Assembly: GCA_934045905.1 (NCBI GenBank)
Contig: OW203764.1
Location: 25,408,954-25,472,953, forward strand
Length of the DNA stretch: 64,000 nt
Source of the DNA: Leuctra nigra
Taxonomy: Eukaryota; Arthropoda; Insecta; Plecoptera; Leuctridae
Direction of reading: 5' to 3'
Shown here in pieces: positions 1 through 64,000 of this stretch. Below the pieces are notes generated by a model. That model made no database searches. It had not been told where the DNA came from and was given only the letters and a program-made list of their open reading frames with translations. The number at the start of each line of letters is the position of its first letter. Positions within the stretch are counted from its first letter, which is position 1. Position numbers and translations under genes: made by a program.

Positions 1-560
1 GATCATGGTTTTCGAATTACATCAGAATTCTGGATTCATCAGTTTTAAAATTATAGATAGACTATTTAAATATCAACATTTCCGATCATTGTAAAATATG
101 TTTTGATAATATATAATTATTAATCTGTACATCAGTGGTAGAAGGTCCGAAGTCCATTTCAATAATTATTCTTGATTGGATTTTTACAAAACCAGTAATT
201 ATGCCTTCATTCAATCATAACTTAGTTATGTGCCCGAGTCATTACTTCAATAACCTAACCATATTTGTTGACATCAGTCAGATAGACCTCGACAAAAGTA
301 TAAGAGAAAATGGACTTAGGCCATTCTGCCTCGTATTTATAGAATTAATTGTACAGTTGTGTAGTAATTATTAATGAACAACATTGGTAAAGGACTTTGA
401 AAGGAATACTATGTTTATCGACCAAATTAATACTTTACTTTTATTCCATAAAAGTTATTTTCTAACTCCTAGAATGCATTAAATTTGTTCGACTAAAATT
501 TTAGAAGTACCAAAATCAAACGATCTCATCATGTTTGAAATATCCCGCCAACAATGCGCG
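1..560. other. AT-rich sequence without recognisable gene
   Basis: Short open frames occur on both strands here but none has a recognisable domain, a splice context or a paralogue elsewhere in the window. I see no repeat family member in it. Confidence 0.4.
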
Positions 561-633
561 TAACTGACACGATTCAGACCATTTTGTGCACCCTGACTGA
601 CCCTTAATTTTCATTTCCGATTCACATCCCCTA

Positions 634-846
634 GCAGGCGAATCTTCCAACCTATCATTAGACAGGTATATTAGAGGGTCAGGCGAATCTTCCAAGTTGT
701 GTTGGAAGATTCGCCTGACCCTTCCTGTAAGGCGAATCTTCCGTGTACCCTTCTGATTACCTGAACCCATGCAGGCGAATCTTCCAACCTCTCATTCGAC
801 AGGTATAATCGAGGGTCAGGCGAATCTTCCGCAGGCGAATCTTCCG
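634..846. repeat. Cluster of AGGCGAATCTTCC motifs
   Basis: The 13-mer AGGCGAATCTTCC occurs near 636, 680, 730, 773, 818 and 833, and once inverted near 703-716. A longer segment of about 58 bp bounded by the motif (634-692) recurs at 772-830, 138 bp away. The inverted copy can pair with the copy just before it. This could be the terminal part of a transposon or a small satellite; the family is not recognised. Confidence 0.7.
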
Positions 847-1124
847 CCGACCATCCTTAACACCTATAAAATTACAAAAGAAAATTACAACCATCTCGCT
901 AGTAATTTGGTTATAAACGGAACATTTGGCGCTCTTCCGTCTTTGCCTGACTTTCGAGGTAGTCAGGTGGAAGGGTTGAGGTTGAGGACTCAAGCGGATG
1001 GTTGGTGTCTGGGGGACAATAGACAGGAGATCCTCGCTGGTTTCGTAGCCAACATTCCTTGACCACACAACTCTTGAGAATACCACGAGCTTCTAAAAGA
1101 TAAAGAACGTTATTGGCCAAACTA

Positions 1125-1242
1125 CTATAGTAGTTACTACCATAGTACTATACTATACTATAGTATCATATAGTACTATAGTAGTATAGTAGTATAGTAT
1201 ACTGTAGTACTATAGTAGTATAGTATACTGTAGTATACTAAC
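1125..1242. repeat. Low-complexity ACTATAG/TAGTAC tract
   Basis: About 115 bp made of overlapping ACTATAG, TAGTACTATA and TAGTATAC words. Many are self-complementary, so the tract is a palindromic microsatellite-like stretch. No coding capacity. Confidence 0.75.
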
Positions 1243-1561
1243 GTCCCGGTTTTTATTATTAAGAAAAATAATATCGACTTTTTTCGGTCGGGTGATACAA
1301 GCGCCCGCCGTTTTAGAAAATTGAGAAACAAAATTGTTTCATAAGTGGGCGTGTGAACGGTACGATACCAAAAAAATAGAACTTAATTACACGGTTTTAC
1401 TTGGCTGCCATAAGATAACATGGGGGATAAAATTCAAATTATCCCAGAAACTAGACACGAGAAGTGTTTCATTTTTCCATGGATTGTGTATGGCATGATT
1501 ATCAATAAGTACACACAAAATATTATGAAGATCTGAGACTATGACTCGAGTAATCGCGCCA

Positions 1562-1812
1562 CCTACAAAATATGAATTGCCATATTTGGCAAACGGTTAT
1601 GAATATCGAAAAATTAAGACTTAGGTGACATATTGTATTGAACCTTTATTAGCTCCTACTTTGTACCCGACAAATTCTGACGACATAGTAGAAACAAAGT
1701 TATGACAGTAAGCGATGAAATTGTAGATAAAGGTTCAATACATGTCACCTAAGTCTTAATTTTTCGATATTCATAACCGTTTGCCAAATATGGCAATTTA
1801 TATTTTGTATTT
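1562..1812. mobile_element. Fold-back element (MITE-like), ~90-bp arms
   Basis: The left arm (about 1565-1651) reappears as its reverse complement at about 1723-1812. It includes the words GCCATATTTGGCAAACGG, TTAAGACTTAGGTGACAT and AAAGGTTCAATACA. The loop is about 70 bp. The arms match over nearly their whole length and there is no ORF, as expected for a fold-back MITE. I could not fix a target-site duplication. Confidence 0.8.
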
Positions 1813-2562
1813 CCTTCTACCACCGCTCTAAACCGCGCGTTGGCGGGAAAAAATAAATGGCCTGCCTAGGCGCCGGTTATTCAACACAACCGCTAAAAAC
1901 TATGAAATTTCCGATACGATTAGAGACGAGCCTCACATTTTAATCATGATTAGATAAAAGACAAACAAAGGGCTATCACTAGGCAAATTTTTTAAATAAT
2001 TTTTTTTTACTGCAACCAGCGAGACAAGAAAATATACAATTTTACACTAAAAATTAACTAATTATTACTAATTAACTAAGCCAAAAATTTAAATTTAAGT
2101 ACCAAGTGATAACTTTAAGTTTGGCTTTTATCTAATAACTAGAGAGCCCCGCCAAGTAATACATGACCCAATAAGCTCTCTTTCTGGGCAAGGCAATGCA
2201 TAACTGAAGATGGACCACCATTAAAATAAAACTACTCTGATATGCTGGCAAAGAATTGTCTCTCGTGATAATTTTTTCAACTCACGGAATGACCGATCAT
2301 AAATGCAAATCAAGGCTTTTTTATAGTTATATCTGTGGAAGGTGCATACTAACCCCACACTAACCCCAATGCACACCTGTAGTGTACAATGTAAATTAGA
2401 AAAAAAGAAACCATGTGTAACTATTTTTAAAATATTTAAATATATCGTGAATAACTCAATATTATTATTTTAAGCATTTTAAGCATTATAAAAATATGAA
2501 CAGTACGACTCAATGTTAAATAAAAACAAAAACTTCAGTTGCATGGTATACAGAATTAAAAT

Positions 2563-2606
2563 GATCTAGTGGAGCGGTCACTCCACGCCAGCCAAGTCGT
2601 ACGGCG
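2563..2606 (-). repeat. Dispersed ~40-bp repeat, copy 1
   Basis: A segment containing TCTAGTGGAGCGGTCACTCCA and GCCAGCCAAGTCGTAC. Related sequence in the opposite orientation lies near 55990-56032 and 60916-60953. It is followed by a TATA-like word (ATATAAAGG) near 2620. It may be the end of an interspersed element. Confidence 0.6.
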
Positions 2607-2974
2607 CGCGCACACTCTCATATAAAGGCTGGAGCAAACCCACTTTTACTGTAAGCATCAAAGTGGCATTTTCGGCCTACTGGATCTTAAAATTGGAAAA
2701 TCTCACATTGTTGCGATATATCTTAATTTCGAGCTATGGCCCACCCTACAACATATACCAAATTTGGGAACAATAGGTTACGCCCTTTGCGCGCTAGAGG
2801 GCCGTGAAAACAGTGTTTTAGGGCGGTTTTCATAATAATAATAATCTCAGTAGTAGTAGTCTCCTGGAATTCAAATCCGGTAACATGGCCACAGCCTAAA
2901 CGGCTGAACCGATTGATCTCACATTTTTACCACGTGTGCACTTTTGGCGTCTAATTTAACCTTCACCCCATTAA

Positions 2975-3281
2975 TTTTTTGTGCCGCCATTTTGAAACCG
3001 GAAGTGACGTCATATCTCGACAACGGCTATACCGATCGGAACGAAATTTGCGCCAAACGATTCAGACGGTAAACTATATGGATTATCAATAGCAACAGAC
3101 TAAAATTTATGTTAACGAAACCGGAAATGACGTCATGAAATTTGAAATACATCGATTGGCATTTCGGCAACAAATTTGATCCGATTATTTTGTTATTTAT
3201 GTAACGTATGTACTTTTGATATCTCATTTGACTTATTATAAAACCAACCGGAAGCCGCCATTTTGAAACCGGAAGTTTTAT
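2975..3281 (+). repeat. Dispersed repeat with YY1/ETS/CRE-like sites
   Basis: The block reads GCCGCCATTTTGAAACCGGA followed by AGTGACGTCAT, then an ATATCTCGACAACGGCTATACCGAT-type stretch. It holds a YY1-like site (2984-2993), an ETS-like CCGGAAGT (2998-3005) and a CRE-like TGACGTCA (3005-3012). A second CCGGAAATGACGTCAT lies near 3121. The block begins again at about 3255 and is interrupted at 3281 by the LINE. Related copies lie at 6885-7080 and 7660-8010. Confidence 0.7.
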
Positions 3282-6200
3282 TTATTTATCGTATGGATTT
3301 TATTGGAATACAAAGTCTTATTAAATATTAATCACATATACTAAAAATAAAATAAATTGTTCTAAAAAATCTAAATTTTAACCATTTAAATTACAAATTT
3401 AAAGAGGTCAGCCAATCAATAGCTTCGCCTTTGAGGTCGGCAATATCCTGGATGTCACCAGGATATTTCAGGACAGCGCATTCCATCATAATATGATTGG
3501 TAGTTTGTTCCTGCTGCCCGCAGATGCAACTTGCGCTGTCAACGAACCCCCATTTGTGCATAAGGTAGTTGCATCGGCCTTGTTCTGTTCGCAAGCGATT
3601 TAGGTTGCACCAAGCCTTCCTTGGTAACTGAAACTGCAGGTGGTCCGATGGTCGACCTGTACTTGAGAAGCTGAAGATGGGACTGCTCCTGTTTCCTTGA
3701 ATCCACTGAGAATCCCATGTGCCACTGACCTCAAAGTTCTCGTCCAGCAATCTCTGAGCCAGAGCTAATGGAGGCTTTCTTGATTTTAGTCTAAAAAGCG
3801 GAGGATTATATAGGTCAGCCCTAATAGGTATATCAGGGTTGTTCACAATCTTCTCGTGCTCCTTCAGTAAAGCTTGTTTCCTCCGCAAGTCAGGTGGTGC
3901 AATATTGCTGAGTGCCGGTAACCAAGCAAGTGGAGTTGAGCGTAATGTGCCTGTTATCCGTCTCATGGTTGCGTTCAACTGCACATCAACTTTGCTGGTG
4001 TGGCAGCTAGTAAGCCAAACAGGAGCGCAATACTCAGCAGCCGAGTACACCAGAGCAAGTGCAGATATGCGAATACAGCTTGCGGACGCTCCCCATGATG
4101 TATATGCCAGCTTTTGAATGATATTGTTTCGAGTACGAAGTTTGGCGGCCGTGTTTGTTAGATGAGCATCGTATGTGAGAGTTCTATCAAGTGTTACGCC
4201 TAGGTATTTAGGTTTAGAATTGTGTTTCAACACCGCACCATTCATGACCACTTCCAATTGCCTATTTGCCTCGCTGTTGTTGAGATGAAAGCAGGTGACT
4301 TCAGTCTTCGTGGCACTTGGCTGTAATCGCCACTTTGCGCAATATTCGCTCAGCCCCTCTAAATCATCAGTTAGCATATTCTCCATATGGCTGAAGTCCT
4401 TATGCTGAACTGCATATGCCATGTCATCAGCATAGATGAATTTCCTCGCAATTGATGTAGGCAGATCGGCGATGTACAGGTTAAAGAGAGAAGGAGCTAA
4501 TACTGAACCTTGGGGGAGTCCGTTGTTTAACTTCCTGATTCTGCTGCAATCACCATTCATGAATACTTGAAAGTAACGATCACTCAACATATTACTAATG
4601 AGATCGCAAACCTTAAGACATGGAACTACTTTGAACAGTTTTGTCAGCAGACCCTTTTTCCAAACTGTATCATAAGCAGCTGTAAGATCAATGAAGGCTA
4701 CCGCTGTTTTCAGTTTTCTCTGAAAGCCATTCTCAATATGATTGGTAAGTCCCAGGACCTGATCGGTGCAATTTCTACCTCTCCTAAACCCTGCCTGCTC
4801 TAGTTGGAGCATATTTTCTATTTCAGGGCCAATACGATTATAAAGCAATCTCTCCAACAGTTTAAGTGATACTGACAACAGAGCTATGGGTCGATAGCTT
4901 TCAGGTTGGTCACAAGGTTTCCCTGGCTTCAGGAGAGCGATGATCTTGGTCTTTTTGAATATAGCTGGAAGTTTTCCAGTTTCCAAAATGTGGGTATAGA
5001 ACTGTGCAAGCCAAAGTCTTGTTTTACGACCACTATGAGTAAGGAACTCTGGATAAACGCTGTCGAATCCTGCCGCTTTGCCTGTCTTCGTGACATAAAG
5101 TGCTTTGTCAATTTCTTCTTCTGAGAATGGTCTCGAGAAGAAACTCTCAGTTTCGGCTTGTTTTCTAAGATCCTGCAACTCCTTATTCACTGTTCTTGTA
5201 AAGACTTTGTCCACCTTTGATTTAGACAACTGTACAATGCGTGAGGCAACTTGATTAGGGTGAATCTTTGGTTTGTTGGGAAGTGGTACCGAGGCTCCTC
5301 CTAATTTGCGCAAAACTTCCCACGCTTTTCGACTAGAATGCGTGAAGGACATGCTTTCAACTGTGGAGGTCCATTTTTCTCTTCGCATCTGGTCTAAAGA
5401 CTTCAGCAACTCTTCAGCAGATTCTTGACTACCGGTGTCACAATATTCTTCATACAGGCGGTCGCTTTCTTCATTCCAACAAGGAATGTACTCCTTGCGA
5501 AAACCCCGAGGGATGCAGTTTTTAGCAGTCTGTATGACGAGTCTAGAGAAACGATCGTAGCATTCTACAGTCGGTGGTATAAAACGAACTGCATCGTCCA
5601 ATCTCTTGCTATATTTTTCCCAATTGGCCTTTTGAAAGTTCCATCTGGGTTTACGTATGGAATTAACCAATGGGACTTTAATACCAACATCTAATATGAC
5701 AGGACGATGCTGGCTGCGAGGAAAACCAGGTAGGACATTTCTTGTTACGTGAACGGGCCGACCGTCATTATCAGTACTTACGAAGCATAGATCGGGGTTA
5801 TAATCCTTATTCCAGCGGGCTGAGTGGAACGTGCCTCTATCTTTGGAGTCAAAAATCAAGTTCATATTCTTATGATCAGCCCATGAAGCAATAGCTTCGC
5901 CGTTTTCATCACTTTGGTCATATCTCCAATCAATATGGTGGCTGTTAAAATCACCGGCATAAATTGATGGATGGTCGTAAGTTTGCAATGGTGTTGTCGG
6001 CCATTGAGTCCCAGGTGGTTTGTAAATATTTATAACTGTAATATTATTCACTTTGATCGCATTAGAGAATACATTGTTACATGAAGTACAATCGATCACA
6101 TCAACGTTTGCGATGTCCTCCTTAACATAAGTTGCAATACCATAGGTGGCGTGGTTAATAGAAGTTACCAATCGGTATCCCATAACTTTTCCTCTTGCTT

Positions 6201-6885
6201 CCAAGTCTGCATTACTGTCCGTATGAGTCTCTTGAATCAGTGCTACATCGATATTCTCTTCTTCCAACATCCTTGACAAATAGTCGGACTTAGATCTACT
6301 AATGCCTTCTATGTTCAATTGGCAGATCCGTAGTGACGCTCCAATATTCTTTGTAGCCGTTTGTGATGACAACATTCTATTCATAATTTACTAATTTTCT
6401 TCTTAATAATTATCTTAATTATATAAACCTTAATGACTATTCCATTGTATTCCAATTCTCTGCCAGGAGATCAACAATTGTTAACAGTTTGGCATCCGTT
6501 TTTGTAGTCTGTTTAATGTTAACCAGGTTGCACCGCTTGGAGGCAGACTACTTCGCAACCGCAATTTCTATAAACTCAGTCGATAATCTGCATCAATTTT
6601 CTTTATACCTTGGTTCTGTTTTTATGATCCAGTAGGCGTGATTTCTACAAATTATGTTTTCATGGAAGTTTGAGAGATCGAAATGGAGATGTTCACAGTG
6701 CCATAATTCACGATATCGTGTATGGAATATCAAAATGTATATCTTAGATCAAACCTGAGATCAGTATCTTCCTTTTGGTGTCTAATTCAATCAACAGCCA
6801 TGCAAACACACCATAAAAGGTAAATTAATTGATGCAGCTTCACAGAATTCAACCAGCCAAATCATCCACCGCCTTGTGGCTAGGC
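3281..6885 (-). mobile_element. Jockey-like non-LTR retrotransposon
   Basis: A LINE of about 3.6 kb is inserted in the CCGGAAGTGACGTCAT repeat. The repeat stops at CCGGAAG near 3281 and resumes at AAGTGACATCAT near 6884, which suggests a short duplication including AAGT. In element orientation the 3' end, at the low coordinates, carries an AAATAAATAAA-type tail after a ~110-bp 3' UTR. Only one large ORF (ORF2) is present. About 500 bp upstream of it is non-coding, so ORF1 is missing, through 5' truncation or family structure. Confidence 0.85.
3391..6384 (-). CDS. LINE ORF2: endonuclease-reverse transcriptase
   Basis: Uninterrupted 997-aa polyprotein starting with a true ATG. Residues about 15-235 form an APE-type endonuclease, with LNIEG near the start, LIQETHT, IYAGDFNSHH, NPDLCFV and a terminal SQHRPV where many relatives have SDH. 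Reverse transcriptase spans about residues 430-720, with motifs RPIALLSVSLKLLERLL, AGFRRGRNCTDQ, AFIDLTAAYDTVW (catalytic Asp), LPQGSVLAPSLFNLYIADLP and the YADD box (FIYADDMA). Near the C-terminus, CxCx8Hx4C (starting CICGQQ) is a zinc-knuckle-like motif usual in the jockey group. There is no RNase H domain. No frameshift or stop is seen, so it may be young and active. It nicks target DNA and primes cDNA synthesis in the nucleus (family knowledge). Confidence 0.93.
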   Translation of the reverse strand: MNRMLSSQTATKNIGASLRICQLNIEGISRSKSDYLSRMLEEENIDVALIQETHTDSNADLEARGKVMGYRLVTSINHATYGIATYVKEDIANVDVIDCTSCNNVFSNAIKVNNITVINIYKPPGTQWPTTPLQTYDHPSIYAGDFNSHHIDWRYDQSDENGEAIASWADHKNMNLIFDSKDRGTFHSARWNKDYNPDLCFVSTDNDGRPVHVTRNVLPGFPRSQHRPVILDVGIKVPLVNSIRKPRWNFQKANWEKYSKRLDDAVRFIPPTVECYDRFSRLVIQTAKNCIPRGFRKEYIPCWNEESDRLYEEYCDTGSQESAEELLKSLDQMRREKWTSTVESMSFTHSSRKAWEVLRKLGGASVPLPNKPKIHPNQVASRIVQLSKSKVDKVFTRTVNKELQDLRKQAETESFFSRPFSEEEIDKALYVTKTGKAAGFDSVYPEFLTHSGRKTRLWLAQFYTHILETGKLPAIFKKTKIIALLKPGKPCDQPESYRPIALLSVSLKLLERLLYNRIGPEIENMLQLEQAGFRRGRNCTDQVLGLTNHIENGFQRKLKTAVAFIDLTAAYDTVWKKGLLTKLFKVVPCLKVCDLISNMLSDRYFQVFMNGDCSRIRKLNNGLPQGSVLAPSLFNLYIADLPTSIARKFIYADDMAYAVQHKDFSHMENMLTDDLEGLSEYCAKWRLQPSATKTEVTCFHLNNSEANRQLEVVMNGAVLKHNSKPKYLGVTLDRTLTYDAHLTNTAAKLRTRNNIIQKLAYTSWGASASCIRISALALVYSAAEYCAPVWLTSCHTSKVDVQLNATMRRITGTLRSTPLAWLPALSNIAPPDLRRKQALLKEHEKIVNNPDIPIRADLYNPPLFRLKSRKPPLALAQRLLDENFEVSGTWDSQWIQGNRSSPIFSFSSTGRPSDHLQFQLPRKAWCNLNRLRTEQGRCNYLMHKWGFVDSASCICGQQEQTTNHIMMECAVLKYPGDIQDIADLKGEAIDWLTSLNL

Positions 6886-7085
6886 AAGTGACATCATATG
6901 TCAATAACGGCTAAATAGATTTGAACGAAACCAGCGCTAAACAATTTAGACGGTCAACTTTATGTATTATCATCAATAATATTTGCAGTTTCCCATACCG
7001 AAACCGGAAATGACGTCACACATTTTAAAAATCTCACAAATTTACATTTTGATACAATAAATATACTATTTGAGACAGCTTAAGT
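6885..7085 (+). repeat. Right-hand part of the LINE-split ETS/CRE repeat
   Basis: Continues the repeat broken at 3281: AAGTGACATCATATGTCAATAACGG is followed by TTTGAACGAAACCAGCGC-type sequence and, near 7003, CCGGAAATGACGTCAC. Its match to 3000-3140 shows the LINE landed inside an older copy. Confidence 0.65.
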
Positions 7086-7088
7086 GGG

Positions 7089-7608
7089 TATCACACTGGG
7101 TTGCAACCCACGGTTGGAACCCGCGTATGGAAACTTTTGTTGCAAAAAGAGGCAACCGCCTATCACACGCAACTGTTTGGGTTGATGTTGGTTGGTTCAC
7201 AATTGACACTCATGAGTTGCGCAGAAAGCAGTTGCCATAGTAACCAAAATAAAAGTATTGGAATAACAAATCTGACAGCGGCAATCCAAATCTCATATTT
7301 TGAGTGATTACTTGTGAAAGAAAGATATTTAAGTAAGTACAAGTTAATAATAATACGCAATATTTATCCATACACATGTACAAGTTAAATATTCACCTGA
7401 GAAATATATATTTATATATTTATTTATAGCATACTATTGGTAAGTTCACGTCACGTGGTACCACAACAATTGTTGGAACCGGAAAAATAGAGACTTCTCT
7501 ATTTTTCAACCCAACCCGTCGGTTGACCAAATTCAGTCTCTGCACATGCGCGGCCAACCATATTTCCCAACCGCCGGTTCCATACGCCGGTTGCAACTCA
7601 GTGTGATA
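7089..7608. mobile_element. MITE with TATCACACTGGGTTGCAAC inverted termini
   Basis: The left end TATCACACTGGGTTGCAAC is mirrored at the right end by GTTGCAACTCAGTGTGATA. Both ends continue into GGTTGG/CCAACC-rich subterminal sequence. The ~520-bp body has no transposase-like ORF; a hydrophobic minus-strand frame near 7163-7360 has no recognisable family. Confidence 0.7.
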
Positions 7609-7659
7609 GGGCTTTTATAATAAAATGTAATCATGTTTAAATTATAATTCAAGGGGTCA

Positions 7660-8050
7660 GTGATTTCAGCAGCCATTTTGAAACAGGAAGTAACGTCATA
7701 TCTTGAAAATTGGTTGACTGATCGGTATGAAACTACCGCCAAACGATTCGGAAGGTCATCTCTATGAAATGGGAACAGTCACACTAGAAATTTCCTATTT
7801 ATAAGACCGGAAATTACATCATTCAAATTTAAAAATTATTATAATCCCCTCCTATATAATGAATACATATTCAGAAAACTTACAATGATACACATCATTT
7901 ATAGATATACATTCTTTGTGGCAGTGCAGTAAGTTCAGCAGCCATTTTGAAAACCGAAGTGTTGCCATATCTCGGAACTCGGTTAACTGATAGGAATGAA
8001 ACCTTTGCTATTCTTCATGAAAGATCATTTAAAGCAAATATATAGTACCA
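7660..8050 (+). repeat. Further copies of the YY1/ETS/CRE-type repeat
   Basis: Two diverged blocks start near 7668 (GCAGCCATTTTGAAACAGGA, then AGTAACGTCATATCTTG) and near 7938 (CAGCAGCCATTTTGAAAACC). The first is followed by ACCGGAAATTACATCAT near 7805. They are in the same orientation as the blocks at 2985 and 6885, so the family is tandemly arranged over about 5 kb once the LINE and MITE are removed. Confidence 0.55.
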
Positions 8051-8165
8051 TACGCAGATTTTCATTAGTAAACCAAATTGTCAATGGCGACTATTTTTAA
8101 TGGATTTAGTAATTGTTCAATTGACGTCACAAGTTCTAAGAATAAACTAAAAAAAGGAGTGATAT

Positions 8166-8914
8166 CCCCATAAAAAACACTCCGTGTAAAAATACCAGCC
8201 AAGTCTCTACAACTAAAAAAAATTATGAAATCTAAAAAATTCTGCACTGAAAAGTAGTGATATCAAAAAATGGTCCAAATCAAAACTTTATTTGAAAATC
8301 AAAAAATAATTGGCGCATCGTTTTTTTAGGGCATAATAGGTATACTACATGTATTATGTATATTTGATGTATATTTTCTATCTGGTCTATACTTCTAAAC
8401 TATGTATACAGTACGTCCAGTGAGCGTGTAGCCAGTTCAGAAAATGCTGTGTAAAATTCAACAATGGGTTTAGCTTGTAATCCTGAGTGTTTTGACGCGT
8501 GTGCGGTTGTAAATATCTCTCAACGACTGCAGGTGTTCTGGAATGGGTTGTTTTGTTGTGGTGCCAAATATCTTTCAATGCAGTTGGCTTTTAAAATTCA
8601 AGGAAAGTTGTTTAAAATGGCAACAGTGTAGGTGGAAGGGGTGGCAGGTCATAAAAAGAGTTGTATCTTGTCAGAGCTTAACTGTCGAACAAGGGTCGAA
8701 CAATACTGCTCATCTTATGAAAGGAGTTTCTCCACGCTCGCTGGCCGTACTATACACGATGCGCCAAGTATTTTTGGATTTTCAAATAAAGTTTTGACTT
8801 GGCTAATTTTTGGATATCACTACTTTTCAGTGCAGAATTTTAAGATTTCATATCTTTATTTTTAGTTGTTGAGACTTGGCTGGTACTTTTACACGGAGTG
8901 TTTTTTTTATGGGG
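8166..8914. mobile_element. Long fold-back element, ~160-bp arms
   Basis: The arm at 8166-8321 (CCCCATAAAAAACACTCCGT to GGCGCATCGT) is repeated inverted at 8755-8914. Matching words include AGCCAAGTCTC, TTCTGCACTGAAAAGTAGTG and AACTTTATTTGAAAATC. A second, inner pair (TCCAGTGAGCGTG near 8413 and CACGCTCGCTGG near 8733) extends the hairpin. The centre has no ORF of known type. Confidence 0.75.
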
Positions 8915-8962
8915 ATTTTGTTTAAGTCTTCTGATTCGCATTTAAGGTACCTTATTTGGCTT

Positions 8963-9868
8963 TCATCCGTGAAGTTAGACCAGAACACACGTACGTTATT
9001 TGGGATGCCTACATACAGGGGTACCCACTACCCTCGCCCACTGTTTCAATAAAACCTCGACGAATCTAGTTGATTGTCTGATCTAGGAAGGTCACTCTGT
9101 CTGATTGCAGTGTGTGGTTTCTAATTACTTGTTGTCACTTGTCAATGACACAAAATAATACATATTTTTGTGATCATCAGGAATAAGACATTCAATACTT
9201 TGATATTTCTAATAGCGTTTTTGTTTAGCAGAAATAAACCAATATTACTAAGCAATTTTTCTAGTATTTAGGATATAAATATTTTGCTCCGTGTATTCCG
9301 AGATAATGATCAAACAATTTATGTAGTAGGTATAAAAATATATTAAATATTGTGTGCAAATGAAAGACCCAGATCATCCTATAGCAATTAAAGTATGATT
9401 GAACTTGTTTTTAACTGAAACAAATTATATTTATTGAGCACCAAGGAATCATGATCATTTCGGGTCAACATCATGTAGGTAGTACACTTATTTGAACATC
9501 ACTGCGTGAAATGGAAAGAGAATAGGTATAAACACTTCGCATTCAATGGAAGCAAAAACAACCGAGCATGCAAACTCAATCTGGCATTTGTAAAAATAAT
9601 ATAACATTTCTATATTTTACAAAACGCACAGAAACATTCAGATTTAAGTAAGTAAATATCATGGCAATTGAATATCTTTGAAGACAAACAAAAAATAATT
9701 AGGAATCAAACAATTCTGTATATGAAAATATAAACTATAAATGATGAAAGACGATGGGGCATTCACTCTCCGACTCGGATGGGGAGGCGCATTGTGCTTG
9801 AAGAAGATTCCCCTGGATGTAGGCAACCCAAATAACATCCGTGTGTTCGGATATAACTTCACGGATGA
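8963..9868. repeat. Inverted pair of ~60-bp related segments
   Basis: The stretch at 8963-9024 (CATCCGTGAAGTTAGACC, GTTATTTGGGATGCCTACAT) occurs inverted at 9809-9868 with about 80% identity. The separation of about 780 bp is too large for a simple hairpin. The two may be the ends of one element or two insertions. Confidence 0.5.
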
Positions 9869-10195
9869 CGCCGTGAAATAACTTAAATGTATAGTAAAGA
9901 AACTGGTATAAATAATTGCGTATTCAAATTTTTACACGTTTTGGTGTTATCCAGCTACAAGCAAAAGATGATTCTGGACTTACCTATTCTTTTAATTGAC
10001 ACCTTATTAATGTGTGAAAGTTAGGTTACAAGAGATAAGAAGAGATTACAACAACCACAAAGTGAACCAATTGGACTGATGAGTGCAACAGTCTTTAACA
10101 ATATCAAATGTGGGATAATTATCTTAGTCATGCTCCAAGTAATTATTTAGGTACAAACCCAACAACAGACCAGATAAATAAATGTAAATTAACCG

Positions 10196-10625
10196 CCCCC
10201 CCCCCCCACTCCCAAAAAATGCCGCGCAGTAGATTCTTAAAATTTTAATTGATAATTTAGAGTGGTTTAAAATGATTTGAGTGCATATGAAAAAAAAATC
10301 GTACGTTTTCATTTGCTTCACCTAATTATAGAAATGTCATGAGTGTAAATTTTGAATTTCATCTAGGTACCTACCTCTAAGACTGATTAAATGCAGATTG
10401 TTTAGTCCATTAATGGGTTGTGCATAAGGGATCACGCTTCTGATGAGCGAGTGAGGGGGCATTATGTTGCGACATAGTGTAACAGGGGTGAGGGGGGCCT
10501 AGAGCCAGAGGGACGGTTCAAAAATTGACATTATAATTCGTGAAAACGGACGGCATAAATGGATCAAGTGTCTCAGTCCGACCAATTCCATTTTGGGTGG
10601 GCGGGGGGGGGGGGGGGGGGGGGGT
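10196..10625. other. Poly-C and poly-G tracts
   Basis: Homopolymer runs of C (10195-10208) and of G (about 10602-10624) stand in otherwise AT-rich DNA. I see no gene around them. Homopolymers of this type recur near 35.1, 35.4, 39.2, 51.0, 51.8 and 61.9 kb. Confidence 0.6.
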
Positions 10626-11204
10626 AGAGATAGTTCTGTAACATCCTTTTGAAACTGTGACACAGTGGAACAAGAGGAGGGGGGAGTCAAATAACCCATT
10701 TTTAATGTGACGTCTTTATGCACGGCCACTAATTAAATGTTCCAAAAAGTTTCCACTCACTTATATGCCGCTCTACGATCTGTTACAAATGATTGGATTA
10801 AATTATACTTTAGTATAGTGCATATTGATTGATTAAAAATAAAAATTGTTAATTTTAATTTAATTGAGCGCCGATTCTCAAAAGAGAGGTTCTGATGCTA
10901 AATCAGTCTGTAAAGTTATGTCGTTTTTTTTTTTTTTTACTGAACTCTCTACATAATACAGTACGTACAATAATAATACAAAATAATGCGACAAACATTT
11001 TCATGTTAATTGACATTGATCTGACCCAAGGATCTGGCCGAAGAAATACAACTTCTCGAAAGCAATGGTCACCTGTTTACTCCCGATAGGTAGGCACCCA
11101 CCACATCAAAGAAAATCGACGTAGTTCATACACTTGCCGCAGTTCAGTGCTAGTGTACGGGACAAGGAAGGGTTCTGCCAAAACAAGAAAGTGTCCAATA
11201 GTAC

Positions 11205-12215
11205 TGGAATAACGCCTACAAAAAGTTGGCGTTGTTCCAGTGGAATAACGCCAACAAAATGTTGGCGTTATTCCACTGGAAGAATGCCAACACTTTGTTG
11301 GCGTCATTCCACTAGAACAACGCCAACATTTTGTTGGCGTTATTCCAGTTTGAGGTCAGTTGGCGTTATTCCAGTGTCGACAAAATCGCAACGTCGACAC
11401 TGGAATAAAGCCTACAAAACGTATGCGTTCATTGTAGGTGGTCTTCCACTGGAAGAACGCCAACATAAAGTTGACGTTATTCCACTGGAACAACGCCAAC
11501 GTTTTGTAGGCGTTATTCCGGGGACGACAGAATTACATCTTACCACTGGATTAACGCCAACATTTTGTTGGCGTTGTTCCAGTGGAATAACGCCAACTTT
11601 TTGTTGGCGTTATTCCACTGGAACAACGCCAACAAAATGTTGGCGTTATTCCGGGGACGACAGAATTTCATGTTACCACTGGAATAACGCCAACATTTTG
11701 TTGGCGGTATTCCACTGGAACAACGCCAACATAAAGTTGACGTTGTTTCACTGGAATAACACCAACGTTTTGTTGGCGTTATTCCGGGGACGACAAAATT
11801 ACTTCTTACCACTGGAATAACACCAACATTTTGTTGGCGTTGTTCCAGTGGAATAACGCCAACAAAATGTTGGCAAAATGTTGGCGTTATTCCACTGGAA
11901 CAACGCCAACAAAATGTTGGCGTCATTCCGGGGACGACAGAATTTCATGTTACCACTGGAATAACGCCAACATTTTGTTGGCGTTATTCCACTGGAACAA
12001 CGCCAACATAAAATTGACGTTGTTTCACTGGAATAACACCAACGTTTTGTTGGCGTTATTCCGGGGACGACAGAATTACTTCTTACCACTGGAATAACGC
12101 CAACATTTTGTTGGCGTTGTTCCAGTGGAATAACGCCAACATTTTGTTGGCGTTATTCCACTGGAACAACGCCAACAAAATGTTGGCGTAATTCCGTTGG
12201 CGTTATTCCAGTTGG
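11205..12215. repeat. Array of self-complementary AACGCCAACATTTTGTTGG units
   Basis: About 1 kb built from near-palindromic ~36-bp units of the form TGGAATAACGCCAAC-ATTTTGTTGGCGTTATTCCA, joined by CACTGGAACAACGCC. The spacer ATTCCGGGGACGACAGAATT interrupts the array near 11517, 11649, 11782, 11926 and 12059. Spacings of 132, 133, 144 and 133 bp give a higher-order period of 277 bp (11651-11927 versus 11928-12204). Long frames on both strands follow from the lack of stop codons in the unit. Confidence 0.9.
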
Positions 12216-12235
12216 CGCTATTCAGTCGACTCCTT

Positions 12236-12648
12236 TGATAGTATCAAAATATCAAAAGATACTTTGATAGTATCAAAGTATCAAGTATCAAAAATTGTGT
12301 CAAAGATATTTTATCTTTGCTGCTGAGGAAGAATTTGGTTAAGGTGAGGGAGGGGGAGATCATTGACAAATGTGTTCTTAGGGGTTGGGTGAAAAAAGGG
12401 TATGTATGGGCGGAAGGGATTCCTGGAAAAAATGCCTAAGGTTCTAAACTGAAACATTTTAGTCCAAAATTCCAAAGTATCAAAAGTATCTTTTCGGTAA
12501 AAAGATACTTGATACTATTTTGAATATTAATTGATAATTGATACTTGATACTGACTCCAAGAAAAGTATCAAGATATAGATATTGATAGTATCAAGTATC
12601 AAAGATACTATCAAAGATACTTGTATCTTTGATAGTGCCCATCTCTGA
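12236..12648. mobile_element. hAT-like remnant with GATACT/AGTATC subterminal repeats
   Basis: Dense GATACTTTGATAGTATCAAAG-type words occupy both sides (12236-12310 and 12470-12640). The right end is GATAGTGCCCATCTCTG, which reversed gives CAGAGATGGGCACTATC, a typical hAT terminal sequence. The matching left terminus is missing or decayed. No transposase ORF. Confidence 0.6.
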
Positions 12649-13354
12649 CTACACCGTAAAACTACTATTTTTACATGTAATTTAGTTTCTCTCATTGCAG
12701 TTGAGGTAAAATTAAATTTACATTCAGGGTAAATTTTAAAATATACTATACAGAAAAGAAATTAAGAAACTGTAATTTTATATAAATTAGTGAGGAAAAA
12801 CGGCCACCCACTAAATTTCATATAAAAATAGCAGTTTTCATATTTATAGTGTATCCTCGTAAACAATTTCGTTATAAAATTCTTCTTATTTAGTTAAAAG
12901 TTTAGCTCAAGACTAGATCATGAATCTTGAAAACAATTAATCTGAACCTAAGAAATTTATTTTCATTTACTTTTCCTTGCAAGGCTGTTGTCGGATGTTC
13001 TAAACCATATGTAACAAATTCATAGTTTGCACGTGATGTCATCTCATTGTTGCCTGCCACCATCTTGAAGACACGCAGAATACCTGTAATTCTCTGCTTT
13101 TTTGACGATATTTTATAGTTATTGGATAATGGGTACCAGGGAAATTATATAGGCTCCGGAGATATTTTTAGTACAAAAAGGAATCACTCAAATTACAACA
13201 TTACATCGATTTACCTCAATCAAGTTATAATCTGACCCGTCAACGTGCCAACAAAATGTCCGTCCCCGGGTGGAAAATTCAAAGATATTGCTGATGTATT
13301 GCTGATACAAAACAAAAAAAGTTCGTGCAAGTTCGTGCAATTAAAAGTACTTAC

Positions 13355-13627
13355 CAGTCCGATTCCCTCGAAAGCGTATATCACGGTGCCGAAGAACAGC
13401 GGTATACTTCCTACGCTGGCCACATAGTTTGTCTCGTGCTCTGAGGGGATGTTCGTAGAGACGACAAACAGCGTCCCCACGATCCCGAGGAACATGAGGA
13501 TGTTGGCGACCAGAGACACAGGCACCAGGTACTTGAGATCGCGGATCCAGCAGGACAGCGTGATGGGCACCAAGATCACAGCCATGTGCACGCGCAGGTC
13601 GACCACGTAGCCGTAATGGTCCAGCAC
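13355..13627 (-). CDS. PAT1 exon 6, parent of the 147-bp array
   Basis: 273-nt exon, the same length as PAT2 exon 6, entered by CTCTCTAG and left by GTAAGT. It encodes [20 protein letters not shown], then [20 protein letters not shown] and the conserved [13 protein letters not shown]. Compared with all 51 array units it keeps GTC (Val of SLVAN). Compared with all but one it also keeps a four-base CCGC stretch (WIRDL). It is therefore the intact functional version. Its acceptor directly abuts the first array unit, so the natural polypyrimidine tract has been replaced by array sequence. Confidence 0.9.
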
Positions 13628-16600
13628 CTAGAGAGAACATGAGGAACATGAGGATGTTGGCCAGAGACACGGGCACCAGGTACTTGTGATCATCCAGCAG
13701 GACAGTGTGATGGGCACCAAGATCACAGCCATGTGCACGCGCAGGTCGACCACGTAGCCGTAATGGTCCAGCACCTAGAGAGAACATGAGGAACATGAGG
13801 ATGTTGGCCAGGGACACGGGCACCAGGTACTTGAGATCATCCAGCAGGACAGTGTGATGGGCACCAAGATCACAGCCATGTGCACGCGCAGGTCGACCAC
13901 GTAGCCGTAATGGTCCAGCACCTAGATAGAACATGAGAAACATGAGGATGTTGGCCAGGGACACGGGCACCAGGTACTTGTGATCATCCAACAGGACAGT
14001 GTGATGGGCACCAAGATCACAGCCATGTGCACGCGCAGGTCGACCACGTAGCCGTAATGGTCCAGCACCTAGAGAGAACATGAGGAACATGAGGATGTTG
14101 GCCAGGGACACGGGCACCAGGTACTTGAGATCATCCAGCAGGACAGTGTGATGGGCACCAAGATCACAGCCATGTGCACGCGCAGGTCGACCACGTAGCC
14201 GTAATGGTCCAGCACCTAGAGAGAACATGAGGAACATGAGGATGTTGGCCAGGGACACGGGCACCAGGTACTTGAGATCATCCAGCAGGACAGTGTGATG
14301 TGCACCAAGATCACAGCCATGTGCACGCGCAGGTCGACCACGTAGCCGTAATGGTCCAGAACCTAGAGAGAACATGAGGAACATGAGGATGTTGGCCAGG
14401 GACACGGGCACCAGGTACTTGAGATCATCCAGCAGGACAGTATGATGGGCACCAAGATCACAGCCATGTGCACGCGCAGGTCCACCACGTAGCCGTAATG
14501 GTCCAGCACCTAGAGAGAACATGAGGAACATGAGGATGTTGGCCAGGGACACGGGCACCAGGTACTTGAGATCATCCAACAGGACAGCGTGATGGGCACC
14601 AAGATCACAGCCATGTGCACGCGCAGGTCGACCACGTAGCCGTAATGGTCCAGCACCTAGAGAGAACATGAGGAACATGAGGATGTTGGCCAGGGACACG
14701 GGCACCAGGTACTTGAGATCATCCAGCAGGACAGTGTGATGGGCCCCAAGATAACAGCCATGTGCACGCGCAGGTCGACCACGTAGCCGTAATGGTCCAG
14801 CACCTAGAGAGAACATGAGGAACATGAGGATGTTGGCCAGGGACACGGGCACCAGGTACTTGAGATCATCCAACAGGACAGTGTGATGGGCACCAAGATC
14901 ACAGCCATGTGCACGCGCAGGTCGACCACGTAGCCGTAATGGTCCAGCACCTAGAGAGAACATGAGGAACATGAGGATGTTGGCCAGGGACACGGGCACC
15001 AGGTACTTGAGATCATCCAGCAGGACAGTGTGATGGGCACCAAGATCACAGCCATGTGCACGCGCAGGTCGACCACGTAGCCGTAATGGTCCAGCACCTA
15101 GAGAGAACATGAGGAACATGAGGATGTTGGCCAGGGACACGGGCACCAGGTACTTCAAATCATCCAGCAGGACAGTGTGATGGGCACCTAGATCACAGCC
15201 ATGTGCACGCGCAGGTCGACCACGTAGCCGTAATGGTCCAGCACCTAGAGAGAACATGAAGAACATGAGGATGTTGGCCAGGGACACGGGCACCAGGTAC
15301 TTGAGATCATCCAGCAGGACAGCGTGATGGGCACCAAGATTACAGCCATGTGCACGCGCAGGTCGACCACGTAGCCGTAATGGTCCAGCACCTAGAGAGA
15401 ACATGAGGAACATGAGGATGTTGGCCAGGGACACGGGCACCAGGTACTTGAGATCATCCAGCAGGACAGTGTGATGGGCACCAAGATCACAGCCATGTGC
15501 ACGCGCAGGTCGACCACGTAGCCGTAATGGTCCAGCACCTAGAGAGTACATGAGGAACATGAGGATGTTGGCCAAAGACACGGGCACCAGGTACTTGAGA
15601 TCATCCAGCAGGACAGTGTGATGGGCACCAAGATCACAGCCATGTGCACGCGCAGGTCGACCACGTAGCCGTAATGGTCCAGCACCTAGAGAGAACATGA
15701 GGAACATGAGGATGTTGGCCAGGGACACGGGCACCACGTACTTGAGATCATCCAACAGGACAGCGTGATGGGCACCAAGATCACAGCCATGTGCACGCGC
15801 AGGTCGACCACGTAGCCGTAATGGTCCAGCACCTAGAGAGAACATGAGGAACATGAGGATGTTGGCCAGGGACACGGGCACCAGGTACTTGAGATCATCC
15901 AGCAGGACAGTGTGATGGGCACCAAGATCACAGCCATGTGCACGCGCAGGTCCACCACGTAGCCGTAATGGTCCAGCACCTAGAGAGAACATGAGGAACA
16001 TGAGGATGTTGGCCAGGGACACGGGCACCAGGTACTTGAGATCATCCAGCAGGACAGTGTGATGGGCACCAAGATCACAGCCATGTGCACGCGGAGGTCG
16101 ACCACGTAGCCGTAATGGTCCAGCACCTAGAGAGAACATGAGGAACATGAGGATGTTGGCCAGGGACACGGGCACCAGGTACTTGAGATCATCCAGCAGG
16201 ACAGTGTGATGGGCACCAAGATCACAGCCATGTGCACGCGCAGGTCGACCACGTAGCCGTAATGGTCCAGCACCTAGAGAGAACATGAGGAACATGAGGA
16301 TGTTGGCCAGGGACACGGGCACCAGGTACTTGAGATCATCCAGCAGGACAGTGTGATGGGCACCAAGATCACAGCCATGTGCACGCGCAGGTCGTCCACG
16401 TAGCCGTAATGGTCCAGCACCTAGAGAGAACATGAGGAACATGAGGATGTTGGCCCGGGACACGGGCACCAGGTACTTCAAATCATCCAGCAGGACAGTG
16501 TGATGGGCACCAAGATCACAGCCATGTGCACGCGCAGGTCGACCACGTAGCCGTAATGGTCCAGCACCTAGAGAGAACATGAGGAACATGAGGATGTTGG

Positions 16601-19600
16601 CCAGGGACACGGGCACCAGGTACTTGAGATCATCCAGCAGCACAGTGTGATGGGCACCAAGATCACAGCCATGTGCACGCGCAGGTCGACCACGTAGCCG
16701 TAATGGTCCAGCACCTAGAGAGAACATGAGGAACATGAGGATGTTGGCCAGGGACACGGGCACCAGGTACTTGAGATCATCCAACAGGACAGCGTGATGG
16801 GCACCAAGATCACAGCCATGTGCACGCGCAGGTCGACCACGTAGCCGTAATGGTCCAGCACCTAGAGAGAACATGAGGAACATGAGGATGTTGGCCAGGG
16901 ACACGGGCACCAGGTACTTGAGATCATCCAGCAGGACAGTGTGATGGGCACCAAGATCACAGCCATGTGCACGCGCAGGTCGTCCACGTAGCCGTAATGG
17001 TCCAGCACCTAGAGAGAACATGAGGAACATGAGGATGTTGGCCAGGGACACGGGCACCAGGTACTTCAAATCATCCAGCAGGACACCATGTGCACGCGCA
17101 GGTCCACCACGTAGCCGTAATGGTCCAGCACCTAGAGAGAACATGAGGAACATGAGGATGTTGGCCAGGGACACGGGCACCAGGTACTTGAGATCATCCA
17201 GCAGGACAGCGTGATGGGCACCAAGATCACAGCCATGTGCACGCGCAGGTCGACCACGTAGCCGTAATGGTCCAGCACCTAGAGAGAACATGAGGAACAT
17301 GAGGATATTGGCCATGGGACACGGGCACCAGGTACTTGAGATCATCCAACAGGACAGCGTGATGGGCACCAAGATCACAGCCATGTGCACGCGCAGGTCC
17401 ACCACGTAGCCGTAATGGTCCAGCACCTAGAGAGAACATGAGGAACATGAGGATGTTGGCCATGGGACACGGGCACCAGGTACTTGAGATCATCCAACAG
17501 GACAGCGTGATGGGCACCAAGATCACAGCCATGTGCACGCGCAGGTCCACCACGTAGCCGTAATGGTCCAGCACCTAGAGAGAACATGAGGAACATGAGG
17601 ATGTTGGCCATGGGACACGGGCACCAGGTACTTGAGATCATCCAGCAGGACAGCGTGATGGGCACCAAGATCACAGCCATGTGCACGCGCAGGTCGACCA
17701 CGTAGCCGTAATGGTCCAGCACCTAGAGAGAACATGAGGAACATGAGGATGTTGGCCATGGGACACGGGCACCAGGTACTTGAGATCATCCAACAGGACA
17801 GCGTGATGGGCACCAAGATCACAGCCATGTGCACGCGCAGGTCCACCACGTAGCCGTAATGGTCCAGCACCTAGAGAGAACATGAGGAACATGAGGATGT
17901 TGGCCATGGGACACGGGCACCAGGTACTTGAGATCATCCAACCGGACAGCGTGATGGGCACCAAGATCACAGCCATGTGCACGCGCAGGTCCACCACGTA
18001 GCCGTAATGGTCCAGCACCTAGAGAGAACATGAGGAACATGAGGATGTTGGCCATGGGACACGGGCACCAGGTACTTGAGATCATCCAGCAGGACAGCGT
18101 GATGGGCACCAAGATCACAGCCATGTGCACGCGCAGGTCGACCACGTAGCCGTAATGGTCCAGCACCTAGAGAGAACATGAGGAACATGAGGATGTTGGC
18201 CATGGGACACGGGCACCAGGTACTTGAGATCATCCAACAGGACAGCGTGATGGGCACCAAGATCACAGCCATGTGCACGCGCAGGTCGACCACGTAGCCG
18301 TAATGGTCCAGCACCTAGAGAGAACATGAGGAACATGAGGATGTTGGCCAGGGACACAGGCACCAGGTACTTGAGATCATCCAGCAGGACAGTGTGATGG
18401 GCACCAAGATCACAGCCATGTGCACGCGCAGGTCGACCACGTAGCCGTAATGGTCCAGCACCTAGAGAGAACATGAGGAACATGAGGATGTTGGCCAGAG
18501 ACACTGGCACCAGGTACTTGTGATCATCCAACAGGACAGTGTGATGGGCACCAAGATCACAGCCATGTGCACGCGCAGGTCGACCACGTAGCCGTAATGG
18601 TCCAGCACCTAGAGAGAACATGAGGAACATGAGGATGTTGGCCAGGGACACGGGCACCAGGTACTTGAGATCATCCAACAGGACAGCGTGATGGGCACCA
18701 AGATCACAGCCATGTGCACGCGCAGGTCGACCACGTAGCCGTAATGGTCCAGCACCTAGAGAGAACATGAGGAACATGAGGATGTTGGCCAGAGACACGG
18801 GCACCAGGTACTTGAGATTATCCAGCAGGACAGTGTGATGGGCACCAAGATCACAGCCATGTGCACGCGCAGGTCGACCACGTAGCCGTAATGGTCCAGC
18901 ACCTAGAGAGAACATGAGGAACATGAGGATGTTGGCCAGGGACACGGGCACTAGGTACGTGAGATCATCCAGCAGGACAGTGTGATGGGCACCAAGATCA
19001 CAGCCATGTGCACGCGCAGGTCGACCACGTAGCCGTAATGGTCCAGCACCTAGAGAGAACATGAGGAACATGAGGATGTTGGCCAGGGACACAGGCACCA
19101 GGTACTTGAGATCATCCAACAGGACAGTGTGATGGGCACCAAGATCACAGCCATGTGCACGCGCAGGTCGACCACGTAGCCGTAATGGTCCAGCACCTAG
19201 AGAGAACATGAGGAACATGAGGATGTTGGCCAGAGACACGGGAACCAGGTACTTGAGATCATCCAGCAGGACAGTGTGATGGGCACCAAGATCACAGCCA
19301 TGTGCACGCGGAGGTCGACCACGTAGCCGTAATGGTCCAGCACCTAGAGAGAACATGAGGAACATGAGGATGTTGGCCAGAGACACAGGCACCAGGTACT
19401 TGAGATCATCCAACAGGACAGTGTGATGGGCACCAAGATCACAGCCATGTGCACGCGCAGGTCGACCACGTAGCCGTAATGGTCCAGCACCTAGAGAGAA
19501 CATGAGGAACATGAGGATGTTGGCCAGGGACACGGGCACCAGGTACTTGAGATCATCCAGCAGGACAGTGTGATGGGCACCAAGATCACAGCCATGTGCA

Positions 19601-22600
19601 CGCGCAGGTCGACCACGTAGCCGTAATGGTCCAGCACCTAGAGAGAACATGAGGAACATGAGGATGTTGGCCATGGGACACGGGCACCAGGTACTTGAGA
19701 TCATCCAGCAGGACAGCGTGATGGGCACCAAGATCACAGCCATGTGCACGCGCAGGTCGACCACGTAGCCGTAATGGTCCAGCACCTAGAGAGAACATGA
19801 GGAACATGAGGATGTTGGCCAGGGACACGGGCACCAGGTACTTGAGATCATCCAACAGGACAGTGTGATGGGCACCAAGATCACAACCATGTGCACGCGC
19901 AGGTCGACCACGTAGCCGTAATGGTCCAGCACCTAGAGAGAACATGAGGAACATGAGGATGTTGGCCAGGGACACGGGCACCAGGTACTTGAGATCATCC
20001 AGCAGGACAGCGTGATGGGCACCAAGATCACAGCCATGTGCACGCGCAGGTCGACCACGTAGCCGTAATGGTCCAGCACCTAGAGAGAACATGAGGAACA
20101 TGAGGATGTTGGCCAGGGACACGGGCACCAGGTACTTGAGATCATCCAACAGGACAGTGTGATGGGCACCAAGATCACAGCCATGTGCACGCGCAGGTCG
20201 ACCACGTAGCCGTAATGGTCCAGCACCTAGAGAGAACATGAGGAACATGAGGATGTTGGCCAGGAACACAGGCACCAGGTACTTGAGATCATCCAACAGG
20301 ACAGTGTGATGGGCACCAAGATCACAGCCATGTGCACGCGCAGGTCGACCACGTAGCCGTAATGGTCCAGCACCTAGAGAGAACATGAGGAACATGAGGA
20401 TGTTGGCCAGGGACACAGGCACCAGGTACTTGAGATCATCCAACAGGACAGTGTGATGGGCACCAAGATCACAGCCATGTGCTCGCGCAGGTCGACCACG
20501 TAGCCGTAATGGTCCAGCACCTAGAGAGAACATGAGGAACATGAGGATGTTGGCCAGAGACACGGGCACCAGGTACTTGAGATCATCCAGCAGGACAGTG
20601 TGATGGGCACCAAGATCACAGCCATGTGCACGCGCAGGTCCACCACGTAGCCGTAATGGTCCAGCACCTAGAGAGAACATGAGGAACATGAGGATGTTGG
20701 CCAGGGACACAGGCACCAGGTACTTGAGATCGCGGATCCAACAGGACAGCATGATGGGCACCAAGATCACAGCCATGTGCACGCGCAGGTCGACCACGTA
20801 GCCGTAATGGTCCAGCACCTAGAGAGAACATGAGGAACATGAGGATGTTGGCCAGGGACACGGGCACTAGGTACGTGAGATCATCCAGCAGGACAGTGTG
20901 ATGGGCACCAAGATCACAGCCATGTGCACGCGCAGGTCGACCACGTAGCCGTAATGGTCCAGCACCTAGAGAGAACATGAGGAACATGAGGATGTTGGCC
21001 AGGGACACAGGCACCAGGTACTTGAGATCATCCAGCAGGACAGTGTGATGGGCACCAAGATCACAGCCATGTGTACGCGCAGGTCGACCACGTAGCCGTA
21101 ATGGTCCAGCACCTAGAGAGAGAATGGGAGATGATCTCGCTGTTCTTGAACAGGGGCCCTATTTTAGAACTTTTAAATTCCCAATTCCACTAGAATTCAA
21201 TTCCATACAATGTTAATCCTTATGGCCGTGACTGAATTCCATCAGAATGGAAATGGAAAATCGTTCTAGAATAGACCTCCAGGTCGCTAATTTAATCAGT
21301 CATCAGTCATCATTCTTCACTCATCTCTCATCTCTCATAGCGCATAATTCTTCACTCATCACCCATTACTCAGCAATTGCTCATCGCTCATTCATGATAA
21401 TCACTCATCATGTACCTAGCTCATAATTCTTCACTCATCACTCATTCCTCTTCACTCATTGCTCATTGTTCATCACTCATTACTCATGAGTATGGCACAA
21501 GATTATGGACTCATTCAATGTAACATTTTCACTCTATCAACTTTTTGTTGAGCAACTTGGTTCTTTCTTATCATCACTAAGTGATGATAGATTAGATTCA
21601 GTTAGATTTTGAAATCAGAGATTGTTTTGAAAACCAAAGTTCCGTTTTTACCAAAGCTTTAGATTTCCTTATTCTTGAATTTTCTTATCAGAATTAGTAA
21701 AGTAAGAGCAAAATGTTCTTATTCTATACATTCAATAGTACTTCTAGTAATTGTAAAGTGTAGTACTAACTTGTTTGGTATTCTCCGAGATGAACACGAA
21801 ATACACGCAGCAGAATCCAAGCTGCGTGACGCAGAGGAACACATTTACCATGACTCTGCAATGAAGATGAATGTTGCAATCATTGAGGCTGTTGCACTTC
21901 TATCTGCCGTATGTTCAAAGAGTTCGAGAAGATGCTTACCTGAACGGGCCCGTGAATTTCGTGAATTTGGCTGGCCCAGTCTTAAAAGCAAGATCAATTG
22001 TTTCTGAAAAAGTTGGTATTTCTTTGCAGCCAGTTCTTTTCCTCATTTCACGAGCTGCTGAGAGCTGGAAAAACATACTTGGAGATAGAAAATCAGCAAT
22101 GTATTAAATGTCAATTTGTTACCATGAAAAAGAGAGACAAGTATATTAAAACATCGAAATTCTAAAATGGCTGCCACAAGGACACATCATAACACGGTTT
22201 GCAAATACTAAATAAGAAATGAATACAGAAACAAAAAACATTGAAAATGTCAAATCGCTATAACTAGAGGATTAACAAATAGTGTTGCAAAAACTTATTA
22301 CGTTTAATTACTACGATAACAGTTGACAAAGGTCAGTATAATGCCTCTTGCTCCGTAAAAAATATACCAATGGAATTGCTTCATTGTACCAATACTTTAA
22401 TTAATTGAGTATAATGAGAGCTGGAGTGTTTCCATTTCATTTCAATTTGGCAATCGAAGGGGCAAAGTACCATTTTACTCTGGTTGAGAATTGAGCATTG
22501 GTTTGGTTGGTTGATTGATTGATTGATTGATTGATTGATTAGTGTTGTTTAACTGCGCATCAACAGCGAGTCAATTTGCGCACATTAAGATTTTGTTAAT

Positions 22601-25380
22601 TTTGTTGAATACTAGGGAGGACATGGAGAGGGATCGACCTAACGGCCCCGATCCGGGGTAGTCTGAAACTGGTGGGAAAGCCAGGTCAGAATGGGGACAT
22701 ACCGGGGAGGGAGGGAGGCTTCGGGCCGGTGGGACCTGATTTCAGGGGGATCACCATCTCGAGGGGGGAGGCCGACCCGAGGGGCCCGCGAATTTGGGCG
22801 GGCATGGGACTAGATCGACCCTGAACTGCACTTAGGTAGCAGTTCATCGGTGAGGTATTGGTTTGGTGTTTGTGTATAATGCTAGACGTACGAGTAAATG
22901 CTGGCTGTGCACGCAGACAATGCCCAGGAAGAGAGTCAGGATCGGAGCCAGGATCAGACCGCAGTTCTTGAACGCCTCTCCCATCGAGAACATCCCTGGA
23001 CCGATGTTGCCTTTCAGCAGATGCACCAGAGTCTCGAAGTATCTGCAACATCAGTTGGCACGTCAAACATCCGACATAAAAGTTAGGGGACATATTACCA
23101 TTAGTTAATCTTCAGTTTAGTTAACCTCCACTTCGGGAAATGTGGTGAATCACCATACACTGATGAATAGATTAAAACACTGCAGTCAATGTAGACTGAG
23201 GTTAATTTAAACTACATACAGGCCAATAAAATGAAGAATAATGCAATCTGAAGAGAAACAGCCCCCAAAAGAGAGTTCTTCTGATTATTTTATATTTTTA
23301 GCCAATATTTAGAAAATTTGTAAAATATGTGTAGATACCCTATTTAAATTATATTACACTTACAGGCATACATTCTGTGTTTTTTGTTTAATTGTGGATT
23401 TATTTTATATTTTTGTAAGGGTAGGTATGACTCAGTTCTGATTACATTTTAGTTATTTCCTGACTGCCAGATTGTGCGACTCCCCTTCGTCCTGAACCAA
23501 ATATCGATGGCGATAAAAATGTACAATATGACCAAGGCGTTCTTTATGGTCAGCAGCATTTATGAAATTGAACCTTCTAAGCACTATATATATTGATTAT
23601 TAAATTATTAATGAAATTATTTGTTGCTTGCATATATGTGTCAACAAACTGTAATAATGCAATACATATCTAATTGATAACACTATCACTACTAGTAGTA
23701 AGCTCATTGTTGTAACTTATGTTTTCAATGAATGCCTCTCAACTTCAAGTACCAGATAAATCTAGATTGTCTCACCTTTCATCTTTATAATCACCTTGTG
23801 TGAATGCAAGAAACAAGTGACTCATAGGTTTCAAATCAATCAATCAATCATTTTGACGGGACACCTTTGTACTTTAAACTGGCGATTTTGGACTTACGAT
23901 GTTGGATGATCCACCGTGAAATGTTCCGGAATTTCAGCTTCTTTTGCAATACTTCGTTTGATTCTGAAACAGAAGGAAATACATTTAAATTACAATTTGT
24001 TACGATTTATAAACAGCAAAACGTATTATTACTGAAGTGAACAATCTAGGTGAAAAGATCAAAACATCCACATTTATTTTATTAGGGAATCTTGGATTAC
24101 ATTTTGTACTCTGATACATTTTTTTGTTTTGCAAAGTTGTATCGAATGGAAGACTTAGAATAGGTACAATGATAATCGATTAATCACATTTTTGAATAAT
24201 TGTTTATTAATATTTTGCCAATGTTAGTGGAAAACTATACCATTGGCGCAAAAGCAGTCCAAAAAAATTATTGGTCACAATATTGTTAGCAAACGTAAAA
24301 ATTGGTTCACACAATTCTCACAATTTTTTGGCTTGTGCAAATTTTGCATGTGTTTTGTTGTCTCAATGATTTTATAGTGAGTAGTAATTTAGTAAATTCT
24401 AAATGTATATCATGAGACCTTTCTCACAGACTATGAACTATGTCGCAACAAAATTACAAATTTCACCGGATTTCATTGACTTTGTATTGATAAAACAATC
24501 AATGGATAAAACTAATAAAACTTAACGAATTTCTTTCTAGTGATTGAACGTTCATCGACAATGATGGTCTTTGACCCGACTAATCCGTTATATCATGCGA
24601 CGTAATCCGTAATCATCTCCACACCTCCAATACCGCCGTTCTTACGCTTCGAACTTTGATCTTGAGTCAATAAACATAATAAATAAATACATCAATATAC
24701 AGATATCATTGTTTATATCATCAGGTGCACTATAGTCCATAATCTGAACGTTTTAAACATATTAGCGATCTTTACACCTAGAAAGATAAATATATTTGAT
24801 AAATAATCCACATTGCATTTTGTGATCACTAAAGAAAACCTCAAAATTACATTTATTGTACATCGTAAAAGGATACAATTATATGACAATCCATAGTTAT
24901 TAACTATTAAACTTTACGTACAATATAACAGTGGTAAGGAGGCGGTCGTGGCCTTTTAGTAGGGAACACTCATAAAATTTAGTTCTAGACAGAGACAACG
25001 AAAAAACTCAGTAATGAAGGATGGCCGCGGGAATCGAACCCGGAACCTCTCGGATGCAAGTTCAGAGAAATACTGCCTGAGCCACTTTGCGGCTTGAAAT
25101 TAAATAAATTTTTTAAATGTTAACACCATTAAAAAAATCTTGAGTCCACATTTTTGCATGCAATCTTTTACCATGACTTGGTGACTAACTTGAGAATGTG
25201 GTTATGAATTGAGTGCTACACTCACCCATTTTCCCGCACCGCCTTCATGGCATGCGCCTCAGCATCCGTGTCCGTCTCGTACGTACTGAAGTCGGAAGGG
25301 AGGCCATCTTTGTTCCGCCATTGTGAACTTCCGGTCGGTATCACGTAGGAGGAGGCTGCTTCGTCTTCGCTAGTAGCCAT
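13355..25380 (-). CDS. PAT1: SLC36-like proton-coupled amino acid transporter (partial)
   Basis: Six coding exons read 5' to 3': 25226-25380, 23898-23963, 22892-23042, 21940-22064, 21771-21855 and 13355-13627. Together they give 285 codons in one frame. The first ~70 residues are a hydrophilic cytosolic tail starting [11 protein letters not shown]. Exon 3 holds the first membrane helix with [18 protein letters not shown]. Exon 5 has [16 protein letters not shown]. Exon 6 has [20 protein letters not shown] and ends EGIGL before GTAAGT. SLC36 proteins have 11 helices and export or import small amino acids with protons at plasma or lysosomal membranes. Exons 7-9, present in both paralogues, are not seen between 1 and 13354; they may lie beyond the window or be lost. 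An AG acceptor just 5' of the ATG implies an upstream non-coding exon. Confidence 0.85.
13628..21119 (-). repeat. 51 x 147-bp tandem array of a 3' splice site plus half exon
   Basis: The array fills most of the intron between PAT1 exons 5 and 6. In gene sense each unit holds TTCTCTCTAG, then GTGCTGGACCATTACGGCTA onward to ATCCTCATGTTCCT, where it joins the next unit. From 13627 to 21112 is 7485 bp. Allowing for eight units with +1, one with +4 and one with -24 gives exactly 51 x 147. Units carry a 4-nt deletion after TGCTGGATC and a 3-nt deletion in SLVAN. Most substitutions are shared by few units, so expansion is recent. The 147-bp unit has no stop in one minus frame, which gives frames of up to 1361 codons that I do not consider genes. 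Confidence 0.95.
17287..18346 (-). repeat. Block of seven 148-bp variant units
   Basis: Seven successive units carry an extra T (GGCCATGGGACAC on the plus strand; usual form GGCCAGGGACAC) near 17311, 17459, 17607, 17755, 17903, 18051 and 18199. An eighth is isolated near 19670. The extra base breaks the long open frame in each unit. The clustering shows local amplification of a single mutated unit. Confidence 0.92.
21140..21290. mobile_element. Short inverted-repeat element
   Basis: GGGGCCCTATTTTAGAAC on the left is mirrored by GTTCTAGAATAGACCTCC on the right. The interior has paired GGAATT/AATTCC words. It lies just upstream, in gene sense, of the array in the same intron. Probably a small MITE. 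Confidence 0.5.
21295..21490. repeat. Degenerate TCACTCAT minisatellite
   Basis: About 190 bp of variants of TCACTCAT, CTCATCAC and TTCTTCACTCATC. They lie in the PAT1 intron between exon 5 and the array. Ordinary minisatellite. Confidence 0.75.
22500..22540. repeat. (GATT)n microsatellite
   Basis: Seven or so GATT units preceded by TGGTTGGTT. Intronic in PAT1. Confidence 0.8.
22615..22835. other. GC-rich insert in PAT1 intron 3
   Basis: About 220 bp of unusually GC-rich sequence (GGGAGGGAGGGAGG, GGGGCCCGCGAA, GATCGACC words). It starts about 60 bp beyond the exon 3 donor in otherwise AT-rich intron. One reading frame contains MVIPLKSG, faintly like WVIPLKPR encoded near 53240 on the minus strand, so both may come from one mobile element. 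Origin unknown. Confidence 0.4.
24931..25096 (-). mobile_element. tRNA-derived SINE, copy 1
   Basis: On the minus strand, GTGGCTCAGGCAGT resembles a pol III A box and GGTTCCGGGTTCGATTCCC is a near-consensus B box. Between them an anticodon-arm-like CTCTGAACTTGCATCCGAGAG would present TGC (alanine type). The tRNA-like head is followed by a ~90-bp body ending in CGACCGCCTCC. It sits in PAT1 intron 1. A diverged relative lies at 40204-40366. Confidence 0.8.
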
Positions 25381-26227
25381 GGTAACACACACTGAAGACA
25401 AGAAGAAGAAACTTGCAATAACGGTATCGACTACCTGAAATCCAATTGAATAGAAGCATTCAAGTTCCCTTAAAAAATGTGAGCATACCAAGCTATTCCA
25501 GCAAATCAACTACCGAAATCCTCAGGCTAGTACTACAAAGGGTGCTAATATAATAAAAACACAATAATACACGGGCTAAGAGGTCATAAAACGTAGGAAA
25601 GATTTAAGGTATCCAATAAATTTCTTCCTTCAGCCCCTGTGTTGGTATAATAAATTATAGTGAATAAAATCAACTGTAAAAATAGGAAAGATTAATATCT
25701 GATAATCTGGAAAAAAAGATGTCGCACATATTGATTCTATAATATCTCCATCTAAAATGTCTTTGCTCTTGACGAACACAGAAATATTTGTAAGCTTCTC
25801 AACCTTATGACATATAATACTAGCGATTACAATATGACGTTGACAGCGTATATTTGTTGTAAAATAGCTATAAATGATGATGTGCTATTGAATCAAATCA
25901 CAATAATTTGCCAGAGATCAGGACAATGCGTACCTACTTCACCGGCAGATTTGTAAACTTTGATAACACTTTGCTTTCTATGGTAATGCAAAATTTCAAG
26001 TTGATGGGCTAAACGGGTTTGTTTCATTTTGAACCAATCAGAGGATAGTTCAAAAATCTTAACCTACTATTTTTGTGAATACTCCGCTTTTCTTTGGAAA
26101 AAGAAGCTTTCACAATTGAGACAATCCACGAACAATCAGCCTCAAGATGAGGGTCGATGGTCTGTCAATGTGTAAAGTCAACATTATTGTTGAATGACAT
26201 TTGGAAATTATGTGAGCAAAGTTTCAG

Positions 26228-26330
26228 ATATGACAGAAGAAAGCTCTGACCCGCCCAGCACCAACAATAACAGCATAAAATGCATAGGGGAGTGTCATAA
26301 CCAGTCACTGGAAGACTACATTAAGGAAAA
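26228..26330 (+). CDS. Possible isolated coding exon
   Basis: GTTTCAG precedes and GTACGTG follows a 103-nt frame. It begins ATATGACAGAAGAAAGC and would encode MTEESSDPPSTNNNS, then IKCIGECHNQSLEDYIKEK. The hydrophilic composition and paired splice signals look exon-like, but I do not recognise the protein and found no partner exons. It could be the first coding exon of a plus-strand gene, or chance. Confidence 0.25.
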
Positions 26331-27431
26331 GTACGTGACATTCATTGAATATTTACTTGTCCGTGTTTCAATCACTATTACATTACAATCAAACACATTC
26401 AGCAGAATGTCATTGATATGAACTAGGAAACCATCTGTGTAACGCGTTGATTTGAACATTTCTTCGTATTGCTTGCAAATTATTATTCTGAGTGAGAGTT
26501 GCTGATCGTACTTGACCTTGGAAATAGAGTTAAAATCAAACATTTTCATTTACAAGTGATTAAGGTGCGGTTCTTAACACTATTGTAAATCGTAATTTTC
26601 GTTCTTTTCGTAACTCATAACTCAAAAAACTGAGTTAGAACACATACATTCTCACCCACGAAATTTCAACGGAAAAAATGATTCCGACATTTTTAACTTT
26701 TGACAGACACATTTTCTGATACAAAGTTTTAGATACTTTCTGCTATACATACACTGATGTTGTAGAACTAAGAGAAGACGTTTTCGAAATTCAACTTTAA
26801 TGACCTATTGTAAACTTGACATAAAATTATAATTATCTTGTTTGACCTCAACATAGTAGATGCATGTAATAGACTTAAAGCTGCTATTAGCATAGAGAAA
26901 TACTATTGCACATATTTGTATAAATAGGTAACTAAAACGCTGAACTTTAAGTGTAACTTCAATTTGTTTGTAAATAAGTACTTTTACTTCGTCACTCTCA
27001 TCGCTGCCAGAAAACACTAGCAGCGTGTTATCAACCAACCTATAAACATTGTTATTGAGCGGGCGAAGCGAGCGTCATCTATACACTTTTGACTATTTTT
27101 GTCCTAATCTATGTTTTCCTGTTTCTGGGACAATTTGAAATTTAGAGTTTTAGAATAACTGCCAGGTCACACCAGGATCAAGTAGAAATTATGCATGGAA
27201 GTGCAGACCACCAGTCTGGTATTAAGTTATTTTTTCTTACACAATCTTATAGTTGATTAAAATTTAAAAATGTATTCTGATTGGTTATAAAAGAAAAATG
27301 TTAAGATTAAATTTTGATTTTGCAAGGACATGGTGACCGTCATTTTACTACATTCTACATATTTTTTATAATTTCTACCCAAATTCATAAATTTTCAAAT
27401 TTTTACTAATTTTCAGGCTCTAAACGTCTGT

Positions 27432-27598
27432 AGAACAAAATAAAACTAATTAACCTTCCAAAATATGAAATTATTTTCATTGAACTGTTCTGAAGTCTCG
27501 TACAAAGCTTTATTTTATTAACAATTACATTGGTACAAGATATTGATAAAAATCGATTTAAAACTTTCAAGGTCAAACTCACTCCTCAGTTGTCTTAA
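27432..27598. mobile_element. Half copy of the TTAA palindromic MITE
   Basis: Matches one arm of the 38748-39122 palindrome: ACAAAATAAAACTAATT, TTCATTGAACTGTTCTGA, GATATTGATAAAAATCGATT, and the terminus GTCAAACTCACTCCTCAG. It ends GTTGTC followed by TTAA (27595-27598), as the full copy does. The other arm is absent, with the break at the palindrome centre. Confidence 0.75.
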
Positions 27599-28680
27599 AC
27601 GTCAATTACGAAGTCTTCTACTGTGTGTTGTCATTTTCATTTTATTAATTTAATATCAGATTCAGAAACATAGCACAGAAGACAAAAAATTTTGTTGTGG
27701 AAGAAATTTAGAAGGGGAAACATTAATTGACTCCCAGAATGTATTCTTAGGTAACTGCATAAAATAAATAACTATGAATAAAATAAAAAACTACACAAAA
27801 CTAAATATATTAACTTTGATTCAAGACTATTATATCGACTAAATTAAAATACTTTTCCGTGTAAACATGTAATTACATTACCTCTACTCGACGCGTCTGC
27901 GACGAAGGCCAGAAAATGACTGATAAATTACAGCCCACTTCAATATTGTCAGACATGCATAATGCTCTGTGGAGTTGTTATATAGCATCACTTCACGCTT
28001 ATCTCATACGATTGTCAATTACAATGTCACCGGACGAAACGCAGATAACACGCTTTTATAGAGACTGATATCACATCGAGATTCCCAGATTGATGGGTAT
28101 ACAATGTATTGTAGTAAAAGCAAAAAAGTATACTTATACACAGATTATTGTAATTTTTTTAAACATTTAAAAACTAAATGGGCGATAGTGCAATAAATTC
28201 AAGTAGTAAATTACTGCTTTAAATTGTAATGTAAATACTGGGATTTCAACCACTTTATGGAAATAAATTCAATTATCGGTAAAGATCATCACTTCGCAGA
28301 TCAAATTTGGTACACACACCAAGTAACCAAACACCAAAAAGTAAATACGCACAGTTTTTAAATAATAGTTTTAACGACGATTATTTTTCATATTTACACA
28401 ATCAGTGAGACATTGCTTCCTGTTTTAAAGAAAAATAAAAATAATTATGTCATCATTGACATCAATGATGCATTAAACAGGATGCTATATCCAGTTGAAT
28501 GTTATCTTACTGCTCTGTTGTTAGTATACAGCTCCTTTTTCCACTACCCACCCCCCTAATTATGTTATTAGTGCAGTAAAACTCTATTAGCTTATGTTGA
28601 CACCAGTACCAAGTTTTCATGCGCTAAAATAAGATAGAGAATACAGTTCGTTTTTCCTATGTTTGAACTCTCTACAGACC

Positions 28681-28781
28681 TAGCCACCGTCAGTTGTTCT
28701 GTAAGGCCGAGAAAGACAACATTGCAAGATGAGCGCGCAATGAAGTCTTTCTCGGCCTAGCAGAACAACTGACTGTGGCTA
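28681..28781. other. 101-nt near-perfect hairpin
   Basis: Arms of 37 nt (28681-28717 and 28745-28781) pair with three mismatches: TAGCCAC, GTCAGTTGTTCTG and AGGCCGAGAAAGAC are shared. The 27-nt loop can pair further (CATTGC/GCAATG). The shape resembles a microRNA precursor, but a ~100-bp MITE would look the same. Strand is undetermined because both transcripts fold. Nothing else is recognisable around it. Confidence 0.6.
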
Positions 28782-28789
28782 CATCTGGT

Positions 28790-30700
28790 GAGCGATCAAA
28801 AAGGATGTGACAATTGATTCACAGACGTTTCTCCATTGCCGCGCTGGATTCAGGAAAGTACGTTCTGCCCTTGCTCTTGTGGACATTGCCGTTGCATATG
28901 CTGGACCAAGACATCCCTTCTAGATCTGGAAGGTCATAGCGATGATGATGATCTGTGGCTTGTTCAGATGTGTCACAAGGGTAGCATAATTTAGGAGAGC
29001 ATATAACAAGTACAGATAGTTGAACATAATCTACATCTAATCGTGTGGTGTGCTCAGTCTGGTGTGGCAGTGGCCCTCCGAGGACAAATTTCGGGTAATC
29101 CGGATTGTAGGATATTTAATTATTGTCGAAGTGAAATTGTATTGTAATTTCCATGGCAGACATGTTGAAGTGTTAAAAACATGTTAAATGTATATAACTT
29201 ATGGATTTTCTGTAAATTTTCTTAAATTTCGAAATTATCTCTCAACACTATATTTTTATGCGATTCACTAAATATTTACACAATTTTCACAATTTCTGTA
29301 AGTTATTTTATTTTATCTTCATTGTATGACTCAATCCAAACGGACACTGATAGTATAATGTGCTATGACAGAAATCAACACTTATTTATATATCTCTTTG
29401 GGTTGGGAACCCTCTACAAGATTTCACTGTATTTAGATGATTAAGTTTTATTTAATTTCTTCCAATGATGAGGGCTTTCTCAACAGATCTCAGATCAGAG
29501 TCAAGATCAGAGTCAGATCTCAGAAAGATTTTATTAAGAAAAAGAAATGCTCAGATGACCAAGAGAGGGCTGAATAATATAAGTTTCAACAACAGTCATT
29601 GAGCGTAATTATATACGAGACTAAATATTATCGAAAATTATGAATGTGTTATTTATTACTCTCATAGAGGTAAATACATTTCTTTGCCAAGTTGTATATT
29701 ATCAAGCGCCAATTTAAAAAAAATGACCCTGGTTGTGTTATTTAAATAGCTTTAATTTATCATTCACTTTTTCTCTACACGTTGATCGACTTTTTGTATG
29801 TTGTCTACAGGCAATTGATATTATCAAAAGTAGTTCTGTAAGGGCTCTTCAGATACGATTAAAGCACACATTTTCAGTTACGTACCTCTATGGCAGACAT
29901 TCTTGATATTCTTGAAAGCCTTTTATCTGGGTAAAAGTGTAGAATTAAAAAAATAATCTCTTCATTCGACACAATATTCGATTACTTCAACATGTTTTTT
30001 AAGAATTCCATTGTTTTTCACGAATTGACCAATCAGTCACAGCCACCCTATTTTGATTTAGGTAGACTTTTAGTATCATATAATTTACTTTTATGCATAC
30101 GACTATGCACTATACTGTATGAGGACTGTTACCTTTTGGCTTGAGATTCTACTATCTATTGCTAAAAAACTTACGTGCTCCGTTTTCATGAATCTTTCTT
30201 ATTTCTTTTAAAACATCTTCACTGAGAGTTTATTTTACACTGAGTACATGTGGGGTTTCCTGATTACAAGATAAAACGAGATGAATTAAAATGGCTATCA
30301 GGAAATATGAAGTAATCTTAAAAACACGTGCTTCTGTCTCAAGGTAAAAGAAATTACGTTTGTGCGGTCGCAGCACTCTGACCTACTGGCGAACATTGTT
30401 ATAACGCATGCACTTACCGTGGCCAATACATTTCGTCATCATTAACATATCATTAATATCATTATCTTCTTTGACAATACGTCAATATATCAAAAATAAA
30501 TGCGGTTTATTTTTTTTATAGAAATCTCCCCTGTTCAAAATTAACTTTTATACTTTTGTATTCTAAAACGCTTTGTAAACGCGAGTCGTATTGCATGGGC
30601 ATATGTGTGAAAGTTGCTGCTCCATATTATACACTGAAAAGCTAGGAAGATAAGCAGTGATAATTTTAATTTCTTTGAATAATGATGTGAAATATTTTTA
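28790..30700. other. Non-coding upstream region, no gene seen
   Basis: AT-rich DNA upstream of PAT1 with short meaningless frames. A small duplicated word (AGATCTCAGATCAGAGTCA type) lies near 29486-29522. Possible first-exon donors exist by chance, and I assign none. Confidence 0.4.
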
Positions 30701-30714
30701 AAAAGCATAAAATG

Positions 30715-30990
30715 TCCATAAAATTGAAATACTCATAAAATGTTGGTCCCAATGACCATGCAAAATTGGAAACTGATCATTCAATCGGTTCCATTATAAA
30801 TTTTGAACCAATCACAGGATCTTATTCAATCCTATACGCTTGCCCGCTCTTATGGCATTAGTGTGTGTGCAAATTTTCAGATCCATTAGTTGAACGGTTT
30901 GACCAGGGCAGTGCAGGCAAAACACATAAACACACACAGATAAATTGTCATAACTTCATAAGAGTCCAAGAGTGACGCTCACTACGTCAC
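30715..30990 (+). repeat. Dispersed repeat (AATGTTGGT...CATAACTTCATAAG), copy 1
   Basis: Shares ordered words with 58885-59092: AAATGTTGG, CCAATGACCATGCAAA-type, GATCATTCAATCGGTTCCA, CAGATCCATT, GGTTGAA-type and CACACACA near a TGTCATAA end. Sequence related to its first half also lies near 31370, 43270 and 50610. An interspersed non-coding family of unknown class. Confidence 0.55.
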
Positions 30991-32176
30991 TTAATGACAC
31001 CATAATGCCTGTGAGTGACCATGGCTGCATAATAGCATAATGTAGTTCTGGAAGGTCTTGAGGTGACCGCCAGATCTTAGCAAGATATTTGGAGGTCAGC
31101 TGACATCTTAATTCAAATCTGATGCAAGCGCATGTGGTGAGAAATCCCTGCACTATAGAATAACCGGGAGTAGCGAGCGTTACTAGGATACTTTTCTCTG
31201 CTTACTTTTGTATCCGTTTGTGATTTTTCATGCACTAAGTATATCAAAGTTACACCCATCAACAAAACTATGTGCAATTTTGTGTACTTGATGCAATATC
31301 ACACCTTCAGTCACGTGTAGGTATACTATATTTTAGAAAAATCGTCTCTAATCGTTAAAAAGCGAAAATTGAACCATTTGTCCAATCCAGCTCAAATTTT
31401 TTGTGGTTATTGGAACCAACATTTTATGAGATTTTACACATTTTCAGCCAAAGCGGTCTCTAACGTCAAGAGTTATTTACATTTATGCTTATTTTGGAAA
31501 TTTAAAAAAAAAAATCTGAAAGTATTATATGAACTGCGCCTTTGCAAGTAATTTAAGGTTTATCTATGCAACTGTTTTCCTAGGTCCTTAGAGCAGCTAC
31601 TCTCACCCAGCATAATAATTTGAACTCATTACTGAAACTCGCAAACCATCTCGTAATATACTTGTTTTCCTGTGGATAAAATAGCCTCAGGATAATATCA
31701 ATTTACAAACCTGTCATTTGAACGAGTGACACTGACACACAATGTGCGGAATAGCGAGATTATTGGTATGTACAATATAAATACTGTGTAATGCAGAGTT
31801 TCATCCATAATTTAAATGTTCTAATTACCTTGTTAATATTAATATTTGATTGTTTACATATTCATTATAAAATAAAGTCAACCTTCATACATAAAGGTTG
31901 TAAAAATACATAGAATAACAATCAAAACAATAATTAAATAGATTTAAAAAAAACATTCCTAATGTTCCTCATATAGTGGGAGTAGGGCATGCCAGTAACC
32001 AGTGAGCACATTCTAACACCATTCCTGTCAAACAAATGCTAATCAATTGTAAAAATAACTCAAAACACAAACGAGCATTGTTTGTATTGAATAAATAAAA
32101 TGAGTTAACACAAACGAGTAACATTCCTAACTATTTGAAATCAACAGACTTTCACTTATATCTCACTTCACTTACC

Positions 32177-32265
32177 TGTAACTGAATGAGCATCCAACTG
32201 AAATCACCGACTACGTGTCCTTTTTGTGCAGACAGGAATGCAGATTCGTCGCTCCATCCGCCCGG
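32177..32265 (-). promoter_or_regulatory. Candidate 5' UTR exon of PAT1
   Basis: On the minus strand, CTCATTCAGTTACAG is followed by a consensus GTAAGTGAAG donor (boundary near 32177). Upstream sequence is comparatively GC-rich. The PAT1 ATG exon has an acceptor (TTGTCTTCAG) 11 nt before its ATG, so an upstream exon is needed. This one is a plausible but unproven choice. Confidence 0.25.
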
Positions 32266-32859
32266 TCTCAAGGTGACGATTTAGGATAATAATGTCATTT
32301 CTCATGTAAAAAACCAACACTATCTTGACAGATCAATGGAAGTGACCATTCGTTCCACGACGCACAGCATCACTGACGCGTCTCGGTGTTCATTTCATCT
32401 CTGTTGGCTGCATACTAACGAGAAAAATTATCGACTTGTTAATAATAATTGGAAAATTATCAAAACAGTTTTGCAGACGAGTTTAATAGTTTAATGATGC
32501 GTGTTTCACAACTACTAATCATTTTAAACGAGTTATTATCTAGAGGTTATCAAAAATACGATCACTCAGACGATTTGTAAATAATTGAATGATAACACTC
32601 GATTTTTTAGAAGAGAGAAGACGCTTATCGGCATATTTTTGAATTGTTAGATACGTTTCATTTCCTAATATAATCTGAGACTATATTCACTATTTTTTTT
32701 TGACCGAAACTATACCGACTGTTATGCAATATAAGTTAAATACAAACAAGAGAAACCGGTAAAGGTCTAAATTAAAATTATGTCATAATGTGTGTTATCA
32801 ATAATTATCATAATCATTATCATTGAATTAAAAGGGGGAAGAGCGTAACCCCTACTTCG

Positions 32860-33360
32860 ATAGAATTCGCTGTAACTTTGCATTCTTATAGACAATATCA
32901 TTCTACACCAGAATATGGCCCCCAAAAACTAGCATCGTGAACTAGTTTTTGAGATAAACCCATATGTCTCCCAATGTTAGCTTATGGAAGCCAAGAAAAA
33001 TCGTGCAATTTTTACGCTAAAATGAAGATCTAATTTTTTTGTCGATAGATTTCAACAAAAAACTTATTTTCTAGTAGACATATGGATATATTATCAGGAA
33101 AAAAATATAAAACGATACCATCCTGAACTATTTTAAAAGTTAGACAGCAAAAACTAAATCATTTTCCTATACCTCCTGTGTTAAAAATTTCCTCATCTTC
33201 TGAAGGCATCAATTTGAAAACTCAATAAAAGTCATGGGTTGCAATTTACATGACATTTTATGAATCCTTCATACTAAATATAGTTGAAATATTGGAAAAG
33301 TTAATAAATAGTGCTAATTTCAGTAAAAAATATTTTCGGGGTGTGGCATTCGATGTCCCC
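32860..33360. other. Intergenic stretch, no gene seen
   Basis: Words such as CTAGTTTTTGAGATAAACCC suggest an old interspersed repeat. No ORF or terminal repeat could be defined. Confidence 0.3.
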
Positions 33361-33581
33361 ACCTTATTTTGGTAATTATAATGCTTTTACTGGCACATAG
33401 TTACGCTGGGTGTGAGCATAAATATTATTGCACAGGTTGTAAAATTAATCAATAAATAAATAATTAGAAAGAGACATGGCAGAGAGACATGGTGACAGTA
33501 TCGTTACCGATGGTCTGATAGCTTGTAATGTCCAATCATTACCTTCATTCCATTCTCCTATGAGATCTCTAACCCTCATCA

Positions 33582-33701
33582 GTGCGTTGTGTCAAATGTC
33601 CGGCCGTCCGATCGGGTAGCTCAGTTGGTAGAGCTCTCGCCCGGCAAGTGAGAGGTCCCGGGTTCGAGCCCCGGTTCGGTCGGATATTTTTCACAACGCA
33701 C
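33582..33701. repeat. 25-bp inverted repeat framing the tRNA-like gene
   Basis: The left arm 33582-33606 (GTGCGTTGTG, AAAT, TCCG, CCG) pairs with 33677-33701 with four mismatches. The right arm overlaps the tRNA acceptor strand. The left arm therefore looks like an inverted copy of the tRNA 3' flank. Confidence 0.8.
33610..33682 (+). tRNA. tRNA-Ala(GGC)-like gene or tRNA-derived element
   Basis: A complete 73-nt cloverleaf fits: acceptor GATCGGG/TTCGGTC, U8A9, D stem GCTC/GAGC, anticodon stem CTCGC/GTGAG with loop CCGGCAA, T stem CCGGG/CCCGG with loop TTCGAGC. A and B boxes (TAGCTCAGTTGG, GGTTCGAGCC) are canonical, and a T5 pol III terminator follows at 33687. Two oddities stand out: position 33 is C where U is nearly universal, and GGC is an alanine anticodon normally avoided in eukaryotes. 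It is framed by a 25-bp imperfect inverted repeat. A tRNA pseudogene or SINE progenitor is as likely as a working tRNA. Confidence 0.55.
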
Positions 33702-34230
33702 ATCCCTTCGTATCATCCTGACTCCATGGAAGTTTTCCACAGAAACCTACATTCTAATAAATTACAATTACTTTTGATACCTCAAGTTTTCAGATACGCT
33801 GATCACATCAAGTTTCGAGCTTCGTGTTCAAATTAATGGTTGTTGAATGACAGAAAGTAACAGACCTTGTATTCGTAGATTAATTTAATTGCATAAATTC
33901 TCCATTACAATCATTTCCCACAGATATTCCATTCATAAAAAATCTATTAATTTCATTGGCTTGGTAGAATTTTGAGGCACAGTACAATCTGGATACTAAA
34001 ATCTACAAAATAGCCTCTTTTTGGGAATATTAATAGGTATATTTTAAGAGATAGCATACACAAAATGTCATAGATTCTGCTGCAACTAAGTACATTTCTC
34101 TTAAAATGTAATGTTTGGAACAATTTACTCATGGTATGGTCTTGCTTTGGTGAGAGGGGAAGGAGCACCTCAACCCTATCACAAGCCATTGTATGCAGCC
34201 TTGAGGAAGTACTTCGGTAACTATCTATAA

Positions 34231-34236
34231 TTTATT
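34231..34236 (-). terminator. Polyadenylation signal of PAT2
   Basis: AATAAA on the minus strand, about 32 nt after the PAT2 stop codon. Confidence 0.5.
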
Positions 34237-34267
34237 GATTACGCTAAAGTGATTTTATAAACAACGA

Positions 34268-37200
34268 TCACGTTGGCTCTCCTAACGCAAGTGCTTTGGA
34301 CAGTTCCACTATACTGATATAAGTGCCGGTGATGAACCCGAAGATGCCGATGAGGAAGATGAAGGCGTTCTTCGCGAGGGCGAGTTTTCCGATGTCGTCC
34401 CAGCGAGTGACGACGTCGAGGATGGCGGGCAGAAGCAGCGCGAGGGCGGTACTGCTGACGGCGCCGACCAGGGAGATGACCAGCCCCAGGTGGGGGACAA
34501 CCTCCGCCAACACGACTGCAACATATAGCTGACATTAGACATGAGGATCCCGTCAGGAGGCGGTGCTGACGGCGTCCACAAGCCGTACAGGAGGCGGTAC
34601 TGCTGACGGCGCCGACCAGGGAGATGACCAGCCCGAGGTGGGGGACAACCTCCGCCAACACGACTGCAACATAGCTGACATTAGACATGAGGATCCCGTC
34701 AGGAGGCGGTGCTGACGGCGTCCACAAGCCGGACAGGAGGTGGTGCTGACGGCGCCCACAAGGGAAAGATTGTTTGAAGAGGAATTAGCTTCATTTAAGC
34801 AATAGGCACCTCGTTATTTTTCATATTCCCGCCCAAATGTGTTCTAACAAAATAATCTAAAAATATTTACCTAGGTACGTTTGAAGTACCTACCGTGAGT
34901 GTATACCTATTAAATTGGGTTAAACTTGTTCAAATATTTTTACATCCAATAGATGTGACATATGTCACAAATGTACTATACTCGCTCTATTTTATCTGCA
35001 GATTCCACTTAGCATAGAGATTGTAACGGCGTCTACGTCACACTCTCTAGTCCCTAACCTTCTGGAGACCAATGTGCAGGCGCGTAGGAAGGGGGGGGGG
35101 GGGATGGGGGAATTATTCCCCCCCCCACTCGAGCAGGCTTACCCCCCCCCCATTCAACATACAAAATTAAGTTTAATTAAAAATTGTTTTAATTCTAAAA
35201 AAACGCCCTGCGAGTTATTTGTTGAATTATTATGGATTATGGAGCTAATTGTTGTTATTTGAGCAGTCGATTATAAATCGATTTTAAAATGTTTATTCGA
35301 AAAATTGCCCTGCAGGGCAACAATTGGATTCTTTTTGCTTCAGTTTGTGCATTTTAGAGCCCCAGAATCACTTTTCACTGGTTTTAATTCTAAAACCTCC
35401 TGCGGGGCTAGAACCCCTTCCGGTCCGGGTGTCGCAATCTCCCCCCCCCCCCCCCCCCCTCCGTTTGACTCACATGTGAAGATGACGAGCAGACTCCTGT
35501 AGACAGTCTCGACGATCAGAGGGTATTTGAATGGACCATATCTTGAGTTGATGCCCGGCCAGATGATGATGATTGGCACGTACATTTGTATCGCGTACGT
35601 GAACATTATTCCCACGGAGATGGACATCTTTATGCACTGAGACAAACTAGACGACAGAACATACAGTTTTAATTATTATTTTATACTATGAGTGTAATAT
35701 ATATTAAGATCGATTGTGTAAAAATTACAATCAATTTGAATGGAACGAAAATTATGGAATCTTGAAGTTGAACGTACAATCTGAATATTTTTTCCCCCAC
35801 TAATCTGTTTTCAAGCTCAACTTCAAGATTCAATAACTTTCGTTACATGTATTGATATTGATTGATATATTTACACAATCGATCATAATCTATTTTGAAT
35901 ATAATTTGAAATTTTAAGCTTGATATCGCACGTATTTGTGAAGAAACAGCGTCCCGGCCATTGAAAGTTTTCTAGACGCGCGTTATTTGAGCTGCGTATA
36001 ATCAATTTTTTGAAAACCAAATTTTTACAGCTGTTACTTTTTTCCTACAGGAGGCCAAGTCTTGAAACTTACGCTTTCAGGACGCAAACGCTCTCGGACG
36101 TCATAAAGTCCCATTTACTGTAAGAATGACGACCTTGAAATCTACTGTTAACTGTTTATCTTAATTTTGAATAAGGTTTTATGACTAAATAACATCTGTA
36201 ATAATAATTATAATATTAATAAATTGTTTCCAATAGATTGCTGGATGACAATCAAATAAGTGGCTTGACTTTATGTTTCAATGTCGATCACTCTTACAGT
36301 AAATGGGACTTTATGACGTCCTAGAGCGTTTGCGTCCTGAAGGCGTAAGTTTCAAGACTTGGCCTCCAGTAGTAATGTTTTAGAAACAAGCCAGATTTGA
36401 AGATTTGCGCATAGAGTTTGGGGAGCGAACTGCATTGAACTTATTTCTACAATTAATCTTCATTCGAACATTACTAACTACTTCCGGTAAAAAGAGAACA
36501 TTCATTCAATCGGTACCCACCCATGCCACCACTTGTAATGTTGAATTCCCAAAACAAGATACTTTTGTCGGATTATTCTAATTCTTTTCAATGCAAAAAT
36601 AATTAACCTTTGAGATAAACATCAGTCTTTTCAGTCATTTTGAGAGTTATGATTGACTGTTCAGAGATATGATCTCTAATTCAGTTAATCCGTATGAAAT
36701 CTGAAGATGCAATATCGAGTCTTATGAAATAAGAGATACCATCTAATCTACAGCAAACTTGTTATAGTAACTAATTATCTCTTAACCTGCCAGAATCTAA
36801 TTTTTATAACCTACATTTCATCTTTCGGAAGATTCAGAGTCAGACTTCCTTTGACATTGTCTCCGAATTGCAGATAGCCCAACGATCCCATGCAGATGAG
36901 TAGGATGGTGACGATTCCCATGCCGACGTTGAGGACACCTAGCGGCATCCCGAAGTATCTTGTCACTCTCATCTGTGACTGTAGTGGCAGCACCTGCAAC
37001 AATCAAGGTTCATTCAAGTGCTGTCGTCGCTATCGATGTATTTTTACTAAAAGTAGTAAGAGATGGTGTTGCTTTCGATGTCAATATTTTCAATCAATGA
37101 AAATTCATATCTATTATACTTATATATTAATTTTTTGGATTTTTTATTCAATGTCAGCAGTGGCGGCTATTTGGCTTTACAACAGGTGTTCAATTACATA

Positions 37201-40200
37201 GAAGGACGTAGAAGAAAGTACTCTAAGAGGAGAGCCCCCAGCAGATGCGGGGCCGGGGCGCATAACCCCGGAATTTTTTGTATCTTTAGTTTGAAATTGA
37301 TGCATTTTTACGTCTTTTGGAGAGCAAAATGATAAGACAAAATATTTAACTTCCTACTTCCTGGATTAGGGAGCACTTTTAAATAATTTTCTTGGATGAT
37401 CAGGTGTGCAATTGTCACACCTTGCACACTGTAAAAGCCGCCACTGAATGTCAGTCATTATTGCAAAATGGCTGCAACAACGAGGTTCTCTTCAAAGACA
37501 AGATCGTTTTTCGTTGCAAAATTTTAGTTTGAAAACATTATATTTAGTCCATTTAAATTAGGTTATTAAAAACAATGATGTGATAAAACCAGTAGTTAAT
37601 TTTAAATGATTATTCAAGGAATAGCATAAGTTGTCATGGCAATATAGTCGTAATCAAAAATAAAATTTAAAATTTAAAATTAGATTTAAAATTTAGCAAT
37701 GCATTGAAAAACTGACCCTAAGAATACTCGTATATGTGCAAATTGCTGCTGGTTTGATTTTCAAATAGAGATAATTTATTTTTAATTTATATTATATTAT
37801 GATTGGTCAGTTTCTCTCGGAGACTTTGAAATTTACAACTCTATTTAGGGCCAGTTTTTCAATACTCTGCTCAATTTTAAACAGTAGATTAGGACTATAT
37901 TGCCATGGCTACAACCAATGATATATTCTTTGAATGACCGTTTAAACTTAACTACATGTTTTAGAAAGTATTGTAAAACTGGCCCTTATATATTACTAAA
38001 ATCACGAACACTGGCTTTAATTTATTCTTCCTACCAAACTGATTCCTTCGAAGGCGTAAATAACGGTGCCGAAGTAGAGTGGTATCCTGGAGTAATGCGC
38101 CACATAATCCCTCTCTGCGGGCGAGGGCAGATCGAATGAGATCATGTAGAGGGTTCCCAGAATCCCCAAGAACATCAGTACGTTGGCGACCAGGGACACG
38201 GGCACCAGATACTTGAGATCTCGGATCCAGCAGGACAGAGTGATGGGTATCAATACCACGGCCATGTGGAGGTGCAAGTCCATCTCGAACCCGTAGTAGT
38301 CCATTACCTGGTTGGTCGGGAGAAGAGTTTGTACAAAGTTCAAATGGGTGGTATATTTTGATGCGTGGTGTGAATAGTGGCCTTAAGAAAGAGATATTTA
38401 ATTTTCACTTACTTTAAGGGGAAGTCTTCTTAAATAAATGTATTTTGAATTCCAGGCGCGTAGGAAGTGGGGGGATGGAGGGGATTATCCCCCCCCCCCA
38501 CTCTCGAGTATGGTCCCATTCACCATGCAAAATTAAGTTTAATGCCCAAGAATCACTTAAAATTGTTTAAATTCTAAAAAAACGCCCTGCGGGGCAAAAA
38601 TAGGGAGTTATTTGTTGTATTTTGAGTAGTTCAGCATCACAGAATCGATTTTAAAATGTTTATATGCGAAAAATTGCCCTGAGGAGCAACAATTGGAGGG
38701 TTCTTCGCTTAAGTTTGTGCATTTTTAAGCCCCAGGATCACTTTTAAGACGGCTGGGTAGTGAGTTTGACCTTGAAGAGTTTTTTAATCGATTTTTATCA
38801 ATATCTTTTTCCAGTGTAATTGTTAACAAAATAGGGCTATGTACGTGAATTCAGAACAGTTCAATGAAAATAATGTCATAGTTTGGAATAAGTTATTGGT
38901 TTTATTTTGTCAACAGGTGTTTAGAACAATTTTCGGGTTCACACCCGAAAACACCTGTTGGACAAAATAAAACTAATAACTTATTCCAAACTATGAAATT
39001 ATATTCATTGCTGTTCTGAATTCACGTACATAGCCCTATTTTGTTAACAATTACACTGGAAAAAGATATTGATAAAAATCGATTAAAAAACTCTTCAATG
39101 TCAAACTCACTACCCAGCCGTCTTAACTGGTTTATATTCTAAAAACGCAATCCTCACCCCCCCCCCCCCCCCCCCCCCCCATGATGAAAGTATAGTTCCT
39201 AAGCGCCTGGAGAATTTGTAAATATTAACACAAAATATAATGACAAACACTTTTCACCCGAAAAAAATTACATTTTAATTCATAAAATAACAAATTGAAA
39301 TTTTCCTATTTTGCTTTTTGCATTGAAGATATTTTACCTGTTTAGTGTTTTCAGCTATGAAGACGAAGTAGACGCAGCAGAATCCCATCTGCGTGATGCA
39401 CAAGAAGAGGTTCACAGTCCAACTGAGATCAAACATCATCATTAGCACAGACAGTCCAGTGATATCCCTCGGTCTTGATCATCTCTTTGCAAGCATTACC
39501 TGAAGAATGTTGTGAATTTGGCGAACTTCTTTGGTCCAGTGCTGAACGCTAGCTCGACGGTGTCTGCGAATGTGGGAAGATTTGGAGACCCGGTGCGTTT
39601 CTTCATCGCTTTCGAGGCATCAAGCTACAACAATAACAATTTAACTACTTATGAATTGCTATATGAGGCATAAATTCTGTACCTCAAGGCGAGTTAACAT
39701 ATCAATGATTCTTGAGGTGAGCTCATAAACCAGTAATGCTGCCTTCATCCAATCATATTTTGTAATGGTGACATGAGGAACTGTGTAAGATAATACTTAA
39801 ACGCAACTATATTTGTTGACATCAATCAAAATGGCAATTGATAGACCTTGATTACATCATTCCAAAAGTGTGCAACGCAAAATCGAGAAAATGGACTTCC
39901 AGCGTTCTACCTCTGAGGTACAAAATTAATTATACTCGCACAGTTCTATTCACAACAGGTTGCTTTTCCAATTTTCGGAAGTTGATAGTTGAATAACAGC
40001 TTTATATTATGAAAAAAACTGTACTTAATTGTAAAGAACCACTTCGTGTTGGTAGAGAACCATTTTTGGAACAGAATTTAAGGTCAATGATTTTACAAAA
40101 AGAAAATTATTTTACACTGCACTGCAATTAGGCTCATACGACGGAAGAATGGGTGTATGATTTGATAGAGTGATGATGATGAAGAACAGGTGGGGATGGT

Positions 40201-42170
40201 CAGAGGGAAGGAGTCGGTCGTGGTCTATTAGTAAGGAATCTTTCAGAATTAGGCTCTCGAACCAAGAAAATCCTCAGTTGGGAATGACAGTTTCGGAAAT
40301 CGAATCTCGGACCTCTGGAGTGCAAGATCGAGAATCTTACGCCAATGTGACAAAGGAGAGAATATTGTGTCTCTATACTTACTAATAAATGTTGGCTATG
40401 AACGCAGACAACCCCTAAGAACAGGGTGAGAAGAGGAGCTAGAACAAGACCGCAGTTTCTGTACGCTTCACCCATGGAAAACATCCCTGCTCCAATGTTG
40501 CCTTTCAGCACATGCACCAGCGTCTCAAAGTAACTGAAAAGAGAACAAAGACATGTCAAATAGTGCCAAGAACAGGAAACACATTCGAGTAGTAAATGAG
40601 TAATAAGCGATGTATAATACTCACGATGTGGGATGATCTACTCCGATGTGATGGTCAGCGTTCGATTTGTCACTTTCTTCTTTCCCCCTGAAGAGAAGAA
40701 AATCATTGTTTAGCTGTCAAAAAGCCCACTCATACAAAATCATCAACCCTGATGAACTCCGTCCAACCAGTAGGTAACTTTCTAATATGCTCATTCATTT
40801 CTTTCATAATCCTTCTCCAACATACGTTAGTTTGTTAAAATGAAAATAGCTATTAATTACAGTTAGCGTAAACAAGTACACATCAAGTAAACTACTGTTT
40901 CATTCTTGCATGTCTTGAATTACACAATGGTTTCTAGCATAGCATAGCAACTTAGTAAACTCAAAGATTATACATGCTCCAGAATCACTGGCATATCTAT
41001 TTATAGGCGAGTGAGCTTTACTTCTTCTTACAACACTTTTCCTGTTTGTTAGTTTGTTCAAATTTCATGCACATCCCTGGTCACATAATACACTCAAACT
41101 AGTATAGTTTCTTTTAGCAAAATCCTCCGATTGGTTGAAAAGTGCAATGAACCGTTTGTGGAAATGTTTCATGATCATTAAGAGCGAGGTCAATTTTATC
41201 CTAGATCTTAAAATAATTCTTCAAATAAACGTTCATAAAATGTTCTTGCATTTTTGAAGAAAGTGTAAATAATTACATGTTTGTTGTAAGTAACCTGCAT
41301 ACTGTCTTGCACAATTATTTGCGATACATCTTAGTAATCCGTCAGCAAAACTAGATATGCCTTAAATTTACATTTTAATTATAGTCATCCACTGAAAGAT
41401 TAACCAATGTTTTATAAGAATTATACGTCAATGCTATATTATCATAAAAAGTAAGTACTATAAATTTCCTTTTGTAAGGAACTTTGGAACTTATTTGACG
41501 TTATTTTTTAAGTTCCGTTCCAAAAGAAATATAACATTATGAAATGATTTACACATAATTTATAATGAATAATGACCCATATTTTGTGGCTTCCTAAATC
41601 TACCTGATTTCTGAAAATATTCTTCTTGATCGCTTCGCTCACTCAATTTAGAAATCCAGTCATTAAAAAAATCTCGGGTCCGGCGATGTAACTTACAAGG
41701 AACTTAGCTCCTTACTGGTAACTTTCCAGTTCCTTTATTTGAAAGGAACTAGTTCTTTTTTGATCAACGGAACTGGAACTGGAATTACTTTCTTTTTTGA
41801 GGAACTTGCCCAACACGGGCTAATATTATTGGCTATTGGCTAATTTCAATCACTTGACTTTGTCAGCGAGATTGTTACTTTGAAGCCTCGAAAGACGTCT
41901 TCGGGCCAGGATTCTTGCCTCAATGTAAAATCTGATCTGAGCTACAAATGACGTATAAAATACTTCCCAAAATCCATCGGACACATACTTGTAAGTACAC
42001 TCTCAGATGTAACCTCACCTGTGGTCCATTTCCTCATCTGCATCAGCTTCTTCGTCGACCTCTAAGAGGCCCTCTGCAGTGTGACCCTTCACTCCATTCT
42101 GCAACGACTCGTCACGCTCGTCCCTCTCGCTCAGCTCGCTTCGCAACATCTTCGTTCTGACATTCGCCAT
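34268..42170 (-). CDS. PAT2: SLC36-like proton-coupled amino acid transporter
   Basis: Nine coding exons: 42019-42170, 40625-40687, 40383-40533, 39500-39624, 39338-39422, 38035-38307, 36815-36993, 35474-35646 and 34268-34515. They total 1449 nt, giving 482 aa and a stop, the usual SLC36 length. Residues 1-70 are acidic and cytosolic. The core starts [19 protein letters not shown], with helix 1 in [14 protein letters not shown]. Further landmarks are [51 protein letters not shown] then [24 protein letters not shown] and [20 protein letters not shown]. Eleven helices are expected. All splice sites are GT/AG; exon 8 uses the acceptor CTAG|TTTG, which preserves frame. A non-coding first exon is implied by TTTTAG 10 nt before the ATG. 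Introns hold several MITEs and a SINE. Confidence 0.92.
34448..34741 (-). repeat. 148-bp tandem duplication of the PAT2 last-exon acceptor
   Basis: 34448-34595 and 34596-34741 are near-identical. Each holds, in gene sense, ~80 nt of intron, the acceptor GTTGCAG and 68 nt of exon 9 (starting TCGTGTTGGCGGAGG). The real exon is the downstream copy, 34268-34515. The extra acceptor at 34663 is a complete decoy. Further partial GGAGGCGGTGCTGACGGCG words show the breakpoints lie in short direct repeats. Confidence 0.9.
35075..35460. mobile_element. CAGGCGCGTAGGAA element, truncated copy
   Basis: Starts CAGGCGCGTAGGAAGGGGGG as in the 62.5-kb element. It shares AAAACGCCCTGCG and AATTGCCCTGCAGGGCAACA with the 38-kb copy. 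The right inverted terminus is missing; the copy ends in an 18-C run about 13 nt from the 5' splice site of PAT2 exon 8 (35474). Confidence 0.7.
35706..35893. mobile_element. Fold-back element in PAT2 intron 7
   Basis: GATCGATTGTGTAAA, AACGAAAATTATGGAATCTTG and AAGTTGA occur near 35709-35775. They recur inverted near 35810-35890, with a loop of about 40 bp. A small snap-back MITE. Confidence 0.75.
36045..36372. mobile_element. Fold-back element with ~80-bp arms in PAT2 intron 7
   Basis: 36048-36126 (GGAGGCCAAGTCTTGAAACT through GTCCCATTTACTGTAAGA) is mirrored at 36291-36369 with few mismatches, separated by ~165 bp of AT-rich sequence. Outer flanks CTACAGGAGG and CCTCCAGTAG continue the symmetry. 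Confidence 0.85.
37158..37446. mobile_element. hAT-type MITE with 8-bp target duplication
   Basis: 289 bp bounded by CAGTGGCGGCT and AGCCGCCACTG. It is flanked on both sides by the exact 8-bp duplication AATGTCAG (37150-37157 and 37447-37454). The CAGTGGCGG terminus and 8-bp duplication identify the hAT superfamily. Non-coding; inserted in PAT2 intron 6. Confidence 0.92.
37595..37985. mobile_element. Fold-back repeat (GGGCCAGTTTTTCAA family)
   Basis: The arm at 37595-37722 (TTGTCATGGCAATATAGTC, TTTAGCAATGCATTGAAAA) is mirrored at 37846-37970 (ACTATATTGCCATGGCTACA). The right margin returns to AAAACTGGCCC. Relatives occur at 42819-43097, and a fragment lies at 49583-49615. In PAT2 intron 6. 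Confidence 0.7.
38452..39210. mobile_element. CAGGCGCGTAGGAA element carrying a nested MITE
   Basis: Ends are CAGGCGCGTAGGAA and TTCCTAAGCGCCTG, with GC tracts just inside each. The interior matches the 35-kb copy but is split at CACTT-TTAA-CTGG by the 375-bp TTAA palindrome. Hence this element is older than the palindrome. It lies in PAT2 intron 5. Confidence 0.8.
38748..39122. mobile_element. 375-bp palindromic MITE flanked by TTAA
   Basis: GACGGCTGGGTAGTGAGTTT at the left end is mirrored exactly at the right end. The symmetry continues almost to the centre (ACACCTGTTG/CAACAGGTGT). TTAA stands on both sides (38744-38747 and 39123-39126), and removing the element restores CACTTTTAACTGG, matching the homologous CACTTTTCACTGG near 35370. 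TTAA duplication is characteristic of piggyBac-type transposition; no transposase is encoded. Confidence 0.9.
40204..40366 (-). mobile_element. tRNA-derived SINE, copy 2 (diverged)
   Basis: Collinear with 24931-25096: GGAGTCGGTCGTGGTCTATT, AGTAAGGAA, CTCAGT and the B-box region GGTCCGAGATTCGATTTCCG on the minus strand. More decayed than copy 1. It ends just before the exon 3 donor of PAT2 (40383). Confidence 0.7.
41690..41822. mobile_element. hAT-like end with GGAACT subterminal repeats
   Basis: Repeated GGAACT/AGTTCC words end in GGAACTTGCCCAACACGGG. Reversed this gives a GTGTTGGGCAAGTTCC terminus typical of some hAT MITEs. No matching left end is clear. PAT2 intron 1. Confidence 0.5.
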
Positions 42171-42818
42171 TTTCAGAAATAACTAAAACAAAAGTTCTTA
42201 CTCAACTCAACCAAACTCAAGAAAAAAAATATTCAAGTTTAAGAACTTTGCATCACAGTAACTCTAGTCCACTTTTCAACTTCATTCTGCGTGGAATTTC
42301 AGGTGATGAACTAAAGTCACCACTGACAAATACACATATAGATAACACTTTGAATTGTTTGCACTTAATGATTTAGTGCCAGAGCGTTGCTAACAGAACT
42401 GAAGGTGAACCGTAGTAGTATTTTATTATAACGTAATAATAAATCAACAGCATTTTTAAATACAACTGGCATGCATTAATGTGGAATGGTTAGGCAAAAT
42501 CGTAAAAACGACATATTTTAGATCTTAGGATGTATTTAACCATTTTGTAAATAATTTCGTAGTATTTACTCACAATCAATCACTTTTTATTCACTGCTTA
42601 TCAGTTGGTACAACTGTTTAATGTTATAATTTCATTCTGAACATGTATGTTAAATGTCAACAAGGAATAATTCCCTGCCTACTTGGAAAGGACGCCGATA
42701 CCATGTAAGTAGAAACGCATGATTATATGTATAATAATACTTTCGATACGATATTATACGTTCATCAGACGGTAATGGTAATATATTGACAAAATTTCCA
42801 TGGAAAATTGCCTGGATT

Positions 42819-43097
42819 TCAATGCTCTGCTAAATTTAAACAGTTGATTTATAGGATCCGATTGCCATGCAGCAACGAATGACATTCCTAGAAAGGCCAC
42901 TAGGTAACTATTAATTGTAACTATTGATGTAACAGATAATTTGAAAAAGCTGAATTTGAAACCAGTCCTATTATAAGGTACGATTAGGTACGCGTTTTTC
43001 AACGCGTAATTAAGTGGTCATTTTCAGGAACGTCATTGGCTGTTGCCATGGAATATAGTCCTAATCACTGTTTAAAATTTAGCAGAGCATTGGAATA
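42819..43097. mobile_element. Fold-back repeat, second member of the GGGCCAG family
   Basis: CAATGCTCTGCTAAATTTAA and CGATTGCCATGCAGCAACGA near 42819-42885 are mirrored near 43030-43097 (GGCTGTTGCCATGG, TTTAAAATTTAGCAGAGCAT). Situated just upstream of PAT2 coding exon 1. Confidence 0.65.
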
Positions 43098-43427
43098 ATG
43101 AATACTGAGCATTTGATTAGGAATTAGGAGATTGAAATTTTGAAATTTTGATATTGTGGAAAGAATTTACTTTCTATGAAACCTCATTGCGATTTTAAAA
43201 TTTCTGAAATGTAGAAATTTTCTGACAATCTCCCATAAAGTTTTTCAGCAAAATGATGAGTTGAAAGTAAATTTTAACCGTTTGTCCGATCACGTTCAAA
43301 TTTGCATGGTCACATTTTATCTGATTTTACACACTATCAGCCAAATCGGTAAAACATCTGGAGTTCATAGTTTAAATGTTTAAATATTATCTCAAATTTG
43401 ACTTATCGTTAAGGTATTTAGCACCAC

Positions 43428-43581
43428 TCAAGCCGGGTCGACATAGATCGTTTTCCGTGTTTATTCTTATAGCCAATCACAAGTGTAGAAACCACTCATG
43501 GCAGACTTGTGATTGGTTAATAAAAAAACGGAAAACGCAAAACGCAAATCGCAAAAACGGTCTATGTGGATCCGGCTTTAA
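43428..43581. mobile_element. Short MITE with AAGCCGG termini
   Basis: CAAGCCGGGTCGACATAGAT plus CGTTTT at the left is mirrored by AAAACGGTCTATGTGGATCC plus GGCTTT at the right. Length about 150 bp. The interior has CCAATCACAAGT/ACTTGTGATTGG pairing. Confidence 0.8.
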
Positions 43582-44086
43582 TCACATGCAAATCATTAGA
43601 ATCCGCACGGGACCCTTAACCCCATTCTGCTGGAATCCGATTCGGTGTTTCTCCTGATGACGTTAAATAGGATTAGCAGAATTTTCGACTTTCTATAACC
43701 AGTTTTGAACCCATTTCGGCAATCATTTATCTGATTGACATTTCTGTCTTATTCTAATGGCAATAAATTATTTGATTTCGGACCGAAATTTGTTCAAAAT
43801 AGCTTACAGAATAGTTGAGTATTTGACGTGACATCGGAACAAATTAGAAAATGTAGGTATCCAAAATCATAGTAGGAATTCATAGTTTGTATTCCTTCTT
43901 TCGGTTTAGCATAAATCTGTATTTCTCCGTTTCACGTATGACAGGCCAGATTTAAGTTATAAATTAGGGTTATGCGATTATTTTTTTGTAAAATTAGTGG
44001 CGGAGTCTACAATTGCACAGTTCTGAATCGTGGCAGCAAGATGTCCCAACAATGCAAACTACGAATTCCAAGTCCAAATCGCTTAC

Positions 44087-44230
44087 CTTAGCTGTCTATT
44101 TACACGTACGTCACATGTGCTCGAAGTGTTTCGTGTGAATAAAACTCGAGATGCAGCTCGTGGTTTTTCAGAGGACAATTATTGACTAAACCTTCACCCA
44201 AATCTTGCAACAGTTCAACATATCTCTCGG
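44087..44230 (-). promoter_or_regulatory. Candidate 5' UTR exon and promoter of PAT2
   Basis: Minus-strand sequence ending ATAGACAGCTAAG is followed by a GTAAGCG donor (boundary 44087). CpG words (ACGTACGTG, CTCGAG) lie just upstream. It would splice to the TTTTAG acceptor 10 nt before the PAT2 ATG. No other donor nearby looks better, but this is inference. Confidence 0.3.
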
Positions 44231-44299
44231 GCGTTACGTTCGGTCAAAGAACGTGATTCCACTCGCTTTAGGCTGTCTTGCTTCACATCCAGTGACCAA

Positions 44300-46250
44300 A
44301 AGTCAAAACTAAATAGTTGGACTGACATTTCAACCTATATTTATTGATATTAAAAGGAAGGATCACCAAGTAGCTGCCTTTGCCGGTTTTGGAATTGTGA
44401 CTGAAAAGTTGAAGCAAGATGAACGTCGAGATTACGATGTTGAAGAGGATGACTTGATACATGGAACGAGTTTGCTACTTTTCAAATGATGATCTCCTAA
44501 AATTTGTAAGCGCCTATTTTAAAAAACAGTGTTAAACAATGTGCAAGAGCAATTTATTCTCTACAATGTTGTGGCTCTATTTTCAACAAGATAAACCCCC
44601 ATAATTTCAAAATCCCCCAAAATAGTAAAAGCAAAAAATAGCAAAATTCTCAAAGTATAACTCACTGAAAACAAGTCTAAGGGAATGTCTTGACTTCACA
44701 CCAATTTTGGATTCTGTACAGGTGGGAGGGGGGGTTCTGTAGTGGGGTGGGAGGGGGGAGGGGGCGGCGCTTGCCATTCCCTCTGGATGTCAGGATAAAA
44801 TAAATTTGATGTGGTGCGGTGTTTTACGTCGGGCAAGATTATATTTTTTTGCGGGCATGCAAGTTTATAGACTATTATAATTTCTCCATGTTTTTTCCTC
44901 CTTTCTGTTATAATAAATGTATATTATTGATATGTAATAAAGTGGATTTAAAATTGAATCGAATAAATAGGCATTAAATTATATGATGATACAAAAATGA
45001 ATTTTGTTTTGGCTTCTGCTTTTGCTTACAGTTGACCAAGAGGGGATTCATCGTCTCAAAATTGATTTTGAGTGGTGAAAATCCAAAAAGTAGAGTGTTT
45101 GCGGGGGGGGGGGAGGCCGACACCCACACCCCTTTGGGACGTGACAGAAAGCTTTTCCTCAGCTACTTCCCCCATCCCCCCGACAGAATAAATTCATTCA
45201 CACTATGATTTGTTGGTACACAATTCGTACTTCTAGACCCTTACTATCATCGGCAGAGATGAAGGCAGCACACGAAAATAATAAATTAGATCAGACAAAA
45301 TACTGGATTAATTTGGTTCAATAAAAAAACTTGACATATAAAATTATTATTTAATATTAATTTCATCTAAAGCTAATTTACGCAACTGCACTGGAAGGCA
45401 TCGGAATTAGGTGAAACTAGTTTTTTCTTCCATTGGCAGAACTGCGCACTGGCCACCCGCTTTTCTTGCTCGGGTTTTTTTTCTACACATAAGGCTTCAT
45501 AAGGCAAATTCAATTGCCAACATTATAAACCAGTGCATCCAGAGATAAAGAAATAAACAGCTAATATTAATACGTACTTTGCATTTTGTAAACAAAAATC
45601 GTCAAAAGATTGATTTTATAAGGTGTCAAAACCCCCCCAAAAAATCCCTGCGGGGCAGGGGCCAACCCCCACACCCTTTGAACCCGTGTCAAAGTAATGT
45701 CCTTACCTTGTACCCCCTGGCTGGAATCCTGTCGGCGCCTTTGATTGGGGTACACTAGACTAGAACAACACCACGTTTATTCATCCACTCCTACTTAAGT
45801 TTCCTACATTGTTAATTTCCTACTTCCACTGATGATAACTATCAAAAATATGTACATTTAGAACTACTTTTGGCCAAGAAAAACTGTATTTTAAAGAACC
45901 GGATTGAAGTAAAGATTTTATGGTATATATTACAATGAAGTCTCTCTGCTAGCTCTTCATCTAATTTTAGTTTAGGTGAGCCCTGATTTCATTGATAATA
46001 ATTATTGATAACAAGAATTGATTCTCAAAGAACTTTCCCAGCAGCCAATCCGTTTCGTTCAAACACCTAGTAGGTATATACTTTAGCCAAGTGTACAAAC
46101 AGCCTCATGATCAAAACTAGTTGCAATGCATCCGCAAGTCCATACTAGACGCAACTCCTGCTATCTGTATGATATTCAAAGCATTTGCGGACGCAAGTCC
46201 CCCGAGTTGCGCCGGTAACTCTTTCAGCATGAGGCTGAAAGGCAACTAAT
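44300..46250. other. PAT3-PAT2 intergenic region
   Basis: Contains G-rich tracts near 44720-44770 and 45100-45180, and a CCCTGCGGGGCAGGGG word near 45645 that recalls the CAGGCGCGTAGGAA family interior. No coding exon seen. Confidence 0.4.
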
Positions 46251-46307
46251 ACAGTTTTATGATAATACTGAAGAATAACAAAGTAATAACGTACTATTCA
46301 ATGTGTT

Positions 46308-49300
46308 TTATTTCGGCGTTAAACATGTGATAAGTTCTACAATACTGGCGTAAGTTCCGAAGAGGAATCCACACATTCCAACTGCGATGATCCCGAAGTT
46401 CTTCAGAAGTCGTCCAACGCCGATGTCATCGAACCTCACGATGATGTCGAGGATGGCGGGGAAGAAGAGGGCGAGGAATGTGCTGCTCACAGCGCCGATC
46501 AGTGAGATGATCGTGCTCAGACACGGGACCACGAGTGCGATCACAACTGTATGAACAGTTATGAGAGAAGAAGTTAGAGATGCAGGGTTGAGGAAACCGA
46601 GAGTGAGGAAGTAGTGTGTGAAGGGTGCAAATGAATGGTTTAGAGGAGCAATTGTGATTGAATGTAAAGCAATGTATCATATTAATATGAGGTACCTCTT
46701 CAAATACTTTCCAAAACAATACTCGTGAAAGAAAGGGAAGAAGAAGCACGAAACAACAAAACAACAAAGTAGGAGAAACAGAAGAACCGACATGACACAG
46801 CTCTCGGACTCTCAGAAAAGAATGATCGAGAGAAAGACATGAAGAAGCTGGCGAGGAAGAAGAGGATGAGAATAAAGAAGAACAAGAAAGTGATGTTCAC
46901 TAAAGCCTCATTTACACTGTTCAAGTTTGCTTTCAAGTCCTTGAATTCAAGCCCTTGAACGCAACCCTTGAATTCAACCACTTGAATGGGCATTTACACT
47001 GTTCAAGCTTCAAGTCGTAACATAACCTAAAATAGTAACTTCTTGCAAAGAACATGTTATTAATATTGTGCTAGATTTTGGATGCCACATAGACACATAT
47101 TGTGTATTTAATGAAACAGTTGTCTCTCGTGATTATGACATATCGGTAACTAATTAATATTTGCTAGAATATGTTAAAATCTGGAATTGGCGGGAAAATC
47201 TTGAAAGATACTGGAGAGAGGGGCGGAGCCAGAGGTGTGGCGTGGGTTCTGATTGGTTCAAGTCGTTCAAGTCTTTCAAGTCTTCAAGGAAAATAGGACA
47301 TGTTCTAAATAGGTTCAAGTCTTGAATTCAAGGGTTGAACGCTTCAAGTTATCCGTTTAGACTATTCAAGGGGTTGAATTCAAGGGTTGAATTCAAGGAC
47401 TTGAAAGTAAACTTGAACAGTGTAAATCAGGCTTAAGTGAGCGGATCTTGCTCAAGCATGGTACAATGTACTGCAGATTTCTACTACTCTCTGCAGAATC
47501 TAGGTTCCTATTGCATACTTACAGGTGAAGAGGACGAGGAAAGTGCGCAATACGATCTCCAGAATCGCTGGATGTTTGAACGGACCCCATTTATCCAGGA
47601 TGCCCGGCCAAATGATGGTCACAGGAACATACATCTGGATGGCGTAAGTGAACATAATTCCCACGGAGATCGTCCCTTTGATAACCTGCGAAATGCTGCC
47701 AGAAATACAGGCAAACTATAGAAACATTCGCCCATGATGATGCATTGGATAGATTATTATGGTGAGTCTACAATACTTGATGAAATTCATGTTTTTTGAA
47801 GCACAAAAAGGCGGCCCCTACTTTTTTCTAAACGGCTTTACCGATTGTCTTCAAATTTTCATAGGTTATAGATAAAGAGTATTTCAAGGGAGTATTTTAT
47901 TTCAGGGCAGAGGTGCCAAAAATACTCATATATTGCCCATTCAATATAAAGCACTTCCTCAAAACGAGAAAATAACATTTTTTATTATTTTTTTGGATTA
48001 CTAGAGACACAGATTTACTCTTTATCTCTATGATGTTAAATTTTGAAAACAATGGTCAAGCCGTTAAGAAGAAAGTAGGGCCGCCTTTTTATGGGTTTTT
48101 TGTGGTTGTCAATATTTGAATTAAAATATCTTACTTCACAGCATTATATTAATTATGCAACATGCAACACACGATTTAATGTCACAAATGAAAGTATGCA
48201 TTTCATCTGTGTAATAAATAGTAGAATGTCATTTGTCAAAGTCTTCTGTTACCTCAAATTCAAACACAAAATCTTCAATTTTTAAAGTGTATAGAAAAAT
48301 GTAAATGTGTGTCAGATTCTGTAGTATGATTTACATAGGAATTAGTTTTTCAGATAAATTTCACTATACTCAAAATAGTTACAAACAAAAAATTATGCCA
48401 AAATATATTGAAGCAGCTAGATTAATGACTTCCCATGAAAATTTGAGCTTTAAACTAACATCGTAAACGAAACAAGGTAAATTTTCTATTTATGAATTAA
48501 AATTGTTAAGCTTACATTTCGTCTTCCGGTAAGTTTAACGTAAGACTCCCAAGTACAGCTTTATCGCCATACTTGATGTATCCAAGTGTTCCTGTAACTA
48601 TTAGCAGAGTCGTCACAACTGTCATCCCCATATTTAACACTCCGAATGGCATATTGAATAGATCTTGTTTCTTCATCCCTCCTTTTAGGGGTAGCACCTA
48701 GAGCAAGACAAGAACAACAGTTAAGGTGGTTCCAACTTACCTCCATGCTTATAGGAGTGAGGTGTGAATGATGAATGAAACCATGCAAGGTCACATAACC
48801 AGGGACTGGAACCGGAACCGGAACCCATTCATTTTTAAGTGGAACATGAACCATAATATTTAAAAAAATAAATCATATAATGAATTTCATTTCATTATTA
48901 CTTCATTGCCGTTTCATTGCCTTCCAAATCTGAAATTATTAATCACAATTTAGAGTTTTTCAAATAAAAGCACTGAGTCAATTCATGTTAGACATTTGTA
49001 TTAGTTATGTAGGAAGATGTAGGAATAGAGGAAGAGGAAGAAGAAGACGAAGAGACGGAGATAGAGGAGGGGCGTCGGACCTGGCAAGTCGGCTCCAGAC
49101 TTAGAAGTAGATGCCCAAAATAGTTGGTGGTTTTTCCACCCCATGACCTAACATTGTGTTGGAATCTTGGCTTGATAAAATAAATAAATGTAGGTACACT
49201 CAAACCAATAAAAATTGGTACTCGAAAAGAAAATGATTGGCTGCTGGTAAGGTTCCTTGACATACACTCCTTGTAATTATTAATAAAATAAGAGCTCACC

Positions 49301-52086
49301 TACTAGAGGTAGATGATGCGTTAGCACTGACTTCATGGGATGATGCCATCTAACCTTAATCAGCCAATCATTTTCTTTTCGAGTACCGATTTTTATTGGT
49401 TTGAGTGTACATGTAGGTAAGTTTCTAAAGGTCGATTAAAAAAATTGAATTATTGTCTGATTTTGAAGGAACCTATTATAACCCAAATGGAACCGAAATA
49501 GAACCAGAACCGAAATAGGATCCGTTATTTTCTTTTTTTCTTGATCGGTTCCAATCGGTTCCATTTTGCTGGATCGGCTCCAGCAAAAAAATCAGCAGAG
49601 CATTGAAAAACTGGCCTAAATAATGGAATCATTACCAAACTGATGCCTTCAAATGCGAAGATGACTGTGCCCAAGAACAGAGGTATTCTGTCGTAGCTTG
49701 CGATGTAAACCACCTCTGGATATGGTGGAGGGGGGAGGTCTTTTGATATCACGTACAGAGTTCCGACAATACCAAATGCCATGAAAACATTGGCAACGAA
49801 GGACACAGGCACCAAGTATTTCAGATTCCGGATCCAACACGACAGCATGATGGGAAGTAAGATGGCTGCCAGGTGTAAGTTCACGTCCCAGACTAGTCCG
49901 TAATAATCAAATATCTAAGGAGCAAAGAGCTACTCATTAGGTAAATTTCACGCGTCATTTAACAGTAGAGTCTCATTAGAACGAGTATGTGATCTTACCT
50001 GTTTAGTATTGTGTGCTACAAAGACAAAATAAACTGCACAGAATCCTAGTTGTGTGATGCACAGGAATACGTTCACCATTATCCTGCGAGAAAAGCAAAT
50101 TAGAACATTTTTTATTGGTAATTCCGGCTGGTTACAGTTGATTACTGTAGATGTGTTGTGCGATGATAAATGAATGAGTAAGAAGACATACTTGCAAGTC
50201 TCGAGAAATAGAACATTTTATAGTTTTTCATTGATTGATGGACTGATTGCAATTTCATTGACTCACAACGAGTCAAAGCCAATCACTTGTAATCAATCAA
50301 ATTATTCAAGGAAGTTACGTGAATTTTTTTATATCGAGGTCCATCGATACGGCTAATTTGGAGCTTGAATAACCGTCAATATATTTTGTTGAATTAAGAA
50401 ATGGTTATTAGGTATGAGTTGGTGGTTCTTATAATCAAACCCTCCAACCCTATACGTACTCTCCATGTACTTTCAAGTTTCCTCTGTGTTGTCTGGACAA
50501 TTTTGTTTTGGAAAGGACCTAGAATTTCGTAGGAAATGTATGAGTCTGTGCGTGTCTCCATAATTTTTTAGCAAAATCCCAGCCACTGTTAGTTTAAAAA
50601 GTAAAATCGAACAGTTTATTCGATCAAGTGGAATTTAACTTGGTCTTTATCAGATTTTATGAATTTTCAAGTCAATCCGTCAATTAAAGCCAATTAAAGC
50701 TTATTTTTAATATCTGACAAAAGCGACTCTCGTACATTTGATTAATTTGCATGCAACACAAAAGCTCGCTTATCAACGCGTTACACAGAGTGTTATTTAT
50801 AGTTATTTACTGATGTACTCACGTCATGCACCGAGAGAATTTGACAAATTTCATTGGGCCCGTTTCGAAAGCCAACTCCACAGTTTCCGCGTACGATGGC
50901 AGATCGACGATTCCCATCCTCTTCCTCAACTCTTCAGCGGCGTGGACCTAGGATATGGACCTGTGATGTCACAGCTTACAGCATACAGGTCCACAGGATT
51001 ACAGAATACTCCCCCCCCCCCCCCCCCCATTAGTCCATTAGTTAATATGTCCCCCCCCTTCATGTCACAGCTTGTCACATAATCACTTACCCTCCCATTT
51101 TACGTCTCATAAAGTGACATATCCTTAAAAAATTATCTGGTAATATTATGATGATTTTGATTTACAAGACATTTGATTTTCCAACTAACGAACTAGGAAA
51201 TAAATATTTTTAATAAATAAAATACTTTCGGAATTATTGAGCTTGCAAAAAAAATCAACTCTTGCAAAAAATTCAAAATTGAAAATTCAAAATTGAGATA
51301 GATGGCATTGTATGCAAGCTCTATCGATCAAATTGTTAGTAAGTAAGTAAGTAAGTAATTTATTGCTATTTTATCCATATTTACAAACATGTTGAAACAT
51401 GTTGTTTGGATGTTAGCACTAAAATTTTTTCAAAAAAATTACAATTTTGTTGTAATCATTTTTTGAAAGTTGTCACTTCCATAAAAGGATCTCTAATAAA
51501 CAGAACCGGTATTTTGCCGTAATCTGGGAAAATAGAATCTGTATCTGTATAATTGGTAATCTGTTGCGTTTTGTTGCAAAAGGGCTGGCGATAAGACCAC
51601 TAAAATCTCTTTGGCAGAGAAGAGCTCCCACTTCGTTAACAAGGTGCTCGGGGTTTAAAGAACAATGTTTTGTCTGCCTAATATCGCAAAAATTCGAGAA
51701 AAAACTTATTTTGAGAGAAAAACACGTGTCTAAGAAAATAAAGGGGGCCTTGGGAGAGGGTCTCCCCATTTCCCAGACACATGACGGGGAAATGTTGAAT
51801 TTCAAAAATTACAAAATTTTGGAACTCGCGGGAGCCTCCCCCCCCCCCCCCCCGAGAGTCTCACACACAATTACACCCCCTCCCTGCCCCGTAACACATG
51901 GACGCCCCCACACCCGTGAGGTTTGTCATACTAACCAGTAAATGCTGACTGTGTACGCAGACAACACCTAAGAAGAGTGTCAGGAAAGGCGCTAGAATAA
52001 TACCACAGTTTCTGAACGCGTCCGCCATGGAGAACAAGCCGGCTCCAATGTTTCCCTTCAACAAGTGAATCATCGTCTCCACGTAT
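46308..52086 (-). CDS. PAT3: SLC36-like proton-coupled amino acid transporter
   Basis: Seven exons continue one frame: 51936-52086, 50823-50947, 49999-50083, 49636-49914, 48516-48697, 47523-47695 and 46308-46546. The first encodes [20 protein letters not shown] (helix 1). Later landmarks are [60 protein letters not shown] then [26 protein letters not shown] and VPCLSTIISLIGAVSSTFLA, ending LTPK. Phases and lengths equal PAT2 apart from a 6-nt longer 49636-49914 exon, one extra codon in the 48516-48697 exon and a shorter last exon. Exon 47523-47695 uses the acceptor GGCAG|CATTTCG to keep frame. Exons for the N-terminal tail were not found; a candidate ATG is at 53408. The stop overlaps an AATAAA. 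Confidence 0.9.
46898..47439. mobile_element. MITE with TTCAAG/CTTGAA subterminal repeats
   Basis: Termini CACTAAAGCCTCATTTACAC and GTGTAAATCAGGCTTAAGTG mirror each other. Many TTCAAGTC and CTTGAATTCAAG words lie inside each end. About 540 bp, no ORF, inserted in the last intron of PAT3. The target duplication could not be fixed. Confidence 0.8.
47802..48102. mobile_element. Fold-back element, ~80-bp arms
   Basis: AAAAAGGCGGCCCCTACTTT, AAACGGCTTTACCGATTGT and GATAAAGAGTA at 47802-47882 are mirrored at 48019-48100. Loop about 135 bp. In the PAT3 intron between exons 48516-48697 and 47523-47695. Confidence 0.8.
49187..49413. mobile_element. MITE with TACACTCAAACC termini
   Basis: TACACTCAAACCAATAAAAA and AAGAAAATGATTGGCTG at the left are mirrored by CAGCCAATCATTTTC and GGTTTGAGTGTA at the right. 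The ends are bordered by similar ATGTAGGTA words. TA at the tips would fit a mariner-like insertion. PAT3 intron. Confidence 0.8.
49480..49568. mobile_element. GGAACC-rich fragment of a hAT-like element
   Basis: Repeated GGAACC, GAACCGAAATAG and CGGTTCCAATCGG words resemble hAT subterminal repeats. A similar GGAACCGGAACC cluster is at 48793-48843. No termini recognised. Confidence 0.4.
51000..51060. other. Poly-C tracts in PAT3 intron
   Basis: An ~18-C run at 51010-51027 and a second at 51052-51058. The first lies about 60 bp from the acceptor of exon 50823-50947. Another 17-C run is at 51838-51854, 80 bp from the 51936 donor. Confidence 0.6.
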
Positions 52087-52135
52087 CTGCAAAGAGAATT
52101 AACTTGTTGAATTGGGATTGTAAATTATCCGGAAA

Positions 52136-52165
52136 TGATAATAATAATAATAATAATAATAATAT
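52136..52165. repeat. (AAT)n microsatellite
   Basis: About nine ATA/AAT units just upstream of the PAT3 helix-1 exon. Confidence 0.85.
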
Positions 52166-53386
52166 CGTTTTATTTCCAATTAAACACGTACATGACATTG
52201 AAATACACGTAGGTTAATAGAATCTAATTATAGAGTGTCTGGAAAATACAAAGTTATACCTATAAATTACAATTAAAAAAATGTGCACATGAAAGCATGA
52301 TTGTCTACTAAAATGTAACAAAACTAGAACATAAGATTGTTTAATATAATAATAATAATATTACTTGGATTAAATATAATCCTTATCTAATTGCTACTAA
52401 GTACTTATTAAAACGAATTGTGTAAATATTCATCAATGGAGTAATAGGCTTTTCCAGCCAAAATAGTTTTAATCTGAAATCTAAATGCAATTTTATACTG
52501 TTCGTAGAAATGTCCAATCATCGAAAAAAACATGCATTTATTGAAAAATTGAATAGATCAGGAATCGTTGGTATAATATTAATTAATATCTCTATTATAA
52601 TATAGTTGAATGTCTGTGTGAGTGAGTTCAATACAATCCTACGCCAAAGAGGTTCTATTAGGCCTACACCCAGCCCGATCTAAATCAAATATGGCATAGC
52701 TACTGCTTAGGAACCTGCGCAACTCTTGATCAACAGACCTCTTGGCTATCCTATCCGCCTGGGTCAAGGTGTTTCGCATTACGCCGTACAGATAGGCTAC
52801 CTGCATAGCAACTATGTATCATAATATGCCTAACTCTCAGGCGCTACTCAGATCGCAACTCGCTAGCAGCAAAAGTTTTTTTTAATCGGGAGAAAATTTT
52901 ACGGTGACAAAAAACTCTTAATACTCTTGAACAAAAGTGAAGGATCATGTTGTGTTCTGACACCTATTACATCAATAATAAATATAAATATAAATGACAT
53001 ATTAACAGAAAATATGATCCATTTCCAATTATATAATCGAACATTTTCTATTCGAAATGGTTTTCACGTCGCAGGACTATCGTGAAGGACATTTGAATAC
53101 ATAACTTCCTCCTTATGGTTTACTCTAAAATATTTAAAATTGGAATTTTAAGCAATTAATTTTTGCTCCCATTCACGAAGTCTTTGCCAGGAGATTTTCG
53201 CCCCCGGGCAACGCCGGGTCGCCTGGGTTTGAGAGGGATGACCCACCCCATGTTGTCCGACATCCCGATGGAGTGTGCGCTCCGAGACTGCCGAGGCTCT
53301 TCAACTTCATTGACACTCTCGAGTTGTGGGGGTGGAGATGCGGCGAGTGTCCTCTTTCTCGCTGTGACCACATTCGTGCTGCTCAC

Positions 53387-53408
53387 CTCTTGCTCCCCGC
53401 GTAGCCAT
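53387..53408 (-). CDS. Candidate first coding exon of PAT3
   Basis: ATGGCTACGCGGGGAGCAAG AG is followed by a GTGAGC donor, and MAT- also begins PAT1. An intermediate exon would be needed to reach exon 51936-52086 in frame, and I could not find one. An 80-codon open frame without ATG start overlaps (53156-53416) and contains MGWVIPLKPRRPG; it is probably not the transporter tail. Confidence 0.35.
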
Positions 53409-53886
53409 CTTCGCAACCTGGAACATTACAAGAGAAAATGTGTAAATATCAACGCAAATAATAATTATGAAAATATCAGCCCGAAATGTAAAGTTTTCAT
53501 TCATAAAAATCTATTTCAAATGCATGGGACATTTTGGCGGGAAAAAGACTGTGAGGAGAATCAGGATTGTAACGTCATTTCCAAATCCCAACAATGTGTT
53601 ACCATGGTGATATACTTTGTTGCCATGGCATGGCAACATACAAATTATGACGTCAATGTCAATTTTCCTGTTTTAAAATTAGAGGAAATGTATTAAACTG
53701 TGAAACTCAATTCCTTTATAGCTTTTCATTTCAAAACAAAAAGAACACAATTTCTGAGACTGTGTAGGCTTTTAGAAGAAAGCCTTCAAACATGAGTTCC
53801 TGAAAAGTTTAAATTTTTCCCGCCTAAGACAATGGTTCCTTGTTTTCCCAACGACAAGTACGCAACTCTAGCGCTGTTCACCAACA
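53409..53886. promoter_or_regulatory. Divergent promoter region between PAT3 and OCIAD1
   Basis: Only ~478 bp separates the candidate PAT3 ATG from the OCIAD1 ATG on the opposite strand. Within it lie an E2F-like TTTTGGCGGGAAAA (53532-53545), two X-box-like sites (GTTACCATGGTGAT at 53598-53611 and GTTGCCATGGCA at 53619-53630) and a CRE TGACGTCA (53648-53655). The segment 53494-53698 has an inverted relative at 60025-60222 in which all these motifs persist. Confidence 0.6.
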
Positions 53887-56572
53887 ATGGCGACGCCCAT
53901 GGAGAGCTCCGAACAATTTGGTCCTGGACCAGGGATAAGCCCTTCTCAGGGTGGACAATCTACTCCAGATACGGTAAAACAGGATTCTAAACGACATTAA
54001 GCAGTACTCTACTCATATTGATATTTTAGGTGTAATTTATGACACTTATTCAAATAAAATGTTGCTAACATAACCTCTCTTTTTTGAACAGCAATACAAA
54101 TTTACACCTGAAGAACTTCGTGTACTGAAACAATGCAATCGAGATAGTTTCTACCAGCGTTCGCTTCCAATTGGTACAGCACTAGGTATCGGAACCTTCT
54201 TTGGTGTGCAATCGGGGTATCTGAAGGGCCATGTACGCTGGGGTCCTACGCCTAAAGTGATTATGGCTGCCACGATAGGTTACTTCATTGGCAAGTTTTC
54301 TTATCAATCAAAATGTGCCGAAAAAATAATGCAGCTGGAAAACAGTCCACTAGGGGAGATGCTTCGTAAGCGCAAACAACAAGGAAGAGGCGGATTTAGC
54401 GAAGGGTAAGGTTGCTCAATTAGGGAATATGAATCATTTCAATAAATTTACGATAAGGGATTCACTATTTACGAATAGGGTCCTTCGTCATGGTGAAATG
54501 AAGGTGCAGTGCTACTGTTATTTCCTTGTAATTTATGATAAAAATGGTAGTAAATTAAAATTGATGGTAAATTTACGATAAGGGAATACCAGTAGCATTG
54601 CTCCTTTGTCCCACCCTGACAAAGGAAGGTTGATTGTTAATTTAATATAATTTTTAACAAGTTTGAAAACAGTTATTTACAAACAACAACACTTACATAT
54701 TATGTAATAATTGACAAAACACCCTATTTCATGCCCAATAGCCGAAACATTAAATTTGAATCCATAGGTAAATATATAAATTTCAATTTCAATTTTGACA
54801 CTGTGGACATTTGGCAGGAAAGCGGCATACCTATTCATACTATTTCATTTGACGTGAGTCATATTTTATTGAAGCCATAGTAAACATCATTGTTTGTGCA
54901 TAAAATAAAAATAATGTCACATTCAGCTGATTTACAAAATACTAAATGTGTAAAATATTCTTGGAATTTCCAATTGATTTTTATTTTTTAATGAAAATTT
55001 TGATATTTGAGGTTGAAAACAGTGTATTTTAAAGGAATGTAATTTTGAAGTGTAGGTAGGTACTACCTACTACAGTAATAAAAATACATGGTCTACTACT
55101 TCCCTATTACGAAGAATGTTAAAAAATCTTGTTGAATGGAATATTAGGTACCTAATTAATTGTGTATTTTTATTTCAGAATTACACTGGATCCTAGTTTT
55201 AGCACTAGTGTTGTGCCACCGCTGACTGGTGTTGCGCCTCAAGATGTATATTCCGACATCGGACCTCGCCATGATTTAGAGTCGGATCGCCCGTACATTG
55301 CTGGGCTTAACGAAGCGAGGAAACCCACTCCTGATTGTACGTGATGCAAATATACACTTCGTTTCTACTTTTCATGAAGTTTAAACTTGCTCTATTTAGG
55401 TAGGTTTAACAAATAATTATTCTAGTCAGTTAACGAAACAAACTGATATCTTTCAGCAACTTTTACTGAGGAGGATTCGTTGCCAGAACATCCGCCTTCA
55501 CACACAACGACATATGAAGAGCTGCGTAGAAAGAATCGGGAGGAATATGAACAGAAGAGAGCCAAACAGTACAGGTAAATCTTTAAATAAAAATATTTTG
55601 TAACTTTAGAGAGAGCAGTCAAGTTTTGGTTAGAGTTCGACGTTTATGTCGCTGGGCATTCGACGTTAGCATGGTGACTTTTACCGTTGGTGAATCAGAA
55701 TCTCTGCCTGCAAGGCTCAAGAGGTTCTGTGTTAATCTTTGCACATCAGTGATGAAACGTCGAACTGTAAACAAGGCTTAAATCTGATTAACTTCTGTAT
55801 GTTACAAATTATGCAATGATGCAGTAAACAATCATTTGGATTTAAAATATTATTAACTGCTTGGTGTAAGCGCCAGTACCGGTATCTCTTTTAATATTTG
55901 TGGGTTGTTTATCATTTTTCCTGGACAGTTATTTTTGCGTTGTGCATTTTTTTACATAGGTATGTATAGGCTATTATTTATGTGGGTGCCATACGACTTG
56001 GCAGGCGTGAAGTGACTGCTCCACTAGATTAACCAGGCTGTTAATAACCAAGCTATTGAGCGCCGCCGCCATTACACAATATTTTTGCTAAAATTATTTT
56101 AGTCTATTACTTAGATATTTTTATTTCCATTGATCAAACATAGAGATTTAGGAAACAAGGAGATTTGGAATGTAACCAACTCAAATCTAATGTAGTCTAT
56201 ATTTTCCCTTATAAAGAAATGAGGAAGGTGTCAACAAAATTAAATGTATTGTTTACAAATGCACTTCCTATGTAACGCAGATACGACCTACGCAGAGCCT
56301 CAATCTCAGATAGCTACTTCATTGTCTGCTTTACATTTATTTACCACTACAATATCGAGTGGAAATAGAACACGAGATCACTCCAAACACCTGTGTTCAG
56401 AGTGATTATGTGTACTATATTTGATGAAAGTCACTCACATTGTGTCTAATGTCTTTGCAGAGGTCCTTCGGATGACGGTCCGCAGTCCAGTACTCGAACC
56501 CTGCAACAAGAGAGACCGAGCGGGAACTACAAGAAAGAGCAGAATAAATATGGTGACACCTGGGATGATTAA
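53887..56572 (+). CDS. OCIAD1: OCIA domain-containing protein (asrij/OCIAD1-like)
   Basis: Five exons: 53887-53973, 54092-54405, 55179-55336, 55457-55574 and 56461-56572. They form 263 codons including TAA, i.e. 262 aa, close to the usual family size. Residues ~30-120 are the OCIA domain: FTPEELRVLKQCNRDSFYQR, then two hydrophobic helices (LPIGTALGIGTFFGV and VIMAATIGYFIGKFSYQ) around GYLKGHVRWGPTPK. It closes with KCAEKIMQLENSPLGEMLR. The tail is hydrophilic, with a charged coiled-coil-like stretch (YEELRRKNREEYEQKRAK). Family members sit in endosomal and mitochondrial membranes; Drosophila asrij acts in blood-cell maintenance through endocytic and JAK/STAT signalling (established for that gene, inferred here). 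All introns are GT/AG in continuous frame. Confidence 0.95.
55988..56032 (+). repeat. Dispersed ~40-bp repeat, copy 2
   Basis: ACGACTTGGCAGGCGTGAAG, TGACTGCTCCACTAGATTA: reverse complement of the 2563 copy, same orientation as 60916. In the last OCIAD1 intron. Confidence 0.6.
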
Positions 56573-56941
56573 GAAATAACCTGTTCAATCCTGTTTATTA
56601 GTAGACAATCTGTACACTGCTGGAAACTGGAAAGAATGAAACTGTTCATGCAGTATATTTTATTGGGTGACTTGGTTTAGGTTTTGAGTTTTGGGCTTCT
56701 TGAACTCAATTGTTACGGACTTGCGAAATATACACTCCTCTCAGGCCTGCAATTTATATTCATTAATTTGTATACCTTTTTATGTTTATTTTTGTCGATA
56801 TTGTCCGAGTGGATGTGATGCCGTCACTCTAAGTACCATTTTATGTAATCATATATCTACGAGTACTCGGCTGGTATACAGCCTCTTACTTAAATTTTGA
56901 AAAAACTGTTTTTATGAATGGCAAGCTTCTAAGTGAAAATG

Positions 56942-56947
56942 AATAAA
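56942..56947 (+). terminator. Polyadenylation signal of OCIAD1
   Basis: AATAAA about 370 nt after the stop. No earlier canonical signal is seen on the plus strand. Confidence 0.5.
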
Positions 56948-57895
56948 ATATATGACTGAGCTAGATACGTTTTCTGTCTTATCACCATTGCCATGGAAAT
57001 TTTAAATAGCGTGTTAATTGTTTCTCTGTGAATGATAAGACCTTTTAAAAATGTGTATACTTTATTCTGCATTATTGGTATGCACTTATTACTTGAAAGT
57101 ACCCCTTAACACTAGGCAACAAATATAACACGTTTGAATGGCAGGATGCCTATATGGTAGGCTTACAATGAACGAGGCACACAATCTGTGTCAAGATTAA
57201 TAACTGTTTTCTTACAATATGAAATACAACGAACGAATAACAAAAACTGTGGTCATTATTGATTGGAACACAGAATAAATAAAGCCATCGATACGGATTC
57301 CCAAATATTTAAAATTGGTACTGAAAGAAGATGGAGGACGAGAAATTACGGCGAACGAGTACCTAGTAATTTATTCTTCCAATGGACAGTTAATTAGGCT
57401 TCAGAGTTTTATAGATGGACTAGTAAATCCCTTGATTTATCTTTAGGGTTTGCTTTCTTGGTTTCTCATTGTTTCAAATTTTAAAAATAAATTCATGGAA
57501 TTAATTACTATTTGAACTAATCAAGCTACCTCTGTAGTGATTCGGTTTTTTGGTTTCTGAGGGACTAAATTATAAATATCTAGGTTTATTACTTAGGAAT
57601 GGCATGTTTGAAAGTCGAGAAAGCGCTTAAAATATTTTTTAGACGCGGTGATTTAGAGTTGGGGTTGTCAATATTAAAAAAAAAAAATCATGAGCTATTT
57701 TATATTATACAGAAACCCAATTCTAACAGTACTGGAGTGCTGGGGGTGATATCCCCTAACCATTCGGTTTTTGAAAATCGAAGCATCAACGATTCAGCAT
57801 AACTAAAGGTTATTGCAGAACATTATTAACACAACTTTAACTTCAAATTTGCATGATCATTGGCACAAAACATTTTTGGTGGTTTTGACCAATTT

Positions 57896-57990
57896 CAGAC
57901 AAATCTGACAAGAAATTCTAAAGTTATTGATGACTTATATTCTGACCAATGACAAATCTGACAAGAAATTCTAAAGTTATTGATGACTAA
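57896..57990. repeat. Direct repeat, period ~54 bp
   Basis: GACAAATCTGACAAGAAATT and CTAAAGTTATTGATGACT occur twice in a row (from about 57897 and 57951). A simple recent duplication in non-coding DNA. Confidence 0.8.
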
Positions 57991-58884
57991 GGCTTGTTTC
58001 GAAATATTTGTCAAATTTATTCAAATAATAAAATAATCATTGATAATTAATCACTCCACATAGGACCCTTCTTCTTGTCACCTAAATGATAGCATAGAAT
58101 ATAACAAAGAATCTATGACAGCTTCTCTTCCAAATGCTCAAAAATCATTGCCATAACTTTTATTCATTCATCTTATCATTTTACTGGTTTCACGGGACCT
58201 CCGTAAATATTTTATGTTTGATTTTAATTGTTAAAGATACGAAATGAAGTACGAATTAGTACATTGTAGTACTCCCACGATTGCTGTAGTAGCGCCGGGT
58301 GGGGGGGGGGGCAAAAGCCCCTGGGTAAGTTGAAGTTCTTATTGCTGCTGCTGTTGGAGTTTTTGTTGCTGTTACTCCTAGTATATATCTGATCTATCTT
58401 AGTACTTGAAATTTTGTACTTTGTATGATTTTTTGAAAAAAAATAAACATTGGACGACTCAAGACAAAATGATTCACATTCCAAGGCGTTGTTTCAAGAG
58501 TTTGGATTGGATAATTATTAATTAATTGTTGGATAGGTAATTTAGTTACAAGGATTGAATACTTTTCACTTTTCAACTTTTAAAGTTTTTACTTTGTGTT
58601 ACAGCTAACCAAAACTAGGAAAACGCTCTGTGCTAGGAAAACGCTTTGATGAGCGTATAGTCTTCGTATTGCATGCGAATTGTTATTCGTTTATTAAGTT
58701 TCTGAGCGCTCTGCAGAGACCTTGGAAAGAGCCGATAAACGAAATACGTCAGAGAAGACGTGATAACTTCTGACTTTCCTTCTAGAAATTTGACAAATAT
58801 TTCCAAACACACATACAATGTCCGTAAAATATCCCTAACTTTAGAAGATAACGACAGATTAGTCTAAAAATTGGCAAAAACACC

Positions 58885-59092
58885 AAAATGTTGGTTCCCG
58901 ATGACCATGCAAACTTTGAAGGTGATCGGTCAAACGGTTCCAGTGTAAATCTAAAAAAATCGCAGGATCATTTTCAAGAACCATAGATTACGCAAAATTT
59001 CAGATCCATTGGTTGAATGTAATCTGGGCCTGCTGGCAAAAAAGCACACACATAGAAAATGTCATAAGAAGGGTATCATGGTGACGATCGCT
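58885..59092 (+). repeat. Dispersed repeat (AATGTTGGT family), copy 2
   Basis: Collinear with 30715-30990: AAAATGTTGGTTCCCGATGA, CCATGCAAA, CAAACGGTTCCA, CGCAGGATCATT, CAGATCCATTGGTTGAA, then GCACACACATAGAAAATGTC and ATAAGAAGG. A third, weaker relative is at 62330-62440. Confidence 0.6.
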
Positions 59093-59284
59093 TAAATAAT
59101 GTCATTAATAATTTAAATATTTCATAAAAAGACTTGCTTATTGTTGTTCTTCATGCAGACTATAAAACAATTTGATAAAAATTGATCCCAATGTTAATTG
59201 TACTCTATATCATAGTAATTTAAATGAAATAAAATAACTTAATAAGATTTTTTTATTTAAAATTTTATTTGGGCTAAAATGTAT

Positions 59285-59345
59285 AGTTCACAAAATAAAA
59301 AATACGGGTGAAACTATCGTGCCTTGCGGGACTCCAAATTGTAAA
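59285..59345 (-). pseudogene. Reverse-transcriptase fragment of a LINE
   Basis: The minus strand reads FGVPQGTIVSPVFFIL then a stop. This is the reverse transcriptase block around GVPQGT, in the same place as LPQGSVLAPSLFNL of the intact LINE but clearly another family. No flanking RT motif survives in frame. Confidence 0.65.
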
Positions 59346-60024
59346 TCTATATTATTAACAAACCAAATGAATCTTAACATCTAAACCGGTGATGAGATGA
59401 TTATATAAAACAATTATGTAAGACGTTACTTCTTTATGGCAGTTCTCTGTAGACAATCATGTAAGGAAATGAACTTACCGCTTACTCCAGGGTAACTAAG
59501 ACCGCAAAGCTCAACACTCAACGCCGTTGTTGGGAATGTATTTCATACAGGCGCTGACAATAACATAGCATAATATCACGTATTACGTATTGTAATTAGT
59601 AACTATGTACTTATCACAGGTATGTCACCATCGCGGGTGCATTTATCACTTTCTGCATGCAGTAGGTCTTGGTCAAATGATAGCTCAATGTCATGCAATA
59701 TCATTTCGTTCTTTTTGTTTATGAAATCTTTCCAAAATGATATTTAGTTCAATTATAAAATTGTAACACATTTAAAAAAATGAATTTGTGAACCATTTTC
59801 AAGTGCATTTATTCCCGCTGTTAGCCAGTAATTATTACAATCCTGGAAATAGAAATTATTATATATGGCCCAAACATCAGGCGTTTGCCCAATAGGGAAG
59901 TCTCCTATAAATTAGATTTCAAAATAACTGTATTATTATGGTAGTTGAGACGTTGCTGAACACAGAATATAATCTATTAATTTTGTTGTGCGTTTAATAG
60001 TTTTCTTGTTAATAAATTTACAAA

Positions 60025-60222
60025 GTTTGATACATTCTTCTAATTTTAAACAGAAAAATTGCCATTGACGTCATAATGCATATGTTGCCATAGCAACAAA
60101 CTATATCACCATGGTAACACATTGTTGTGGACTCAGAAATGCCATCATCACCTTCCTGATGCCGTTTTCCCGCCAAAATATTCAATGAATTAAAATATTT
60201 GAAATCAATTTTTATGAATGAT
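60025..60222. promoter_or_regulatory. Inverted copy of the PAT3/OCIAD1 promoter module
   Basis: Reverse complement of 53494-53698 with roughly three quarters of bases conserved. It keeps CRE TGACGTCA (60066-60073), a consensus X-box GTTGCCATAGCAAC (60084-60097), ATCACCATGGTAAC (60105-60118) and the E2F-like GTTTTCCCGCCAAAAT (60164-60179). No gene is visible next to it, so it may be a duplicated promoter or a dispersed element used as a promoter at 53.5 kb. Confidence 0.6.
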
Positions 60223-60687
60223 TTTTTTATTTATTTCTTAAGTGATAAGAGTGTTTGTGACTATTTATGTGTTATTATTTACGAATTTACCGTAATAAAA
60301 CTAGAATAGACTTCCCTATTGTAGAGTACACAACAACAAAACTCGGCACGACAAAAATTGATCGGTGAACAAATTTGAATGACTGCTGGTATGTTTCATA
60401 ACAATCAAAGCTTGTTATTATCGTTGAAATGAGAGGTCACTAGAGTGAGACAAGAAGATCGCTTTGGACCGACTTCAGATGGTGCGATCTAACATTTTTC
60501 AGTCAATCAGATTTATTGTTGAACGATCAATGTGAGTTGTGCCAAGTGTACCTATACATCACTTACAGGAATGCATACCTATAATATTGTAAATAAATTT
60601 CTTGTAAGAATTCCAATATAATTGCAGAAGCACGTGTTTATCGTACCACACTGACTTGGACAAACTTGAGCAGTTACTTCATGTAAG

Positions 60688-60877
60688 TACACTCCTGGAC
60701 ACTGAAATTGGTCCGCGGTTAATGTTCAAGTGACACTTTACGGCTAGTATTTATTTATTTATTTAAAATATTTTTTTAGCCCTAAACTCACACTAGCCAT
60801 CCGGTATTTGTGCCAAAAAATTACATTAAAGTAAATGTAAAATACTAGGTGGGCCAATTTCAGTGTCCAGGAGTGTA
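60688..60877. mobile_element. Mariner-like MITE, 190 bp
   Basis: TACACTCCTGGACACTGAAA and TTGG at the left are mirrored by CCAA and TTTCAGTGTCCAGGAGTGTA at the right, with TA at both tips as in Tc1/mariner insertions. No ORF. Confidence 0.88.
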
Positions 60878-60915
60878 CGTTATTTACGGTATGGTGAGTG
60901 ACTGTGAGTGTATAG

Positions 60916-60953
60916 TACGACTTGGCTGGGTGAAGCGACCGCTCCACTAGATT
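60916..60953 (+). repeat. Dispersed ~40-bp repeat, copy 3
   Basis: TACGACTTGGCTGGGTGAAG and CGACCGCTCCACTAGATTA, as at 55988 and inverted at 2563. Confidence 0.6.
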
Positions 60954-61249
60954 ACAAGGGTTTGGATTGGATTATCCATGATGAGATTGCTGATAATGAT
61001 CTATTCGTTTTCAGAATATTCTTGAAAAGTACAAACCTTAGATTGTTATCAAACCGCAGGTTAGTTTTACGCTTATCAATATCAATACGTTCACTCTGAG
61101 TTTTCGTAGCTTAAATTTCTGGGATTTATAATAATGTACCAAATTTCAAAACTGCCGCTCGAAGTATGATGTTATCTGGAAGAGTAGTACTATTTCAGGA
61201 AACTAATGTTTTCTGAAAGAGTAGTACCATGTTCGATCGTCAATGCTAA

Positions 61250-61677
61250 ATTCTCCATAAGACAACTTCGCGCGGATGTCCGCGGGTATGACGACCGTCT
61301 CATCCACTCATTGTCGCGCGGCGTTCTGATTTCACTGCCTCCTACATGACGGTCATTAACTGAATGTTCAGTTGACTGACATCCACCAGGCCGATGTCCA
61401 AGATGGCCGATGTAAACAAAGCAGAACTGTCATCAGTGATTCCTTTGACATTTCTACACGCGAATTTTCACTAAAAGACGTGTGTTTATTAACTAAAAAC
61501 GTCATAAAAGTGTATTGTTCTGTTTTGAATATAAATGAAGTGTAAATGTGACAGAATCACGAAAATTATGTTTTGTTCTTGTTATAATCAAGACAAGTGA
61601 AGTTGTGATTGCCATTGGATTTGACAAGACATACCTGAGAAATACTGTAGGCAGGCCATTGGGAGCTAGATTGAAGT
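61250..61677 (+). promoter_or_regulatory. Possible promoter and first exon of a plus-strand gene
   Basis: A locally CpG-rich stretch (CGCGCGGATGTCCGCGG, GTCGCGCGGCG) is followed by CCAAGATGGCCGATG, a YY1-like initiator motif around an ATG. That ATG opens a 23-codon frame (MADVNKAELSS...). GAAGTAAGC near 61675 could be a splice donor. No continuing exon is seen before the window ends. Confidence 0.3.
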
Positions 61678-61934
61678 AAGCTTCTAATTTTAATCACTTT
61701 TCTATTTCCGATGTATGACCAAACTAATAATAATGTTTGATTGAAAAAGTTGTCTCGCGCTACGGTTTGAACAATTGACGCGAACGCATAAAGTTTGATT
61801 TGCTGAATTTTATCCCGTTTGCGTCGTCGTGTCGCTTGAATTGTGCATTTGACGTTTAAACAGAAATTTATACATTAATTGACGCTCACTATTGAACTTT
61901 TCTAAAAGTCATTCTTCTTGACTTATGTTTTGCG

Positions 61935-61960
61935 GGGGGGGGGGGGGGGGGGGGAGGGGG
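61935..61960. other. Poly-G tract
   Basis: About 20 consecutive G followed by A and more G; no surrounding gene. Confidence 0.8.
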
Positions 61961-62507
61961 ACTACAATTTATTTTTGACATGGACCCTTCCTTCTCCAGT
62001 TACGCCTTTGACCACGCACAGAAGAGAAAAAATACTACGTCCATTGAATTGAAATATGATCCATCTCAATCAACATAAAAGTATCTGTTTTCTACATAAA
62101 GCATATCAATGTGATTTTGTTACTTTTACTTCCTTTCTGCGATAGCTATTAAAAGTGCCAGTAAGTGCATACGTTCTTAACTGATAGGGATGGAAATTTG
62201 TGAAATAATTGAAAATGGTAGTTTGTCCATGCACAATTTGAATTTGATATGACCATTTTAGTTTTTCAGCCAATTGGCAATTAGAGAAGAAATTTGTTTG
62301 ATTCATAAATGGATTCCAAAAATATTGGATTCGGGAAACAGAAAAGGTGGTCCGTACCTACATTTGTGCAAAATTTCAGATCGAATAGTGAAATGGTGCG
62401 ACCTTTATATTCCCAGGTAGCAGACAAATAAAAACAGATGTACTTTCCTTAGGTTACTATGTATTAAGTAACTTATGTAATTGTCCGGAAACTGATTTCG
62501 TGTTTCC

Positions 62508-63359
62508 CAGGCGCGTAGGAACTTCATTTTGAGTGGGGGGGTCAAAATTATCGGGGAACGATGAATGTGTGAAAAAAGCAGTGCGCCGCGCACAAGGGGG
62601 TCTGGGGGCTTGCCTCCCAATTTGCCCCGCAGGGCCTTTTTTGAATTTTTCATACAAACGAATCGAATTTGATGCTATTTTGGCATTCTTTTCAAAGACA
62701 TTTACAATGTGTGATATGCAATATTCTGTGGAAACTTTAGACATTTGTGATAATCTGTAACTATTTGTTTTTATTAAATCTCCAATGGCCCCGCAGGGAA
62801 ATTTTTGAGTTTTTGATACAAAAGAATCGAATTTGAAGCTATTTTCGCATCCTTTTCAAAGAAATTTAAAATGTGTGATATGCAATATTCTTGGGGAAAC
62901 TTTAGACAAATTGCATTATAATTTATAATCTGTAAATTTAGTTATTTGATTAAATCTCCAATGGCCCCGCAGGGAATTTTTGAATTTCTAGTAAAGGAGA
63001 ATCGATTATGAATCGATTTTGGAATTCATTTGAAAAAGGTTACAATAAGCAACACCAATAAGCAATAAGATGCATCTGTTTGTGCTTTGGTGTATTAGTT
63101 TAACGTGTAATATTTAATTTTATTCATGAGGATGATCATGTTGGACAAATTAGTTATTGTCTCATTGGAAATACCTCTGTTCAATTAGTTTTGCAAAACC
63201 TGGGAAAATTTTGAGAATTCAACCTCATAATGGAGCAAATCTGTGCATTTTTGGATCTCATTATCAATATTTTTGTATGTCTGGGAGTGATATCTGGGGG
63301 TGTCAAGATGAAAAGTGGGGGGGTCATTGACCCCCACTCCCCCCCTTCCTACGCGCCTG
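62508..63359. mobile_element. Full CAGGCGCGTAGGAA element, 852 bp
   Basis: Starts CAGGCGCGTAGGAA, ends TTCCTACGCGCCTG, and is flanked by the exact 8-bp duplication GTGTTTCC (62500-62507 and 63360-63367). This points to hAT-type transposition. The interior contains about two and a half tandem ~175-bp units, each starting at GGCCCCGCAGGG (near 62624, 62788 and 62964). They share GAATCGAATTTGA and ATGTGTGATATGCAATATTC. It is non-autonomous. Other copies are at 35075 and 38452. Confidence 0.92.
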
Positions 63360-63367
63360 GTGTTTCC

Positions 63368-64000
63368 TGAACAATTTAGAATAGTGCAGATACGCGGTTT
63401 TGCAGTTTATGTATCGATGGCAAATCGTGGTGACCATCATGCCCACAATAGTTACTTATTCCTCTCAGCCATCTTGAATCATCTGACAAATTGCTCTTGT
63501 CAGTTCGTCTTCTTCTCATACGTGAACCTCATGTAACATTCACGTCATGTCATCACGTTCACGTTTACAAGACGGTCTCATCTTATCCTAGATTTCGGTA
63601 GCTTTGTCACGGTATTCTGCATTTACATGTGAACATCGTTCAGGTACGTTCATGCTGAACAATGCACTGCGCTCCTGCAAGCCATCTTGGTAAAAACACA
63701 CTTCACTTTGTCTGCACATAGTTTTTGTTATTTGGCTCGCACTTAGGTATTTACCATTTCCGTTTGTAACTTTCGCGATTGTCTGGCTGTATTCGGGTCA
63801 TTTTGTGTCTCTGAAAGGGTTTTTTCTTACTCATTTGATCAACAATTGCGAACACGTGGTAATGGAATTTATTCCGCGAACAATGTGGACAATGGGGAGT
63901 CTATAAGAGGTCAAGAAGGGATGTTAAAGAGGTTTTGCTTGAGCGAAATGTAATATATTTTATGAAATAACTGGGTATAATGAACTATGATTGGTGTGAC
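63368..64000. other. Right margin, no gene recognised
   Basis: Ordinary AT-rich sequence with short frames only. No terminal repeats or splice-framed exon noticed. Confidence 0.4.

Follow-up and report, generated by a model that had tools for sequence, protein, structure and literature searches.

How is a transcript spliced when the intron before one of its exons ends in 51 tandem copies of that exon's own 3' splice site? The question is raised by a PAT1-type gene (gene A) on the minus strand of a 64,000-nucleotide stretch of the Leuctra nigra genome (GCA_934045905.1, contig OW203764.1, positions 25,408,954 to 25,472,953), which we call the window. Our analysis of this locus upheld what a first-pass annotation had reported of a real array, a transporter gene, an intact exon 6 and acceptor look-alikes, and found no support for the novelty and the regulatory roles that it had suggested for them.

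Gene A and the array before exon 6

Seven conserved exons of gene A were modelled, three of which fall outside the window, on its left side (-8047 to -10440 in window coordinates). All seven are open and have splice sites, and when joined around the array, with splice sites picked to fit homology, they give 415 residues without a stop for the modelled part of the gene. The product covers positions 7–409 of the 410 positions of Aa_trans, and hence the full domain, and matches PAT1 in the PDB at 1.1e-74; its best named match is from the cockroach Diploptera punctata (50%; 54% over 212 residues). A paralogue in the same window, gene B, has the same lengths for its first six exons, the open exon 6 of 273 nt among them, and the two are 67% identical (dN 0.25, dS 1.80). 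The intron that separates exon 6 (13627) from exon 5, whose low end is at 21771, measures 8,143 nt, as the earlier estimate of 8.1 kb had it. The features of the window are as follows, with a slash marking the splice junction.

13355–13627, minus strand: exon 6 (numbering of the first-pass annotation), intact, 273 nt; true acceptor before 13627, donor CTG/GTAAGT
13628–21112, minus strand: tandem array of 51 copies; a unit consists of the first half of exon 6 (lacking 3 nt and usually 4 nt more) up to the next acceptor, TTCTCTCTAG
17009–17131, minus strand: unit 28, 123 bp, with an internal deletion
17279–18314, minus strand: units 20–26, seven successive 148-bp units with an extra A common to all
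19638–19785, minus strand: unit 10, the eighth 148-bp unit
20668–20818, minus strand: unit 3, 151 bp, the sole unit retaining the 4 nt CCGC
21113–21770, minus strand: remaining native intron, whose acceptor TTCTCTCTCTAG now fronts decoy unit 1
21771–21855, minus strand: exon 5; donor CAA/GTTAGT, weak by U1 energy
21940–22064, minus strand: exon 4 (our label), upstream of exon 5
22892–23042, minus strand: first transmembrane exon of gene A; additional N-terminal exons lie outside the model
34516–34765, minus strand: small acceptor-edge array of paralogue B before exon 9 (true exon 34268–34515), made up of a complete decoy and an additional incomplete one

The array is a genuine tandem repeat, called by TRF at 13487–21121 with a period of 147 and 52 copies, the exon itself included; with scores of 11612–14217, chance is of no concern. 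It fills 7,485 nt at the 3' end of the intron and directly abuts intact exon 6. Cutting at the acceptor gave 52 acceptors, those of 51 decoy units (whose first exon-like bases run from 21112 to 13774) and that of the true exon at 13627. The 51 copies and the start of the array had thus been placed correctly; its end had been set at 21119, but 21113–21119 is native intron, and the 147-bp length assigned to every copy is exact for 41, the others measuring 148 bp (eight), 151 bp (one) and 123 bp (one). Each unit is made up of the first half of exon 6, then a second CTCATGTTC, then the final bases of the intron, TCTCTAG. GTC is missing from 51 of 51 units and CCGC, the 4-nt deletion that had been noticed in most of them, from 50. 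Among the 51 units there are 37 distinct sequences, like units neighbour each other, and mean differences of 4.4 at lag 1 and 5.0 at lag 12 indicate that similarity drops only slightly with distance. An exact scan of the 536-Mb genome for a 35-mer across the unit junction returned 47 matches, all within this intron array.

In the frame of exon 6 the 147-nt unit comprises 49 codons, the last of which is the UAG of the next acceptor; each listed unit row carries one TAG, apart from one row that carries two. Because UAG closes the unit, use of a decoy without further splicing would usually stop at the next unit. The eight 148-nt units change the reading frame, which leaves stretches of up to 1361 aa open. 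A long protein reading of this 49-residue repeat frame was considered and dropped, as its openness is a consequence of the period being divisible by 3 and there is no sign of its use.

Splice signals of the decoys

AG is retained at 52 of 52 acceptors of the A array, and 47 of the 52, the true one included, agree exactly in the 24 nt before and the 6 nt after the site, which means that 46 of the 51 decoys match the true site. Locally the decoys would therefore be as visible to splicing as the true site, and the earlier description of the units as acceptor look-alikes holds, as judged from these flanks. The acceptor ahead of unit 1 is the native TTCTCTCTCTAG and those of the units are TTCTCTCTAG. 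With the native acceptor before unit 1, the original splice site has come to stand ahead of a decoy, and the acceptor of the true exon has an exon-derived upstream part; CTCAT motifs that resemble branch sites are present at -22 and -13 of the latter.

Donors are a different matter. The unit is without the exon 6 donor CTG/GTAAGT and holds about half of exon 6, and hence is not a complete exon flanked by an acceptor and a donor of its own. The consensus unit contains 13 GTs, of which the best by U1 energy is the unit boundary (TAG/GTGCTG, -5.2, 5/9 donor-consensus matches) and the best by consensus is CAA/GTACCT (6/9 matches, U1 energy -2.8), against -8.8 and 8/9 for the donor of exon 6 itself. 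Several of the 18 usable real donors of the PAT family, however, lie at -5.1 to -5.4 and two have only 5/9 matches, and the weakest donors of gene A, those of its first transmembrane exon (-1.2) and of exon 5 (-1.4), are weaker than the unit-boundary GT. The unit GTs are thus poor donors by consensus, yet in U1 energy they overlap with the weaker of the real PAT donors; by these two estimates a functional donor inside the unit is unlikely. AG/GT stands at 52 of 52 unit boundaries of the A array.

Across the nine arrays described below, AG is kept in 146 of 146 acceptors. Selection was assessed in the six arrays having at least six units of usual length, as distinct changes per column, which came to 0.129 in the unit body, 0.128 in the intron tail and 0.100 in the first 20 nt of the exon. 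The 12 AG columns held 0 changes against 1.55 expected (Poisson 0.21). Functional conservation of the decoys was dropped as a candidate explanation, as AG retention matches the low variation in the rest of the unit. Control through nonsense-mediated decay and the production of circular or multi-exon RNAs, both of which had been put forward for this array, gain no positive support here, the AG retention being as expected and the candidate unit donors poor by consensus.

Acceptor-edge arrays in the PAT family

The survey covered 263,954 bases (the window and 20 loci) plus one 5-kb extension. PAT exons were represented by 72 intervals found by translated search outside decoy zones, some of which contain a pair of exons, and the search overlooked at least one known exon. 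Acceptor-edge arrays were found at nine exons in eight PAT genes, with units of 95–149 bp and 1 to 51 decoys seen; the acceptor counts below include the true one.

A exon 6: 52 acceptors, usual spacing 147
B exon 9: 2 acceptors, usual spacing 148
D exon 6 (L012): 7 acceptors, usual spacing 101
L033 exon 6: at least 4 acceptors, the array reaching the locus end, usual spacing 136
L037 exon 5: 16 acceptors, usual spacing 137
L038 exon 5: 16 acceptors, usual spacing 137
L047 first exon: 17 acceptors, usual spacing 95
L047 exon 7: 5 acceptors, usual spacing 128
L046/L049 exon 8: 27 acceptors, L049 being the 5-kb extension, usual spacing 149

In the sequences shown, the true exons at all nine arrays read open and the internal ones are then followed by a GT donor. 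GT after the AG is absent in six of the nine. TRF lists 19 arrays with periods of 60–500 in the surveyed sequence, 10 elsewhere and 9 at PAT exon edges, namely eight acceptor-edge arrays and one, at L048, in which the repeated piece is the end of the last exon, stop codon included; the B exon 9 array is absent from this listing. No donor-edge array turned up when tandem pairs of 40 nt or more were screened for an overlap of 20 nt or more with a PAT exon. The L037 and L038 arrays, whose flanks are common to both, probably go back to a single event that was duplicated along with the gene. The two-sided sign probability of the polarity is 0.004 for nine to nothing, 0.008 for eight to nothing, and 0.03 for six to nothing, with the three exon 6 arrays also counted as one. 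Exon definition treats both exon edges alike and offers no account of this acceptor bias.

Measured against the native intron, the unit includes 9 nt of intron in A, 26 nt in D (22 exact), 11 nt in L037 and L038, 26 nt in the first exon of L047 and 19 nt in L046; further partial copies obscure this length in L047 exon 7 (52 nt) and B exon 9 (10 nt to an indel, longer beyond), and the end of the locus cuts it off in L033. Such short intron parts would be improbable with breakpoints spread evenly over the unit, although five cases from one family are thin evidence. In the two introns inspected beside SNF-family matches with long open frames (L050 and L051) there were no tandem repeats. Pfam searching is insensitive to such arrays, and a positive control with PF01490 picked up just a handful of units, from one or two of the known arrays (on C11).

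A probable mirage-type minisatellite and its possible handling in splicing

Dscam-type mutually exclusive exon arrays also have exon sequence repeated in tandem many times ahead of a constant part. The units of the A array differ in being truncated exons, with no proper donor and mostly out of frame. The anatomy is instead shared by 'mirages', minisatellite-like duplications of intron-exon boundaries reported from the amphioxus globin genes BflGb6 and BflGb9 and earlier from Adh3 (PMC3087553), and the statement that no such system had been described cannot stand. In BflGb6 the units join the 3' end of the intron to the 5' part of the next exon over 150–160 bp, with 6 and 3 copies in two haplotypes as against 51 in gene A; amphioxus mirages show length and somatic instability, and RT-PCR suggests regular splicing (PMC3087553). 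Several features that mark a mirage are found in the A array, namely tandem units spanning the exon-intron boundary with splice signals inside them, an intact authentic exon, and a concerted, homogenised interior with an atypical edge unit (here unit 3 of 51, which keeps 4 nt). Amphioxus also has a donor-side case, at a 3' exon boundary, whereas none was found in the surveyed PAT exons, and its examples are globin genes and Adh3, whereas here eight genes of one family bear arrays. The A array is thus of a known kind, and its size and its recurrence in one family are new.

Mirage-type arrays have been proposed as a source of new introns (PMC3087553). In the potato RdRp gene an intron was gained through tandem duplication over an intron-exon boundary (PMC4974935); the duplicated piece, as in gene A, is the 3' side of the intron and the 5' side of the next exon with the acceptor, and its two copies became a new spliced intron by recruiting a GTAAG donor, with branch site and pyrimidine tract from the parental intron. 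The A array has 51 copies, no such donor, and a mostly exon-derived region upstream of the AG. In the Rogers model, as outlined in PMC4974935 and PMC3087553, introns arise by AGGT duplication; every A unit boundary is likewise AG/GT, but this AGGT lies on an existing boundary where the model has it within an exon, and it is missing from six of the nine arrays.

We consider it probable that the array is a mirage-type minisatellite that leaves as inert intron by exon definition and has no function. A tandem duplication over the 3' splice site of exon 6 joined the exon interior to the last ~nine bases of the intron, as the unit anatomy shows; the unit may then have shed 3 and 4 nt, and slippage or unequal exchange may have multiplied it, with partial homogenisation of the copies. 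The true exon has remained intact at the downstream end. Each unit would provide an acceptor and, by consensus and energy estimates, no strong donor. In long introns the sites nearest to each other across the exon are favoured (PMC9225289), so the exon 6 donor would be expected to pair with the acceptor at 13627, and the array to exit with the intron. Our reading is that 13627 is mostly used, that some leakage into decoys is likely and that the array probably has no function. The unit anatomy, the intact exon, the open 415-residue reading, the 37 distinct units, the eight similar PAT exons, the proximity rule, the regular splicing suggested for amphioxus and the decoy AGs without a sign of selection all support it. 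Against it, the unit-boundary GT equals several real donors in energy, the excess of acceptors over donors is left unaccounted for, and with 3' sites of equal strength the preference for the upstream site is reduced rather than reversed in long introns (PMC9225289).

That last point also favours a regulatory sink, in which some transcripts splice into decoys, hit UAG and undergo nonsense-mediated decay, output being governed by the length of the array. The 46 decoys whose 24 upstream nt equal those of the true acceptor, and the in-frame UAG closing the 147-nt unit, would suit such a sink, but the AG columns (0 changes against 1.55) bear no sign of constraint and the amphioxus RT-PCR result points to regular splicing (PMC3087553), and we judge it unlikely. 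A silent or dying gene, with the array as one of its wounds and with decoy 1 used together with the native acceptor to give no functional message, is quite unlikely: the native acceptor does front a decoy, the true acceptor does have an exon-derived upstream part and the exon 5 donor is weak, yet all seven modelled exons are open with splice sites, exon 6 retains the 7 nt that the units lost, and the sister arrays likewise precede open exons. Stepwise (recursive) removal, with units leaving singly or severally via zero-length exons, could exploit the AG/GT at 52 of 52 boundaries and the -5.2 of the boundary GT, but TAG/GTGCTG fits the donor consensus at 5/9 positions and GT after AG is absent from six of nine arrays, which makes it highly improbable. 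Equally so is an artefact in which the repeat is real and its length was inflated by the assembler; the basis is a single assembly and the longest exact self-repeat in the array is 292 nt, so the copy number may be off, but the 51 units comprise 37 distinct sequences, the contigs are tens of megabases long, and eight further arrays are built of other units.

The 51 near-identical acceptors of gene A and the eight sister arrays with fewer decoys form a natural titration of acceptor competition, and RNA from one animal would show if exon definition alone can single out the final member of a long series of equal 3' splice sites. The pattern, with acceptors but no donors affected, also makes the origin of mirages testable. 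An active process aimed at 3' splice sites, with units derived from first-step splicing intermediates (lariat plus 3' exon), is very unlikely in our estimation; reverse transcription would run from the exon interior to about the branch point, with reinsertion into the gene and then multiplication. Nine acceptor-edge arrays against no donor-edge arrays in one family are in its favour, as are units that begin just 9 to 26 nt before the AG in five independent measurable cases. The usual branch-point distance, however, exceeds the 9 and 11 nt seen in two of these, one array (L048) sits at a stop codon, and amphioxus has donor-side mirages (PMC3087553). Were such an origin true, mirages would be footprints of splicing itself.

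Acceptor-edge arrays in other PAT exons

Tandem units that span a 3' splice site and lie directly before the true exon, here termed acceptor-edge arrays, recur in PAT genes besides gene A. In paralogue B, the second PAT gene of the window, a small repeat of this kind precedes exon 9; the 51-unit array is associated with another exon, exon 6.

Window 34516-34765 (-): small acceptor-edge repeat of paralogue B, before exon 9, spacing 148 bp

Beyond the window, the same genome contains seven more acceptor-edge arrays in six PAT genes (loci L012, L033, L037, L038, L046/L049 and L047). The usual spacing over all nine arrays is 95-149 bp, with three of the nine at 147-149 bp. Nucleosomal DNA is 147 bp in length; the array spacings are at or below this value, which is possibly a coincidence.

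Among the arrays found at PAT exon edges, only one lies away from an acceptor.

L048 8624-9083: roughly four copies of a 101-bp unit that duplicates the final part of the last PAT exon, stop codon included

The intron downstream of exon 6

Two further elements occupy this intron of gene A. One is a second minisatellite (window 11203-12196), the near-palindromic units of which (GGAATAACGCCAACA..TGTTGGCGTTATTCC, ~36 bp) might form hairpins. The other is a LINE-type element.

Window 3394-6387 (-): LINE-type element whose 998-aa open frame contains domains of an endonuclease and a reverse transcriptase

Repeats and transporter genes elsewhere

At locus L011 (758-1079, +), a 129-bp repeat lies within an open frame, giving 43 residues per unit, in an unrelated exon; it reads as an apparent coding minisatellite. 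By eye, a dispersed G+C-rich repeat (CTCGAGATGGTGATCCCC...) is common to a PAT intron (window ~22600-22850) and an intron of an SLC6-type transporter (SNF) gene at L051, which is on a different chromosome. Across the genome, 12 SNF matches on contigs C2, C6, C11 and C12 each cover nearly the whole domain in a single open frame of 692-770 aa and therefore look intronless; many multi-exon relatives are present alongside them.
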